This document shows positions 1 to 64,000 of a stretch of 64,000 bases of DNA, in pieces. The translations under genes were made by a program, and so were the position numbers. The notes beneath the pieces are model-generated. The model was not told the origin of the DNA. It searched no databases and worked only from the letters and a program-made list of their open reading frames with translations. This DNA is from Cognatiluteimonas sedimenti. Its GTDB lineage: Bacteria > Pseudomonadota > Gammaproteobacteria > Xanthomonadales > Xanthomonadaceae. How positions within the stretch are numbered: position 1 is the first letter of the stretch; each line of letters begins with the position of its first letter. Location of the stretch: the NCBI RefSeq assembly GCF_022808325.1, contig NZ_JALGCL010000002.1, forward strand, positions 124,001 through 188,000, given 5' to 3'.

Positions 1-1404
<1,404 letters not shown>

Positions 1405-1449
1405 GGCGGCGGCGCGCGGCGGGCGCGGGGAACGGCGGGGAAGGGCGCG

Positions 1450-1455
1450 ATTATA
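1450..1455 (-). promoter_or_regulatory. -10 box for prfC
   Basis: A perfect TATAAT on the minus strand, 45 bases upstream of the prfC ATG and just after the stop codon of the M23 gene. No convincing -35 hexamer is seen 16-18 bases upstream. Confidence 0.45.
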
Positions 1456-1465
1456 CGGGGCGCGG

Positions 1466-2398
1466 TCAGCGCCGGTCGCCGAAACGCAGTTCGCCCCGTG
1501 GTCCCAGCATCCGGAACGGGATCGACTCCAGGCGCATGCCGCGGTTGACCTGCACCGCGAAATGCAGGTGCGGGCCGGTGGTGAAGCCGGTATTGCCCGA
1601 TAGCCCGATCTGCTGCCCGGCCTGCACCCGCTGGCCCACGCGCACCATCACCCCCTCGGGCTTGAGGTGCGCGTACAGCGCCATGGTGCCGTCGTCGTGC
1701 AGGATGCGGACGAAGTTGGCGCGACCGCCGTATTTCTCGCGGTTGAGACCGGCCTTGTCGAAATCGTTTTCGACCTGCATCACCACCCCGGCGCGCGCGG
1801 CCAGCACGCTGGTACCGACGTCGGCGGCGAAATCGACCGCGTACAGGTTCTGCGGATCCGTGTGGCTGAAGCTGCCGCCGTAACCCTGGTCGACCTGCAG
1901 CGCGCCCTGGCGCAGCGGCAACAGGTACTGGACGTCGCTCGGCCGCGCCGACGGATCCCCGGGAATGCCGTCCAGGCGCAATTCGAATTCGCCCGGTTGC
2001 GCTGGATCGACCGCGCCGATCCGCGCGACCAAGGCGCTGCCGCGGGCCGGCACGGTGGCGCGCGCAGGCAGCGACGGGTCGCCGGCGACGTTGCGCTCGC
2101 GGCTGAAGCGCAGCATCACCTCGATCGGCCCGGCCAGGGTGTTGTCGGCCCAGGCCATGTAGGCGCCATCGCTGTTCTCCACGCGCAGCCGCACCATCGC
2201 GCCGGGCTGCGCCTGGACCGGGATCACCTTGACGTGCTTCACCGCGGCGTTGGCGTCGGGCGGGCGGTCGCCGTAATGCACGACGCCATTGCGGTCGGTC
2301 CACTTGTAGACCTTGCCGGCGTGGGCGACGCCGGCCGTGGCCACCAGCGCTGCAAGCAGCGCGGGCCACAGGCGGGCGGGGGGCGGGGGCGCGGGCAT
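1466..2398 (-). CDS. Secreted M23 (LytM-type) metallopeptidase with N-terminal DUF4124 domain
   Basis: 310 residues, probably a periplasmic peptidoglycan endopeptidase or a catalytic-like regulator of one. Residues 1-27 form a signal peptide ending GVAHAG. A DUF4124-like segment follows ([19 protein letters not shown], about 28-46), then a linker, and a C-terminal M23 domain from about 185. The zinc-site region is recognisable: [19 protein letters not shown] and the HLHF motif, so the enzyme looks active. A longer open frame extends upstream to 2680, but ATG 2398 is preferred because it starts the signal peptide and lies 5 bases after the stop of the upstream lipoprotein gene, suggesting a two-gene operon. 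The substrate cannot be told from sequence. Confidence 0.88.
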
Positions 2399-2403
2399 CG
2401 CCG

Positions 2404-3516
2404 TCAGTGCACGCAGTCCGTCGCCAGGCCGAGGGTGGCCACGACGTCGCGCAGGTCGAACGCCGCGACCGACTTGTCGTCGTGCACCGCATACAGCACG
2501 CCGCCGGGAAAGCGCGGCGTGGCGATGGCGTGCAGCGCGACGCCGTCGGTATGCGCGGTGACGTTGCCCTCGAAGCTGCCGCGCGGCTCCAGCGTGAGCC
2601 GGTCGAACAGGTGGAAGATCGTCAGCGGCGCGAGCTGGTCGACCGCGATCCAGTAGCCGCCGCCGTCCGGGCAGGTCCATAGCGCCACGCCTTCGGCCTC
2701 GGCGCCGAAGGCGTCCTGCGGCAGGCTGTGGCCGGTGTAGCGGCCGCTGAACGAATACTCGCGCAGGGTGGAGGCGTGGCGGGTGTCCTCGTCGGCGATC
2801 AGCAGGCGGTCGTTGGCCGGGTCGCCGGCAATCGATTCCACCATCCGCAACGCGGTCTGCTCGTGGGTATCACCGAAGGCGCCGCCGTAGTTCGCGCGCA
2901 GCCGGCCGGCCTGGTCGAACTGCACGCGGAAGCGGCGCACGCGCTGGCCCAGTTCGTCCCACGGCGGCACCACGTCGTACTTCTTGCCGTACATGAAGCT
3001 GTCGGTGACGTAGGCCTCCAGCTCTTCGGGTTCGGTCTCGTTGATCCAGATGCCGTAAGGGCTGCGCAGGATGTCGTCGCCGAAGCTGCCGATCGCCGTG
3101 AAATCCGGCAGCGTGAATACCTGCACGCGATGGTTGTCGCGCTCGACCACGAACAGGTGGTCGCCATACACGGCGATGCCGTTGGGGCGATTGAACTGGC
3201 CAGGACCGCTGCCTTCGCTGCCGAAAGTGCGCAGCTGCCTGCCGGTTTCGGCGTCGTAGACCACCAGCCGGTGGCTGGACTTGCCGGTGGCGATCAGCCA
3301 GGTGCCGCCGTCCTCGCCGGTCCAGGTGGCCAGGGAATCGAGTTCCTCGGCCGGGGTTTCGGCCGAGACCCAGGCTTCGGCGATGCCGTGGACGGTGGGT
3401 GCCGCCGCGGGCGTCGCCGCTGCCGCGGGTGGGGCGGATGGGGCCGGCTGCGGCAGCGTACTGCAGGCGGCAAGGAACAGGGCGGCGCTGGCGCCGGCAA
3501 GAAGTCGTATGCGCAT
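2404..3516 (-). CDS. Lipoprotein with beta-propeller (phytase-like / NHL-like) domain
   Basis: 370 residues. The N-terminus MRIRLLAGASAALFLAAC has a lipobox ending LAAC, so the protein is predicted to be lipidated and exported. A Pro/Ala-rich linker follows, then six-bladed propeller-like repeats such as GEDGGTWLIATGKSSHRLVV, GPGQFNRPNGIAVYGDHLFV and RDNHRVQVF. The pattern resembles the 3-phytase-like and NHL propeller families; I cannot confirm phytase activity. The open frame starts at 3564, but ATG 3516 gives the lipoprotein signal directly and lies 6 bases after a -10-like CATACT box on the minus strand. It is the first gene of the pair with the M23 peptidase, 5 bases apart. Confidence 0.8.
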   Translation of the reverse strand: MRIRLLAGASAALFLAACSTLPQPAPSAPPAAAATPAAAPTVHGIAEAWVSAETPAEELDSLATWTGEDGGTWLIATGKSSHRLVVYDAETGRQLRTFGSEGSGPGQFNRPNGIAVYGDHLFVVERDNHRVQVFTLPDFTAIGSFGDDILRSPYGIWINETEPEELEAYVTDSFMYGKKYDVVPPWDELGQRVRRFRVQFDQAGRLRANYGGAFGDTHEQTALRMVESIAGDPANDRLLIADEDTRHASTLREYSFSGRYTGHSLPQDAFGAEAEGVALWTCPDGGGYWIAVDQLAPLTIFHLFDRLTLEPRGSFEGNVTAHTDGVALHAIATPRFPGGVLYAVHDDKSVAAFDLRDVVATLGLATDCVH

Positions 3517-3522
3517 CCGCGA

Positions 3523-3528
3523 AGTATG
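3523..3528 (-). promoter_or_regulatory. -10 box placing the start site at the ATG of the propeller lipoprotein
   Basis: CATACT on the minus strand, 6 bases before ATG 3516. Transcription would begin at or next to the A of the start codon, giving a leaderless mRNA. No -35 match is seen. The bases from 3529 to 3626 hold nothing else I can identify. Confidence 0.4.
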
Positions 3529-3626
3529 CGGGTATCGGGGAAAAATGCGATCCGGATCGTTCATCCGACGCTCCCGGCGGCCATCCCGACGATTGCCTGT
3601 TCCATCGCTTCATGCCGATGAAGAGA

Positions 3627-3632
3627 TTGACA
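3627..3632 (+). promoter_or_regulatory. Possible -35 element of the met operon promoter
   Basis: A perfect TTGACA. A weak -10 (CAACCT, 3650-3655) follows at 17 bases, which would place the transcription start near 3661, the first base of the riboswitch. The -10 match is poor, so this rests mostly on the -35 and the position. Confidence 0.4.
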
Positions 3633-3660
3633 AAGTCAAATGCCGCTGGCAACCTGCGGC

Positions 3661-3778
3661 CATCCATCGAGACCGGCTGAGGGACAGGCCCGAAGACGCC
3701 GGGGCAACTGGATGGGGCGCAAGCCCCGTCGCGGTGCCAATTCCTGCGGGGACCTGCGTGTCCACCGGAAGATGGTTG
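3661..3778 (+). promoter_or_regulatory. SAM-I (S-box) riboswitch controlling metX-metB-hom
   Basis: The leader matches the SAM-I aptamer core in order: GAGA at 3669-3672, TGAGGGAC and GGCCCGA at 3678-3693, GCCGGGGCAACT around 3698-3709, a GGGGCGCAAGCCCC hairpin at 3713-3726, then GGTGCCAATTCCTGC at 3733-3747. The closing P1 helix pairs CCATC (3664-3668) with GATGG (3771-3775). A further hairpin pairs 3782-3788 with 3798-3804 and may be part of the expression platform; no T-tract follows it, so control by translation initiation or Rho is as likely as an intrinsic terminator. S-adenosylmethionine binding would switch off the downstream methionine genes. Confidence 0.9.
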
Positions 3779-3872
3779 CGATCCGCCCCTGCTCCCCGGG
3801 CGGACCGTGGCTGCCGTACTTCCGGCTTCGCCCCGCGCGATTCGATGGCCCTTTCCCACCAGGAACGACGCC

Positions 3873-4940
3873 ATGGGTCTCGCCATCACCGCCGGGCGGC
3901 AAGCCCTGCCAGCACTCCCGCCCTGCCCGCTGGACGCCGCCGCCAGGATCGCCCATGCGGCCGATGCCCGGCGCGGCACCCAGGCCTGCGTGCTCGCGTT
4001 GCGCCACGCCGGCCCGCGGCGGGTCGAGCTGCGCCATGAACTGCTCGGCGATGCGGCGTTGCCGATGGTGCTGGTGGCCGGCGGCATTTCCGCCGATCGC
4101 CACCTGGCGGCCAGCGCTGCCTTCCCGCAGCCGGGCTGGTGGGATGCGCAGGTCGGCGCGGGCCGGGCCCTGGATCCTTCGCGGCATTGCCTGCTCGCCA
4201 TCGACTGGCTCGGCGCGGACGGTACGCTCGATGCGCCGCTCGACCCAGCCGACCAGGCCGATGCGATCGCCGCGGTACTCGACGCGCTGCAGGTCGATGC
4301 GCTGGCCGCCTTCGTCGGCTGCTCCTACGGGGCGATGGTCGGGTTGCAGTTCGCGGCGCGGCATCCGGCGCGGCTGCAACGGCTGCTGGCGATCAGCGGC
4401 ACCGATCGCGCCCATCCCTACGCCAGCGCCTGGCGCGCGCTGCAACGACGCGCGCTGGCGCTGGGCGCGCTGCAGTGCGACGAGCGCGACGGGCTGGCGC
4501 TGGCGCGGCAACTGGCGTTGCTGAGCTACCGCACCCCGGAGGAATTCGCGGCGCGCTTCGGCGCCGCGCAGGTGGCCGGGGGACGCGTGCGGGTCGCGGC
4601 CGAGGATTACCTGGACCATTGCGGCGACAAGTACGCCGCGCGCACCCCGGCGACCGCGTTCGCGCGGCTGTCGGAATCGATCGACCTGCAGTCGGTCGAT
4701 CCCGGCGCGATCCGGATCCCGGTCACCGTGGCTGCGGTCGCCGAAGACCGGCTGGTACCGATCGGGGACGCGTATCGGCTGGTGGAGCGCCTGCGCGGCG
4801 AAACCCGCCTGCGGGTGTTGCGCTCCCGCTACGGCCATGACGCCTTCCTCAAGGAAACCGACGCCATCGCCGCCCTGCTGCGCGAAGTGTTGGCCGATGG
4901 CGATGCCGGCAACCACGGATGTCCCGGAGTCGCGCCATGA
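3873..4940 (+). CDS. metX: Homoserine O-succinyl/acetyltransferase, MetX family
   Basis: 355 residues, alpha/beta-hydrolase fold, catalysing acylation of homoserine, the first committed step of methionine synthesis. Visible features are an oxyanion-region motif LVAGGISADRH, the nucleophile elbow GCSYGAMVG, an acidic residue in AEDRLVPIGD and the C-terminal histidine in YGHDAFL. ATG 3873 is chosen over the upstream in-frame start at 3807 because AGGAA at 3861-3865 is well spaced and the upstream start falls just beyond the riboswitch hairpin. Its stop overlaps the metB start as ATGA. Many gammaproteobacterial MetX enzymes use succinyl-CoA, and a related serine O-succinyltransferase is known in Xanthomonas; the acyl donor and acceptor cannot be settled here, but operon partners metB and hom favour homoserine. 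Confidence 0.88.
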   Translation: MGLAITAGRQALPALPPCPLDAAARIAHAADARRGTQACVLALRHAGPRRVELRHELLGDAALPMVLVAGGISADRHLAASAAFPQPGWWDAQVGAGRALDPSRHCLLAIDWLGADGTLDAPLDPADQADAIAAVLDALQVDALAAFVGCSYGAMVGLQFAARHPARLQRLLAISGTDRAHPYASAWRALQRRALALGALQCDERDGLALARQLALLSYRTPEEFAARFGAAQVAGGRVRVAAEDYLDHCGDKYAARTPATAFARLSESIDLQSVDPGAIRIPVTVAAVAEDRLVPIGDAYRLVERLRGETRLRVLRSRYGHDAFLKETDAIAALLREVLADGDAGNHGCPGVAP

Positions 4941-6136
4941 GCCGCCCGTCCACCCGCGCGGTGCGCGCCGGCATCGACTGCGACCAGGCTTTCGGCGCGG
5001 TAGCGCCGCCGCTGGTGCTGTCGAGCAACTTCAGCTTCGCCGGCTTCGACCACAAGCGCCGCTACGACTACACCCGCAGTGGCAATCCGACCCGCGACCA
5101 GCTCGGCGATGCGCTGGCGGAACTGGAAGGCGGTGCCGGAGGCGTGGTCACCGCCACCGGCATGGCCGCGATCACCCTGGTGCTCAACGCATTGCTGCAA
5201 CCGGGCGACCGCATCGTGGTGCCGCACGACGGCTACGGCGGCAGCTGGCGGCTGTTCGATGCGCTGGCGCGAAAGGGTCACTTCGACCTGGTGACCGTGG
5301 ACCTCACCGACCCGCGCGCGCTGGCCGCGGCGCTGCGCGCGCCGGCAGCGCTGGTGTGGATCGAGACGCCCTCCAACCCGTTGTTGCGGATCACCGACCT
5401 GCGCTTCGTGGTCGAGGCCGCGCACAAGGCCGGCGCGCTGGCGGTGGTCGACAACACCTTCCTGTCGCCGGCGCTGCAGAACCCGATCGCCTTCGGCGCC
5501 GACTTGGTGGTGCATTCGACCACCAAGTACATCAACGGCCACAGCGACGTGGTCGGTGGCGTGGTCGTGGCGCGGGACGCGGCGCTGCACGAACGGCTGG
5601 CGTGGTGGGCCAACTGCCTGGGCATCACCGGCGCGCCGTTCGACAGCTACCTCACCCTGCGCGGCCTGCGCACGCTGGAAGCGCGCCTGCGCGTGCACCA
5701 GGACAACACCCAGGCGCTGCTGGCGCTGCTCGCCGGCCATCCCGCGGTACGCGCGCTGCACTACCCGGGGCTGGCTGCCCACCCGGGCCATGCCATCGCC
5801 GCCCGCCAGCAGCACGGGTTCGGGGCGATGCTCGGGGTCGAACTGGGAGGTGGGGAGCCGTCGGTGCGCGCATTCCTCGATGGCCTGCGATATTTCACCC
5901 TGGCCGAATCGCTGGGTGGCGTCGAAAGCCTGGTCGCGCACCCGGCGACGATGACGCACGCGGCGATGAGCGCCCAAGCGCGCGCGGCGGCAGGCATCGG
6001 CGATGGACTGCTGCGGCTATCGGTCGGGATCGAGCATGCCGACGACCTGGTTGCGGACATCGCGGCCGCGCTGCAGCGGGTGCAGGCGCTGCTTTCCGCG
6101 GATCGCAACGGCCTGGGGGCCACGGCGACGCGATGA
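4937..6136 (+). CDS. metB: Cystathionine gamma-synthase / O-succinylhomoserine sulfhydrylase
   Basis: 399 residues, a pyridoxal-phosphate enzyme of the Cys/Met metabolism family. It joins O-acylhomoserine with cysteine (or sulfide) in methionine synthesis. Key motifs are RYDYTRSGNPTRD near the N-terminus, the cofactor-contacting TATGMAAITL, VVDNTFLSP, and the Schiff-base lysine in HSTTKYINGHSD. The C-terminal part has FTLAESLGGVESLVAHP, typical of gamma-synthases. ATG 4937 overlaps the metX stop by four bases, and the metB stop overlaps the hom start in the same way, so the three genes are translationally coupled. Confidence 0.95.
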   Translation: MSRPSTRAVRAGIDCDQAFGAVAPPLVLSSNFSFAGFDHKRRYDYTRSGNPTRDQLGDALAELEGGAGGVVTATGMAAITLVLNALLQPGDRIVVPHDGYGGSWRLFDALARKGHFDLVTVDLTDPRALAAALRAPAALVWIETPSNPLLRITDLRFVVEAAHKAGALAVVDNTFLSPALQNPIAFGADLVVHSTTKYINGHSDVVGGVVVARDAALHERLAWWANCLGITGAPFDSYLTLRGLRTLEARLRVHQDNTQALLALLAGHPAVRALHYPGLAAHPGHAIAARQQHGFGAMLGVELGGGEPSVRAFLDGLRYFTLAESLGGVESLVAHPATMTHAAMSAQARAAAGIGDGLLRLSVGIEHADDLVADIAAALQRVQALLSADRNGLGATATR

Positions 6137-7323
6137 ATGCCATCCCGCGACCCAGGCTGGCGGCAGCCCCCAAGGGATGGGTTCCTGCGCCGCTGCCGTC
6201 GACTGCGCCTGCGCGGCTGGCGTTGCTCGGCATCGGTACCGTCGGCAGCGCGCTGCTGCAGCGGCTGGCGCAATGGCAGGGCACCGCGCTCGGCGAGCGG
6301 CTGCGAGTGGTGCACGTCGCCAATTCGCGCCAGGCCTGCAGCGATGGTGCCGGCCTGTCGCCGCTGGCGGCGGCGCAGCACCTGCACGCGGCCGGCCGGC
6401 CCGCGGCGCTGGACGCCGTGGCGCCGGCGCTGGCCGGGGACGGGGCGCGCATCGTCATCGACGCCACCGCCAGCGATGCGGTCGCGGCGCGGCATGCGTG
6501 GTGGCTGGCGCAGGGCATCCACGTGGTCACCGCCTGCAAGCTCGGGCAGGGCACGTCCGTGGCGCGCTGGAGCGAGATCCGTGCCGCCTGCGCCCGCGGC
6601 GGCAGCGTGTATGGCGACAGCGCCACGGTCGGTGCCGGCCTGCCGTTGCTGCGCTCGATCCGCGGGCTGCAGGCCGGTGGCGACCGCATCCACGCGATCG
6701 CCGGGGTGCTTTCGGGGTCGCTGGCGTGGCTGTTCCACCACTACGACGGGTTGCGCCCGTTCTCGGGTTTCGTGCGCGCGGCGCGCGCGGCCGGCTATAC
6801 CGAGCCGGATCCGCGCGAGGACCTGTCCGGCGAGGACGTGCGCCGCAAGCTGCTGATCCTGGCGCGGTCCGCGGGCCTGGCATTGGAAGCTGGCGCGGTC
6901 GAGGTGGATCCGCTGCTGCCGGCTGCGTTCGCGGCCCTGGATCGGTGCGGCGTCGACGCCGCGCTGCCGCAACTGGACGCACCCCTGCGCGCGCGCCATG
7001 CGGACGCCTGGAAGCGTGGCGAAAAACTGTGCTTCGTGGCGCGGCTGGACTGTCGCGCGGAGGGCGCGCCCTCCGCGCGCGTCGGCCTGGAATCGCTGTC
7101 GCCGGATGATCCGCTGCGCGGCGGCGGCGGTACCGACAATCGCGTCGCGATCTGGTCCGACCGCTACCGCGGGCAGCCGCTGTTGATCCAGGGCCCCGGC
7201 GCCGGCGCGCAGGTCACCGCCGCGGCATTGCTCGACGACGTGCTGGCGATCCTGCGCGCGGCCGCTCAGGCCGCGGGCGCGGCGAAGAACGCGTCGATCG
7301 GCTGCGGGTGCCGGAAGACGTAG
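6133..7323 (+). CDS. hom: Monofunctional homoserine dehydrogenase
   Basis: 396 residues. It reduces aspartate semialdehyde to homoserine, the branch point to methionine and threonine. The nucleotide-binding motif LGIGTVGSALLQRL lies near residue 32, followed by VTACK, GDSATVGAGLPLL, IAGVLSGSLAWLF and GYTEPDPREDLSGEDVRRK. The last two resemble the dehydrogenase half of ThrA/MetL, yet there is no aspartokinase domain. Start ATG 6133 overlaps the metB stop (ATGA). Because it sits behind the SAM riboswitch it should be repressed by S-adenosylmethionine, so another homoserine dehydrogenase may serve threonine. Its last 58 bases overlap the 3' end of the convergent GGDEF-EAL gene. Confidence 0.93.
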   Translation: MNAIPRPRLAAAPKGWVPAPLPSTAPARLALLGIGTVGSALLQRLAQWQGTALGERLRVVHVANSRQACSDGAGLSPLAAAQHLHAAGRPAALDAVAPALAGDGARIVIDATASDAVAARHAWWLAQGIHVVTACKLGQGTSVARWSEIRAACARGGSVYGDSATVGAGLPLLRSIRGLQAGGDRIHAIAGVLSGSLAWLFHHYDGLRPFSGFVRAARAAGYTEPDPREDLSGEDVRRKLLILARSAGLALEAGAVEVDPLLPAAFAALDRCGVDAALPQLDAPLRARHADAWKRGEKLCFVARLDCRAEGAPSARVGLESLSPDDPLRGGGGTDNRVAIWSDRYRGQPLLIQGPGAGAQVTAAALLDDVLAILRAAAQAAGAAKNASIGCGCRKT

Positions 7324-9455
7324 CCCTGCGCGTAATCCACGCCCATCCGCCGCAGCCGGTCCAGCTGCGCCTCGGTCTGCGCCTGCTCGGCGACCGTGCG
7401 CTTGTCCAGGACGTGGGCGATGTCGGTGATCGAGCGCACCACCGCCTCGGCCAGCGGCGAATGCTCCAGGTCGCGGACGAAGCTGCCGTCGATCTTGAGG
7501 TAGTCGACGTCCAGGTCCTGCAGGTAGCCGAACGAGCAGAAGCCCGTGCCGAAGTCGTCGAGCGCGAAGCGGCAGCCGAGCTCGCGCATCCGCCCGATGA
7601 AGCGTTGCGCGCGGCTGCGGTCGCGGACCACGCTGGTCTCGGTGATTTCCAGGCACAGGCGTTCGGTCGGCACGTTGCTGCGGCGAAGGCGCGCGGCGAA
7701 GTAGTCGCTGAACTCCTCGTCCACCAGGGTCGCGCCGCCGAGGTTGATGCTGCAGTGCTCGACCATCGCCGCGGCGTCCGGGTGTTGCTCCAGCCAGTTG
7801 AGCGTGGCATCGACGACGTAGCGGTCCAGCCGCGGGCCGAGCCGGTAGCGCTCGGCGGCGGCGATCAGTTCGGCCGGCGCGCGCACCACGCCGCCGGCGT
7901 CGGTCCAGCGCAGCAGGATCTCGAAATGCCGTTGCGGCGGCCGCGGCGCGATGAGGTCGACGATCGGCTGGCAGTAGAGCACGAAGCGGCGCTCGTCCAG
8001 CGCCTCGCGCACCTGCAGCGCCGAGCGCATCGTCGCCGCGCGCACCTGCATCTCGTCGCTGTCCGGGGCGGCGGCGAGCATGCGGTTGCCGCCCAGTTCC
8101 TTGGCGGCGAAGCAGGCGGCATCGGCATGCGAGAGCAGGCTGTCGAAATCGACATGCGGCGCGCGGCCGAAGGCCAGGCCGATGCTCGCGGTGGTGGTCA
8201 GCACCTGCGCCTGCCAGGGCACGCGCAGGGCATCGATCGCCGCCAGCAAGCGGCGCGCGGACGCGGTCGCGGCGGCGCGGCTGGCCGGCAGCAGCGCCGC
8301 GAACTCGTCGCCACCGGTGCGCGCGACCAGCACCGTGCGCTCGAACTCGGTGGCGAACAGGTCGGCGACGCCGCGGATCAGGTCGTCTCCCGCGACATGG
8401 CTGGTGGCGTCGTTGACCAGCTTGAAGTGGTCCAGGTCCAGGTACAGCAGCGCCAGTTCGCCGTCGCCCGTGGCCAGTTGTTCGCGCGCGCGCTCCTCGA
8501 AGGTGCTGCGGTTGAGCAGGCCGGTCAGCGGGTCGAGGGTGGCGCGGCGGAACAGCGCGATGGCGGTACTCCGCTTCTCGTAGTTGGACACGCTCAGCAT
8601 CACCGGGATCACCGAGATCAGGATCAGCAGCAGCATCAGTACCGCCGAGTCCAGCAGCGTGAGCGGGCGGGTGAAACCGCCCAGCCCGATCCCGGTCAAC
8701 AGGCTGAGGAACACGACCACGGCGATCGTCGCCAGCATCGCCAGCAACGGCGAGAAGCGGATCGCGGCCCACAACAGCAGCGCCAGTGGCAGGCTGACCA
8801 GGCCCAGTGCGTACAGGTTGCCACTGCGCCCGGCGATCCAGATCGCCGCCAGGCACAGGGCCAGCGTCGCCCCCCATGCGATGCGTTCGCGTCGCGATGC
8901 CTCGCCGCCGCGGATGCGCATGCGCGGCGCACCGTCCTCGCGCCCGAACAGCAACGACAGGCTCGGTGCCAGGGTGGTGATCCCGAGCACGTCGCCCAGT
9001 GTCCACAGCACCAGTCCGCGGCCGCTGTCGCCGGGCGGGAGCATGCCCGATTCGACCAGGCCGACGGTGCCGATCGCCGCGCTCACCAGGCCGAGCAGCA
9101 CGCCGCCACGCAGCAGCAGCAGGCCGTCGCCGATCTCCAGGTGCAGGTCGCGGCGCTGGCGGTGCACGTACCAGCCGGCCAGCAGCGTCGCCAGGGTGTT
9201 GCTGCCGAGCGAATAGGGCAGGAAAGCGGCCGGTACCGGCAGCACCAGCGCATGCAGCAGGGCCATGGCGGCGGGGACGATCACCACCCAGCGCAGTCCG
9301 TAACGCACGACCACGGCGTAGCCGACGCCGGCGCTGGGCCAGAACAGCGTCACGTCCTCGGGGGTGCGCAGGTACAGCGTCGCCAGCACTGCCCCGGCGA
9401 AGTACAGCCCGGTCAGCAGCGCGAAGCGGCGGAGGGTGTCCCACGGGACGGCCAT
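7266..9455 (-). CDS. Membrane MASE1-GGDEF-EAL protein (cyclic-di-GMP turnover)
   Basis: 729 residues. Residues about 10-300 form a MASE1-type sensor with some eight membrane segments (TLFWPSAGVGYAVVVRYG, WTLGDVLGITTLAPSL). A GGDEF domain follows: DPLTGLLNRSTFEERAR, then ARTGGDEFAALLPA near residue 379 with an intact signature, so diguanylate cyclase activity is plausible. The EAL domain starts near 480. Its signature reads EIL instead of EAL (FEILLRW, about residue 510), while LCLEITETS, LDDFGTGFCSFGYL and LKIDG remain; the late VAEGVET-like motif reads VAEQAQTEAQ. Phosphodiesterase activity is therefore uncertain. ATG 9455 is chosen over 9497 because a TACACT -10 box ends exactly 6 bases before it. 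The 3' end overlaps hom by 58 bases. Confidence 0.9.
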   Translation of the reverse strand: MAVPWDTLRRFALLTGLYFAGAVLATLYLRTPEDVTLFWPSAGVGYAVVVRYGLRWVVIVPAAMALLHALVLPVPAAFLPYSLGSNTLATLLAGWYVHRQRRDLHLEIGDGLLLLRGGVLLGLVSAAIGTVGLVESGMLPPGDSGRGLVLWTLGDVLGITTLAPSLSLLFGREDGAPRMRIRGGEASRRERIAWGATLALCLAAIWIAGRSGNLYALGLVSLPLALLLWAAIRFSPLLAMLATIAVVVFLSLLTGIGLGGFTRPLTLLDSAVLMLLLILISVIPVMLSVSNYEKRSTAIALFRRATLDPLTGLLNRSTFEERAREQLATGDGELALLYLDLDHFKLVNDATSHVAGDDLIRGVADLFATEFERTVLVARTGGDEFAALLPASRAAATASARRLLAAIDALRVPWQAQVLTTTASIGLAFGRAPHVDFDSLLSHADAACFAAKELGGNRMLAAAPDSDEMQVRAATMRSALQVREALDERRFVLYCQPIVDLIAPRPPQRHFEILLRWTDAGGVVRAPAELIAAAERYRLGPRLDRYVVDATLNWLEQHPDAAAMVEHCSINLGGATLVDEEFSDYFAARLRRSNVPTERLCLEITETSVVRDRSRAQRFIGRMRELGCRFALDDFGTGFCSFGYLQDLDVDYLKIDGSFVRDLEHSPLAEAVVRSITDIAHVLDKRTVAEQAQTEAQLDRLRRMGVDYAQGYVFRHPQPIDAFFAAPAA

Positions 9456-9461
9456 CGCCGC

Positions 9462-9467
9462 AGTGTA
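9462..9467 (-). promoter_or_regulatory. -10 box, predicted leaderless start of the GGDEF-EAL gene
   Basis: TACACT on the minus strand, followed by 6 bases and then ATG 9455. This geometry puts transcription initiation at the start codon. No clear -35. Confidence 0.45.
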
Positions 9468-9528
9468 AGCGCGAACCGGTCCCGCCGGCGTGGCCACGGG
9501 CTTGCCCGGCTCCGGTCAGCGGGCGACG

Positions 9529-10911
9529 TCAGCACTCGATGACGTTGACCGCGAGTCCGCCGCGCGAGGTTTCCTTGTACTTGTCCTGCATGTCGCGGCC
9601 GGTGTCGCGCATGGTCTTGATGACTTTGTCCAGGCTGACCTTGTGCTTGCCGTCGCCGCGCAGTGCCATGCGCGAGGCGTTGATCGCCTTGACCGAGCCC
9701 ATCGCATTGCGCTCGATGCAGGGGATCTGCACCAGGCCGCCGATCGGGTCGCAGGTCAGTCCGAGGTTGTGCTCCATGCCGATCTCGGCGGCGTTCTCGA
9801 CCTGCGACATGCTGCCTCCGAGCGCGGCGGTCAGGCCGCCCGCTGCCATCGAGCAGGCGACGCCGACCTCGCCCTGGCAGCCGACCTCGGCGCCGGAGAT
9901 CGAGGCGTTTTCCTTGTAGAGGATGCCGATCGCGGCGGAAGTGAGCAGGAAATCGAAGATGCCCTGTTCGTCGGCGCCCGGGATGAAGCGCTGGTAGTAG
10001 TGCAGCACCGCCGGCATGATCCCGGCCGCGCCGTTGGTCGGCGCGGTGACGATGCGCCCGCCGGCGGCGTTCTCCTCGTTGACCGCGAGCGCGAACAGGT
10101 TGACCCAGTCCAGCGTGGCCAGCGGATCGGACACGTCCGTATCCGGCCTGGCCGACAGTTCCGCATGCAGCAGCGGCGCCCGGCGTTGCACGTGCAGCCC
10201 GCCGGGAAGGGTGCCGCCCTCGCGGATGCCGCGCTGCACGCCGGACTGCATCGCCTGCCAGATTTCGCGCAGGCCGGCGTGGATCTCGTCGGCGCTGCGC
10301 CAGGCCTGTTCGTTGGCGAACATCAGCTGCGCGATCGTCAGGCCGTGTTGCGCGCAGTGCGCCAGCAGTTCGTCGCCGCTGTGGAAGGGATAGGGCAAGG
10401 GCGTGGTGTCGGCGACGATGCGGTCCTCCGCGGCTTCGTCCTGGTTGACCACGAAGCCGCCGCCGACCGAGTAGTAGTCGCGGGTGGCGAGCAGGTCGCC
10501 GTGCGCGTCGTAGGCGGTGAAACGCATGCCGTTGCTGTGGAACGGCAGCTTCTGGCGCTTGTTCATCACGAGGTCGGTCTTTTCGTCGAAGCCGATCTCG
10601 TGGCTGCCGAGCAGGCGGATCCGCTTGCTTCCGCGGATGCGCTCGAGCGCGGCGGGGATGATGTCGGGATCGATGAGATTGGGCTGCTGGCCCTCCAGCC
10701 CCATCAGGATCGCCTTGTCGGTGCCGTGGCCACGCCCGGTCAGCGCGAGCGAACCGAACACCTCGGCGCGCAGGCGGGCGACGCGCTCCAGGGCGCCGGC
10801 TTCGCGCAGCCAGTGGTCGACGAAACGCGCGGCGGCGCGCATCGGGCCGACCGTGTGCGAGGAACTCGGGCCGATGCCGATCTTGAAGAGGTCGAAGGTG
10901 CTGACTGCCAT
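9529..10911 (-). CDS. sdaA: L-serine ammonia-lyase (iron-sulfur type)
   Basis: 460 residues, close to the single-chain bacterial enzyme. It deaminates L-serine to pyruvate and ammonia using an oxygen-sensitive 4Fe-4S cluster. The N-terminus [20 protein letters not shown] is characteristic of the beta domain. The C-terminal alpha domain has the cluster cysteines in [18 protein letters not shown] and [10 protein letters not shown]. The protein ends with a cysteine (NVIEC), as in other members, where the C-terminal cysteine occupies the empty iron site. It is divergent from the glutaredoxin-like gene with only 17 bases between the two ATGs, and both appear to share one bidirectional -10 core. 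Confidence 0.96.
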
Positions 10912-10916
10912 GCAGC

Positions 10917-10923
10917 TATTCTA
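10917..10923. promoter_or_regulatory. Symmetric overlapping -10 core, divergent leaderless promoter (sdaA / glutaredoxin-like)
   Basis: The plus strand reads TATTCT (10917-10922), 6 bases before ATG 10929. The minus strand reads TAGAAT (10918-10923), 6 bases before ATG 10911. The two boxes overlap by 5 bases, and the two predicted start sites are 18 bases apart and coincide with the A of each ATG. Confidence 0.6.
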
Positions 10924-10928
10924 GGCCG

Positions 10929-11168
10929 ATGCCAGCCCCGCGGTTCCTCCTGTTCCAGCGCGACGACTGCCACCTGTGCGACCTGGCGCTGGAGGTGTTG
11001 GCGCAGGCGCGCGCGCCGGCCTTCGACAGCGTCTTCATCGACGACCAACCGGCGCTGGAACAGCGCTATGGCCGGCGCGTACCGGTCTGGCGCGACGAGG
11101 CCCGCGGGCTCGAACTGGACTGGCCCTTCGACCCCGAAACCGTGCGCACTTTCGTTGCCGGCGAGTAG
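10929..11168 (+). CDS. Glutaredoxin-like thiol protein
   Basis: 79 residues, a small thioredoxin-fold protein of the glutaredoxin/DUF836 type. The active-site pair is CHLC at residues 15-18, preceded by FLLFQRDD, and a cis-proline is seen in RRVPVWRD. No signal peptide is present, so it acts in the cytoplasm. The partner and substrate are unknown. It is divergent from sdaA and has no Shine-Dalgarno sequence; its -10 box ends 6 bases before the ATG. A link to the oxygen-sensitive iron-sulfur serine deaminase next door is only a guess from position. The 161 bases after it hold no gene. Confidence 0.82.
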   Translation: MPAPRFLLFQRDDCHLCDLALEVLAQARAPAFDSVFIDDQPALEQRYGRRVPVWRDEARGLELDWPFDPETVRTFVAGE

Positions 11169-11329
11169 GTCTTCCCCCGGCCCATGTCGCTTGTCGCGTT
11201 GATGGCAACGGCCCGGGCTTCGGGCGGGGCCGCCGCGGGCACGGGCTGCCAGTGGAAGGCGCGTCGGGCCACGCCCCGGGTGGCGTGTCGCCCCGCCCGG
11301 ACGGCAGCGATTGGCTTTCCAGACGAGAT

Positions 11330-11875
11330 TCAGCGCGGAGTGAACAGGACGCGGGTGCTGATCGCGATTTCGTTGGGGATCAGGCTGGTGTCGGCCCAGT
11401 CGCCGCCACCGACGTCGAAGTCCAAGCGCCGGACCGTGGCCTTGCCCGCGAGCACCGGTTCCGTGCCCGGCGTCCAGGTGAAGGTCAGCGTGACCGGCTT
11501 GTCGATGCCATGCAGCGACAGCGTGCCGTCGGCGGCGTACTGGTTGCCACCCAGGCTGCGGAACCGGGTCGCGGTGTAGCGCGCCTGCGGGAAGCGGGCG
11601 ACGGCGAAAAACGCGTCACCGCGCATCTCGGTGTCGTAGTCGGCATTGGCGGTGGTGGCGCCGGCCATCGGGATGGCCACGTCCAGCCTGGCCGACGCCA
11701 GGTCCGCGGGATCGAACGCGAGCGTGGTGCTGAAGCCGGGGAAGCGGCCGGAGAACGCTTCGCCCTGGTACATGCCGCCGAACGCCAGCGCCGAGCCCGG
11801 GGCCTGCACGTAGTCGGCCGCCAGTGCCGGGGGCGCCAGCAGCGCCAGCAGCGCCGCAATCATCGGATTACGCAT
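11330..11875 (-). CDS. Secreted YceI-family protein
   Basis: 181 residues with a signal peptide (MRNPMIAALLALLAPPALAA). The mature part is a YceI-type lipocalin-like barrel, a family known to bind polyisoprenoid lipids. Typical features are FGGMYQGEAFSGRFPGFSTT, LDVAIPM, the RFPQARYTATRF strand and GTLSLHGIDKPVTLTFTW. ATG 11875 overlaps the 3' end of the cytochrome b561 gene by 8 bases, giving a three-gene operon with two YceI paralogues flanking the cytochrome. It is shorter and less elaborate than its paralogue at 12446-13216. Confidence 0.88.
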   Translation of the reverse strand: MRNPMIAALLALLAPPALAADYVQAPGSALAFGGMYQGEAFSGRFPGFSTTLAFDPADLASARLDVAIPMAGATTANADYDTEMRGDAFFAVARFPQARYTATRFRSLGGNQYAADGTLSLHGIDKPVTLTFTWTPGTEPVLAGKATVRRLDFDVGGGDWADTSLIPNEIAISTRVLFTPR

Positions 11876-12449
11876 GGGGAGGCTCCTTGGAGGCAGGAAC
11901 GTGCAGCCAGCGCGATGGCAACATCCGCGCCAGGGTCGCGTCGCGCTGGAACAGGTGGTGCCAGAACGCGGCGCCTGCATGCGCCAGGGACAGCGCCGCC
12001 AGCGCCCAGAACAGCCATTCGTGCCAGTCCTCGCCGAGTTCGTGCAGCGCTTCATCCTGGCCCACCAGCGGCGGCAGGTGCACCAGCCCGAACCACGGCA
12101 GCGGAAATCCGGCGGCCGAGTTGGTCACCCAGCCGCTGATCGGCACCGCGAACAGCAGCAGGTAAAGACCGGCGTGGGTGAACGTGGCGACGCGGTGCTG
12201 CCAGCGCGGCCCGGGCAGTGCATGCGGAGCGCCGGCATGCCAGCGCCACAGCAGCCGCAACGCGGCCAGCGCCAGGATGGTCAGGCCGATCGACTTGTGC
12301 AGCGCATAGATGCGGATCTTGTACGGCGTGTTGGGCAGGTCGGTCATGGTCAGGCCCAGCCAGGCCATCACCACGATCAGGACCACGATCAGCCAGTGCA
12401 GCGACTGGCTGACCGCGCCCCAGCGATCATCGGTATTCCTGCCGATCAC
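11868..12449 (-). CDS. Cytochrome b561-type membrane protein
   Basis: 193 residues with four predicted membrane helices, of the YceJ/CybB family: diheme b-type cytochromes that pass electrons through the inner membrane. Candidate heme-binding histidines are in SQSLHWLIV (helix 1), ALHKSIGLTI (helix 2), FTHAGLYLLLF (helix 3) and SLAHAGAAFWHH (helix 4). The start is taken as GTG 12449, whose bases overlap the stop of the upstream YceI gene as GTGA; the open frame runs further upstream only as a shadow. YceI next to cytochrome b561 is also seen in E. coli (yceI-yceJ), so a shared isoprenoid or quinone substrate is plausible. Confidence 0.87.
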   Translation of the reverse strand: MIGRNTDDRWGAVSQSLHWLIVVLIVVMAWLGLTMTDLPNTPYKIRIYALHKSIGLTILALAALRLLWRWHAGAPHALPGPRWQHRVATFTHAGLYLLLFAVPISGWVTNSAAGFPLPWFGLVHLPPLVGQDEALHELGEDWHEWLFWALAALSLAHAGAAFWHHLFQRDATLARMLPSRWLHVPASKEPPHA

Positions 12450-13216
12450 GATGGCTGGTCCGTCGTTGCCGGCACGGGGGACGGTGTCGGCTCGCCCTCG
12501 TCCTGCGGCGCCGGCGCGTTGTCGTCGGCGGCGGGTGGAAGCGGCGGCGCTTCCGTTGCAGGCCCGGCGTCGATGGCGTCGATGGCGTCGAGGACGTTGC
12601 CGTCGCGCACCGCCTCGGCCTCGATCCGCAATTCGACCTCGTCGCCGATCATGCTTTTCCAGGCATCGATGCCGAAGTCGCTGCGCTTGAGCGTTGCGTG
12701 GGCGGAGAACCCGGCGGTGCGGCGGAACGGCGGCACGGGATCGCGCCGCAGCAGGTTGAGGGTCACGTCCAGGCATTGTTCGCGCGCCACGCCGTGCAGG
12801 GTCAGCGTGCCGCAGACGCTGGCGCGGGTCGGGTCGACCGGCTCGACGCGCGTGGACACGAACGTCGCCACCGGGTAGCGGTCGGTATCGAGCATGTTGC
12901 GGGCCAGCACCGCGCGGTTCCAGCGCGCGTCGCCCAAGTCGGCGCGCGACAGCGGTACTTCGACTTGCAGGCGCGCGCTGCGCCAGTCGTCCGGATCGAA
13001 CACCAGCATCCCGGTGCTGCCGGACACCGTGCCCAGCGAGGTCGAGAAACCGGCATGGCTGACCCCGAACAGTACCCGGGTGTGGACCGGGTCCAGCCGG
13101 TAGCCGGCGGCCTGCGCCAGCAGCGGGGATGGCAGCGCCAGCAGCGCAAGCAGCAGCACCGACCCTGGGGGCAGGCGGGGTGGCAGGCGCGACGGCTGCG
13201 GCAGGCGGGGCCTCAT
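12446..13216 (-). CDS. Secreted YceI-family protein with acidic Pro-rich tail
   Basis: 256 residues. The N-terminus (MRPRLPQPSRLPPRLPPG then a hydrophobic stretch ending LLAQAAG) is an export signal. The YceI domain spans about 40-215, with YRLDPVHTRVLFGVSHAGFS, WNRAVLARNMLDTDRYPVA, GTLTLHGVAREQ and ATLKRSDFGIDAW; the DPVHTxVxFxVxHxG opening is the family hallmark. The last 40 residues are low complexity, rich in Pro, Ala, Asp and Glu. It is the first gene of the YceI-b561-YceI operon; ATG 13216 is 7 bases after a TAGAAT -10 box, so the mRNA is predicted to be leaderless. Confidence 0.87.
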   Translation of the reverse strand: MRPRLPQPSRLPPRLPPGSVLLLALLALPSPLLAQAAGYRLDPVHTRVLFGVSHAGFSTSLGTVSGSTGMLVFDPDDWRSARLQVEVPLSRADLGDARWNRAVLARNMLDTDRYPVATFVSTRVEPVDPTRASVCGTLTLHGVAREQCLDVTLNLLRRDPVPPFRRTAGFSAHATLKRSDFGIDAWKSMIGDEVELRIEAEAVRDGNVLDAIDAIDAGPATEAPPLPPAADDNAPAPQDEGEPTPSPVPATTDQPS

Positions 13217-13223
13217 GCCACGG

Positions 13224-13229
13224 ATTCTA
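13224..13229 (-). promoter_or_regulatory. -10 box for the YceI-b561-YceI operon
   Basis: TAGAAT on the minus strand with 7 bases to ATG 13216, consistent with a leaderless or nearly leaderless transcript. No -35 seen. Confidence 0.45.
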
Positions 13230-13349
13230 GGCCGGATCGGCTGAATCGGGCGCGGCAGGCCTGCGGCCTGCTTGCGGGCACCGTGTGCGGTTGCGACCAT
13301 GCCGGCGGGGACGTGCGCCGCGCAAGGCGGCTGCGAAAGGGGGAACGCC

Positions 13350-16300
13350 ATGTCACGCATCGCATGGATGCTGTCGGGACTGCTGTGGCTGTGGGCTGCG
13401 CTGGCCTGCGCCGCGGTGCCGGAAACGCCGCGCTTCCGCCTGGTCGGCGTCGCCGAAGGCATGCCTTCGAGCAGTGTCAACGTGGTCGTGCGCGACCACG
13501 CCGGCTATGTCTGGCTGGCCACGCCGGACGGACTGGCACGCTACGACGGCGTCGGCTTCCGCATCTGGCGCAACATCCCGGGGGACGCCGATTCGCTGCC
13601 CGGCAACAACGTCCAGGCCCTGCATGTCGATGCGCAGGACCGGATCTGGATCGCCACCGAAGCCGGCGGCCTCAGCGTCCTCGATGCGCGCCGGCAGCAC
13701 CTGCGCCATTACCGCATGGCCGATGATCCGCGCATCGGCAGCGACGACACCTGGGCCATCGTCAGCCGCGACGGCGTGGTGTGGTTCGGCACCTATGGCG
13801 GCGGCCTGCACCGCCTTGGCCGCGATGGCCGCATCACCCGCTACATGCCCGACGCCGGCGATCCGCGCAGCCTGCCTGCGGATACCGTGCTGACGCTGGC
13901 TTTCGATCCGCGAGGCAACCTGTGGGTCGGCACCACGCGCGGCATCGCGCGCTGGACCGGCAAGGACTTCGAGCGGATCGCGCTGCCGGGCAAGCGCCCG
14001 AATCCGATGGCGTTCTCGCTGACGGTCGATGGCGATGCGCTGTGGGCCGGCACCAGCACCGGGCCGTGGCGCCGCGGCGGCGACGGGCGCTGGGTGGCGC
14101 CGTCGTGGGCCCCGATGTTCGAACAGCCCAACGCGATGATGGCGTTGGCGCGCGACCGCGACGGGCAGTTCTGGATCGGTAGCCAGCGCGGCCTGTGGCG
14201 CACGCGCGCCGACGGCATCCCGGTGCCGGTGCACGAGAACGGGCCCGGCATCGACAAGGCAGTGGCGTCCCTGCTGCTGCAGCCCGATGGGGCGCTATGG
14301 GCGCCGATCCCGGGGATCGGCCTGGGCTACCTGCGCGCGGACTGGCGCCAGTTGGCGCAGTTCGCGCGCAGCGACGACGGCCTCAGCGGCGCGCTCTATC
14401 GCGGGGTCACGCCAGCGGTGCACGGCGGCGTCTGGCTGGCGAGCAACATCGGTGCGCCCGAGCGGCTGGCGGCGGACGGCAGCGTCGAACAACTGCCGAC
14501 GGCGACGATCGAAGCCCTGCAGGCGACGAAGTTCGCGGCCATCGTCGAGGATCCGCGCGGCGTGCTGTGGGCCGGCGACCGCAACGTGCTGGTGCGCATC
14601 GACGGCGACGGCGGCATCCGCCGGTGGCAGGCCAACGACGCGATCGATCCGATCCTGCCCGGGGTCGACATCCTTCGGATCGCCCCCGACGGCAACCTGT
14701 GGGTGTCTTCCAGCGGCGGCGGCGTGCAGGAGCGCGACGGCAGCAGCGGCAAGGTGCTGCGCAACCTGCCGGCGGGCAGCCATGGCCTGGGCGGCGCCGA
14801 CATCGAGGCGATGGTGTTCGCACCCGACGGCGCCTTGTGGATCGCGGGCGATCGCGGCGTCGCGTCCTGGCACGAAGAGCGCGATCGCTTCGAACCGGTT
14901 GCCGCGATGGGCGACGGCCGCGTGTACGCGCTGGCCTTCGACGGCAGTGGCGCGCTGTGGCTGTCGCGCATCACCGGCCTGGAGCAGTATCGGCGCGACC
15001 GCGGAGCCTGGCGGCGCAGCGCGGGCGTCGGTCCCGAGGTCGGCATTCCCGCGGTCGAAGCCGCGGGAATGGCGGTCGATCGCGAACATCGGGTCTGGCT
15101 GTCGACCACGCGCGGCCTGTTCCGCTGGGGTCCGGCTGCCCGCCACCTGCGCCGGTTCGGCGTCCAGGACGGGCTGAGCAGCCAGGAATTCGAGGCCCAC
15201 AGCATCACGGTGACGGCTGCCGGCGTGCTCGCCGCCACCACCACCGACGGCGGCGTCGTGCTGGTCGATACCACCGCCCCGGACCCGGCGCCGGTACGCC
15301 CCGACCTGCGCATCGACCAGGTCGCGGTGCGCCGCGACGGCCTCTGGGAGCCCTTGCCCGCAGGCACGATCGAACTGCCGCCGCAGCTGCGCGAACTGCG
15401 CGTGCGCGCACGCCTGCTGGCATACGCCGATCCGCTCGCCAACCGTTATGCCAGCCTGCTGCAGGGCTACGACCGCAGCTGGGTTGGCCAGGACGCCAGC
15501 GGCGAACGCATCTTCAGCGGCCTGCAACCAGGCAACTACGTCCTGCGACTTCGGGCCCGCGATGCCGCCGGCAACTGGTCGCCGGAACAGCTGCTGCGCT
15601 GGCGCGTGCTGCCGCCATGGTGGCGCACGCCGTGGGCGCTGGCGGGACTGGCCGCGCTGGTTGCATTGCTGCTGTGGTGGGCCGCGGCCGCCTATCGCGA
15701 GCGCCTGAAGCAGCGTCATGCCCTGCAACTGATCGAACACGAACGCGAACTGGCCGAACAGGCATCGCTGGCCAAGACCCGGTTCCTCGCCACGCTCGGC
15801 CACGAGGTGCGCACGCCGATGACCGGCGTGCTGGGCATGAGCGAGCTGCTGCTGGGCACGCCCCTGGACGAACGCCAGCGCGGCTATACCGAATCCATCC
15901 GCCGCGCCGGCAACCACCTGCTGCGACTGGTCAACGATGCGCTCGACCTGGCGCGGATCGAGGCCGGCAAGCTGCAACTCGACCCGCAACCATTCGCCCT
16001 GGCCGCGCTGCTCGCCGACGTCGTTGCGCTGCAGGCGCCGCTGGCGCGGCAGAAGGGATTGCGTTTCCGGCAGCAGGTCGATCCGGGCGTTCCCGAGGTC
16101 CTGCTCGGCGATGCGTTGCGGATCAGGCAGATCCTGCTCAACCTGGTCGGCAATGCGATCAAGTTCACCGAGCATGGGGAAGTCGGGCTGGCGGTGACGA
16201 CGCTGCCGGCGACTGCCGGCATCCGACTGGTCGTCAGCGATACCGGCCCGGGGCTCAGCGAGGAACAGAAATCGCGCTTGTTCCAGCGCTTCGAACAGGC

Positions 16301-16886
16301 CGAAGGCACGCGCACCACCGCGCGCCATGGCGGCAGCGGCCTGGGACTGGCGATCAGCCAGGAACTGGCCGCGGCGATGGGTGGCCGGATCGGCGTCGAC
16401 AGCACGCCGGGCGATGGCGCCCGTTTTTCGCTCGAATTGCCGCTGCCGGCCGCCGCCGTCGTGAGCGCGGCAGCAAACGCGCCGGGGCCGGCGGCGGGAG
16501 TGGCGCGGGAGCTGGAACTGTTGCTGGTGGAAGACGACCCGACCGTGGCCGAAGTGATCGCCGGCCTGTTGCAGGCCCAGGGCCATCGCGTGGCCCATGC
16601 CCCGCACGCGCTGGCGGCACTGGGCGAAGCTGCGCGGGCGAATTTCGATGCCGCGCTGCTCGACCTCGACCTGCCGGGAATGGACGGCCTGGCACTGGCG
16701 CGGGCATTGCGTGCGCAGGGATTCGATGCGCCGCTGCTCGCGGTCACCGCGCGCGCCGACGCCGAGGCCGAACCGCAGGCGCGAGCGGCCGGCTTCGACG
16801 GCTTCCTGCGCAAGCCGCTGAGCGGCGCGATGCTGGCCGAGGCGATCGAACAGGCGTCCACCGCGGCGCTGCCGGCGGGGGCCTGA
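13350..16886 (+). CDS. Hybrid sensor histidine kinase with two-component-regulator propeller
   Basis: 1178 residues. Signal peptide (1-22, ending LACAA), then about 620 residues of periplasmic propeller repeats of the Reg_prop type (DHAGYVWLATPDGLARYDG, AQDRIWIATEAGGLSVLD and others), then a Y_Y_Y immunoglobulin-like domain (ANRYASLLQGYDRSWVGQD). One membrane helix lies near 760-780. The cytoplasmic part has HisKA with FLATLGHEVRTPMTG (His818), an HATPase domain (LNLVGNAIKFTEHGE, DTGPGLS, GGSGLGLAISQE) and a receiver with Asp1105 in LLDLDLPGMDG. There is no HPt or DNA-binding output domain, so phosphotransfer needs a partner elsewhere. GGGGGAA before ATG 13350 serves as ribosome-binding site. 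Such kinases often sense extracellular glycans; the ligand is unknown here. Confidence 0.93.
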   Translation: MSRIAWMLSGLLWLWAALACAAVPETPRFRLVGVAEGMPSSSVNVVVRDHAGYVWLATPDGLARYDGVGFRIWRNIPGDADSLPGNNVQALHVDAQDRIWIATEAGGLSVLDARRQHLRHYRMADDPRIGSDDTWAIVSRDGVVWFGTYGGGLHRLGRDGRITRYMPDAGDPRSLPADTVLTLAFDPRGNLWVGTTRGIARWTGKDFERIALPGKRPNPMAFSLTVDGDALWAGTSTGPWRRGGDGRWVAPSWAPMFEQPNAMMALARDRDGQFWIGSQRGLWRTRADGIPVPVHENGPGIDKAVASLLLQPDGALWAPIPGIGLGYLRADWRQLAQFARSDDGLSGALYRGVTPAVHGGVWLASNIGAPERLAADGSVEQLPTATIEALQATKFAAIVEDPRGVLWAGDRNVLVRIDGDGGIRRWQANDAIDPILPGVDILRIAPDGNLWVSSSGGGVQERDGSSGKVLRNLPAGSHGLGGADIEAMVFAPDGALWIAGDRGVASWHEERDRFEPVAAMGDGRVYALAFDGSGALWLSRITGLEQYRRDRGAWRRSAGVGPEVGIPAVEAAGMAVDREHRVWLSTTRGLFRWGPAARHLRRFGVQDGLSSQEFEAHSITVTAAGVLAATTTDGGVVLVDTTAPDPAPVRPDLRIDQVAVRRDGLWEPLPAGTIELPPQLRELRVRARLLAYADPLANRYASLLQGYDRSWVGQDASGERIFSGLQPGNYVLRLRARDAAGNWSPEQLLRWRVLPPWWRTPWALAGLAALVALLLWWAAAAYRERLKQRHALQLIEHERELAEQASLAKTRFLATLGHEVRTPMTGVLGMSELLLGTPLDERQRGYTESIRRAGNHLLRLVNDALDLARIEAGKLQLDPQPFALAALLADVVALQAPLARQKGLRFRQQVDPGVPEVLLGDALRIRQILLNLVGNAIKFTEHGEVGLAVTTLPATAGIRLVVSDTGPGLSEEQKSRLFQRFEQAEGTRTTARHGGSGLGLAISQELAAAMGGRIGVDSTPGDGARFSLELPLPAAAVVSAAANAPGPAAGVARELELLLVEDDPTVAEVIAGLLQAQGHRVAHAPHALAALGEAARANFDAALLDLDLPGMDGLALARALRAQGFDAPLLAVTARADAEAEPQARAAGFDGFLRKPLSGAMLAEAIEQASTAALPAGA

Positions 16887-16892
16887 GGCGCG

Positions 16893-17987
16893 CTATTGCG
16901 CGGGTGTGCCCGGTTGGGTGGGCGATGCGGCCGCGTCGACGTCGTGCAGGAAGTCGATCACGCCCGCCATGTAGGTCGCCTGGTCGTCATACAACGCCAT
17001 GTGGCCGCCGTTCGGGCAGTACAGGTAACGCCCGCCGGGCAACAGCTTCGACATCTTCTCCATGAACCCCGGATCCATGGTGTCGTGGCCGGCGCCGACC
17101 ACCAGCGTGGGTACGGTGATGGCGTGCAGGTCGGCGGTGCGGTCCCAGTCGGCAAGGATGCCGCTGGCGCCCATTTCGCTCGGACCCTGCATCGGCACGT
17201 ACACGGCCTTGTTGGTGTGCGCGAACGAGCGCAATGCCGGCTCCGGCCATCGCTCGCCCGGCATGCGCAGGACGTGTTCCTCGTAGAAGGGCTGCAGCAG
17301 CGCCTCGTAGCGCGGATCGTCGTACTGCCTGGCCGCCTCCAGCGCCAGGATCTGCTTGAGCTGGGCCTGGTCCATCGCCGGCATCAGCACGTCGTGCGCG
17401 TAGCGGTTGTAGGCGGGGATGCTCGACATCATGTTCGAGATCACCAGGCACTTGAGATGCTGCTGGTACTTGAGCGCGTACTCGATCGCGAGGATCCCGC
17501 CCCAGGAGTGCCCGAGCAGGCAGAAGTCGTCGCGGTCCAGGCGCAGCGCCTGCCGAACCTGCTCGACTTCGTCCACGTAGCGCGCGACCGACAGCAGCGG
17601 CGCCATGTCCCCGGGCTGGTCGCTGTAGGCCGAGCCGAGCTGGTCGTAGTAGTAGTACTCGATGCCGGCGCCGGGGAACCAGCTGTCGAAGGCCTCGAAG
17701 TATTCGTGGGTGGCGCCGGGGCCACCGTGCAGCAGCAGCACCTTGAGCGTCGGGTTGTTGCCGACGCGCTTGGTCCAGACGCGGAAGTCGCCGGAGGGCG
17801 TATGGATCGGGATCATGCGCACGCCGCCGGCGAGGATGTCGTCCCGGCCGGTATTGTCGAAGTACGACGCCGGCGGGGAGACGGCCTGCGACCGGGGTGC
17901 CGTGGCGGGGTCCGGTGGCGTTGCGGCCATCGCGTCCGCGGACAACAGCCCCAGCATCAGCAGGCAGCACGACAGGACCTTGCGCAT
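16893..17987 (-). CDS. Secreted proline iminopeptidase-like serine peptidase (family S33)
   Basis: 364 residues with a signal peptide (MRKVLSCCLLMLGLLSADAMA), which points to a periplasmic or secreted enzyme; many proline iminopeptidases are cytoplasmic. The alpha/beta-hydrolase core shows the oxyanion motif LLLHGGPGATHEYF, the YYYDQLGSAYSDQP segment typical of proline iminopeptidases, the nucleophile in LLGHSWGGILAIEYA, the aspartate in GAGHDTMDP and the histidine in GGHMALYDD. All catalytic residues are present. It would release N-terminal proline or related residues from small peptides. GGGAGA sits 7-12 bases before ATG 17987. It converges with the hybrid kinase gene (6 bases apart). Confidence 0.9.
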   Translation of the reverse strand: MRKVLSCCLLMLGLLSADAMAATPPDPATAPRSQAVSPPASYFDNTGRDDILAGGVRMIPIHTPSGDFRVWTKRVGNNPTLKVLLLHGGPGATHEYFEAFDSWFPGAGIEYYYYDQLGSAYSDQPGDMAPLLSVARYVDEVEQVRQALRLDRDDFCLLGHSWGGILAIEYALKYQQHLKCLVISNMMSSIPAYNRYAHDVLMPAMDQAQLKQILALEAARQYDDPRYEALLQPFYEEHVLRMPGERWPEPALRSFAHTNKAVYVPMQGPSEMGASGILADWDRTADLHAITVPTLVVGAGHDTMDPGFMEKMSKLLPGGRYLYCPNGGHMALYDDQATYMAGVIDFLHDVDAAASPTQPGTPAQ

Positions 17988-18059
17988 GGCGGCTCTCCCG
18001 GGCGGAACCCGCGAAGGCTAACAGCTGGCGGGGGCGCCGGCGCAATCGCCGGGGGTGGC

Positions 18060-19154
18060 TCAGCTGCCCCGGCCGGAGAGCGCGTGCACCGCCTCGACCA
18101 GCACGGCGACGTGCTCGGGCGCCATGTCCGGCGACATGCCGTGGCCGAGGTTGAAGACATGGCCTTCGCGCGAGCCGCCGTTGCCTGCGGCATAGCCATC
18201 GAGCACGGCGCGCACCTGGGCACGGATCGCATCGGGCGAGCCGTACAGTACCGCCGGGTCGAGGTTGCCCTGCAGCGCGACCTTGCCCTGCAGCCGGCGC
18301 GCGGCTTCCCCGGCCTCGACCAGCCAGTCGACGCCGATGGCTTCGGCGCCGGAATCGGCCAGCGCCTCCAGGTGCGCGGCGTTGCCCTTGCCGAACAGGA
18401 TCAGCGGCGTGCGCGCGTCGCCTTCGCCGCGCGGCAGTTCGCGCGCGATCCGGACCAGGTAGGGCAGCGAGAATTCGCGGTACATCGCCGGCGACAGCAC
18501 TCCGCCCCAGGTGTCGAACACCTGCAACGCCTGCGCGCCGGCCGCGCGCTGCGCCGACAGGTAGGCGATGACGGCGTCGGTGTTGACCGAGAGCAACGCG
18601 TGCAGCGCCGCGGGATCGTTGAGCGCCATCGCCTTGATGCGCGCGAAATCCTTGCTGCCGCCGCCTTCGACCATGTAGCAGGACAGCGTCCAGGGGCTGC
18701 CTGAGAAGCCGATCAGCGGCACGCTTGCCACGCCGTTGCCGGCGTCCAGCTCGCGCCGGATCGTGCGTACCGCGTCCATGACGTAGCGCAGCTCGGTTTC
18801 CATGTCCGGCACGCCGAGCCTGGCGATGGCGGCGGCGTCGCGCACCGGGCGTTCGAACTTCGGGCCTTCGCCGTCGGCGAAGTAAAGGCCCAGCCCCATC
18901 GCGTCGGGGATGGTGAGGATGTCGGAGAACAGGATCGCGGCGTCGAGCGGGAAGCGACGCAGCGGTTGCAGGGTCACTTCGCAGGCCAGTTCCGGATTCT
19001 TCGCCATCGCCAGGAAACTGCCGGCACGGGCGCGGGTGGCGCGGTATTCGGGCAGGTAGCGGCCGGCCTGGCGCATCAGCCACACGGGGGTGCGGTCGAC
19101 GGGTTGCCGGCGCAGCGCGCGCAGCAGGCGGTCGTTGGCGGGGGCATGGCTCAT
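18060..19154 (-). CDS. hemE: Uroporphyrinogen decarboxylase
   Basis: 364 residues. It decarboxylates the four acetate side chains of uroporphyrinogen III to give coproporphyrinogen III in haem synthesis; cytoplasmic, cofactor-free. The family signature [15 protein letters not shown] is near residue 24, [16 protein letters not shown] near 76 and [20 protein letters not shown] near 150, with [11 protein letters not shown] at the C-terminus. The upstream sequence AAGGATCC is a reasonable ribosome-binding site. It lies downstream of aroK-aroB-WGR on the same strand, separated from them by a strong hairpin (19217-19252). Confidence 0.97.
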
Positions 19155-19216
19155 CGGCTGGATCCTTGGGCGGTCAGCCCGGGCGCGGCGGAGTATCCGC
19201 TGGCCCGGGAGCGGTC

Positions 19217-19252
19217 GGCGGCGGCTCCCTCGCTGCGCTCGGGAGCGCCGCC
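19217..19252 (-). terminator. Strong hairpin between the WGR gene and hemE
   Basis: Arms 19217-19229 and 19241-19252 pair with a single bulge (GGCGGCGGCTCCC against GGGAGCGCCGCC). It starts 4 bases after the WGR stop codon in the direction of transcription. There is no T-tract on the minus strand, so it may act as an mRNA stabiliser or partial attenuator rather than a true intrinsic terminator. Confidence 0.35.
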
Positions 19253-19256
19253 ACGG

Positions 19257-19517
19257 TCATTTCGGATGGGGGGCTTCGGCGCCTTGCGCGAACATCAGCT
19301 GGAAGCCCTTCTTCAGTTGCAGGTCGCGGGCGTGCTCGAACGCGGCCTGGGCGCTGGCCTGGTCCAGGTACTGCTCGCGGCGCAGGGTGCTGCGGCCGCC
19401 GATCTGCCCGGTCTCGCGCACCAGCGTCCAGCCGCCCAGCAGGTCCGGCTCGAGCATCAGTTGCACGAAGCGCGGGGCTTCGCGGCCGTCGGGGCGTTGT
19501 TGCAGCAGCATGCGCAT
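19257..19517 (-). CDS. Stand-alone WGR domain mini-protein
   Basis: 86 residues made up almost entirely of a WGR-like domain: FVQLMLEPDLLGGWTLVRET, then GQIGGRST and a helix AQAAFEHARDLQLKKGFQL. In PARP enzymes and MolR-type proteins WGR domains help to recognise nucleic acids; here the domain stands alone and the central Trp-Gly-Arg is altered to Thr-Gly-Gln. Function is unknown. It lies 41 bases after aroB and before hemE on the same strand. A TACAAT box ends 8 bases before ATG 19517, so it may have its own nearly leaderless transcript. Confidence 0.75.
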   Translation of the reverse strand: MRMLLQQRPDGREAPRFVQLMLEPDLLGGWTLVRETGQIGGRSTLRREQYLDQASAQAAFEHARDLQLKKGFQLMFAQGAEAPHPK

Positions 19518-19525
19518 GGCCGGCC

Positions 19526-19531
19526 ATTGTA
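19526..19531 (-). promoter_or_regulatory. -10 box for the WGR gene
   Basis: TACAAT on the minus strand, 8 bases before ATG 19517. The word TACAATGGCCGG around it is the same as at the start of the ABC-F gene (38884-38895). Confidence 0.4.
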
Positions 19532-19558
19532 GCCGGGGTGCGAGGCGCGGCCGCGCGG

Positions 19559-20656
19559 TCAGGCGGGGCGCAGCACGTCCAGCACGGCGTCGTCGGGCAC
19601 GTCGGCGACCAGCCGCGCGGTCCCCGGCCGGTCCCAGAGGACGAAGCGCAGGCCGCCGGCGGCGGCCTTCTTGTCCATTCGCATGCGCGCCAGCAGGGCG
19701 TCGGCCGACAGCCCCGGCGGCATTGCGGTCGGCAGGCCGAAACGGTCAAGCAGCGCCTGCAGGCGCCCGGCGTCGGCGTCCGTCGCCAGCCCGAGCGTGG
19801 CCGACAGGCGCGCGGCCAGCAGCATCCCGGCGGCCACCGCCTCGCCATGGTTCATGACGTCGCCGCCGTACCCCTGTTCGGCCTCGATCGCGTGGGCGAA
19901 GGTGTGGCCGAAGTTGAGCAGGGCGCGCTCGCCGTGCTCCAGCGGATCACGGGCCACGATCGCGGCCTTGTGCGCGCAACTGCGGGCGACGGCCGGCGCC
20001 AGCACCGCGTCGTCTCGCGCAAGCAGCGCGTCGGCATGGGCGTCGAGCCAGTCGAGGAACCGCGCATCCATGATCGCGCCGTACTTGATGACCTCGGCGA
20101 ACCCGGCGCGCAGTTCGCGCTCGGGCAGGGTGCGCAGCGTCGTGGTGTCGGCGAACACCGCGCGCGGCGGATGGAACGCGCCGACCAAGTTCTTGCCCTG
20201 CGCCAGGTCGATCGCGGTCTTGCCGCCGACCGAGGAATCGACCATCGCCAGCAACGTGGTCGGCAACTGCACGATGTCGATGCCGCGCATCCAGCAGGCG
20301 GCGGCGAACCCGGCGAGGTCGCCGACCACGCCGCCGCCCAGCGCCAGCACGCAGGCATCGCGCGTGGCGCCGAGGTCGGCGAGTTCGCGCAGCAACGCGG
20401 CGAAGCCGTCCAGCGATTTCGCGGTTTCCCCGGCGGCCACGCAGGCGACGACCACCTGGGCCGGCGTATGCGCATTCAATGCCGCCACCACCCGGGCCGC
20501 ATACAGCGGCCCGACGTGGCTGTCGCTGACCAGCAGCACATGGCGGCCGCGCACGTGCGCGGCCAGCGCCGCGCCGTGGTCGAGCAGGCCCGGGCCGATA
20601 CGGATCCGATAGGGCCGGGCGCCACCGACTTCGATCGTTTGCGACGCCGCGGTCAT
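19559..20656 (-). CDS. aroB: 3-dehydroquinate synthase
   Basis: 365 residues. Zinc- and NAD-dependent enzyme of the shikimate pathway that converts DAHP to 3-dehydroquinate. Motifs: [17 protein letters not shown] (NAD binding), [39 protein letters not shown], and the metal-ligand region [13 protein letters not shown] plus [10 protein letters not shown]. The ATG at 20656 overlaps the aroK stop (ATGA), so the two genes are translationally coupled; the longer frame to 20758 is a shadow inside aroK. Confidence 0.97.
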
Positions 20657-21243
20657 GCCGGGCCCTCGCCGCCGCGCGGATGCGCGGCCAGCGGCATCGC
20701 TGGCGCTGCGGCGGCGTCGCATTGCCAGCGTTCGCGCAGCAGGGACGCGAGCGCGCACGCGGCCTCGCTGGTGGCCAGGCCGTCGGTATCGAACGCAAGG
20801 TCGGCCACTTCGGCATACAGCGGCGCGCGCGCGCTGGCGAGCTGGCGCAGGACCTCCACGCGGTCGGCGCGCTGCAGCAATGGCCGCGTGCGGTCGCGTG
20901 CCAGCCGATCCACTTGCGCCTCGACACCGACCTGCAGCCAGACCACGAAGCCGCGCTCGCGCAACCGCCTGCGGTTGTCCGGATCGAGCACCGCGCCGCC
21001 GCCCGTGGCGATCAGCTGGCCGCTGCCGGCCAGCAATTGCGCCAGCGCCGCGCTCTCGCGGGCGCGGAAACCGGCTTCGCCCTCGCAGTCGAAGATGGTG
21101 CCGACGCTGGCGCCGGTGCGCAGCTCGATGTCGCGGTCGGCGTCGGCGAAACGCAGCCCGAACCGCTCGGCCAGGCGCTTGCCGATCGAACTCTTGCCGG
21201 CGCCCATGGGGCCGACCAGCACCAGGTTGGGGGCAGGGGTCAT
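20653..21243 (-). CDS. aroK: Shikimate kinase
   Basis: 196 residues. It phosphorylates shikimate at the 3-hydroxyl using ATP. The P-loop is [17 protein letters not shown], followed by the shikimate-binding region [32 protein letters not shown] and RPLL in the lid. The C-terminal 20 residues are an Ala/Pro-rich extension not needed for the fold. It is the first gene of aroK-aroB; ATG 21243 lies 7 bases after a TAGCAT box, with no Shine-Dalgarno sequence. Confidence 0.96.
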
Positions 21244-21250
21244 GGCGGCG

Positions 21251-21256
21251 ATGCTA
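21251..21256 (-). promoter_or_regulatory. -10 box for aroK
   Basis: TAGCAT on the minus strand with 7 bases to ATG 21243, another predicted leaderless start. Matches to the -10 consensus are 4 of 6. Confidence 0.35.
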
Positions 21257-21351
21257 GCAGCGCCCCGGGGCGGCGTCCGGCTAGCGCCTGCTTAACAGAG
21301 CGGTCGCTAGGCTGGGGGCGGCGGATGTCCGTCGCTCCAGGGAGAAGGGCC

Positions 21352-21555
21352 ATGTCGGTTGCCAAGATCATCGAGCTCAACGCCGCGTCCAAGACGAGCA
21401 TGGAAGATGCGGTCAGGACGGGCTTGAAGAAGTGTGCGGAGTCGGTCAACAACATCAAGGGCGCCTGGGTCAACGAGATCAAGGTCGTCACCGACGACGG
21501 CGGCAATGTCACCGAGTGGCGGGTCAACCTGCGGGTTTCGTTCGTCGTCCAGTAA
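21352..21555 (+). CDS. Dodecin (flavin-binding dodecamer)
   Basis: 67 residues, the usual length of bacterial dodecins, which assemble into hollow dodecamers that store or buffer flavins. The sequence begins MSVAKIIELNAASKTSMEDA and contains NNIKGAWVNEIKV; the Trp in that stretch corresponds to the flavin-stacking Trp of the family. GGGAGAAGG (21340-21348) is a good ribosome-binding site. It lies between the divergent aroK and the downstream nadE gene, 105 bases away. Confidence 0.93.
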   Translation: MSVAKIIELNAASKTSMEDAVRTGLKKCAESVNNIKGAWVNEIKVVTDDGGNVTEWRVNLRVSFVVQ

Positions 21556-21660
21556 GGCCGATGCGGCGGCGGGGCGCCGCACCGCCCGCCACCACCCCTG
21601 GCACTGCCGCGCAAGTACACTGCGCGTCAGCGATGGCGCCGCCATCGCGCAGGAGCAGGC

Positions 21661-23322
21661 ATGGCGTTGCGGATCGCGCTGGCGCAATTCGATTTCCCGG
21701 TCGGCGCGGTCGCGGACAACGCGGCGCGCATCATCGACCTGGTGGCGCAGGCGCGCGACGAGTTCGGCGCCGGCCTGGTGCTGTTCCCGGAACTGGCGCT
21801 GTCGGGCTACCCGCCCGAAGACCTGTTGTTGCGGCCCGCGTTCCTGTCCGACTGCGAGGCCGCGCTGCAACGCATCGCCGCCGCCACCCACGGCATCGTC
21901 GCGGTGGTCGGCTGGCCGCAGGCGGCCGGCGCGGTGGTCTACAACGCCGCCAGCGTGCTGCGCGAAGGCCGCGTGGAGGCCACCTACCGCAAGCGCGAGC
22001 TGCCAAATTACGCGGTGTTCGACGAGCGCCGGTATTTCGACGTCGATCCCGATGGCGGCGCCTGCGTGTTCGAGGTCGAAGGCGTGCGCGTGGGCGTGCT
22101 GGTGTGCGAGGACCTGTGGTTCCCCGAGCCGCTGGAGCAGGCCGCCGCGGCGGGCGCGCAGCTGGTGCTGGTGCCCAACGCCTCGCCGTTCGAACGCGAC
22201 AAGCACGCGCAACGCGATGCCCTGCTGGCGCAGCGGGTGGCCGAAACCCAGGTCGATGGCCGGGGCGTCGCGCTGGCCTACCTCAACATGGTGGGCGGCC
22301 AGGATGCGCTCGTATTCGACGGCGCATCGGTGCTCGCCGACGGCGACGGCATCGTGCACCCGGCGGCCGCGGCCTTCCTCGACGACTGGCTGGTCGCGGA
22401 CTTCGACCCGCAGTCGCGCCGCTTCGAGGCGGTGCGCTGGACGGTGGACGGCGACGAGAGCCGCGATGCCTTGGCGTGGCGCGCGGTGGTGCGCGGAACC
22501 CGCGACTACTGCCGCAAGAACGGCTTCGAAAAAGCCTGGCTGGGCCTGTCCGGCGGCATCGATTCTGCGCTGGTGCTGGCGATCGCGGTCGACGCGCTGG
22601 GCGCCGACAACGTCACCGCGGTGCGGATGCCATCGCGCTACACGGCCGGCCTGTCCAACGACCTCGCCGTCGCGCAATGCGCGGCGCTTGGCGTGCGCCT
22701 GCTGGAACTGCCGATCGAGGCGCCGTTCCAGGGCTACCTCGACACCCTGGCCGCGACCTTTGCCGGCAAGCCGGTCGACACCACCGAGGAAAACCTGCAG
22801 TCGCGCACCCGCGGCGCGCTGCTGATGGCCTTGTCCAACAAGTTCGGCGGCCTGCTGCTGACCACCGGAAACAAGAGCGAGTACGCGGTCGGCTACGCCA
22901 CTATCTACGGCGACATGTGCGGCGGTTTCGCACCGATCAAGGACCTGTACAAGACCGAGGTGTTCGCGCTGGCGCGCTGGCGCAACACCGTCGGCGGCAG
23001 CGCGCCCCATGGCGGCCAGGTGATCCCCGAGGCGGTGATCGAGCGGCCGCCATCGGCGGAATTGCGCGAGAACCAGACCGACCAGGACTCGCTGCCGCCC
23101 TACGACGTGCTCGACGCGATCCTGATGCGGCACGTGGACCAGGAGCAGTCGCGCGGGGAGATCGTCGCCGCCGGGTTCGATGCGGCCATCGTCGACAAGG
23201 TGCTTCGGCTGGTGCGCACCAGCGAATGGAAGCGTCACCAGGCCGCGCCGGGGCCGAAGGTGTCGCGGCGCGCATTCGGGCGCGAGCGGCGCTACCCGAT
23301 CAGCAACGGCTATCGCGGATAG
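21661..23322 (+). CDS. nadE: Glutamine-dependent NAD+ synthetase
   Basis: 553 residues. Last step of NAD synthesis, amidation of nicotinic acid adenine dinucleotide with ammonia from glutamine. The N-terminal carbon-nitrogen hydrolase domain (1-260) shows the triad Glu in LFPELALSGYPPEDLLL, Lys in YRKRELPNYAVFDE and Cys in GVLVCEDLWFPEP. The C-terminal synthetase domain has the PP-loop GLSGGIDSALVLAIAV and LTTGNKSEYAVGYATIYGDM. GGAG precedes ATG 21661. In the leader an 8-bp hairpin with a 3-base loop (21630-21648) sits just before the ribosome-binding site and could modulate translation. Confidence 0.97.
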   Translation: MALRIALAQFDFPVGAVADNAARIIDLVAQARDEFGAGLVLFPELALSGYPPEDLLLRPAFLSDCEAALQRIAAATHGIVAVVGWPQAAGAVVYNAASVLREGRVEATYRKRELPNYAVFDERRYFDVDPDGGACVFEVEGVRVGVLVCEDLWFPEPLEQAAAAGAQLVLVPNASPFERDKHAQRDALLAQRVAETQVDGRGVALAYLNMVGGQDALVFDGASVLADGDGIVHPAAAAFLDDWLVADFDPQSRRFEAVRWTVDGDESRDALAWRAVVRGTRDYCRKNGFEKAWLGLSGGIDSALVLAIAVDALGADNVTAVRMPSRYTAGLSNDLAVAQCAALGVRLLELPIEAPFQGYLDTLAATFAGKPVDTTEENLQSRTRGALLMALSNKFGGLLLTTGNKSEYAVGYATIYGDMCGGFAPIKDLYKTEVFALARWRNTVGGSAPHGGQVIPEAVIERPPSAELRENQTDQDSLPPYDVLDAILMRHVDQEQSRGEIVAAGFDAAIVDKVLRLVRTSEWKRHQAAPGPKVSRRAFGRERRYPISNGYRG

Positions 23323-23408
23323 TTGCCGGCAGGGAGCCAGGCCCTGGCCTTCGGCTGTTCGCGCGGCGAATACTTCGAAGAGCAGCCTCTGGGCCGCTCC
23401 GTGGAAGG

Positions 23409-23426
23409 GGTCCCGGTAGCGGGACC
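23409..23426 (+). repeat. Short perfect hairpin downstream of nadE
   Basis: GGTCCCG and CGGGACC pair around a 4-base loop, 86 bases after the nadE stop. No T-tract follows, so terminator function is unproven. Confidence 0.35.
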
Positions 23427-23492
23427 GGCGCGCTGCGACTTGGCGGCACACACCTTTTACTACCCTTTGAGTGTGCGGATATTTCGTGGAGG

Positions 23493-23598
23493 AAGCCGGC
23501 GGCCCGCTATTCGCGGGACACGCCGCAAGTACATCCATGTAGGCTCATCGGCGACATCCATGTCGCCGAAGGTCCCGCGAATAGCGGGCCACCGGCTT
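23493..23598. repeat. Nested palindromic element A (27-nt arms enclosing two hairpins)
   Basis: Left arm 23493-23519 and right arm 23572-23598 are reverse complements with one mismatch in 27. The enclosed 52 bases contain two perfect hairpins: a small one (TACATCCATGTA) and a larger one (CGGCGACAT, CC, ATGTCGCCG). Folded, the unit would be a three-way junction. It lies in the gene-free block after nadE. Its translations resemble small hypothetical proteins often annotated in Lysobacter-type genomes, so it is probably a dispersed repeat rather than a gene. Confidence 0.8.
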
Positions 23599-23660
23599 CA
23601 GCACGGTTGCTCGGCGCTTGAAGAGCAAGAACGGCCGGAACCCTGGCCTCCAAGCTCGCC

Positions 23661-23777
23661 AGTCGCCGCCCGGCGGGCTGGGGGTGCGGAGAGTGGACCA
23701 TGGATGGTCCACGACCCGACTTGAAGACAGGATGTCGTCAGGAGGGCACAGCACCCCCAGGCCGTCGGGCGGTGACT
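23661..23777. repeat. Nested palindromic element B, inverted relative to A
   Basis: Arms 23661-23687 and 23751-23777 pair over 27 bases with three mismatches. Inside are a perfect 20-base hairpin (23693-23712, GTGGACCAT, GG, ATGGTCCAC) and a small one (GACA, GGA, TGTC, around 23726-23736). Read on the minus strand the order is small then large hairpin with ATCC in the loops, matching element A read on the plus strand. Confidence 0.75.
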
Positions 23778-23816
23778 CCGGCCGAAGCCGACGTCCGGAG
23801 ACTGAACTGCGCGCAA

Positions 23817-23847
23817 ACAAAAACACCGCCCTTGGGCGGCGTTTTCG
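23817..23847 (-). terminator. Intrinsic terminator for bamD (possibly bidirectional)
   Basis: On the minus strand a GC hairpin (CCGCCC with GGGCGG) is followed by TTTTTGTTTG, 20-50 bases after the bamD stop. On the plus strand the same hairpin is followed by GTTTT, so it could also stop transcripts arriving from nadE. Together with the two nested palindromes and the hairpin at 23409-23426 this accounts for most of the 544 gene-free bases 23323-23866. Confidence 0.75.
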
Positions 23848-23866
23848 GTGGCAGCCGGCGTTTCGC

Positions 23867-24724
23867 CTACTCGTGGTCCAGCGCCGACTTGTCGCCGGCG
23901 AAGGGGTTGAGCCGGCGCAGCGACGAGGGATAGTCCGGCCAGTCGCCGCTCAGCCACGGGTGCTGCGGATCGTTCTGCTGCAGCACGCGCCGGGCGTCGG
24001 CGGCCAGGGCGGTGTTGCCGAGCTGGGTGTAGGCCTCGCCGAGAGTGGCGACCGCGTCGTTCTGGTACTGCGTCTGCGGATAGGTCTCCAGCATGTACTT
24101 GGCGCGGTCCGCCGCTGCAACCCAGGCGCCGCGGCGCATGTAGTACAGCGCGACGTCCAGTTCGTGCCGCGCGAACAGGTTGCGCAGCGCGACCATGCGC
24201 TGGCGCGCGTCGGCCGCGTAGCGGCTGTTCGGATAGCGCTCGGTGACGATCTTGAAATCGTTGTAGGCCTGCTGCGGCGTCGCCAGGTCGCGGCGGCTGG
24301 CGTCCAGGGTCCAGACCTTCTGCAGGAACACGGTGTCGCGGTTGGAGTTCACCAGGCCGCGCAGGTAGTACATGTAGACCGTGTTGCGATGGGTCGGGTA
24401 GGTACGGATGAAGCGGTCGATGGTCGAGATCGCATCGTCGTTCTTGCCCGACTTGTACTGCGCATAGGCGGTTTCGACCAGCGCCTGCTCGGTATAGGGC
24501 CCGTACGGGTATTGCGCGACCAGGCGCTTGTAGATCGTCAGCGCGCTGCTCCAGTCGCCGTCCATGACCTGCTCGTGGCCCTTCTGGTAGAGCTCGGCGA
24601 CCGGCACGCCTTCGTTGGCGTCGCCATCCTTGAACATGCCCTTGAGGCGGGCGCAGCCGGAGGTGCCGAGCACGGCCACGAGCAGCAGCAGCAGCACGGG
24701 GCGCAGGAATGAACGTGGGGTCAT
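23867..24724 (-). CDS. bamD: Outer-membrane assembly lipoprotein BamD
   Basis: 285 residues. Essential lipoprotein of the BAM complex that inserts beta-barrel proteins into the outer membrane. A signal sequence with lipobox ending GTSGC is at 1-24; the mature protein has five TPR-like repeats, including AELYQKGHEQVMDGDWSSAL, YGPYTEQALVETAYAQYK, FIRTYPTHRNTVYMYYLRGL and RYPNSRYAADARQRM. ATG 24724 starts the lipoprotein signal. It is divergent from rluD, 115 bases apart, with a shared symmetric -10 region. This bamD/rluD pairing is widespread in gammaproteobacteria. An intrinsic terminator follows. Confidence 0.96.
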   Translation of the reverse strand: MTPRSFLRPVLLLLLVAVLGTSGCARLKGMFKDGDANEGVPVAELYQKGHEQVMDGDWSSALTIYKRLVAQYPYGPYTEQALVETAYAQYKSGKNDDAISTIDRFIRTYPTHRNTVYMYYLRGLVNSNRDTVFLQKVWTLDASRRDLATPQQAYNDFKIVTERYPNSRYAADARQRMVALRNLFARHELDVALYYMRRGAWVAAADRAKYMLETYPQTQYQNDAVATLGEAYTQLGNTALAADARRVLQQNDPQHPWLSGDWPDYPSSLRRLNPFAGDKSALDHE

Positions 24725-24760
24725 GGGACGGGACTGAAGGCGCCGGGGGCACGAAGGACG

Positions 24761-24767
24761 GATAATA
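24761..24767. promoter_or_regulatory. Symmetric overlapping -10 core, divergent promoter for bamD and rluD
   Basis: Plus strand GATAAT (24761-24766) and minus strand TATTAT (24762-24767) overlap by 5 bases, each matching the consensus at 5 of 6 positions. Leaders would be about 31 nt for bamD and 66 nt for rluD. Confidence 0.5.
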
Positions 24768-24839
24768 GCAGCGCCGCCGTGGCCCGCACCGCCCCGGATC
24801 GCCGCCACCCCTTCCCCGACGCCCGCAGGCCCGCGCCAC

Positions 24840-25844
24840 ATGCCCCACGACCACCCCGACCCCGAGCACGCAGACCAAGCCGAGCCGCGTCGCGCCGTGG
24901 TTCCGCAGGCGTCCGCGGGGCGCCGCTTCGACGCGGTGCTGGCGGAGCTGTTCCCTGAATTCTCGCGTTCGCGGCTGGCGGCCTGGATCAAGTCCGGGGA
25001 CGTGCTGCTCGACGGCCAACCGTTGCGCCCGCGCGACCTGGTCCGTGGCGGCGAGGAAGTCGTGCTCGCGGCGGTGCTGGAAACCCAGACCCATGCGCAG
25101 GCGGAGGACATCCCGCTCCAGATGCTGCACGAGGACGCCGACGTGTACGTGCTCGACAAGCCGGCCGGGCTGGTGGTGCACCCGGGCGCCGGCAACCCGA
25201 CCGGCACCCTGGTCAATGCGCTGCTGCACCGCGACCCCACGCTGGCGACGCTGCCACGCGCCGGGATCGTGCATCGTCTCGACAAGGACACGTCCGGCGT
25301 CATGGTGGTCGCACGCACGCTGCCGGCGCACACCGCGCTGGTGGCGCAGCTGTCGGCGCGCGCGGTGCACCGGCAGTACCTCGCCGTGGTGGTCGGCGCG
25401 CTGGTCAGCGGCGGCACCGCGAGCACGGCGATCGACCGCCACCCGCGCGACCGCATCCGCATGGCGGTGCGCGAAAACGGCCGCGACGCCGTCACCCACT
25501 ACCGGCTGCGCGAACGCTTCCGTGCGCATACCGCACTGGAGTGCCGCCTGGAAACCGGCCGCACCCACCAGATCCGGGTGCACATGGCGCACCTCAAGCA
25601 TCCGATCGTGGGCGACCCGCTGTATGGCGGGCCGCTGAAGCTGCCGCGTGCCGCCTCCGACGAGTTGATCGCGGTGCTGCGCGGCTTCAAGCGCCAGGCC
25701 CTGCACGCCGAGACGCTGGAATTCACCCACCCCACCAGCGGCGAACCCTTGCGCGTGAGCGCGCCGCTGCCGGCGGACATGCAACGGCTATTGCGGGCGC
25801 TGCGCGAGGACGCCGCGGCGCACGCGGAGAGTGGGCGCCGGTGA
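24840..25844 (+). CDS. rluD: 23S rRNA pseudouridine synthase RluD
   Basis: 334 residues. It makes pseudouridines in helix 69 of 23S rRNA (U1911, U1915, U1917 in E. coli numbering). An S4 RNA-binding domain is at about 20-90 ([20 protein letters not shown]), then the catalytic domain with [18 protein letters not shown], the catalytic Asp in [16 protein letters not shown], and [14 protein letters not shown]. The first 20 residues are a charged extension. The stop overlaps the GTG start of pgeF (GTGA), a conserved coupling. Confidence 0.96.
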
Positions 25845-26578
25845 GCGCGATCCTGGCCGCCGACTGGCCGGCGCCGCCGGGCGTGGCCGCGTTCACGACC
25901 CTGCGCCATGGCGCCGGCGTGTCGGCGGCGCCGTTCGACCGGTTCAACCTCGGCACGCGCTGCGGCGACGTCGCCGAAGACGTCGCCGGCAACCGCGCGG
26001 AACTGTTGCAACGCTTCGGGCTGCCGTCGCCGCCGCGCTGGTTGCGGCAGGTGCACGGCACCACGGTCGCGATCGAACCCGGAACCGACGAACCCGAAGC
26101 CGACGCCGCGGTCACGCGAATGCCCGGCACGGTGCTGGCGATCCTCACGGCCGACTGCCTGCCGGTGGTGCTCGCGAGCGACGATGGCGGCGAAGTCGCC
26201 GTGGCGCACGCGGGCTGGCGCGGCCTGCATGCCGGTGTGCTGGAATCCACCGCCGCTGCGATGGAGGCCGCGGCCGGGCGCATCGTGGCCTGGCTTGGCC
26301 CGGCGGCAGGACCGCGGGCCTACGAGGTCGGCGACGAGGTCTTCAGTGCTTTCGTCGACCGCGATCCACGCGCAGCGGGCGCCTTCGCGGCGACCCGGCC
26401 CGGGCACTGGCGGGCCGACCTGTACGCACTGGCGCGGCAGCGCCTGGCCGATGCCGGCGTGACCCGCGTCCACGGCGGCGGCCTGTGCACCATCAGCGAT
26501 CCGCAGCGCTTCTTTTCGCATCGCCGCGACCAGCGCGGCGGGCGCATGGCGACCCTGGCCTGGCAGCGCCCGGCGTAG
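25841..26578 (+). CDS. pgeF: PgeF / YfiH-family multicopper-type purine nucleoside or peptidoglycan-editing enzyme
   Basis: 245 residues. Family members have been described as peptidoglycan editing factors and as purine nucleoside phosphorylase/adenosine deaminase (LACC1-like); the physiological role here is not decidable. The conserved zinc ligands are visible: His in LRQVHGTTV, Cys in [11 protein letters not shown] and His in [21 protein letters not shown] and [14 protein letters not shown] are further family landmarks. The GTG start at 25841 overlaps the rluD stop by four bases. Confidence 0.92.
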
Positions 26579-26582
26579 GTCT

Positions 26583-26705
26583 CTGGATCCGGGTGTCGGT
26601 GGCGATCCAGTTGGTTTCCCGGGTCTTGCCGCCGTCGTCGGAAAACGCCTGCTCGAACCGCATGCTGTTCTCGTCGACCCCGCCGTTCGCGCCAAACTGC
26701 ACGGG
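26583..26705 (-). pseudogene. Remnant of the C-terminus of a DUF1579-like secreted protein
   Basis: The 144 bases between pgeF and otsA read on the minus strand as VQFGANGG, then FEQAFSDDGGKTRETNWIAT, then a short DTRIQ tail. This strongly resembles the ending of secreted DUF1579-type proteins, where the motif is usually DGGKTWETNW; here the central Trp is Arg and nothing of the rest of the gene remains. The identification rests on one motif, so it is tentative. Confidence 0.4.
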
Positions 26706-26722
26706 GGCGACCGGAACGGCCG

Positions 26723-28090
<1,368 letters not shown>

Positions 28091-28112
28091 GCCTGGCCTC
28101 CCGGCGCGGCGT

Positions 28113-29906
28113 TCATACCGCGCTCTGCCACGGCCGGCTCAGCGCCATCGCGGCGATGATCAGGCCCACGTGCGAATAGGTCTGCGGGAAATTGCCCCAG
28201 GCCTCGCCGCTGTCGAAGGCCAGGTCCTCCGAGAGCAGTCCCAGCGGGTTGCGCCGCGCCAGCACCTGTTCGAACATCCCGCGCGCTTCGTCCTTGCGGC
28301 CGATCGACGCCAGCGCGTCGATGTACCAGAAGGTGCAGATGGTAAAGCTGGTCTCCGGCGCGCCGAAATCGTCGGGTGCGATGTAGCGGAACAGGCCCTG
28401 CCCGCGCTTGAGGTCGCGTCCGATCGCCTCGACCGTGGCGATGAAGCGCGGGTCGCGCGCCTCGATGAAGCCCAGGTCCGCGAGCAGCAGCAACGATGCG
28501 TCCAGGCGCTCGCCGCCGAAGGCGTCGGCGAAATGCCCGCGCTGCGCGTTCCAGGCTTCGTCCAGCACCCGCGCGCGGATCGCGTCGGCGCGCTGGCGCC
28601 AGTGCGCGGCACGCTCGTCGAGCTCGAAGCGCGCCGCGATCTTGGCCAGGCGGTCGCAGGCCGCCCAGCACATCACCGCCGAATAGGTGTGCACGTGGCT
28701 GCGGCCGCGGAATTCCCACAGGCCGGCATCTGGCTGGTCGTAGAGCGCGAAAGCGCGGTCGCCCAGCGACTGCAGGCGCTCGAAGGCCGCCAGGTCGCCG
28801 CGCTGGCGCAGGCGCTGGTCGAAGAACAGCTGCGCCGACGCCAGCACCACGCTGCCGTAGACGTCGTGCTGCTTCTGCAGCCAGGCCAGGTTGCCGCGCC
28901 GCACCGGGCCCATGCCGCGATAGCCGGCCAGGCTGTCGACTTCCTCCTCGGCCAGCGCGGTTTCGAAGCCGATGCCGTACACCGGTTGCAGGTCGGGTTC
29001 CTCGCCGGCGACCAGGTTGAAGATGTAGCGGATGTATTCCTCCATGCTGCGGGTGGCGCCCAGGCGGTTGAGCGCGCGCACCACGAAGGCGGCGTCGCGC
29101 AGCCAGCAGTAGCGGTAGTCCCAGTTGCGCGCGGTGTGGGGCGCTTCCGGGATCGACGTGGTCATGGCGGCAACGATGCCGCCGGTGTCCTCGTACTGGC
29201 ACAGCTTCAGCGTGATCGCGCTGCGGATCACGGCGTCCTGCCATTCCAGCGGGATCGAGAGGTAGCGCACCCACTCGCGCCAGTACGCGGTGGTCTGGCG
29301 CTGGGCGTCGTCGACGAAGCTTTCCAGCGGCCGGGTGAGCGTCTCGTCCGGGCCGAGCACGAAGCGCAGTTCGCGGTCGAGCACGAACGGCAGCTCGTCG
29401 CGCAACAGCCGAAGCGGCGCGTCGGTGGTGAGCCGCAGGGTCATCCGCGGCAGCAGGAAACGCAGGTGGTTGCTGCCCCAGGTGCGCTCGGGCACGCGCG
29501 CGCCCCAGTCGGCCAGCGGCCGCAGGCGGATCCGCACCCGCGGGCTGCCGGCGAGCGGCCGCAGCCGCCGCACCAGCATCACCGGACGATAGAAGCGGCC
29601 ATGCTGGCGCCAGCGCGGGGCGAAGTCGACCAGTTCGACCGTGCCGCCATGGCTGTCGTGCAGCAGCGTGCGCAGCAACGCGGTGTTGTCGATGTAGTGC
29701 TGCTCGGCGTGGGAGAAGTCCTCCAGTTCCACGCTCCAGTCGCCGCCATCCACCTTGGGCTGCAGCAGCGCGCAGAAGGCGGGGTCGCCGTCGAACGCCG
29801 GCAGGCAAGCCCATGCCACGCGGCCGCGGGCATCGACCAGCGCGCCGAAGCTGCCGTTGCCGACCAGCCCCAGGTCCAGGTTGGGCTGCTGCGTTGCTGC
29901 ATTCAT
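28113..29906 (-). CDS. Glycoside hydrolase family 15 protein (glucoamylase/trehalase-like)
   Basis: 597 residues with no signal peptide, so probably cytoplasmic. The N-terminal beta-sandwich (1-210) carries LGLVGNGSFGALVDARGRV and the (alpha/alpha)6 barrel follows, with NWDYRYCWLRDAAFVVRALN, a Glu-rich loop (LAEEEVDSLAGYRG) and SGEAWGNFPQTYSHVGLIIA near the end, where GH15 enzymes have their catalytic base Glu. The bacterial family includes glucoamylases, glucodextranases and trehalases. Being sandwiched between otsB and otsA, a trehalase or a hydrolase of a trehalose-linked glucan is the best guess. Its start overlaps the otsB stop by four bases. Confidence 0.9.
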   Translation of the reverse strand: MNAATQQPNLDLGLVGNGSFGALVDARGRVAWACLPAFDGDPAFCALLQPKVDGGDWSVELEDFSHAEQHYIDNTALLRTLLHDSHGGTVELVDFAPRWRQHGRFYRPVMLVRRLRPLAGSPRVRIRLRPLADWGARVPERTWGSNHLRFLLPRMTLRLTTDAPLRLLRDELPFVLDRELRFVLGPDETLTRPLESFVDDAQRQTTAYWREWVRYLSIPLEWQDAVIRSAITLKLCQYEDTGGIVAAMTTSIPEAPHTARNWDYRYCWLRDAAFVVRALNRLGATRSMEEYIRYIFNLVAGEEPDLQPVYGIGFETALAEEEVDSLAGYRGMGPVRRGNLAWLQKQHDVYGSVVLASAQLFFDQRLRQRGDLAAFERLQSLGDRAFALYDQPDAGLWEFRGRSHVHTYSAVMCWAACDRLAKIAARFELDERAAHWRQRADAIRARVLDEAWNAQRGHFADAFGGERLDASLLLLADLGFIEARDPRFIATVEAIGRDLKRGQGLFRYIAPDDFGAPETSFTICTFWYIDALASIGRKDEARGMFEQVLARRNPLGLLSEDLAFDSGEAWGNFPQTYSHVGLIIAAMALSRPWQSAV

Positions 29907-30670
29907 TGCGGTCGTCCCTCGTTGGTGCCCGGCATCGCGCCGAGCCAGTCGCGCACCGTCCCCGGATCCGGCAATCCGTAATGCGCGGCGCTGGGTTCAC
30001 GCCCGCCGACCAGCACGCTCAGGCCGCCATCGGCGTTGACCACCGCAAAACCGCTCTCGTCGGTGAGGTCGTCGCCGGCGAACACCGGCACCCGGCCGCG
30101 GAACGGCGGCTCGTCCAGCAGGGCGCGGATCGCGCTGCCCTTGTCGCCGCTGGCCGGGCGCAGTTCGACCACATGGTCGCCGTGCTGCAGGCGATAGCCC
30201 GGCAGCCGCGGCAATGCGGCTTCCGCGAACCTGCGCAGCGCGTCGCCCGCACCGGGCGCCGTGCGCCAGTGCAGTCCCAGCGCCACGCCCTTGTCTTCGA
30301 CCAGCGCGCCCGGATAAGCCTGCGCGATCGTGGTGGCTTCGGCGTGGATCGCCGCCAGCGCCGGCGGTGCCTGCGGCGGCAGGTGCAGGCGGGTGTTGCG
30401 CCGTTCCAGGCCATGCAGGCCGGCGGCCGGCAACTGCAGTGGCGCGAAAAGCGCGTCGATCGCATCGATGGAACGGCCACTGACCAGCGCCAGCGCGCCC
30501 TGCAGGCGTCGTGCCAGCGCCGCCAGTGTCGCGCGCAAGTCCCGGGGCACCACCACCGCCCCGGGGGCATCGGCGAAATCGAGCAGGCAGCCGTCCACGT
30601 CGAGGAACAGGGCCCAGTCGTCGGCGGGCGCCGGTGGACGCGGTCGTGAGGGATCGCGGCGCGCATTCAT
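29903..30670 (-). CDS. otsB: Trehalose-6-phosphate phosphatase
   Basis: 255 residues, HAD superfamily. It removes phosphate from trehalose 6-phosphate. The nucleophile motif is LFLDVDGCLLDFAD (the more usual DGTL reads DGCL), then VSGRS, GLHGLERR, ELRPASGDKGSAI with the catalytic lysine, and the acidic FAGDDLTDESGF. It is the first gene of otsB-GH15-otsA and overlaps GH15 by four bases. ATG 30670 lies exactly 6 bases after a CACAAT box with no Shine-Dalgarno sequence. Confidence 0.95.
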   Translation of the reverse strand: MNARRDPSRPRPPAPADDWALFLDVDGCLLDFADAPGAVVVPRDLRATLAALARRLQGALALVSGRSIDAIDALFAPLQLPAAGLHGLERRNTRLHLPPQAPPALAAIHAEATTIAQAYPGALVEDKGVALGLHWRTAPGAGDALRRFAEAALPRLPGYRLQHGDHVVELRPASGDKGSAIRALLDEPPFRGRVPVFAGDDLTDESGFAVVNADGGLSVLVGGREPSAAHYGLPDPGTVRDWLGAMPGTNEGRPQ

Positions 30671-30676
30671 CCGCGC

Positions 30677-30682
30677 ATTGTG
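30677..30682 (-). promoter_or_regulatory. -10 box for the otsB-GH15-otsA operon
   Basis: CACAAT on the minus strand, 6 bases before ATG 30670; leaderless geometry. Four of six consensus matches, no -35 seen. Confidence 0.35.
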
Positions 30683-30769
30683 GCCAAGGTCGCGTTATCG
30701 GCGGGTTCACATGCGCGCCACGCGGCCGTCCGCGAATGCGCCGGCGCGGCGCGGATCAGGCCAGGCCGG

Positions 30770-32989
30770 CTACTGCTCGACCGCCGCCGCGGGGTCGGCG
30801 CCGGGAAGCAACGGCCGGCCCGAGGCCTGCAGTGCCGAAAAGGCGCGGGCATTGCGCCCGCGGACCGCCTGCATCAACCGCTGGAATTCGGGCAGGTCAC
30901 GCAGCGGTTCGACCAGCGGGTCGGGCGCATCGACGTTGGTTCGGGTGAGGTAGTACTCGCAAACCCAGCCGGCGGCGACTTCGCGCCGGACCACCGCCAT
31001 CGCCGCCTCGCGATCCCCCAGCCATGCCAGCGCCACCGCCTCGGGCAGCTGCGAAAGGCGCCGTCGAGCCGCAGGCGGGAGTCGCCGGGTGGCCTCGACG
31101 ACGCGCTGGAACATCCGGCGTGCATCGGCTTGCCGCCCGCTGCGCAGCATTGCGATGCCGACTTCGTTGGCCCCGTCCAGGTTCGAACCCAGCAGGGGCT
31201 CCTGCAGGTCGACGACACCCGGGCTGAGTTCGCCGCGCAGTTCGATCAGGGCCTCGTATTCGCGGGATTCCAATGCGGCGGTGGCGAGGTCGTCGCCGAA
31301 ATACCGCTTGAAGCTTTCGCCTTCGCCGCCCTGTCGCTGCAGCCAGGCAAGTGCCGCGCGGTAGCCTCCGCGCCGACGTTCGGCCTCGAATGCGTCGTAG
31401 CTGGCCTGCATCGGGTGCCCGGACCCGCGTTCGGCCGCGCGCGCGAGTGCCGGCTGGCGCAGGATGCGGTACATGTCCGCCAGCGTGGCGCTGCAACCGC
31501 GACCGCCGGCCTGCCGGCAGGCTGCCGCCACGACCAGCGCCTCGCCGTAGCGGCCGACGCGCGCGAAGTGGCGTGCGAGTTCCCAGTAGGCTGCATCGAA
31601 CCGCGGCGACACATCGATGGCGCGCCGGAACGCGGTGGCCGCTTCCTCGTCGCGACCCATTCCGCGCAGGGCCAGGGCGGTGGTGACATGGCCCTTGGGG
31701 TCGCGCGGTTCCAGCGCGACGTAGCGCTCGGAATACCGCAGCGCCAGCTCCGGCTGGTCCAGGATGCGGGCAGCGTCCGCGGTGTTGAGCTGCAGCAGCG
31801 GATGGTTCGGGGCCGCATCGGCCAGCTGGCGATGCGTCGCCAGGATGCGCTCGTAGCCGCGGTAGCTGGGGGCCAGGTCGTTGCGCGCGAACGGAATCAG
31901 CGCGCCCAGCACGCGGACGTCGAGGTCGCCCGGCGCACGCCGCGAGGCCTCGGCCGACAGCGTCTCCATCTCCTCGAACGCCTGCAGCCAGGGCACGCGC
32001 CCGTACCACCCCAGGCGTTGCACGCTGTCGGCCAGGGGCAGGTAGGCGGGAATGAATTCCGGATGCGCGCGCTGCAGCGGCCGCAACAGCTCGACGGCAC
32101 GCACGAGCGATTCCTGGCTGCTTTCGCCGATCAGGCCGAGGGCCTGCAGGTAGGCCTGCTGCGACAGGCTGTCCAGCGCGACCGTGCCGCCGCTGGATGG
32201 CAACACGCTGAGCTGCAGCTTGTCGGCGACCGCGGCGGCGATTTCGCTCTGGATCGCCAGCGCGTCGTCGAGCTTGCGGTCGAAGGTCTGCGACCAGAGG
32301 TGGAATCCGTCGTCGGCCTTGATCAGCTGTGCGGTCACGCGCAGCGTCCGGCCCTGGCGGCGCACGCTGCCTTCGATCACGTGGGCGACGCCCAGTTCGC
32401 GGCCGATCTTGCGGATGTCCTGGTCACGGCCCTTGTAGGAAAACGAAGACGTGCGGCCGGCGACCTTCAATCCGGGCGTGTTGGCGAGCGAATTCAGGAT
32501 CTCCTCGGACAGGCCGTCGGCGAAGTAGCCGTCCTCGACGGCGCCGCCCATGTTGACGAATGGCAGCACCGCGACGCTGGTGCCGGCAGCGGTGGGCGCG
32601 ATTGCCTTCGCTGCCGTCGCTTGCGCCGGGGGCGGCGATCCGAATGTAGCCAGCAGCCGCTGCGCCGCGCCGCCGACGCCGATCCCGAGCACCGCGATCG
32701 CCGCCAGCAGCGCCCAGTCGCGCTTGCGCGTCCGGGGTGCAGGCGCATCGGCACCGTCCTCGCGCTCGCGCTCCAGGCCGCGATCGCCCAGGTTGAAATA
32801 CCAGGCCAGGATGACTGCGACCGGGAAGCCGAGCATCAGCAGCCACAGCACCATCCGCAGGGTCCAGCCAGGGAGTTCCAGCGCCGGCGCGACGATATCG
32901 GTCAGCTGGAGCAACACCCAGGCCGTGGCGAGGTAGACCGCGCCGACCTTGAGCACCTTGCGGCGTGCCAGTTGCCCCAGCCAGCGCAT
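30770..32989 (-). CDS. Membrane protein with TolB/FlgO-like N-domain and TPR repeats
   Basis: 739 residues. Cytoplasmic start ([20 protein letters not shown]), two or three membrane segments ([51 protein letters not shown]), then a periplasmic part. That part opens with [12 protein letters not shown] and [16 protein letters not shown], the domain often found behind adenylate/guanylate cyclases or winged-helix regulators, here without either. TPR-like repeats fill residues about 330-720. Function unknown; such proteins are thought to scaffold envelope processes. ATG 32989 is preferred over 33022 because it starts the conserved amphipathic segment. It is divergent from clpB. Confidence 0.75.
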
Positions 32990-33062
32990 CCCATGCCCCT
33001 GGTCGCGCACGACGCGACCCATTGGAGGGAAAACGCCCTGCCGGCCTGGAGTCGGTCAACGC

Positions 33063-33090
33063 CTTGCATCCGTGCTTCACGCCCGCATCT
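33063..33090 (+). promoter_or_regulatory. Heat-shock (sigma-32-like) promoter of clpB
   Basis: CTTGCAT (33063-33069) and CCCGCATCT (33082-33090), 12 bases apart, resemble the sigma-32 consensus CTTGAAA and CCCCATNT. Transcription would start near 33097, giving a leader of about 40 bases. Confidence 0.55.
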
Positions 33091-33135
33091 CCACGCTATC
33101 GCCGGCACCCCGGCCCCAATCCGGAGATTCCGTCC

Positions 33136-35715
<2,580 letters not shown>

Positions 35716-35745
35716 GCCACCCCGCCTCCGGATCCGTCCCGCCGC

Positions 35746-37422
35746 TCACACTGCAGTGCGCGCCGGCCGGTAAGGCGGCGTCGCCATCACCATCTCCGCG
35801 AGGGAGTAGGCGAGTTCGCGTTCGGCCAGGACCGCGGCATCGGCGCCGTGCGCGAGCAGGTGCTTGACCTGCGCTTCGCTGTGCGCGCGCGCCAGCACCG
35901 TGATCCGGGGGTTGAGCGCCTTCAACCGCTCGATCGTCTCGCCGGCTTCCAGCGCCTGCGGGATGGCGAACACCGCCAGCTTCGCGCGCTCCGGCGCGGC
36001 CTCCTGCAGCACCCGCTTGTTGGCGGCATTGCCGCGAACCACCGGCAAGCCGTAGGCCCGCGCCTGTTCGACCAGGTCGGCGTCGTCCTCGATCACCACC
36101 AGCGGCACGCCGCGCTCGTGCAGCAACTTGGCCAGCTGGCTGCCGACGCGGCCATAGCCGACGATGATCGCGTGGCCGGCGATGTCCATCGGCACGACTT
36201 CCGGCTCGGGTGGCGCGTTCGCGGCGACGCGTGCGTTCTCGCGCGCCATCCAGCGGTCCAGCACCATGAACAGAATCGGGTTGAGCATGATCGAGATCAG
36301 CGCGCCGGCCAGCACCAGGCTGTGGCCGTCCTTGGGCAGGATCCCCAGCGTCAAGCCGAGTCCGGCGATGATGAAGGCGAACTCGCCGATCTGCGCCAGG
36401 CTGGTGGAGATCGTCAGCGCGGTCGCGTTGGGATGGCCGAACGCACGCACGATCGCGTACGCCGCCGCGGACTTGCCGAACACGATGATCAGGGTGGTGG
36501 CCAGCACCTGCCACGGATGCTGGACCAGGATGTTGGGGTCGAACAGCATGCCCACCGAGACGAAGAACAGCACCGCGAATGCGTCGCGCATCGGCAGGGA
36601 ATCCTGCGCCGCCTGGTGGCTGAACTCGGACTCGTTCAGCAGCATGCCGGCGAAGAACGCACCGAGCGCGAACGACACCCCGAACAGTTCGGCGGAACCG
36701 AACGCCACGCCCATCGCGATCGCCAGCACCGCCAGCGTGAACAGTTCGCGCGAACCGGTGCCCGCCACCCGCTCCAGCACCCACGGGATCGCCTTGCGGC
36801 CGACGACCAGCATGAAGGCGACGAACGCGGCGACCTTGCCGAAGGTCAGCGCCAGCGCCTTCAGCACCGCGCCGGCGCCCACCGCCTCGGCGCCGGCGAG
36901 CGCCCCGGCCAGCGCCGGGATCAGCACCAGCGCGACCACGCAGGCCAGGTCCTCGACGATCAGCCAGCCGACCGCGATCTTGCCCCGGCGCGTATCCAGC
37001 AGCCGCCGCTCCTCCATCGCCCGCAGCAGCACCACGGTGCTGGCCGTGGCCAGCGAGAAACCGAACACGATGCCCTGGATGTGCGACCAGCCCATCATCT
37101 CGGCCAGGCCCCAGCCCAGCAGCGTCGCTACCGCGATCTGCGCGACCGCGCCGGGGATGGCGATGTTCTTCACCGACATCAGGTCGCGCAGCGAGAAATG
37201 CAGGCCGACCCCGAACATCAGCAGGATCACGCCGATCTCGGCCAGTTGCGGCGCGATCTCGGCGTCGCCGACGAAGCCCGGCGTGAACGGCCCGGCCAGC
37301 ACCCCCGCGAGCAGGTAGCCGACCAGCGGCGACAGCCGCAGCCGGTGGGCCAGCGCGCCCAGCGCGAAGGCCAGCACGAAGCCGAATACCAGCATCGCGA
37401 TCAGTGAGGTGTGGTGCGGCAT
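35746..37422 (-). CDS. ybaL: YbaL/KefC-type cation:proton antiporter with TrkA-N domain
   Basis: 558 residues, CPA2 family. About twelve membrane helices cover residues 1-390 (LVGYLLAGVLAGPFTPGFVG, LAEIGVILLMFGVGLHFS, GFSLATASTVVLLRA, LFFVSVGMLF). A cytoplasmic RCK_N/TrkA-N domain follows from about 415 with HAIIVGYGRVGSQLAKLL, DDADLVEQAR and VVRGNAANKRVLQ. It should exchange K+ or Na+ for protons under nucleotide control. ATG 37422 starts the first helix. The reading frame stays open to 39846 upstream only because the region is GC-rich. It converges with clpB. Confidence 0.92.
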   Translation of the reverse strand: MPHHTSLIAMLVFGFVLAFALGALAHRLRLSPLVGYLLAGVLAGPFTPGFVGDAEIAPQLAEIGVILLMFGVGLHFSLRDLMSVKNIAIPGAVAQIAVATLLGWGLAEMMGWSHIQGIVFGFSLATASTVVLLRAMEERRLLDTRRGKIAVGWLIVEDLACVVALVLIPALAGALAGAEAVGAGAVLKALALTFGKVAAFVAFMLVVGRKAIPWVLERVAGTGSRELFTLAVLAIAMGVAFGSAELFGVSFALGAFFAGMLLNESEFSHQAAQDSLPMRDAFAVLFFVSVGMLFDPNILVQHPWQVLATTLIIVFGKSAAAYAIVRAFGHPNATALTISTSLAQIGEFAFIIAGLGLTLGILPKDGHSLVLAGALISIMLNPILFMVLDRWMARENARVAANAPPEPEVVPMDIAGHAIIVGYGRVGSQLAKLLHERGVPLVVIEDDADLVEQARAYGLPVVRGNAANKRVLQEAAPERAKLAVFAIPQALEAGETIERLKALNPRITVLARAHSEAQVKHLLAHGADAAVLAERELAYSLAEMVMATPPYRPARTAV

Positions 37423-37541
37423 TCGTCGGCCGTGCGTGGTCAGGTCCGGGAGTGTCGCCGCTGCCGCCGTGCCCGCGCAAACCGTGTCCCCGGTGCCGGC
37501 TCGTGCCCTACTGGCCAGGGGCGGCGCCGATGACGGCAGGA

Positions 37542-38756
37542 TCAGCGCTGCAGCCGCGAAAACGCGAACAGCGCGGCCAGCGGGTGTCGCCGCCGCTCGA
37601 CCAGCGCCCGCAGCAGGCCGGCGCCGAGCATGCTGTAGGTGATGCCGTTGCCGCCATACGCCATCGCGAACAGCACCCGCGGTCCGTATTGCGGATGCGG
37701 GCCGAAGAACGGCAGGCCGTCCGCGGTTTCGGCAAAGGTGCCGGCCCAGGCGAACGCGGGCACCAGCGGCAGCCCCGGGAACAGGTCCAGTACCTGCCGC
37801 AACAGCTTGCGCGCCTTGCCGTCGACGCGCGCGTCGCGGCGCGCGGGGATGTCGACCGCATCGTCGGCGCCGCCGACCAGGACGCGGCCGTCGCTGGTGG
37901 CGCGCAGGTACAGGTAGGGGCGCGCCGTTTCCCAGAACAGCGTGGTGGCCAGCGCGCCGAGCGCGCCGCGCTCGATCGGATCGGAGACGCACGCGTAGCT
38001 GCTGCGGTTGCGGGCCACGCGCTGGTCCAGCCATTGCTGGCTCTCGTAGCCGGCGGCCAGCACCACGTGGCGGGCACGCACCCGGCAGCCCTCCGGCGTG
38101 GTCAGGGTGACGCCGCGCGGCGTGGCGCTGACCTGCGCGATGTCGGTGCGATCGAAGACCTCGATGCCGCGCTCCTGCAGGCGTGCCAGCAGGCGATAGG
38201 CCATCCGGTAGGGATCCATGCGCGCGGCCACGCGGCTGAGGATCGCGCCCGGCGCGTCGAATCCGTAACGGCCGCGGACCGCGCCGGGGTCGAGCCAGGC
38301 GACATCGAATCCGTGCCGCTTGCGCAGTTCGAATTCCTCGCGCAACGCCTTCGCATGCCGGCGCTTGCTGGCGTAATAGAGGCTTCGGGTTCGGGCGAAG
38401 CCGACATCGCGCACTTCGGCGGCCTTGGTCCGCAGCATCCCGATGGCTTCGGCGCAGCTGCGATAGGCGAGCACCGCGTCGGCTTCGCCATAACGCCTGG
38501 CCAGGTCCGTCATCGGCGTATCGATCTCGTATTGCAGCAGCGCGGTGCTGGCCGCGGTGCTGCCCCAGCCGATGTCGCGGCGGTCGATCACCACGACCTC
38601 GTGGCCATGCGCCGCCAGCTCGTCGGCGATCAGCGCGCCGCTGATGCCGCCGCCGAGTACCGCCACGTCGCAGCGCAGGTCGCGTTGCAGTGGCGGGAAG
38701 GCATGCAGCAACCCGTTGCGCACCGCCCACCAGGGGTAACCGCTCTTCAGGTCCAT
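37542..38756 (-). CDS. FAD-dependent oxidoreductase (DAO family)
   Basis: 404 residues, cytoplasmic. Dinucleotide-binding motif LGGGISGALIADELAAHG starts near residue 34, followed by VVVIDRRDIGWGSTAASTAL, typical of D-amino-acid-oxidase-like enzymes; a second nucleotide-contact region VVLAAGYESQQW and the C-terminal FAD contact FAMAYGGNGITYSMLGAGLL are present. Substrate unknown; glycine/sarcosine or gamma-glutamylputrescine oxidase-like activities are typical of relatives. It lies alone on the minus strand, 119 bases upstream of ybaL, divergent from the ABC-F gene (139 bases). Confidence 0.85.
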   Translation of the reverse strand: MDLKSGYPWWAVRNGLLHAFPPLQRDLRCDVAVLGGGISGALIADELAAHGHEVVVIDRRDIGWGSTAASTALLQYEIDTPMTDLARRYGEADAVLAYRSCAEAIGMLRTKAAEVRDVGFARTRSLYYASKRRHAKALREEFELRKRHGFDVAWLDPGAVRGRYGFDAPGAILSRVAARMDPYRMAYRLLARLQERGIEVFDRTDIAQVSATPRGVTLTTPEGCRVRARHVVLAAGYESQQWLDQRVARNRSSYACVSDPIERGALGALATTLFWETARPYLYLRATSDGRVLVGGADDAVDIPARRDARVDGKARKLLRQVLDLFPGLPLVPAFAWAGTFAETADGLPFFGPHPQYGPRVLFAMAYGGNGITYSMLGAGLLRALVERRRHPLAALFAFSRLQR

Positions 38757-38883
38757 CCCGGCACGCTATCGGCAGCAGTGCGGGGCGGGGGTGAAAGTCG
38801 CGCGCAGGCCACGGCGTGGCTGGCGACGCACCGCGGCCGGGCTGCGGCCGACCGGCCAGGGCGGCCGGGCCGGGCCGGGCCGT

Positions 38884-38889
38884 TACAAT
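38884..38889 (+). promoter_or_regulatory. -10 box, predicted leaderless start of the ABC-F gene
   Basis: TACAAT followed by 6 bases and ATG 38896. No Shine-Dalgarno sequence is present. The upstream 40 bases are almost pure G and C, with no -35. Confidence 0.5.
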
Positions 38890-38895
38890 GGCCGG

Positions 38896-40845
38896 ATGAT
38901 TTCCTTCCGCAATTTCGCCCTCCGGCGGGGCGAGCGCCTGCTGCTGTCCGATGTCGACCTGACCCTGCAGGCGGGCTGGCGCGTGGGCGTGGTCGGTCGC
39001 AACGGCACCGGCAAGTCCTCGTTGTTCGCCGCCCTGATGCACCAGCTCGAACCCGACAAGGGCGACCTCGACCTGCCAGGCAAGGCGCGGATCGCATCGG
39101 TGGCGCAGGAGACGCCGTCGCTGCCGGACGCGGCGAGCGACTTCGTGCTGTCGGGCGACGCCGCGGTGCACGCCGCGATCCAGGCCGAGGCCAACGCCTT
39201 CGCCAACGAGGACTGGGAAGCGGTCGCCGAAGCCCACCACCGGCTCGAGGAGTTGAATGGCTACGATGCCTCCGCGCGCGCCGGGCGCCTGCTGCACGGC
39301 CTGGGGTTCGCGGCCGAAACCCACGCCCGCCCGGTGTCGGACTTCTCCGGCGGCTGGCGCGTGCGGCTCAACGTCGCGCGCGCGCTGATGACGCCGTCGG
39401 ACCTGCTGCTGCTGGACGAACCCACCAACCACCTCGACCTCGACGCGGTGTTGTGGATGGAACAGTGGCTGTTGCGCTATCCGGGCACGCTGCTGGTGAT
39501 CTCGCACGACCGCGAGTTCCTCGACAACGTCACCACCCACACCCTGCACCTGCACGAAGGCAGGGCGAAGCTGTACACCGGCGGCTACACCGCGTTCGAG
39601 CGCCAGCGCGCCGAGCAGCTGCGCCAGCAGCAGATCGCGCACGAGAAGGAACAGGCCGAGCGCGCGCACCTGCAATCGTTCATCGACCGCTTCAAGGCCA
39701 AGGCCAGCAAGGCCAGGCAGGCCCAGTCGCGGATGAAGCGGCTGGCCAAGCTCGCCGGCACCGAGGCGGTACGCGCGGAACGCTCGCTGCGGATCGAATT
39801 CCCGCAGCCGGCGCGAATGCCCAATTCGCTGATCCGCCTGAACCACGTCGATGCGGGCTATGGCGTGGCCCCTATTGGAGCGGCTTCTGTGGGAGCGGCT
39901 TCAGCCGCGAGCTCTTCCCATCCACTCCAGAAGCTCGGGGCTGAAGCCCCTCCCACAGTGATCCTGCACGACGTCAATTTCGGACTCGAGGCCGGCGACC
40001 GCGTCGGCCTGCTCGGTCCCAACGGGGCCGGCAAGTCGACGCTGGTCAAGACCCTGGTGGGCGAGCTGCCGCTGCTGGCCGGCGAGCGCAACGCGCACCC
40101 GGACATGCGCATCGGCTACTTCGCCCAGCACACGGTGGAATCGCTGCATGCGGGGCAGTCGCCGATCGACCACCTGCGCGAGTTGTCCCCGGACAGCGCG
40201 GTGCAGGCGTTCCGCGATTTCCTCGGCAAGTGGAACTTCCCCGGCGACCGCGCCTTCGAGAGCATCGACGGCTTCTCCGGCGGCGAGCGCGCGCGCCTGG
40301 CGCTGGCCCTGATCGCGTGGCGGCAACCCAACGTGCTGCTGCTCGACGAACCGACCAACCACCTCGACCTCGACATGCGCGAGGCGCTGGCCGAAGCGCT
40401 GAGCGATTTCGATGGCGCCATCGTCATGGTCTCGCACGACCGCCACCTGATCGGGCTGGTGTGCGAGACGTTCTGGCGCGTGGCCAGCGGCAAGGTCGAG
40501 GCCTTCGACGGCGACCTGGACGAATACGCGGCGTGGCTGCGCTCGCGCCCGGGCAGCGAAACGGCGAAGCTCGACAAGCCGGCGAAGGCGCCGCTGGTGT
40601 CCGCGCCAGCGCCGGCGCCGAAGCCGGCGTCGCCAATCAACCCCCGCAAGCTGGCCCAGGCCGAGGCGCGCGTGGCCGAACTGGAATCCCGGCTCGCGGC
40701 GATCGAAGCCGAACTCGCCGATCCGCGGCTGTACGCGCAGGACAATGGCGTGCGCGCCGCGCAGCTCGGGCGCGAGCAGGGCGAGCTGCGCACGGCACTG
40801 GAAACCGCGGAGCAGGCGCTGCTGGCGCTGTACGAAACGGCCTGA
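38896..40845 (+). CDS. ABC-F ATPase, YheS-like, with inserted repeat in the linker
   Basis: 649 residues, soluble twin-ATPase of the ABC-F family that acts on ribosomes to relieve stalled translation. First domain: Walker A VGRNGTGKSSLFAAL, signature FSGGWRVRLNVARA, Walker B LLLLDEPTNHLDLD. Second: GPNGAGKSTLVKTL, FSGGERARLALALI, LLLDEPTNHLDLD. Between them is the P-site tRNA-interaction linker (EQLRQQQIAHEKEQAERAHL). The tail has a Pro/Ala hinge and a coiled coil. Residues about 326-354 (from PIGAASVGAASAASSS) are encoded by a palindromic repeat unlike normal members and disrupt no ATPase motif. Its -10 box and ATG predict a leaderless mRNA. Confidence 0.93.
   Translation: MISFRNFALRRGERLLLSDVDLTLQAGWRVGVVGRNGTGKSSLFAALMHQLEPDKGDLDLPGKARIASVAQETPSLPDAASDFVLSGDAAVHAAIQAEANAFANEDWEAVAEAHHRLEELNGYDASARAGRLLHGLGFAAETHARPVSDFSGGWRVRLNVARALMTPSDLLLLDEPTNHLDLDAVLWMEQWLLRYPGTLLVISHDREFLDNVTTHTLHLHEGRAKLYTGGYTAFERQRAEQLRQQQIAHEKEQAERAHLQSFIDRFKAKASKARQAQSRMKRLAKLAGTEAVRAERSLRIEFPQPARMPNSLIRLNHVDAGYGVAPIGAASVGAASAASSSHPLQKLGAEAPPTVILHDVNFGLEAGDRVGLLGPNGAGKSTLVKTLVGELPLLAGERNAHPDMRIGYFAQHTVESLHAGQSPIDHLRELSPDSAVQAFRDFLGKWNFPGDRAFESIDGFSGGERARLALALIAWRQPNVLLLDEPTNHLDLDMREALAEALSDFDGAIVMVSHDRHLIGLVCETFWRVASGKVEAFDGDLDEYAAWLRSRPGSETAKLDKPAKAPLVSAPAPAPKPASPINPRKLAQAEARVAELESRLAAIEAELADPRLYAQDNGVRAAQLGREQGELRTALETAEQALLALYETA
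39887..39958 (+). repeat. REP-like palindrome inserted in frame into the ABC-F gene
   Basis: Arms 39887-39913 and 39932-39958 pair over 27 bases with two mismatches, loop 18 bases. The words GGGAGCGGCTTCAGCCGCGA and GGCTGAAGCCCCTCCCACA are of the kind seen as scattered intergenic repeats in pseudomonads and xanthomonads. A partial direct duplicate (GGAGCGGCTTCTG at 39877-39889) precedes it. The reading frame stays open through it. Confidence 0.8.
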
Positions 40846-40981
40846 ACGTCCACGGGTCCCTGGCCGGCGCGCACCTGGAGAACATCGCCGGACCGCGGCC
40901 TCGCGCATGCGCCGCCGGCCGGAGCTTGCCATCGTCGCCCCACGCCGCGACCATGCGGCAACCGCTGCCGGCAGGGAACGC

Positions 40982-42190
40982 ATGAGCAACGAACTGGTCT
41001 ACCTGCTGCTGATCTTCGGGCTGCTGGTGGTGCCGCGCGCATTGCAGCGGCTGCAGATCCCGGCGCCGATCAGCTGCCTGCTGCTGGGCATCGGCGCGAT
41101 GCTCGCCTGGGGCGACCGCACCCACGATCCGGTGGTGGTGCTGCTCTCGGCGCTGGGCATTTCCTCCCTGTTCCTGTTCGCCGGCCTGGAGGTGGAACTG
41201 AAGGCATTGCGGCGCGGGCTCGGACGGCTGACGCTGCACCTGCTGGTCCGCGTCGCGTCGCTGGCGCTCATCACCTGGCTCGGTTGGCGCTACCTCGACC
41301 TGGGGTGGCAGGCCTCGACGCTGCTGGCGCTGGCGCTGCTGACGCCATCCACCGGATTCATCCTCGACACCCTCGAACGCCTCGGGCTCGACCCGGGCGA
41401 ACGCTTCTGGGTCACCAGCAAGGCGATCGCCGGCGAATTGCTGGCACTGGCGGTGCTGTTCGTGGTGCTGCAGGCCGATGATCCGCTGCAGCTGGGGACC
41501 GCATCGCTGGCGATGCTCGCGCTTCTGGTCGGGCTGCCGCTGCTGTTCCTGGCGCTGGGGCGCTGGGTGATGCCGCAGGCTCCGGGCTCGGAGTTCTCGC
41601 TGCTGGTGATGGTGGGGATGGTCGCCGCCTACGTCACCTTCAAGCTCGGGGTGTACTACCTGGTCGGTGCGTTCATCGCCGGGCTGACCGCGCGCCTGCT
41701 GCGCGATCGCATGCCGCGGCTGGCCTCCCACGACAACATCCAGGCGTTGCGCCTGTTCGCGACGTTCTTCGTGCCGTTCTATTTCTTCCACGCAGGCACC
41801 CAGGTCTCGCGCGACGCGCTGAGCTGGGAGGCGCTGGCGACGGGCGTGGTGCTCACCGCGATCGTGCTGCCGCTACGCGTGGGCATCACCTGGTTGCAGC
41901 GCCGGGTGCTCTTCCGCGAGTCGCACCGCAGCGCATTGCGGGTGTCGGTGGCGCTGGCGCCGACGCTGGTGTTCACGCTGGTGCTGGCGGAGATCCTGCA
42001 CGCGCGCTTCGCCATCCCTGGCGCGCTGTTCGGCGGGTTGATCCTGTACACCACGCTCAACACGCTGCTGCCGTCGCTGGTGCTGCACCAGGCCTTCGAC
42101 ATCGATCCGATCGACGTCCGCGACCATCGCCATCCCGAGGACCGCGTCGGCGCGCCTCCGGGGGAGTCGGACAGGGCAATGCCGGGCTGA
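40982..42190 (+). CDS. CPA2-family cation:proton antiporter without regulatory domain
   Basis: 402 residues, about twelve membrane helices: ELVYLLLIFGLLVVPRALQR, LLLGIGAMLAW, ALGISSLFLFAGLEVELKAL, LALLTPSTGFILDTL, FATFFVPFYFFHAGTQ and ILYTTLNTLLPSLVLHQ. It belongs to the Na+/H+ exchanger CPA2 group and, unlike the ybaL product in this window, ends with only a 30-residue polar tail and no TrkA-N domain. Ion specificity cannot be told. ATG 40982 is preceded by AGGGAACG. It follows the ABC-F gene by 136 bases on the same strand. Confidence 0.85.
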   Translation: MSNELVYLLLIFGLLVVPRALQRLQIPAPISCLLLGIGAMLAWGDRTHDPVVVLLSALGISSLFLFAGLEVELKALRRGLGRLTLHLLVRVASLALITWLGWRYLDLGWQASTLLALALLTPSTGFILDTLERLGLDPGERFWVTSKAIAGELLALAVLFVVLQADDPLQLGTASLAMLALLVGLPLLFLALGRWVMPQAPGSEFSLLVMVGMVAAYVTFKLGVYYLVGAFIAGLTARLLRDRMPRLASHDNIQALRLFATFFVPFYFFHAGTQVSRDALSWEALATGVVLTAIVLPLRVGITWLQRRVLFRESHRSALRVSVALAPTLVFTLVLAEILHARFAIPGALFGGLILYTTLNTLLPSLVLHQAFDIDPIDVRDHRHPEDRVGAPPGESDRAMPG

Positions 42191-42323
42191 CGCGCGCGGG
42201 CGCACCGCTTGCCACCCCGGTCCCGGAGCAACGGATCGAGCATCGGGACCATCCCGGATGGCTCGTGGCGAGGGCCGGGGCGCGTTCCGGTCGTTGGCCT
42301 TTCAGCGATCGGGGTCTCGCGGC

Positions 42324-42351
42324 TTGATTGCGCGGTTGCAGGCCCCAGAAT
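42324..42351 (+). promoter_or_regulatory. Possible promoter of the FmdB-like gene
   Basis: TTGATT (42324-42329) and CAGAAT (42346-42351) at 16-base spacing, about 30 bases before ATG 42382. Confidence 0.35.
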
Positions 42352-42381
42352 ATGCGCTGGTTTCCAGCGTTGCCTCGCCCC

Positions 42382-42723
42382 ATGCCGATCTACGCATTCG
42401 CCTGCGCCGCCTGCGGCCACCAGTTCGACCGCCTGCAGAAGCTGTCCGATCCGGACCCGGCCGCGTGCCCGGCATGTGGAGCGCCCGCGGTCGAGCGGCA
42501 GGTGACGGCGCCGTCGTTCCGGCTCTCGGGCAGCGGCTGGTACGAGACCGACTTCAAGAAGGATGGCGACCGCAAGCGCAACCTGGCGGGCGATGCCGCC
42601 GGGACCGGCAGCGGCGACAGGCCCGAGGCCAAGCCCGCCGCAGCCAAGGCCGAGACAAAGGCCGAGGCCAAGCCGGAGCCGAAGCCGGCTGCGAAAGCCG
42701 AAGTCGCCAAGCCCGCTTCCTAG
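42382..42723 (+). CDS. FmdB-family zinc-ribbon protein with Lys/Ala/Glu/Pro tail
   Basis: 113 residues. Residues 1-45 are an FmdB/PSF-type zinc ribbon: PIYAFACAACGHQFDRLQKL and CPACGAPAVERQVTAPSFRL, with two CxxC knuckles. The GSGWYETDFKKD segment is typical of the family's conserved extension. The last 40 residues are low-complexity repeats of Lys, Ala, Glu and Pro. Some family members were named putative regulators but the role is not established. The gene stands 133 bases upstream of aspS, as in many proteobacteria. Confidence 0.88.
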   Translation: MPIYAFACAACGHQFDRLQKLSDPDPAACPACGAPAVERQVTAPSFRLSGSGWYETDFKKDGDRKRNLAGDAAGTGSGDRPEAKPAAAKAETKAEAKPEPKPAAKAEVAKPAS

Positions 42724-42811
42724 AACCGATGTCTGGTTGCGGGCCGCCGCGGCGGACGCGCCCGTTGTCCGCCCGCGCCGTCGGAAACCCGGCAGGCCTT
42801 GCGCTACCGGC

Positions 42812-42817
42812 TAAAAT
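42812..42817 (+). promoter_or_regulatory. -10 box upstream of aspS
   Basis: TAAAAT, 39 bases before ATG 42857. The leader contains a CCGGCTTTCCGGCCGG palindrome-rich stretch just after the box. No clear -35. Confidence 0.35.
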
Positions 42818-42856
42818 GACCGGCTTTCCGGCCGGTGCCGGAACCCCGGAGTATCC

Positions 42857-44626
42857 ATGCGTACCCATTTCTGCGGCCTGATCGACGAGGCCCTGGTCGG
42901 CCAGACCGTGGCCCTGTGCGGCTGGGCCGACGTCGCCCGCGACCTCGGCGGCCTGTGCTTCATCGACCTGCGCGACCACGAGGGCATCGTCCAGGTCGTC
43001 GCCGAACCCGATGCCGGCAGCGCGGGCAACGCCGCGGTCGTCGCCACCGCCGCCCAGGTCGGCTACGAGGACTGCCTGCGCGTGACCGGCGTCGTGCGCC
43101 GGCGCCAGAGCGTCAACAACAGGATCGCGACCGGCCAGGTCGAGGTCGTCGCGCAGTCGATCGAGGTGCTGAACAAGGCGCAGCCGCTGCCGTTCCATGC
43201 CCACGAGAACGCCGGCGAGGACATCCGCCTCAAGTACCGCTACCTGGACCTGCGCACGCCGAAGATGCAGCAGATGATGCGCACCCGCACCAGGCTGGTG
43301 CAGGCGCTGCGGCGCTGGCTGGATGCGCGTGGCTTCCAGGACATCGAAACCCCGATCCTGACCAAGGCCACGCCCGAAGGCGCGCGCGACTTCCTGGTGC
43401 CGGCGCGGATGCACGCGGGCGAGTTCTACGCGCTGCCGCAGTCGCCGCAGTTGTTCAAGCAGATCCTGATGGTCGCGGGCTTCGACCGCTATTATCAAAT
43501 CGCGCGATGCTTCCGCGACGAGGCGCTGCGCGCCGACCGCCAGCTCGAGTTCACGCAGCTGGACATGGAGTTCGCCTGGGTCGACGAGCAGGTCGTGCAG
43601 GACACCACCGAGGCGCTGATCCGCGACGTGTTCCGCGAAGTGATGGACGTGGAGCTGGCCGCGCCGTTCCCGCGCATGACCTACGCCGAAGCGATGCGCC
43701 GCTACGGTTCCGACAAGCCGGACCTGCGCATCGCGCTGGAACTGGTCGACGTCGCGGAGCAGGTCAAGTCCTCGCAGTTCAAGGTATTCACCGACTGGGC
43801 CGGCGCCGAGGGCGGGCGCGTTGCCGCGCTGCGCATCCCCGGCGGCGCGTCGCTGTCGCGCAAGCAGATCGACGAATACGCCGCCCACGCGGCCAAGTAC
43901 GGCTCCAAGGGCCTGGCCTACGCCAAGATCGACGAGGCCGGCGTGGTCAACTCGCCGATCGCCAAGTTCTTCGACGAAGCCGCGTTCACGGCCGTGCTCC
44001 GGGCAGTGGGCGCCGGCCATGGCGACATCGTGTTCTTCGGCGCCGGCCCGTACAACGTGGTCAGCGACTTCATGGGGGCGCTGCGGCTCAAGGCCGGCAA
44101 GGATTTCAACCTGGTCGCGGAAGGCTGGGCGCCGCTGTGGGTCACCGACTTCCCGATGTTCGAGTGGGACGACGAGGAGCAGCGTTACGTCGCGCTGCAC
44201 CACCCGTTCACCGCGCCGGCGGTCGACGACGAGGCCGACCTGCGCGCGAACGCCAGGACCGCGGTCTCGCGCGGCTACGACATGGTGCTCAACGGCAACG
44301 AGATCGGCGGCGGCTCGATCCGCATCCATCGATCGGCGATGCAGTCGGCGGTGTTCGAGCTGCTGGGAATCGGCGCCGAGGAAGCCGAAGCCAAGTTCGG
44401 CTTCCTGCTCGACGCGCTGAAGTACGGCGCGCCGCCGCACGGCGGCATCGCCTTCGGCATCGATCGCATTGCCGCGCTGATGGCCGGTACCGAATCGATC
44501 CGCGACGTCATCGCCTTCCCCAAGACCACCACCGCGCAATGCCTGATGACCGGCGCGCCGTCGCCGGTGCCGGACAAGCAGCTGGCCGAAGTGCACGTGT
44601 CGATCCGTGCCAGGCACAAGGAGTAG
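42857..44626 (+). CDS. aspS: Aspartyl-tRNA synthetase
   Basis: 589 residues, class II bacterial type. N-terminal OB-fold anticodon-binding domain ([20 protein letters not shown]), class II motif 1 region ([19 protein letters not shown]), motif 2 ([20 protein letters not shown]), the bacterial GAD insertion domain (about 290-420) and motif 3 ([14 protein letters not shown]). FTQLDMEF is typical. ATG 42857 is four bases after CGGAG. The downstream GNAT gene follows after three bases, so they are probably cotranscribed. Confidence 0.98.
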
Positions 44627-44629
44627 GAC

Positions 44630-45178
44630 GTGGCGTTCGCGATCCGCCGCGCCGTGCCCGCCGATGCCGAGGCGCTGTCCCGGATCGGAACGCGCACCTT
44701 CGTCGACACCTTCGGGCACCTGTATGCGGACGCGGACCTGCAGGCGTTCCTGCGCGAAAGCCATTCCACCGCGGCCTATGCGCGCTACCTGGCCGATCCG
44801 CACTTCGCGCTTTGGCTGCTGGAGGACGATGCCCGGGCCGGGGAAGCCCGGAGCGGCGAAGCGGTCGGCTACGCGGTCGCCGGCCCCTGCGGGCTGCCGC
44901 ATCCTGAAGTGGCACCGGGCGACGGCGAATTGAAGCGCCTGTACCTGCTGCCCTCGCTGCACAACGGCGGCTGGGGCGGGCGCCTGTTCCAGGCCGCGCT
45001 CGACTGGCTGCAACGCGAAGGCCCGCGCACGCTGTGGATCAGCGTCTGGTCGGAGAACCAGGGCGCGCAGCGCTTCTACGCGCGGCACGGGTTCGAGAAG
45101 GCCGGCGAATACGAGTTTCCGGTCGGCAGCGTGCGCGACCGCGAGTTCATGTTCCGGCGTCGCGCATCGGCGGCATGA
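44630..45178 (+). CDS. GNAT-family N-acetyltransferase
   Basis: 182 residues. A single GNAT domain: IRRAVPADAEALSRIG at the start, LKRLYLLPSLHNGGWGGRLF with the acetyl-CoA pyrophosphate loop (variant of R/QxxGxG/A), and VWSENQGAQRFYARHGFEKA, the usual C-terminal strand-helix. Substrate unknown. The start is GTG 44630, with AAGGAG placed right over the aspS stop; the stop overlaps the next ATG as ATGA, so it is translationally coupled on both sides. Confidence 0.87.
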   Translation: MAFAIRRAVPADAEALSRIGTRTFVDTFGHLYADADLQAFLRESHSTAAYARYLADPHFALWLLEDDARAGEARSGEAVGYAVAGPCGLPHPEVAPGDGELKRLYLLPSLHNGGWGGRLFQAALDWLQREGPRTLWISVWSENQGAQRFYARHGFEKAGEYEFPVGSVRDREFMFRRRASAA

Positions 45179-45807
45179 GCCACCGCGTCATCCTGCTGCA
45201 CGGCCTGTGGATGCCCGGCGCGGCGATGCACTGGCTGGCCACGCAGCTCAGGACGGCGGGCTACAGCCCGGAAACCTTCAGCTACCACAGCGTCGCCGAC
45301 GGTCCGGACCTGGCGGTGCCGCGGCTGGTCGAACGGCTGCAGGCGCATGCCCGCGAGCATGGCGATGGAATCGACATCGTCGCCCACAGCCTCGGCGGCC
45401 TGATCGCGTTGCAGGCGCTGTGCGAGGCCCCGGACCTGCCGGTGCGGCGGGTGGTCTGCCTGGGTTCGCCCCTGACCGGTAGCGGCGCGGCCACCGGGAT
45501 GCTGCGCTGGGCGCCGGCGGCGAGCCTGCTCGGGCGCAGCGCCGCGCTGCTGCAGCAGGGGATCGCCTGCTGGCAGGGGCGGGCGCAGGTCGGGGCGATC
45601 GCGGGGCACGTGCCGCACGGGCTGGGCGCGCTGTTCGCCGGGTTCGGCGGCGAGCACGACGGCACCGTGGCCGTGGCCGAAACCCGCCTGCCCGGGCTCG
45701 CCGACCACGTCGTGGTCGATGCCAGCCACAGCGGCCTGCTGTTTTCGGCGCAGGCGGCGGCGCAGACCGTCGCGTTCCTGCGCGACGGCCACTTCGTCCA
45801 TTCGTAG
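45175..45807 (+). CDS. Alpha/beta-hydrolase (lipase/esterase-like)
   Basis: 210 residues, no signal peptide. VILLHGLWMPGAAMHWLA carries the oxyanion His-Gly, the nucleophile elbow is DIVAHSLGGLIALQAL, the acidic residue is probably in GGEHDGTVAV, and the histidine in VVDASHSGLLFS. The pattern is close to PGAP1-like or triacylglycerol-lipase-like bacterial hydrolases. Substrate unknown. ATG 45175 overlaps the GNAT stop. 157 bases without a gene follow up to yebC. Confidence 0.85.
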   Translation: MSHRVILLHGLWMPGAAMHWLATQLRTAGYSPETFSYHSVADGPDLAVPRLVERLQAHAREHGDGIDIVAHSLGGLIALQALCEAPDLPVRRVVCLGSPLTGSGAATGMLRWAPAASLLGRSAALLQQGIACWQGRAQVGAIAGHVPHGLGALFAGFGGEHDGTVAVAETRLPGLADHVVVDASHSGLLFSAQAAAQTVAFLRDGHFVHS

Positions 45808-45925
45808 GCGCGCGCGGGCACCGGCCCTCCGCGACCTTCGAGGCAGGAGTGCCCGCCGCGCCCGATCGCCCCTGGCGAAACCGCCCCCGCAGCGGCCGGA
45901 TGCGTTCCTGGCCACTGAAGCGGGA

Positions 45926-45931
45926 TAAAAT
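45926..45931 (+). promoter_or_regulatory. -10 box upstream of yebC
   Basis: TAAAAT, 33 bases before ATG 45965; no clear -35. Confidence 0.35.
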
Positions 45932-45964
45932 CGCCGCCTTTCCCGCGCAGCAGACCAGGATCCC

Positions 45965-46693
45965 ATGGGTAGAGGACCGTCCATCGAGGCCCGCAAGAAC
46001 GCCGAAGACGCGCGCCGCGGCAAGATCTTCACCAAGATCATCCGCGAGATCGGCGTTGCCGCGCGCGCCGGTGGCGGCGATCCCGCCAACAACCCGCGCC
46101 TGCGCGCGGCGATCGACAAGGGCCTGTCGGCGAACATGACCAAGGACGTCATCGAGCGCGCGATCCGGAAGGCCACCGGCGAACTGGAAGGCGTGGTCTA
46201 CGAGGAAATCCGTTACGAGGGCTACGCACCCGGCGGCATCGCGGTGATCGTCGATTGCCTGACCGACAACAAGGTGCGCACCGTGGCCGACGTGCGCCAT
46301 GCCTTCGGCAAGTTCGGCGGCAACCTCGGCACCGACGGCTCGGTCGCCTTCATGTTCAGGAAGCTCGGCGTGCTGTCATATGCGCCCGGGGCGGGCGAGG
46401 ATGCCGTGACCGAGGCGGCGATCGAGGCCGGTGCCGACGACGTGGTCGCCTACGACGACGGCGCGATCGACGTGCTCATGGCGCCCGAGGCCTTCGCCGC
46501 GGTCAAGGCGGCGATGGAAGCCGCCGGCCTGAAGCCGGACCTGGCCGAAGTCACGATGCGCGCGGACAACGATGTCGCCGTTTCCGGCGACACCGCGCAA
46601 CAGGTCGCCAAGCTGCTGGGCTGGCTGGAGGACCTCGACGACGTGCAGGCCGTGTATTCCAACGCCGAGCTGGGCGCGGACGCGTACGCCTGA
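45965..46693 (+). CDS. yebC: YebC/PmpR-family transcriptional or translational regulator
   Basis: 242 residues, full length. Conserved features: [20 protein letters not shown] (usually MAGHSKW in relatives), [60 protein letters not shown] and [18 protein letters not shown]. Long regarded as a DNA-binding regulator; recent work on the family points to a ribosome-linked role at proline stretches. The N-terminal MAGHSKW motif is replaced, which marks the YeeN/PmpR variation. It stands upstream of ruvC, 127 bases away, as in many bacteria. Confidence 0.92.
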
Positions 46694-46820
46694 GCGCGTA
46701 AGCTGACGCCGTGACCAGGATCCCGGGAATCCCCTTCGACTTCGCGCGCCCGGCGGCGCTCCACGCCCAGGGCAGGGTCCGGCTCCGGGCCCTGCGTTCC
46801 ACGCGCCGGGGGCGTGCGGC

Positions 46821-47348
46821 GTGATCCGCATCCTCGGAATCGACCCCGGCTCGCAGCGCACCGGCATCGGCGTCATCGACGTCGCCGCCGACGGCCGCTG
46901 CAGCTACGTGCACGCGCAGGCGTTGGTGCTGCTGGGCGCGGCCGACTTCCCGTCGCGGCTGGGCCTGTTGTGCGAAGGGCTGGAGGCGTTGCTGGAGCAG
47001 TGGCAGCCGCAGCAGGTCGCGATCGAGACGGTGTTCATGGACAAGTCGGCGATGTCGGCGCTCAAACTCGGCCATGCGCGCGGCGCGGCACTGGCGACCG
47101 TGGTGCGGCGGCGGCTGCCGGTCAGTGAATACGAGCCGCGGGTGATCAAGCAGTCGCTGGTCGGCCGCGGCGCCGCCGACAAGGCGCAGGTGCAGCACAT
47201 GGTGCGGCTGCTGCTGAAGCTGCCGGACACCCGGCTGCAGGCCGACGCCGCCGACGCGCTGGCGGTGGCCTTGACCCACGCGCACATGGGCGCGACCGCC
47301 GCGCGCAGCGGCCTCACCACCGACCAGTTGCGGAGACGACGCGGATGA
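46821..47348 (+). CDS. ruvC: Crossover junction endodeoxyribonuclease RuvC
   Basis: 175 residues. It resolves Holliday junctions as a dimer. Catalytic acids are visible in [18 protein letters not shown] (Asp7), QVAIETVFM (Glu) and the pair of Asp in [17 protein letters not shown]. The ATG at 46821 is chosen since the preceding GC-rich stretch has no better start. The stop overlaps ruvA (ATGA). In the 127 bases before it a GCAGGG...CCCTGC hairpin (46775-46798) is seen. Confidence 0.97.
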
Positions 47349-47941
47349 TCGGGCGCCTCAAGGGCATCCTCGCCCACAAGCAGCCCCCGTGGCTGGTGGT
47401 GGACGTCAATGGCGTGGGCTATGAACTGGAGGCGCCGATGAGCACCTTCTACGACCTGCCCGACGTCGGCCGCGAGGTGGCGCTGTTCACCCACTACGCG
47501 CAGAAGGAAGACAGCGTGTCGCTGTACGGATTCCTGCGCGATGGCGAGCGGCGCCTGTTCCGGGACGTGCAGAAGGTCAGCGGCATCGGCGCGAAAATCG
47601 CGCTGGCGGTGCTGTCTGGCGCCAGCGTGGACGAGTTCGCGCGCATGCTGCAGGCCGGCGACGTGGCTGCCCTCACCCGCATCCCCGGGATCGGCAAGAA
47701 GACCGCGGAACGCATGGTGGTCGAGCTGCGCGACCGCGCGGCGGGCATGGAGTGGGGCGGGGCCAGCGTTGGCGGCCCGCTGGCCGGCGTCGCCGCCGAC
47801 GCCCAGTCCGAGGCCACGGTGGCGCTGCAGCAACTGGGCTACAAGCCGGCCGAAGCCGCGCGCATGGCGCGCGATGCGGTGGCCGCCGGCGACGATGCCG
47901 CGGCCATCATCCGCAAGGCGCTAAAGTCCGCGCTGCGCTGA
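47345..47941 (+). CDS. ruvA: Holliday junction helicase subunit RuvA
   Basis: 198 residues. Tetrameric junction-binding protein. Domain I OB-fold ([20 protein letters not shown]), domain II with two helix-hairpin-helix motifs ([15 protein letters not shown] and [16 protein letters not shown]), linker, and domain III contacting RuvB ([19 protein letters not shown]). ATG 47345 overlaps ruvC. The next gene is kup rather than ruvB. Confidence 0.97.
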
Positions 47942-47969
47942 GGCGGCGAGGCGACTCCAGGGAAGCTTG

Positions 47970-49889
47970 ATGTCCAACCACGCACCATCGGCGCAAGCCG
48001 CCAGCAAGGATACCCAAGGCCACGGCAATGTCGGTTTGACCGGCTTGGTCGTCGGTGCGATCGGGGTCGTGTTCGGGGACATCGGCACCAGCCCGCTGTA
48101 CACGCTGAAGGAAGCCTTCAGCCCGCACTATGGCCTGACTGCCAACCACGACACGGTGATCGGCATCTTGTCGCTGGTGTTCTGGGCGTTGATGGTGGTG
48201 GTCACGCTCAAGTACGTCACCATCATCATGCGCGCGGACAACGAGGGCGAAGGCGGCATCATGGCGCTGATGGCGCTCGCCCAGCGCACCCTGCCCAAAG
48301 GGTCGAGCTCGGCGTATGCGGTCGGGATCCTCGGGATCTTCGGCGCGTCGCTGTTCTTCGGCGACGGCGTGATCACGCCGGCGATCTCGGTCCTGTCCGC
48401 GGTCGAGGGCCTGGAGGTGGCCGCGCCACAGCTCGACGCCTGGGTGGTGCCGATCACCGTGCTGGTGCTGCTGGCATTGTTCGCCACGCAACGCTACGGG
48501 ACCGAGCGGGTCGGACGCGTGTTCGGTCCAGTCACGATCGCCTGGTTCCTCTCGCTGGCCGCCCTGGGCGTGGCCAACATCCACCATGAGCCCGAAGTGC
48601 TGCATGCGCTCAACCCGTGGTTCGCGACGCGCTTCTTCGTGACCCACGGCTGGCATGGGGTTTTCATACTCGGAGCCGTGGTGCTGGCGGTGACCGGTGG
48701 AGAGGCCCTGTACGCGGACATGGGCCACTTCGGTGCAAAACCCATTCGCCTGGGTTGGTATTTCTTCGTCCTGCCTTCGCTGATGCTCAACTACCTCGGC
48801 CAAGGTGCGCTGGTGCTCGAGGATCCGGCCGCGATCCAGAATCCCTTCTACCTCGGGGTGCCGGACTGGGGCCGGTTTCCGATGATCGGCTTGGCCACCG
48901 CGGCAACGGTGATCGCATCGCAGGCGGTGATCACCGGCGCATTCTCGGTCGCCCGCCAGGCGATGCAGCTGGGTTACATCCCCCGCATGGAGATCAAGCA
49001 CACGTCCAGCGACACGATCGGCCAGATCTACATTCCATGGATCAACTGGGCGCTGATGGTCGCCGTGATCGCGCTCGTGCTGGCCTTCGAAAGCTCGACC
49101 GCGCTGGCATCGGCCTACGGCGTCTCGGTATCGGGCACCATGCTGATCGATACCTTGCTGCTGGCGCTGGTTGCGCGCGCGACCTGGCCGCGCTGGCGCA
49201 TCTGGGTGTTACCCCTGTGCGCGGTGTTCGTGGTGGTGGACCTCGCCTTCCTGGTCGCCAACGGCGTCAAGTTCTTCGACGGGGCCTGGTTCCCGGTGGT
49301 CCTCGGTCTGTCCGTGTTCACCGTGTTGCGCACCTGGCGCCGCGGCCGCGAACTGCTGTACCAGGAGATCCGCAAGGAAGGCATCCAGCTCGACAGCTTC
49401 CTGCCAGGGCTGATGCTGGCGCCGCCGGTGCGGGTGCCGGGCACCGCGATCTTCCTGATCGCGCAGCAGGGCATGGTGCCGCAGGCGCTGCTGCACAACC
49501 TCAAGCACAACAAGGTGCTGCACGAACGCAACGTGTTCCTGACCGTGCAGACCCTTGACGTGCCATACGCGCCATCGACAGGACGCCTGCAGATCAGACC
49601 GATCGGCGACGACTTCTACCGCGTGGTGATCCGCTTCGGCTTCATGGAGACCCCCGACGTTCCGTTGGCGCTGATGCGCTCCTGCGACCAGGGCGGGGTG
49701 TATTTCGACCCGATGGAGACGACCTATTTCGCCAGCCGCGAGAACGTGGTCGCCGGCAAGCGCCGCGGCATGCCGGTGTGGCGCGACAAGCTGTTCGCGG
49801 TGATGCATCGCAACGCCGCGCCAGCGACGGTGTTCTTCCGCATCCCGGGCAACCGCCTGGTGGAGCTCGGGGCGCAGGTCGAAATCTGA
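47970..49889 (+). CDS. kup: Low-affinity potassium transporter Kup (TrkD)
   Basis: 639 residues, the normal length. Twelve membrane helices in the first 450 residues, starting with the hallmark [20 protein letters not shown], then [37 protein letters not shown] and ADMGHFG. A cytoplasmic C-terminal part begins near 480 ([19 protein letters not shown]). It imports K+ with protons. AGGGAAG precedes ATG 47970 (a TTG three bases upstream is ignored). It sits between ruvA and ruvB, an arrangement I associate with xanthomonads; a small perfect hairpin (49905-49919) follows it. Confidence 0.96.
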
Positions 49890-49938
49890 CCGCCCGGCGG
49901 CGCTGCCCTTCGCAAGGGCCACGTGCGACCATACCGGC

Positions 49939-51006
49939 ATGACCGAAGACCGCATCATCGCCGCCGGTGCCACCCGTGAGGACGAGGCCGTCGAGGCCTC
50001 GATCCGCCCCAAGCGGCTCGACGAATACCTCGGCCAGCAACCGGTGCGCGAGCAGCTCGGGATCTACATCGAGGCGGCGCGCAAGCGCGGCGAGGCGATG
50101 GACCACGTGCTGATCTTCGGCCCGCCCGGGCTGGGCAAGACCACCCTGAGCCATGTCATCGCCAATGAACTCGGGGTCGGCCTGCGGGTGACGTCCGGCC
50201 CGGTGATCGAGAAGGCCGGCGACCTCGCCGCGCTGCTCACCAACCTGCAACCGCACGACGTGCTGTTCATCGACGAGATCCATCGCCTGTCGCCGGTGGT
50301 CGAGGAAGTGCTGTATCCGGCGATGGAGGATTTCCAGATCGACATCATGATCGGCGAGGGCCCGGCGGCGCGCTCGATCAAGCTCGACCTGCCGCCGTTC
50401 ACGCTGGTCGGCGCCACCACCCGTGCAGGCCTGCTCACCGCGCCGTTGCGCGACCGCTTCGGCATCGTGCAACGGCTGGAGTTCTACGAGGTCGAGGACC
50501 TCACCCGGATCGTGCGGCGCTCGGCGCAGATCCTGGGCATCGATTGCGCGGCCGAGGGCGCCGGCGAGATCGCGCGGCGTTCGCGCGGCACCCCGCGCAT
50601 CGCCAACCGCCTGCTGCGGCGCGTGCGCGACTACGCCCAGGTGCGTGCCGCGGGGCATATCGACCACGACGTCGCCAGGGCGGCGATGCAGATGCTCAAG
50701 GTCGATCCCCAAGGCTTCGACGAACTCGACCGCCGCCTGCTGCGCATGATCGTCGACAACTTCGACGGTGGCCCGGTCGGCGTGGAGTCGCTGGCCGCGG
50801 CGCTGAGCGAGGAGCGCGGCACGCTCGAGGACGTGGTCGAACCCTACCTGATCCAGCAGGGCTACCTGGTGCGCAGCGCGCGCGGGCGCATGGCCACGGC
50901 CAAGGCGTACCGCCATCTCGGGCTGAAACCCAGGGCCGGGCGCAACGACCTGTTCGCGGACGCAGGGTCGGAACCGGATCCCGCCGCAGATGCAAGTGGT
51001 GGCTGA
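49939..51006 (+). CDS. ruvB: Holliday junction branch-migration ATPase RuvB
   Basis: 355 residues. Hexameric AAA+ motor that drives branch migration with RuvA. Walker [17 protein letters not shown], Walker [18 protein letters not shown], sensor 1 [11 protein letters not shown], arginine finger region PLRDRFGI, sensor 2 [19 protein letters not shown], then the winged-helix domain. It is separated from ruvCA by kup. The last 17 bases overlap ybgC, so it is coupled to the tol operon. Confidence 0.97.
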
Positions 51007-51451
51007 ACCCGTGTTCAGTTGGCCGACACGGGTGTATTGGGAGGATACCGACGCCGGTGGCGTGGTCTACCACGCGCAGTACCTGGCCTTCCTGGAGCGG
51101 GCGCGCAGCGAATGGCTGCGCGCCCACGGCAAGGGCCAGGAAGTGCTGCGCCGCGACCACGACCTGGTGTTCGCGGTGCGCGCGATGCAGGTGGATTTCC
51201 GCCTGCCGGCGCGGCTGGACGACCTGCTCGACGTCTCGGTGGCGTTGCTCCAGTGCCGCCGAGCCAGCCTGGTGCTCGCGCAGGCCATCCGTCGCGACGG
51301 CGCGCTGCTGCTGGACGCGCAGGTGCGGGTGGCGGCGCTGGGCGCGGGCGATTTCCGCCCGCGCGCGATCCCCGGCGCGCTGTACGCGGAATTGAAGCCG
51401 CTTGAAGTGACACTGCAACAACCTGATGCAATCCCACCCGATGGAGCGTGA
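50990..51451 (+). CDS. ybgC: Tol-Pal-associated acyl-CoA thioesterase YbgC
   Basis: 153 residues, hot-dog fold. Hydrolyses acyl-CoA thioesters and is almost always linked to tolQRA. The active-site motif [20 protein letters not shown] (with the catalytic Asp) is intact, followed by [17 protein letters not shown] 50990 gives a 17-base overlap with ruvB; an alternative GTG start at 51011 would place the protein start just before the conserved strand, and both are possible. tolQ begins three bases after its stop. Confidence 0.93.
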
Positions 51452-51454
51452 CGC

Positions 51455-52237
51455 ATGACCCCATTGCTGGCAGCCCTGCAGGCCGCGGTCGAACCCCTGC
51501 CGGAAGACGCGCGCGCCGAAGCCGCGCGGGCCGTGGCCACCGCGGCGCCCGCCGCCGCGCACAACGGCATCGACATGCTGGCGCTGGTGCTGCACGCCAG
51601 CATCCCGGTGCAGTTGGTGCTGGTGCTGCTGCTGTTCGCCTCGGTCGCCTCGTGGGTGATCATCTTCCGCAAGAAGCGCGTGCTCGATCGTGCCGAGCGC
51701 GAAGCGGACCGCTTCGAGGAACGCTTCTGGTCCGGCTCGGAGCTGTCCAAGCTCTACGCCGGCGCCAGCGAGCGCAACCGCGACATCGGCGGGCTGGAGG
51801 CGATCTTCGAGGGCGGCTTCCGCGAGTTCAATCGCATCCGCCAGCGTCGCGGCGTGGATTCGCGGATCCAGCTCGAGGGCGCGCAGCGCGCGATGCGCGC
51901 GACCGCCTCGCGCGAGCTCGACGGGCTGGAGCACAACCTGGAGTTCCTCGCCAACGTCGGTTCGATCAGTCCCTACGTCGGCCTGTTCGGCACGGTGTGG
52001 GGGATCATGATTTCGTTCCAGGGCCTGGCCAACGTCAAGGAAGCCACGATCGCGACCGTCGCCCCCGGCATCTCCGAGGCGCTGATCGCCACCGCGATGG
52101 GCCTGTTCGCGGCGATCCCGGCGGTCTGGGCCTACAACCGCTTCGCCACCAAGGTCGAACGCATGAGCGTGCGCTACGACGCGTTCTCCGAGGAGTTCTC
52201 GTCGATCCTGCAGCGCCAGGCGCACCTGGACGAATAG
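51455..52237 (+). CDS. tolQ: Tol-Pal proton channel subunit TolQ
   Basis: 260 residues. Inner-membrane protein with three helices (LVLHASIPVQLVLVLLLFAS, then NVGSISPYVGLFGTVWGIMI and EALIATAMGLFAAIPAVWAY) that forms the motor with TolR and uses the proton gradient to drive outer-membrane constriction during division. The N-terminus has about 35 residues more than in E. coli, rich in Ala and Glu. ATG 51455 is preceded by GGAGCG. Confidence 0.96.
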   Translation: MTPLLAALQAAVEPLPEDARAEAARAVATAAPAAAHNGIDMLALVLHASIPVQLVLVLLLFASVASWVIIFRKKRVLDRAEREADRFEERFWSGSELSKLYAGASERNRDIGGLEAIFEGGFREFNRIRQRRGVDSRIQLEGAQRAMRATASRELDGLEHNLEFLANVGSISPYVGLFGTVWGIMISFQGLANVKEATIATVAPGISEALIATAMGLFAAIPAVWAYNRFATKVERMSVRYDAFSEEFSSILQRQAHLDE

Positions 52238-52364
52238 CCGCCATGCCCCGGCCCCGCATGCCAGGCGCAAGGCATGTCATTCCGAACCCGGCCAGGGCGC
52301 CGATGGGCGCCCGCATTGCAGGTTTCCCGGCGCGACCGGCTGAAGACCCGAGAGGATTCCATCC
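52238..52364 (+). repeat. Untranslated 127-base insert between tolQ and tolR with inverted repeat
   Basis: tolQ and tolR are usually adjacent or overlapping. Here 127 bases intervene, with a GGCGCC-GATG-GGCGCC hairpin (about 52298-52313) and a GTCATTCCGAACCC word resembling dispersed repeats. GAGAGGA upstream of ATG 52365 is the tolR ribosome-binding site. I see no coding potential in it. Confidence 0.4.
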
Positions 52365-52826
52365 ATGGCCATGACCGCCACCGGCCGCCGCATCCGCAAG
52401 CGCAAGCTCAAGGCCGAGATCAACGTCGTGCCCTACATCGACGTCATGCTGGTGCTGCTCATCATCTTCATGGTCACCGCGCCGCTGCTGAACCTGGGCG
52501 TGGACGTGAAGTTGCCGCAGGTCGCGGCGGCCAGCGTCGAGCAGCCCAGGCAACAGGTCGTGGTCCAGGTCGGCGAGGATGGGGCGCTGTCGCTGATCCA
52601 GAAGGACGAACAGGGGCCGGCCGACAAGATCGCGCTGGACGCCGATGAACTGCTGCTCCGGGTTGCCGCGATCCGCAACCAGAACCCGAACCTGGTGGTG
52701 TTCGTGGCCGGCGACGGCGCGGTGCCCTACGCGCGGGTGATCGAGATCCTGCAGCGGCTGCGCACCGAAGCCAAGGTCGAGAAGGCGACGCTGCTGACCA
52801 GTTCGCCGGAGCCCGCGCAAAAGTGA
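52365..52826 (+). CDS. tolR: Tol-Pal proton channel subunit TolR
   Basis: 153 residues, one membrane helix. The proton-carrying Asp lies in INVVPYIDVMLVLLIIFMV, followed by a periplasmic domain ending with VFVAGDGAVPYARVIEILQ. ExbD/TolR family. The 4-base overlap of its stop with the GTG start of tolA (GTGA) couples their translation. Confidence 0.96.
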   Translation: MAMTATGRRIRKRKLKAEINVVPYIDVMLVLLIIFMVTAPLLNLGVDVKLPQVAAASVEQPRQQVVVQVGEDGALSLIQKDEQGPADKIALDADELLLRVAAIRNQNPNLVVFVAGDGAVPYARVIEILQRLRTEAKVEKATLLTSSPEPAQK

Positions 52827-53767
52827 AGGAAACCCGCGCCGACACCAATGCCGCGGTGGTCAGCGCGCTGGCGCTGCATGCGCTGCTGTTCGCGTTGATG
52901 TTCCTCGGCCTGTGGTGGACGCGCACCAATGCACCGCTGTCCGCGGCCGGGCCTGTGATCGAGGCCGACCTGGTCGATCCCGACGCCCTGTCCGCGCCGA
53001 TGCGGCGCGCGCTCGACGCCCCGGCCAAGGCGCCCCCGGAACCCAGGCCGGTCGAGGACGCCGTCCCGCCGCCGCAACCGACCCCCGAAGCACGCCCGCA
53101 GGACGCCCCCGTGCCGCCGCAACCGCAGGCGCAGGAACCCATTCCCGTGCCCGACGCGCGCGAACAGGAGCGCGTCGAGCGCGACGCCGACGCCGCCCGC
53201 CGCGCCGCCCGCGAGCAGGAGGAAAAGCGCCGCCAGGAGCAGGTCGACCTGACCCGGCGCGAGCGCCAGGAAGCGGCCGAGAAGCAGCAACGGCTGGCGC
53301 AGCAGCAGTTCGCCGACAAGCTGAAGAAGATCCGGGCCGAGCGCGAAAAGGCCGCGCGCGCCGCCGACCTGGCCGAGCAGAAGCTGAAGCAGCTCGCCGA
53401 TGCGCGGACCCGCAGTACCGCCGATGCGGCAACCCCTTCGGATTCCGCCGCCAGCCCGCCGCCCGGAAACAACGGGGTCGATCCCGACCTGGCCGCGCGC
53501 TACGCGGCGGCGTTGCAGGACGCGATCCTGCGCAACTGGACCCGTCCGGACACGGTGCCGCTGGGCCAGCGCTGCCGGATCACCATCCGCCAGCTGCCCG
53601 GCGGCGAGGTGATCGATGCCAAGGTCGCGGCCTCGTGCCCGTACGACGAACTGGGCCAGCGCTCGGTCGAGGCCGCGGTGCTCAAGGCGCAGCCCTTGCC
53701 CTACGCCGGCTTCGAGGCAGTGTTCCAGCGCACCCTGTACCTGAACTTCGAAGCGCAGGACCGCTGA
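52823..53767 (+). CDS. tolA: Tol-Pal energy-transducing protein TolA
   Basis: 314 residues. Membrane anchor near 15-33 (VSALALHALLFALMFLGLWW), then a Pro-rich stretch (60-115), a long Arg/Glu/Ala coiled coil (about 116-195: REQERVERDADAARRAAREQ and following) and a C-terminal TonB-like domain (ARYAAALQDAILRNWTRPDT, LGQRCRITIRQLPGGEVIDA). Reaches across the periplasm to TolB/Pal. Start GTG 52823 overlaps tolR. Confidence 0.95.
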   Translation: MKETRADTNAAVVSALALHALLFALMFLGLWWTRTNAPLSAAGPVIEADLVDPDALSAPMRRALDAPAKAPPEPRPVEDAVPPPQPTPEARPQDAPVPPQPQAQEPIPVPDAREQERVERDADAARRAAREQEEKRRQEQVDLTRRERQEAAEKQQRLAQQQFADKLKKIRAEREKAARAADLAEQKLKQLADARTRSTADAATPSDSAASPPPGNNGVDPDLAARYAAALQDAILRNWTRPDTVPLGQRCRITIRQLPGGEVIDAKVAASCPYDELGQRSVEAAVLKAQPLPYAGFEAVFQRTLYLNFEAQDR

Positions 53768-53874
53768 GGCGGTTCGCGAGCAAGGCGGCACCGGGCCGGT
53801 GCGGCTCCATTCATCTTTGAGACAGCCTTCACGGCCAAGCTGTTAACAATCCTGACTTTCCCCCGGAAGTGCCG

Positions 53875-55206
53875 ATGAAACGACCCCTGCGCCGGCTGGC
53901 GACCCTGATGCTGCTCCTGTCCACCGCGCTGCTGCCATTGCTGGCGGTCGCCCAGGACCGCGGGCTGGAGATCGACATCGTCGGCGGCAACGCCTCGGCG
54001 CTGCCGATCGCGGTGGTGCCGATGCCCTACCAGGGGTCCGCGGCGGCGCCCGGGACCGACATCTCCGAGGTGGTCGCGGCCGACCTGGCCCGTTCCGGCC
54101 AGTTCCGGACCCTGCCCGAGCGCGACATGGTCGAGCGCCCGACCCGCGGCGGCGAGGTCAATTACCCGACCTGGCGGCTGCTGAAGCAGGACTTCCTGGT
54201 CGTCGGCCGGGTGCTGGACGCCGGCGACGGCGGCTACCGGGTCGAGTACGAACTGTTCGACGTGGCCAAGCAGCAGCGCCTGCTCGGCTTCGCCATGACC
54301 GCGCGCAGCAACGCCATGCGGGACGTCGCCCACCAGGTCGCCGACGCCATCTACGAGAAGATCCTCGGCGTGCGCGGCGCGTTCTGGACCCGGATCGCCT
54401 ACGTCACCGCCACCGGCGTCGGCAGGGGCAGCCGTTACGCGCTGATGGTCGCCGATGCCGACGGCTGGAACCCGCAAACCGTGGTCCGCTCCGGCGAGCC
54501 GCTGCTGTCGCCGTCGTGGAGCCCGGACGGGCGCAGGCTGGCCTACGTCAGCTTCGAACGCGGCAATTCGTCGATCTACATCCAGGACATCAACACCGGC
54601 GCGCGCGAACTGGTCGCCAGCTTCCGCGGCATCAATGGCGCACCGAATTTCTCGCCCGACGGCCGCCGCCTGGCGTTGACCCTGTCCAAGTCGGGGAATC
54701 CCGAGATCTACGTGATGGACCTGGGCAGCAAGGCGCTGACCCGGATCACCAACCAGATGGGCATCGACACGGAGCCGGTGTGGAGCGCCGACGGCGGTTC
54801 GCTGTACTTCACCTCCGACCGCGGCGGCAAGCCGCAGATCTACCAGGTGTCTTCCAGCGGCGGCGGCGCCAGCCGGGTGACCTTCCAGGGCAGTTACAAC
54901 GCCACCGCCACGGTGTCCTTCGACGGCAAGAAGATCGCCATGGCCCAGGGCAACGGCAACAACTACCGGATCGCGCTGCTCGACCGCAGCCTGGGGTCGC
55001 CGCGCTGGTCGATGCTCTCGCCCGGCTCGCTGGACGAATCGCCCAGCTTCGCCCCCAACGCCAGCATGGTGCTGTATGCCGCGCGCGAAGGCGGTCGCGG
55101 CGTGCTGTACGCGGTCTCGGCCGATGCCCGCGTCCGCCAGCGTTTGGTGCTTGCGGACGGCGACGTGCGCGAGCCGGCCTGGGGACCGTATCGCCAGAAG
55201 CGTTGA
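53875..55206 (+). CDS. tolB: Tol-Pal periplasmic beta-propeller TolB
   Basis: 443 residues. Signal peptide 1-27 (ending LLAVAQD), N-terminal alpha/beta domain ([20 protein letters not shown]), then six propeller blades with the repeat [58 protein letters not shown] and [16 protein letters not shown]. It binds Pal at the outer membrane. ATG 53875 is chosen over GTG 53869 since it directly starts the signal peptide. 107 bases separate it from tolA. Confidence 0.96.
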
Positions 55207-55261
55207 ACGGCCAGGCGCGCAGGCCTCCGGCCCGCGCGCTGCCACCCCTGATTTTCCATCA

Positions 55262-55291
55262 GCCAGCTTTCCACCAAGCCAGCTGTCCACC
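55262..55291 (+). repeat. Short direct repeat before pal
   Basis: AGCCAGCTTTCCACCA and AGCCAGCTGTCCACCC lie in tandem in the 108-base tolB-pal gap. Purpose unknown; may be a replication slippage product. Confidence 0.4.
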
Positions 55292-55314
55292 CAGCGAGAA
55301 GACGAGGAACGACG

Positions 55315-55827
55315 ATGAACGCGACTACCCGAGTGTTGTTGACCGCGCTGCTGTGCGCCGCGGCCATTGGTTGCTCCAAGAAGGTCAAGGAAGCCCCGCC
55401 GGTCGATACCGGCCCGAGCACCGCCCCGGTCACCGAGCCGGCGACGGGCGCTGGCATGTATGGTCCCGAGGACCTGGACACCGATGCCTGCCTGCGCCAG
55501 CGGGTGGTGTATTTCGATTTCGACCAGGACGCGCTGCGCCCGGAATTCCAGGCGGCGATGGCTTGCCACGCCAAATACCTGCGCGACCGCCCGTCTTCGC
55601 GCATGACCCTGGAAGGCAATGCCGACGAACGCGGCAGCCGCGAGTACAACCTCGGCCTGGGCGAGCGCCGCGGCAATGCGGTGTCCTCGGCGCTGCAGGC
55701 CAATGGCGGCTCCGGCAGCCAGATCACCGTGGTCAGCTACGGCGAAGAGCGCCCGACCTGTACCGCGTCCAGCGAGGATTGCTGGGCCAAGAACCGCCGC
55801 GTGGAGATCGTCTACACGGCCAAGTAA
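55315..55827 (+). CDS. pal: Peptidoglycan-associated lipoprotein Pal
   Basis: 170 residues. Lipoprotein signal with lipobox ending AAIGC at residue 20, a Pro/Thr linker, then an OmpA-like domain with VVYFDFDQDALRPEFQAAM and the peptidoglycan (diaminopimelate) binding segment GNADERGSREYNLGLGERR. It tethers the outer membrane to the wall and is the target of TolA/TolB. GAGGAACG precedes ATG 55315. A terminator-like structure follows. Confidence 0.97.
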   Translation: MNATTRVLLTALLCAAAIGCSKKVKEAPPVDTGPSTAPVTEPATGAGMYGPEDLDTDACLRQRVVYFDFDQDALRPEFQAAMACHAKYLRDRPSSRMTLEGNADERGSREYNLGLGERRGNAVSSALQANGGSGSQITVVSYGEERPTCTASSEDCWAKNRRVEIVYTAK

Positions 55828-55835
55828 GAGGTAGC

Positions 55836-55879
55836 GATGCGGCCGGGAGCGGATCCCGCTCCCGGCTGCGCATCGCAGG
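55836..55879 (+). repeat. Long hairpin just after pal
   Basis: GCCGGGAGCGG pairs with CCGCTCCCGGC, extended outwards by GCGATGCG with CGCATCGC, a stem of about 18 pairs with a tiny loop and one asymmetric bulge. It may protect the 3' end of the pal message before the terminator at 55906-55928. Confidence 0.5.
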
Positions 55880-55905
55880 GGCCCTCGCCGCGCGAGCGCC
55901 TGCAC

Positions 55906-55928
55906 GGCCCCCGCAACCGGGGGTTTTT
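55906..55928 (+). terminator. Intrinsic terminator after pal
   Basis: A CCCCC-loop-GGGGG hairpin followed directly by TTTTTG. It closes the ruvB-ybgC-tol-pal transcript and precedes the independent promoter of cpoB. Confidence 0.8.
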
Positions 55929-55951
55929 GTTTGCGTTCGGCTTCGATCGAC

Positions 55952-55957
55952 TAGAGT
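55952..55957 (+). promoter_or_regulatory. -10 box, leaderless start of cpoB
   Basis: TAGAGT, then 6 bases and ATG 55964. It lies right after the pal terminator, so cpoB-queE-queC is likely a separate transcript. Confidence 0.45.
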
Positions 55958-55963
55958 GCAGCC

Positions 55964-56776
55964 ATGAACACACCACGCCTCCCGCTCCTGGTCGGCGCGC
56001 ACCTGCTCGGCGCGCTGCTGCTTGCCACCGTCCCGCCGGCATCGGCGCAACGCGCCAGCCTCGCCGAGCGCGTCGCAGCGCTCGAACAGCAGGCCGCCAA
56101 CAACCAGGGCAACGTCGACCTGCTCAACCAGGTCACCGCGCTCAAGGCCGAAGTGCAGGCGCTGCGCTCGCAGCTGGAAGAGTTGCAGCATCAGCAGCAG
56201 CAATGGCACGACAGCAGCCGCAACCAGTACCTGGACCTGGACGGCCGCCTCAACCGCCTGGAGGGTGGTGGGGTGGCGGTACCGGCGACGCCGGCATCGG
56301 CGAACGCGGCACCGCCGGCCGCGGCCGCGGGCTCCGCGGAGCGGCCGCCGGCCGTCTACGGCGATCCTGGCTTGCTGGCCGGGGCCGAGGGCGAGCGCGC
56401 TGCCTACGACGCCGCCTTCGACGTACTGAAGGCAGGGCGCTACGACGAGTCGGCGCGCCTGTTCCAGGACTTCCTGCAGCGCTACCCCAATGGCGCCTGG
56501 ACCCCCAATGCGCTGTACTGGCTGGGCGAGAGCTATTACGTCACCCAGAACTACGCGATGGCGCAGCAGCAGTTCCAGTCGCTGCTGGATCGCTACCCGA
56601 CCCACGACAAGGCCCCCGGCGCCCTGCTCAAGGTCGGCCTGTCGCAATACGGCCTCAAGCAGCTCGACGTCGCGGAAGCGACCCTGGCCCGGGTCGTGCA
56701 GCTGTACCCGGGCACCGATGCCGCGCGCACCGCCGACGACCGCCTGCGCGCGATGCAGCTCAACGCCTTGCGCTGA
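55964..56776 (+). CDS. cpoB: Cell-division coordinator CpoB (YbgF)
   Basis: 270 residues. Signal peptide 1-26 (ending PASAQ), then a coiled coil about 30-90 (ERVAALEQQAANNQGNVDLL, EELQHQQQQWHDSSRNQYLD) for trimerisation, an Ala/Pro linker, and C-terminal TPR repeats (AYDAAFDVLKAGRYDESARL, FLQRYPNGAWTPNALYWLGE, PTHDKAPGALLKVGLSQYGL). In E. coli it links TolA to PBP1B during division. It follows pal but behind a terminator and its own -10 box. Confidence 0.93.
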   Translation: MNTPRLPLLVGAHLLGALLLATVPPASAQRASLAERVAALEQQAANNQGNVDLLNQVTALKAEVQALRSQLEELQHQQQQWHDSSRNQYLDLDGRLNRLEGGGVAVPATPASANAAPPAAAAGSAERPPAVYGDPGLLAGAEGERAAYDAAFDVLKAGRYDESARLFQDFLQRYPNGAWTPNALYWLGESYYVTQNYAMAQQQFQSLLDRYPTHDKAPGALLKVGLSQYGLKQLDVAEATLARVVQLYPGTDAARTADDRLRAMQLNALR

Positions 56777-56801
56777 GCCGGCGCGCGGCGAGCGCCGCGG
56801 C

Positions 56802-56807
56802 TAAAAT
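56802..56807 (+). promoter_or_regulatory. -10 box, leaderless start of queE
   Basis: TAAAAT, then 7 bases and ATG 56815. An ATG at 56806 overlaps the box itself and is therefore a less likely start. Confidence 0.45.
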
Positions 56808-56814
56808 GGGCCCC

Positions 56815-57504
56815 ATGACCATCGTTTCCGACGCGGCCGCCGCCCCCGATGCGGCCTCCGCCGCGGACCGGCTCCGCATCACCGAGATCTTCCTTTCGTT
56901 GCAGGGCGAGGCCCGCGATGCCGGCTGGCCGACGGTGTTCGTGCGCCTGACCGGCTGCCCCCTGCGGTGCCAGTATTGCGACACCGCCTACGCTTTCCAC
57001 GGCGGCGACTGGTGGCAGGTCGACGCGATCCTGGCCGAAGTCGCCCGCCACGGCGTGCGCCACGTCTGCGTCACCGGCGGCGAACCGCTGGCGCAGAAGC
57101 GCTGCCTCGGCCTGCTCCGGCGCCTGTGCGACGCCGGCTACGACGTCTCGCTGGAAACCTCGGGCGCGGTCGATATTGCCGGCGTCGACCCGCGCGTCTG
57201 CCGCGTGCTCGACATCAAGACCCCCGGCTCGGGCGAGGCCGCGCGCAACCTGTGGCCCAACCTGCCGCTGCTGACCGCCCGCGACCAGGTCAAGTTCGTG
57301 ATCTGCGACCGCGCCGATTTCGACTGGGCCCGCGCCGTGGTCGCCGAGCACCGCCTGCACGAAGCCTGCGAGGTGTTGTTCTCGCCGAGCGCGGCGCAAT
57401 TGCCGGCACGCGAACTGGCCGACTGGATCGTGGCCGAAAAGCCGCCGGTGCGCTTCCAGCTGCAGCTGCACAAGCTGCTGTGGAACGACGAGCCGGGACG
57501 ATGA
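56815..57504 (+). CDS. queE: 7-carboxy-7-deazaguanine synthase
   Basis: 229 residues. Radical SAM enzyme that contracts the ring of 6-carboxy-tetrahydropterin to make the 7-deazaguanine base of queuosine. Cluster motif CPLRCQYCDTAYAF (CxxxCxxC), substrate motif ITEIFLSLQGEARDAGWPTV before it, and VCVTGGEPLAQK. The start ATG 56815 is supported by the -10 box seven bases earlier. Downstream queC is 21 bases away. Confidence 0.95.
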   Translation: MTIVSDAAAAPDAASAADRLRITEIFLSLQGEARDAGWPTVFVRLTGCPLRCQYCDTAYAFHGGDWWQVDAILAEVARHGVRHVCVTGGEPLAQKRCLGLLRRLCDAGYDVSLETSGAVDIAGVDPRVCRVLDIKTPGSGEAARNLWPNLPLLTARDQVKFVICDRADFDWARAVVAEHRLHEACEVLFSPSAAQLPARELADWIVAEKPPVRFQLQLHKLLWNDEPGR

Positions 57505-57525
57505 ACGCAATGCCCGACGCAAGCC

Positions 57526-58227
57526 ATGGACGCTAGCGCGCGCAAGCCCGCCGTGGTGCTGGTGTCCGGCGGCATGGATTCGGCCGTGGTGCTGGCGATC
57601 GCGCGCGAGCAGGGCTTCGCCGCACACGCGCTGAGCGTGCGCTACGGCCAGCGCCACACCTCCGAACTGGACGCCGCCGACCGCGTCGCCCGCGCGCTCG
57701 ATGCGACCGCGCACAAGACCGTGGCGGTCGACCTGCGCAGCATCGGCGGTTCGGCGCTGACGGACACCGACATCGCGGTACCGGACGACAGCGACGGCCA
57801 CGTCATCGGCGCCGGCATCCCGGTGACGTACGTGCCGGCGCGCAACACCATCATGCTGTCGCTGGCGCTGGGCTGGGCCGAGGTGCTGGGCAGCGCCGAC
57901 CTGTTCTGCGGCGTCAATGCGGTCGACTATTCCGGCTACCCGGATTGCCGCCCGGAATTCATCGAGGCCTTCGAGCGGCTTGCCAACGTCGCGACCCGCG
58001 CCGGGGTGGAGGGCGCCGGCTTCCGCGTGCATGCACCGCTGCTGCGGATGTCCAAGGCCGAGATCGTGCGCGAAGGCCTGCGCCTTGGCGTGGATTTCGC
58101 GCTGACCGTGTCCTGCTACCAGGCCGACGCGCAAGGCCGCGCCTGCGGCCACTGCGACGCGTGCCGGCTGCGCGCCGACGGTTTCGCCGCCGCCGGCGTC
58201 GCCGACCCGACCCGATACCGCGGGTAA
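57526..58227 (+). CDS. queC: 7-cyano-7-deazaguanine synthase
   Basis: 233 residues. It turns the carboxyl of CDG into a nitrile (preQ0) with ATP and ammonia. PP-loop [51 protein letters not shown], and the zinc cysteines in [20 protein letters not shown]. Partner of queE in queuosine synthesis. ATG 57526 is chosen because it directly precedes the PP-loop strand. Confidence 0.96.
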
Positions 58228-58250
58228 GGCGGTGGTGGCGCGTGCTGCGC

Positions 58251-58256
58251 TAGAAT
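58251..58256 (+). promoter_or_regulatory. -10 box of the tRNA-Lys gene
   Basis: TAGAAT followed by a GC-rich discriminator (CGCCTCCCG), the kind of stringently controlled stable-RNA promoter. Start site about 58263. Confidence 0.45.
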
Positions 58257-58284
58257 TCGCCTCCCGTGCCGGCGCGGGTCTCGT

Positions 58285-58360
58285 GGGCCGTTAGCTCAGT
58301 CGGTAGAGCAGAAGACTTTTAATCTTTTGGTCGAAGGTTCGAATCCTTCACGGCCCACCA
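58285..58360 (+). tRNA. tRNA-Lys (anticodon UUU)
   Basis: 76 bases including an encoded CCA. Acceptor arms GGGCCGT and ACGGCCC pair perfectly; D-arm TTAGCTCAGTCGGTAGAGC, anticodon stem GAAGA with TCTTT around loop CTTTTAA, T-arm GAAGGTTCGAATCCTTC. It resembles E. coli tRNA-Lys at most positions. It lies 57 bases after queC. Confidence 0.97.
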
Positions 58361-58450
58361 CTTCCACCGGCTTCCGGTTCTCCGCAAGCGGGTACCGCAG
58401 CGCGCGGCGGCGCGTTGGGCATGATCGCGGGTGTATCCCACCTTGCGCCA

Positions 58451-59293
58451 CTAGAACGGATCGAGTGGGTGGCGCTCGGCGTCCAGCCGGATCGTGCAGT
58501 CCGCGATGCCTGGCCAGGTGCGCATGGCTTGCCGGCTCACGCGCTCGAAGAACTGCACGAAGCGCAGCACCTGCGCATGCGACATCGCCTTGCGGTCGGG
58601 ATGCCGCGCCTGCAGCGTCTGCTCCTGCTGCCACCGCCACTGCGGCACGATGTCGAAGCCCGGGCCCTGCAGGAACAGCAAGCGGGGCAGGCGCTGCCAC
58701 AGCGCGGGATAGTCGTTGGCGAGCGCATCGTTGCTCCAGCGCCGCCAGGTGCCGTCGGGATCCTCGTCGCGCTCGAGCGCGTTGATTGGTTCGGCGAGCG
58801 CGGCCTGGTCTTCGGCCGGCACCTTCAGGAACCATCCTTCCAGGATCACCAGGTCGGCGTGCGCGACGACGGGCCAATGCGACTCGGGTTCGCGATCGTC
58901 GGCGATCTTGTCGAAACGGGGCAGCGCGGCGGGGCGGCCCGCGGCCAGCGCGTCCAGCACGTCGCAGGCCAGCGCCACGTCGTGGGTGCCGGGGGCGCCG
59001 CGGGTAGCGCACAGTGGATGGATCTGTTGGCCGAGCTCCTGGCGCGCGGCGTGGCCGAGGTAGAAGTCGTCGATGGACAGCGACACGACCTTGCGATCCT
59101 GCGTTGCCGCCAGGTCGGCGATCTGCGCGGACAGCGTGGACTTGCCGGTGCCCTGCAGGCCGGCGATGGCGAAGACCGGGCCGCCGGCGTCCTGCGCGGC
59201 CCGGTACACGCGGGCGACGAATTCCGGGGCGTAGCCCGTGCCGGGGGGCCGTGGGGCGGCCTGCTCGTGGCCGGGATGCGTGGGCGTTGCCAT
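58451..59293 (-). CDS. P-loop kinase, D-glycerate 3-kinase-like
   Basis: 280 residues. P-loop [20 protein letters not shown] near residue 41, then [39 protein letters not shown] and [17 protein letters not shown]. This matches the plant-type glycerate 3-kinase / PRK-like superfamily; glycerate is the likely substrate but uridine or another small metabolite is possible. ATG 59293 lies 6 bases after a TATTGT box, in a 17-base divergent intergenic region with pdxH. No operon partners on its strand. Confidence 0.82.
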
Positions 59294-59298
59294 CGCGC

Positions 59299-59305
59299 GA
59301 CAATA
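59299..59305. promoter_or_regulatory. Symmetric overlapping -10 core, divergent leaderless promoter (kinase / pdxH)
   Basis: Plus strand GACAAT (59299-59304), 6 bases before ATG 59311; minus strand TATTGT (59300-59305), 6 bases before ATG 59293. The geometry is identical to the sdaA/glutaredoxin pair, including the 17-base gap. Confidence 0.55.
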
Positions 59306-59310
59306 ACGCA

Positions 59311-59913
59311 ATGGACGAAGACGCTCTTTACTCGCAGGCGCTGGCCGAGTTCGCGCGGTTGTACGACGAGGCCGCGGCGGCCGGCGAACCCGACCGCAAC
59401 GCGATGACGCTGGCGACGGCGTCGCTGGATGCGCGGCCGTCGGCACGCACGGTGCTGCTGAAGGCGTTCGACGCGCGGGGCTTCGTGTTCTACACCCACC
59501 TGGATGGCCGCAAGGGCCGCGAACTGCAGGCCAATCCTTACGCGGCGCTGCTGTTCCACTGGCCGCGCGTGCGCCAGGGCGTCCAGGTGCGGATCGAGGG
59601 CCGCGTGCACACGGTGCCCGACGACGAGGCCGACGCCTATTTCGGCAGTCGCCCGCGCGGCAGCCAGCTCGGCGCGTGGGCATCGCTGCAGTCCGAGACG
59701 CTGGATAGCCGCGAAACCTTCGAGCAGCGGCTGGCGCAGGCCGAGCGCAGGTTCGTAGGCCGCGACGTGCCGCGGCCGCCGCGCTGGACCGGGTTCCGGG
59801 TACGGCCGCGCTGGATCGAGTTCTGGCACGGCGCCGATTACCGGCTGCACGAGCGCTGGCTGTACGAGCGCGATGTCGCCTGCAACTGGTCGAAGCGGAT
59901 GCTGTATCCGTGA
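59311..59913 (+). CDS. pdxH: Pyridoxamine 5'-phosphate oxidase
   Basis: 200 residues. FMN-dependent oxidation of PNP/PMP to pyridoxal phosphate. Motifs [63 protein letters not shown] and [12 protein letters not shown] near the end. ATG 59311 is leaderless by position. It overlaps the next gene by 4 bases. Confidence 0.96.
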
Positions 59914-60722
59914 AGGCTGACGTGGGCGGCCCCCGGCGCATCGTCTGCCTCACCGAGGAGCCGACCGAAGTCCTGTACGCGCTTGGCGAGCAGAATCGCA
60001 TCGTCGGCATCAGCGGCTTCACCGTGCGGCCGGCGGCTGCGCGCCGGGAAAAACCCAAGGTCAGCGCGTTCACCAGCGCGAAGATCGATGAGATCCTGAA
60101 GCTCGAGCCGGATTTCGTGGTCGGGTTTTCCGATATCCAGGCCGACATCGCCGCCGAACTGATCCGCAGGGGCGTCGAGGTCTGGATCAGCAACCACCGC
60201 AGCGTGGACGGCATCCTCGATTACGTGCGCAGGCTCGGCGCGCTGGTAGGCGTTGCCGCGAAGGCCGATGCCTATGCGGCCGGACTGCAGCAGGGGCTCG
60301 ACGCGATCGCGCGGCAGGCGGCCGCGCTGCCGCGGCGTCCGAAGGTGTATTTCGAGGAGTGGGACGAGCCGCCGATCACCGGCATCCGCTGGGTGGCGGA
60401 GCTGGTGCGGATCGCCGGCGGCGACGACATCTTTCCCGAGCGCGCGGCGGAATCGCTGGCGAAACAGCGCATCCTCGAGGATCCGGGCGAAGTCGTCCGC
60501 CGCGCGCCGGACATCATCCTGGGTTCGTGGTGCGGCAAGAAGTTCCGGCCCGAAAAGGTGGCCGCACGACCGGGCTGGGCCGCGATCCCGGCGGTGCGCG
60601 ACGGTGAACTGCACGAGGTCAAGTCGCCGCTCATCCTGCAGCCGGGCCCGGCTGCGTTGACCGATGGCGTGCGGGAGATCGCACGCATCATCGGCGCATG
60701 GGCGGCGAAATCCAGGCGCTAG
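59910..60722 (+). CDS. Corrinoid/metal-receptor-type binding protein without signal peptide
   Basis: 270 residues. BtuF/FepB-like helical-backbone domain: [70 protein letters not shown] and [17 protein letters not shown]. Such domains normally serve ABC importers for vitamin B12 or siderophores, but no signal peptide, lipobox or transporter genes are present, so it may be a cytoplasmic binder. The start is GTG 59910, overlapping pdxH by 4 bases (GTGA), suggesting a common transcript with pdxH. Confidence 0.78.
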
Positions 60723-60730
60723 GGACGGTT

Positions 60731-60862
60731 CCTGCAGGAGCGGCTTGTCGCCGCGAGCTCCCGGCTTTCCGGATCGCGTCCGAGCAAGGCTCGCACCGAC
60801 AGGCCGCGCCTCGACACGCCGGATCCCGCGCCTGCAAACAGGCGGAGCGCGCTCCTGCAAGC
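60731..60862. repeat. Degenerate REP-like inverted repeat
   Basis: CCTGCAGGAGCGGC at 60731-60744 and GCGCTCCTGCAAG at 60849-60861 are inverted ends; GAGCGGCTTGTCGCCGCGAGCTC at the left (60738 onward) is related to the palindrome in the ABC-F gene. A CGCCTG-CAAA-CAGGCG hairpin is inside (60829-60844). The 176 bases 60723-60898 hold this element and nothing else recognisable. Confidence 0.55.
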
Positions 60863-60898
60863 GCCTGAAGCTGCGCCTGCAAGCGACGGCATCGATGC

Positions 60899-61384
60899 CT
60901 ACAACGGGAAGAAGTCGCGACTGAGCTGCAGGCGCGTGGCGCCGGCGCCCGCCGGCACCACGGCCACGTCGAAGCGCAAGGTCTCCGGCAGCGTCGTCGA
61001 CACGGTTCCGACATAGTCGACCAGTCCACCGGTCTCCAGTGCGTGCATCGCAAGCTGCTGGCGGCCGCCGCGCAGGTCGGTCGCGGTCGCGGTAACCGTT
61101 GCCGGCAACGACACCGCGTCGGCGTCTCCGCCCTTGCGCACCGTCACCAGCAACAGCACCGTGGCCGGGTCGCGGGCGATGCCGTAGCGGGCGGCGACGC
61201 CGGCATTGAGCGCCGCGGTCTGCACCGCACTGGCACGGATGGTGACGTCGCCGATGCGGACGACCGCCTCGCCCTGGCTGTCGGCAGGGGCCGGCGCCGG
61301 GGCGACGGCTGCGGGCGACGGTTGCTGGCCGCAGGCGCCGAGCAGCGACAGCGACAGGGCCAGGACGAGGTGTGGCTTTTGCAT
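60899..61384 (-). CDS. DUF4426 lipoprotein
   Basis: 161 residues. Lipoprotein signal (MQKPHLVLALSLSLLGAC), an Ala/Pro linker and a DUF4426-like domain: VVRIGDVTIRASAVQTAALN, ARYGIARDPATVLLLVTVRK and LDVAVVP-like closing strands (LRFDVAVVPAGAGATRLQLS). Function unknown. ATG 61384 is 17 bases after the proC stop on the same strand; the pairing of this family with proC and yggS recurs in other gammaproteobacteria, so cotranscription is likely. Confidence 0.8.
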   Translation of the reverse strand: MQKPHLVLALSLSLLGACGQQPSPAAVAPAPAPADSQGEAVVRIGDVTIRASAVQTAALNAGVAARYGIARDPATVLLLVTVRKGGDADAVSLPATVTATATDLRGGRQQLAMHALETGGLVDYVGTVSTTLPETLRFDVAVVPAGAGATRLQLSRDFFPL

Positions 61385-61401
61385 GGGTGGCTCCGGGGCA
61401 G

Positions 61402-62250
61402 TCAGTCGTTCGCGGCGGACAGTTGGCGGCCGCGCAGGGTGGCCGCGGCGATGGCGTCCGCGACCAGTTCGCGCAGGCCGCCGGCTTCGAACGCCTCGAT
61501 CGCGGCCTGCGTGGTGCCGCCGGGCGAGGTCACCCGGCGCCGCAGTTCGCCCGCGTCCGCGTCGTCCTCGGTGAGCATGCGCGCCGCGCCCAGGATCGTC
61601 TGCAGGACGAGGGTGCGCGCCGCTTCCGCCGGCAAACCCTCGGCGATCGCGGCCGCCTGCATTGCTTCGGCCAGCAGGAACACGTAGGCCGGGCCGCTGC
61701 CCGAGACCGCGGTCACCGCGTCCATCCGCGCCTCGTCGTCCAGCCATACGGTTGCGCCGACCGCCGCGAGCAGCGCCTGCGCGCGCCGGCGCCCGTCGGC
61801 GCCGACCCGCGGATTGGCGTACAACCCGGTCACCCCGGCGCCGAGCAGTGCCGGCGTATTGGGCATGCAGCGCACGACGGCGACATCGCCACCGAGCCAG
61901 CGCTCCAGTTGCGCGGCGGTGATGCCGGCGGCGACCGAAACCACCAGTGGCTGCGAGGCCTGCGCCAGCGGCGCGAGGGCCGCGCACACGCTGCGCAGCA
62001 CCTGTGGCTTGACCGCCAGCACCCAGGTCGCCGCGCCGGCGACCGCGTCGGCCCCTTCGACGAACACCGCCACGCCGAAATCGCGCTGCATGGCGTCGCG
62101 CAGTTCCGCCACGGGTTCGGCCACGCGGATCGCGGCCGCGGGCTTGTCGCGCGCGACCAGGCCGCCGACCAGGCTGCGGGCCATGTTGCCGGCGCCGATG
62201 AAGGCGATGGTCTCGGGATTGCTGGCCTGGATCTCGGAGCTTGGGGGCAT
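61402..62250 (-). CDS. proC: Pyrroline-5-carboxylate reductase
   Basis: 282 residues. NAD(P)H-dependent last step of proline synthesis. Rossmann motif IAFIGAGNMARSLVGGL near residue 14, VLAVKPQVL, VRCMPNTPALLGAGVTGLYA, and the substrate-binding AVSGSGPAYVFLLAEAM and TSPGGTTQAAIEA. The first 12 residues are an unremarkable extension. It follows yggS after 19 bases on the minus strand. Confidence 0.96.
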   Translation of the reverse strand: MPPSSEIQASNPETIAFIGAGNMARSLVGGLVARDKPAAAIRVAEPVAELRDAMQRDFGVAVFVEGADAVAGAATWVLAVKPQVLRSVCAALAPLAQASQPLVVSVAAGITAAQLERWLGGDVAVVRCMPNTPALLGAGVTGLYANPRVGADGRRRAQALLAAVGATVWLDDEARMDAVTAVSGSGPAYVFLLAEAMQAAAIAEGLPAEAARTLVLQTILGAARMLTEDDADAGELRRRVTSPGGTTQAAIEAFEAGGLRELVADAIAAATLRGRQLSAAND

Positions 62251-62269
62251 GCAGGTCTTCGCGTGGGCT

Positions 62270-62998
62270 TCAGGAGGTCGACGGCGTGCCGGGCCGGCCG
62301 CCCTTGCGCTCGCGGCTGCCGAACAACGCCGTGCCGACCCGCACCATTGTCGCGCCTTCGGCGATCGCGAGCGTGGCGTCGTCGCTCATGCCCATCGACA
62401 GGGTATCGACCTGCGGGTACCCCGGCCGCAGTTGTTCGAACAGGGCGCGCATCCGGCGGAAAGCCTCGCGGCGGCGTTCCAGGTCCGGCAACGGCGCCGG
62501 GATCGCCATCAGCCCGCGCAGCGCCAGCCGTGGCTGCGCGGCGATGGCGTCCGCCAGCGCGGGCACGTCCTCCGGCCCGCAACCGTGCTTGCTGGCTTCG
62601 TCGTCGATGTTGACCTGCAGCAGCACGTTCAATGGCGCGCGCTCGGGATCGCGATGCGCGGCCAGCGCCGCGACCAGCTTGGGCCGGTCCACGGACTGCA
62701 CCCAGTCGAACAGCGCCGCGGCCTCGCGCGCCTTGTTGGATTGCAGGTGGCCGACCAGGTGCCATTCCAGGCCGGGGTCGCCGAGAGCTGCCTGCTTGGC
62801 CTGCGTCTCCTGCACGTAGTTCTCGCCCAGCGCCGGGGTCTCGCCGGGACGCGCGGCGCGCCAGGCGCCGACCAATTCCGCGACCGCGGTCGCGTCCTGG
62901 AATTTGCTCACGGCCAATAATCGGGGCGGTGGCCGCCCGGCCTGGCGCGCCGCGTTATCAAGTCGTTGCAAGAGGTCGTGCAGGGCGAGCGCAAGCAC
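62270..62998 (-). CDS. yggS: Pyridoxal-phosphate homeostasis protein YggS
   Basis: 242 residues. PLP-binding (alpha/beta)8 barrel without known catalytic activity, involved in vitamin B6 and amino-acid balance. The PLP lysine lies in RLLAVSKFQDATAVAEL, then ALGENYVQETQAKQAAL, WHLVGHLQSNKAREAA, LLQVNIDDEASKHG, LSMGMSDDATLAIAEGATMV and VRVGTALFG. Start is taken as GTG 62998, preceded by AGAGGA. First gene of yggS-proC-DUF4426, divergent from pilT. Confidence 0.93.
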   Translation of the reverse strand: MLALALHDLLQRLDNAARQAGRPPPRLLAVSKFQDATAVAELVGAWRAARPGETPALGENYVQETQAKQAALGDPGLEWHLVGHLQSNKAREAAALFDWVQSVDRPKLVAALAAHRDPERAPLNVLLQVNIDDEASKHGCGPEDVPALADAIAAQPRLALRGLMAIPAPLPDLERRREAFRRMRALFEQLRPGYPQVDTLSMGMSDDATLAIAEGATMVRVGTALFGSRERKGGRPGTPSTS

Positions 62999-63038
62999 GT
63001 CGTGGCATCCTCTTGAATGGGCGGGGGTTGCCGGCGAT

Positions 63039-63065
63039 TTGACATCCCGGAATTCGGCCTATACT
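63039..63065 (+). promoter_or_regulatory. Promoter of pilT
   Basis: TTGACA (63039-63044) and TATACT (63060-63065), spacing 15, the best sigma-70 pair in the window. It would give a leader of about 86 bases before ATG 63158. Confidence 0.65.
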
Positions 63066-63157
63066 GCCGCCCGGGAGCGTTCCGTTCCAGCGGAACGGGT
63101 GTTTCGGGGCAGCGCCGGCCATCAACGGCCGCTTCAGTCGAGTGCAGGGGAGCACGC

Positions 63158-64000
63158 ATGGATATCGCCGAGCTGTTGGCGTTCTCGGTCAAGAACAAGG
63201 CTTCCGACCTGCACCTGTCGGCGGGCCTGCCGCCGATGATCCGGGTGGACGGCGACGTCCGCCGCATCAACATCCCGGCCCTCGACCACAAGCAGGTGCA
63301 CGCGCTGGTCTACGACATCATGTCGGACAAGCAGCGCCGCGACTACGAGGAATTCCTCGAGGTCGACTTCTCCTTCGAGATCCCCGGCCTGGCGCGTTTC
63401 CGCGTCAACGCTTTCAACCAGAACCGCGGCGCCGGCGCGGTGTTCCGCACGGTGCCCTCGGAAGTGCTGACGCTCGAGGACCTGGGCTGCCCGCGCATCT
63501 TCAAGGAACTGATCGACCAGCCGCAGGGCCTGATCCTGGTGACCGGGCCGACCGGCTCGGGCAAGTCGACCACGCTGGCGGCGATGGTTGACAACATCAA
63601 CAAGGAAGAATACGGGCACATCCTCACCATCGAGGATCCGATCGAGTTCGTGCACACTGCACAGAAGTGCCTGATCAACCAGCGCGAGGTGCACCGCGAC
63701 ACCCACGGCTTCAACGAGGCGTTGCGCTCGGCCCTGCGCGAGGACCCGGACTACATCCTGGTCGGCGAAATGCGCGATATCGAGACCATCCGCCTGGCGC
63801 TGACCGCCGCGGAAACCGGCCACCTGGTGTTCGCGACCCTGCACACCAGTTCGGCGGCCAAGACCATCGACCGCATCATCGACGTCTTCCCCGCCGGCGA
63901 GAAGCCGATGGTGCGCTCGATGCTGTCCGAGTCGCTGCGCGCGGTGATCTCGCAGGCGCTGCTGAAGAAGGTCGGCGGTGGCCGCACAGCGGCCTGGGAG
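63158..64000 (+). CDS. pilT: Type IV pilus retraction ATPase PilT, 3' end cut by window edge
   Basis: 281 of about 345 residues are visible. Hexameric ATPase that powers pilus retraction and twitching motility. N-terminal domain DIAELLAFSVKNKASDLHLS, ATPase domain with Walker A VTGPTGSGKSTTLAAMVD, Asp box TIEDPIEFVH, Walker B LREDPDYILVGEMRD and His box ETGHLVFATLHT. The C-terminal retraction motif would lie beyond base 64000. A TTGACA/TATACT promoter precedes it. Confidence 0.97.
   Translation, partial: MDIAELLAFSVKNKASDLHLSAGLPPMIRVDGDVRRINIPALDHKQVHALVYDIMSDKQRRDYEEFLEVDFSFEIPGLARFRVNAFNQNRGAGAVFRTVPSEVLTLEDLGCPRIFKELIDQPQGLILVTGPTGSGKSTTLAAMVDNINKEEYGHILTIEDPIEFVHTAQKCLINQREVHRDTHGFNEALRSALREDPDYILVGEMRDIETIRLALTAAETGHLVFATLHTSSAAKTIDRIIDVFPAGEKPMVRSMLSESLRAVISQALLKKVGGGRTAAWE

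Follow-up and report, generated by a model that had tools for sequence, protein, structure and literature searches.

Within the window, the 64,000-nucleotide stretch of the Cognatiluteimonas sedimenti genome that was analysed, a P-loop kinase gene on the minus strand (58451 to 59293; 280 aa) and pdxH on the plus strand (pyridoxamine 5'-phosphate oxidase; 59311 to 59913; 200 aa; TIGR00558 over its cut-off) start on opposite strands with 17 bp between their ATGs. The kinase is related to D-glycerate 3-kinase and uridine kinase; it scored under every curated cut-off (Pfam/NCBIfam), and its best PDB match was a D-glycerate-3-kinase (E value, 1.4e-11), D-glycerate 3-kinases being the nearest solved structures by sequence. 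A tRNA-Lys (TTT) lies at 58285 to 58360, about 90 bp past the 3' end of the kinase gene. The window reads CAT at 59291 to 59293, then CGCGCGACAATAACGCA (59294 to 59310), then ATG at 59311 to 59313. The spacer divides into 6, 5, and 6 bases around the core ACAAT (central heptamer, GACAATA) and holds two -10-like hexamers that overlap by 5 bp: GACAAT for pdxH (59299 to 59304, plus strand), without a T at -12, and TATTGT for the kinase (59300 to 59305, minus strand), each ending 6 nt 5' of its ATG.

A second divergent pair, 48 kb away, comprises an L-serine ammonia-lyase (serine deaminase) gene (sdaA; sda_mono, over the curated cut-off; 9529 to 10911, minus strand; 460 aa) and a gene for a Glrx-like (DUF836) protein identified by profile match (10929 to 11168, plus strand; 79 aa). 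Here, CAT at 10909 to 10911 is followed by GCAGCTATTCTAGGCCG (10912 to 10928) and by ATG at 10929 to 10931, giving again a 17-bp spacer of 6, 5, and 6 bases, with core ATTCT and central heptamer TATTCTA. The -10-like hexamers are TATTCT for the Glrx-like gene (10917 to 10922, plus strand) and TAGAAT for the serine deaminase gene (10918 to 10923, minus strand), both 6 nt 5' of the ATG. Coordinates and sequence thus confirm the first-pass annotation in giving both pairs the same 17-bp, 6-5-6 layout, with GACAAT on the plus and TATTGT on the minus strand at kinase-pdxH; the "xATnnTx" centre that it proposed cannot describe the two together, what they share being A-NNN-T, whose A and T occupy spacer positions 7 and 11.

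None of the four genes has GGAG, GAGG, or AGGA at -20 to -4, the best match to a -35 element was at most 3 of 6 at all four, and a promoter scan requiring a -35 found no promoter. In the available text of two studies, leaderless genes are marked by a TANNNT that begins 12 bp ahead of the start codon and by the lack of a Shine-Dalgarno sequence (Zheng et al. 2011, PMC3160421; for Deinococcus-Thermus, PMC12340547). The kinase (TATTGT), serine deaminase (TAGAAT), and Glrx-like (TATTCT) genes have TANNNT with the first T about 12 bp 5' of the start, whereas pdxH has GACAAT in the right place with the first T absent. The A residues of the paired start codons are 18 bp apart. If +1 is the A of each ATG, a reciprocal -7T/-11A arrangement is present at both pairs (A59300/T59304 and A10918/T10922) and at all 29 of the 17-bp kinase-pdxH loci described below. 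On the same assumption, a -18T stands opposite +1A in both pairs, which is weak evidence because any two ATGs at this spacing would show it. By this geometry and the 18-bp rule, the predicted +1 of the pdxH mRNA is 59311 (plus strand), whose complement is the kinase -18T, and the geometry likewise places the kinase +1 at 59293 (minus strand), whose complement is the pdxH -18T.

The distance of 6 nt is also the commonest one for TANNNT elsewhere. Before the ATGs of coding-looking open reading frames (ORFs) of at least 100 codons in the window, TANNNT occurred seven times at 6 nt, three times at 7 nt, and at no other distance below 27 nt. In 27 loci of relatives, kinase orthologues included, it preceded coding-looking ATGs 47, 10, and 5 times at 6, 7, and 8 nt (0 to 2 elsewhere up to 25 nt). 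Without the coding filter, the counts at these three distances were 69, 29, and 25 (8 to 27 elsewhere). Of 63 distinct TANNNT-N6-ATG examples, 21 had the kinase core TATTGT[GC] and 42, split off by sequence, did not; the latter average gcTAnAAT-N6-ATG and include two kinase orthologues with TATCGT (L080 and L082) and several mutual orthologues. These 42 sites showed no -35 preference and no -18T preference (10% T), and they leave a general -18T requirement at leaderless-type sites unsupported.

Conservation was assessed from 72 kinase-match loci (30 of 68 match rows in one search and 42 from another), of which 14 without a pdxH match and 6 duplicates were removed, leaving 52 non-duplicate divergent loci; for these and for the family counts below, related genomes are non-independent samples. 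In-frame ATGs were exactly 17 bp apart in 29 of the 52, and any other distance was found in at most 3, a count made independently of the core sequence. All 29 carry ACAATA, even with identity as low as 58% for the kinase and 71% for pdxH. Sorted by the side on which the core stands at its distance from an in-frame ATG, 29 loci had both sides, 16 the kinase side only (4 of these at 7 nt), 1 the pdxH side only, and 6 neither (L011, L080, L082, L083, L088, and L090). In 45 of the 52 loci, then, 6 or 7 nt separate ACAAT from the in-frame kinase ATG, and the 16 kinase-side-only loci have no in-frame pdxH ATG 5 to 7 nt from the core. Two of the six remaining loci (L080 and L082, from Luteimonas sp. 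RC10 and FCS-9) lack ACAAT, yet have TATCGT 6 nt before the in-frame kinase ATG.

The excess of loci that keep the kinase half without the pdxH half (16, against 1 for the reverse) is what would be expected if the element were a leaderless promoter of the kinase alone (TATTGT), with pdxH expressed from elsewhere and the 17 bp reflecting compact packing. The hexamers point the same way: TATTGT matches TANNNT and GACAAT does not, the -12 position for pdxH being G or C, never T, in all 29 of the 17-bp loci, which may weaken the plus side. Against such a one-sided arrangement, the pdxH ATG sits at exactly 6 nt in 29 of the 52 loci. The pdxH-side flank (spacer positions 14 to 17) is at least as uniform as the kinase-side flank (positions 1 to 4), in rows that are related by descent and were picked for the core, so that only their flank columns are informative; GC ahead of the hexamer is common on both flanks. 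The sdaA/Glrx-like pair, moreover, fits TANNNT on both sides. On balance, we regard the one-sided arrangement as unlikely, though deserving of some weight.

The sdaA/Glrx-like pair was followed through 31 loci (30 of 117 match rows, plus L077), two of which lie outside the 29 non-duplicate divergent loci counted for spacing. In-frame ATGs were 17 bp apart in 3 of these 29, and two of the three, L031 (C. sedimenti, the source genome) and L032, have the core; a third genome with the core at this spacing (G037) was found by pattern search. The intergenic region contains TATTCTA in 30 of the 31 loci (L031 to L060 and L077), mostly with longer, varied spacers. Among these loci, GTG often stands at the sdaA start position, with tens of bases of leader.

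The two pairs had been taken as independent cases within one window, a view that their positions in relatives do not support, since in most of these the two lie close together. Both were on one contig in 51 of 61 genomes, and they were less than 25 kb apart in 47 of the 51 (42 of these at 9 to 16 kb), the exceptions being G018 (28 kb), G054 (43 kb), G082 (47 kb), and the source genome (47.5 kb). Within the genus of the source genome, G002 and G108 keep the pairs 11 to 12 kb apart, and G054 and G082 have them wide apart. The comparison covered 61 of 68 match rows, leaving out G007, G023, G024, G114, G093, and both G080 fragments.

Bare CAT-N17-ATG occurred 4 times in the window and 349 times in the genome and is ordinary and uninformative. 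With A and T in place (CAT-N6-ANNNT-N6-ATG), there were 6 sites in the 2.74-Mb genome, where composition predicts 7.6 (349 x 0.148 x 0.148), and no two divergent coding ORFs were found at the other 4. Given that the genome has no more than two gene-pair cases and that its site count is close to composition, the layout could be a coincidence of two short spacers in a dense genome. Coincidence would account poorly for 17 bp in 29 of 52 loci and for 17-bp sites outnumbering those at 15, 19, and 23 bp across the family, and we judge it highly improbable. The part of the layout that goes beyond chance is its conservation (29 of 52 loci) together with the family count, rather than the genome count.

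Pattern searches each covered 119 family genomes and were centred on TANNNTA unless stated. The 17-bp form gave 35 sites in 30 genomes, compared with 3 sites at 15 bp, 13 at 19 bp, 5 at 23 bp, and 3 (both strands together) for a 17-bp pattern off-centre by 3; comparing 35 with 13 sites under a Poisson model gave 3e-7, relatedness being ignored. Swapping the core to ATNNNAT, again at 17 bp, gave more sites still (164 in 68 genomes); TANNNTA is therefore not the commonest pattern, and as it stands this count counts against a bidirectional reading. AT outnumbers TA in the window (1945 versus 604) and, at other spacings, at the same place after CAT in the DNA examined (43 versus 15); with AT about threefold commoner and two such pairs about tenfold by composition, ATNNNAT is not a matched control. 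Changing one ATG to GTG gave 31 sites for the two orientations together, or about 15 for each, and on this count ATG specificity is weak.

Sites were then scored for coding ORFs by ORF length and GC3 only (75 codons; GC3, 0.75). Two coding-looking ORFs were present at 12 of the 35 target sites, or 11 when L137 is set aside on account of L133, a like site in which the partner frame is short; two evident genes are thus lacking at 23 or 24 of these sites. Of the 24 control sites, 23 were fetched (all but G114:C47, close to the end of a contig), and two coding-looking ORFs were found among them at 2 of 13 sites for 19 bp, 0 of 5 for 23 bp, 0 of 3 for 15 bp, and 0 of the 2 fetched for the off-centre pattern. 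The 11 two-gene sites fall into five pairs: sdaA/Glrx-like (3), ABC-F/YbaL-type antiporter (1), arsR/arsH (4), Glu/Gln-tRNA synthetase/lpxH (2), and mtnA/unknown (1). Names come from Pfam or NCBIfam on representatives, which did not include L119's partner, L120, or L126 to L128, and from like N-termini for the rest. In two genera, arsR/arsH-type pairs with the 17-bp spacer (L117, L119, L127, and L128) are centred on TATTCTA or TAGAATA. Because kinase-pdxH has G or C at position 6, the strict pattern does not detect it; a more relaxed one, found in at least 99 of the 119 genomes, recovers it amid more background. The suggestion of a recurrent class accordingly stands for the family, where 17 bp is preferred (35 versus 3, 13, and 5 sites) and other gene pairs use it, and does not for the source genome, which has two cases only (ATG to ATG, with A and T in place).

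Each 17-bp spacer is, probably, a bidirectional sigma70-type promoter with two leaderless transcripts. A near-symmetrical -10 element, A-NNN-T, would be read from both strands, the -11A of one gene pairing with the -7T of the opposite gene. RNA polymerase would bind in either orientation and start on the A of the ATG, 7 bp beyond the element; both mRNAs would then be leaderless, and their translation would begin at a 5'-terminal AUG with no Shine-Dalgarno sequence. With 18 bp from one start site to the other, 17 bp would remain between the start codons, and competition between the genes is to be expected, because a polymerase bound in one orientation would exclude one in the opposite orientation. 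This shared-promoter geometry is our best reading of the sequences, and it would account for both pairs and for the family peak without a new principle.

The conserved core could instead be an operator, bound by a regulator between the genes, and an identical core in all 29 of the 17-bp kinase-pdxH loci, with GC-rich flanks, would suit that. By contrast, the cores of different pairs differ in sequence and have in common A-NNN-T at a fixed distance from the ATG, and TANNNT-N6-ATG stands at many other genes as well; we therefore give an operator in place of a -10 element very little credence. One that overlaps the promoter, for example at arsR/arsH, may nevertheless be present.

Bidirectional promoters with a symmetrical -10 element were reportedly described by Warman et al. 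in 2021. As given in the available text of two reports, bidirectional promoters have two transcription start sites on opposite strands 7 to 25 bp apart, most often 18 (PMC12825309 and PMC10268837), a distance that follows from -7T and -11A coinciding on opposite strands, with +1A supplying -18T. The same portions state that E. coli bidirectional promoters had low basal activity where tested and that both polymerase orientations cannot bind together; by analogy, the C. sedimenti spacers may share both properties. They would resemble those promoters, as there described, in the reciprocal -7T/-11A, the -18T opposite +1A, the predicted starts 18 bp apart, and the lack of an evident -35, and would differ in that both RNAs are leaderless, with the start codons occupying +1 and -18T; the word "leaderless" is absent from both papers.

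According to the available text of Zheng et al. 2011 (PMC3160421), leaderless genes in gamma-Proteobacteria are mostly in Xanthomonadales and Legionellales. The kinase, sdaA, and Glrx-like genes are like those of PMC3160421 and PMC12340547 in having TANNNT 12 bp before the start and no Shine-Dalgarno sequence; unlike here, those studies describe single genes in the portions available, and "divergent" and "bidirectional" are absent from both main texts. In the available account of Mycobacterium tuberculosis lysG/lysE, overlapping divergent promoters lie in a 108-bp intergenic region and lysE also has a leaderless transcript (PMC5648196). The likeness extends to overlapping divergent promoters in one intergenic region and to a leaderless transcript, here predicted; unlike here, that of lysE comes from a second, separate promoter and was seen with lysine. 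The available portion of PMC7566282 held no shared two-way leaderless arrangement, and none with a shared -10 and two leaderless genes was found in a partial survey of open-access literature. The proposal of a new class of minimal divergent promoter is thus not upheld, the geometry being that of published bidirectional promoters joined to leaderless genes known in Xanthomonadales; both ingredients are known, and the novelty would be their combination.

More tentatively, and with greater doubt than confidence, we suggest a recurrent regulatory unit of Xanthomonadaceae in which start codons are promoter parts. Each ATG would be its own gene's leaderless +1 and the opposing gene's -18, and for the two genes together, 23 bp would take in the promoter, both start sites, and both initiation codons, which would evolve as one constrained block. 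The genes would be coupled by competition between polymerase orientations and would join or leave by moving one start codon, the core staying in place. If so, this would be a 23-bp natural system in which the same bases set transcription and leaderless translation initiation of two genes, and a block kept across genera of one family would be a clean test bed for polymerase-orientation competition. For annotation, a 17-bp ATG-to-ATG gap with a central A-NNN-T would then back both start codons.

Three further arrangements were seen. At about position 1000 of L106 to L109, in four genomes of one genus, a 17-bp site separates an ORF of 181 to 182 aa from a frame beginning MLTILPG, which is 19 aa long (67 aa in L109) and could encode a small protein. 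A CAT-N5-TAATGTA-N5-GTG-like site recurs in ten genomes of several genera (G017, G032, G043, G046, G064, G077, G092, G099, G111, and G118) and may be one conserved ATG/GTG divergent pair. In the window itself, a divergent pair starting at 38756 (minus strand) and 38896 (plus strand) has TANNNT 6 nt before both ATGs, which are 139 bp apart, and the plus-strand gene has an N-terminus like that of the ABC-F gene using the 17-bp shared core in L104.
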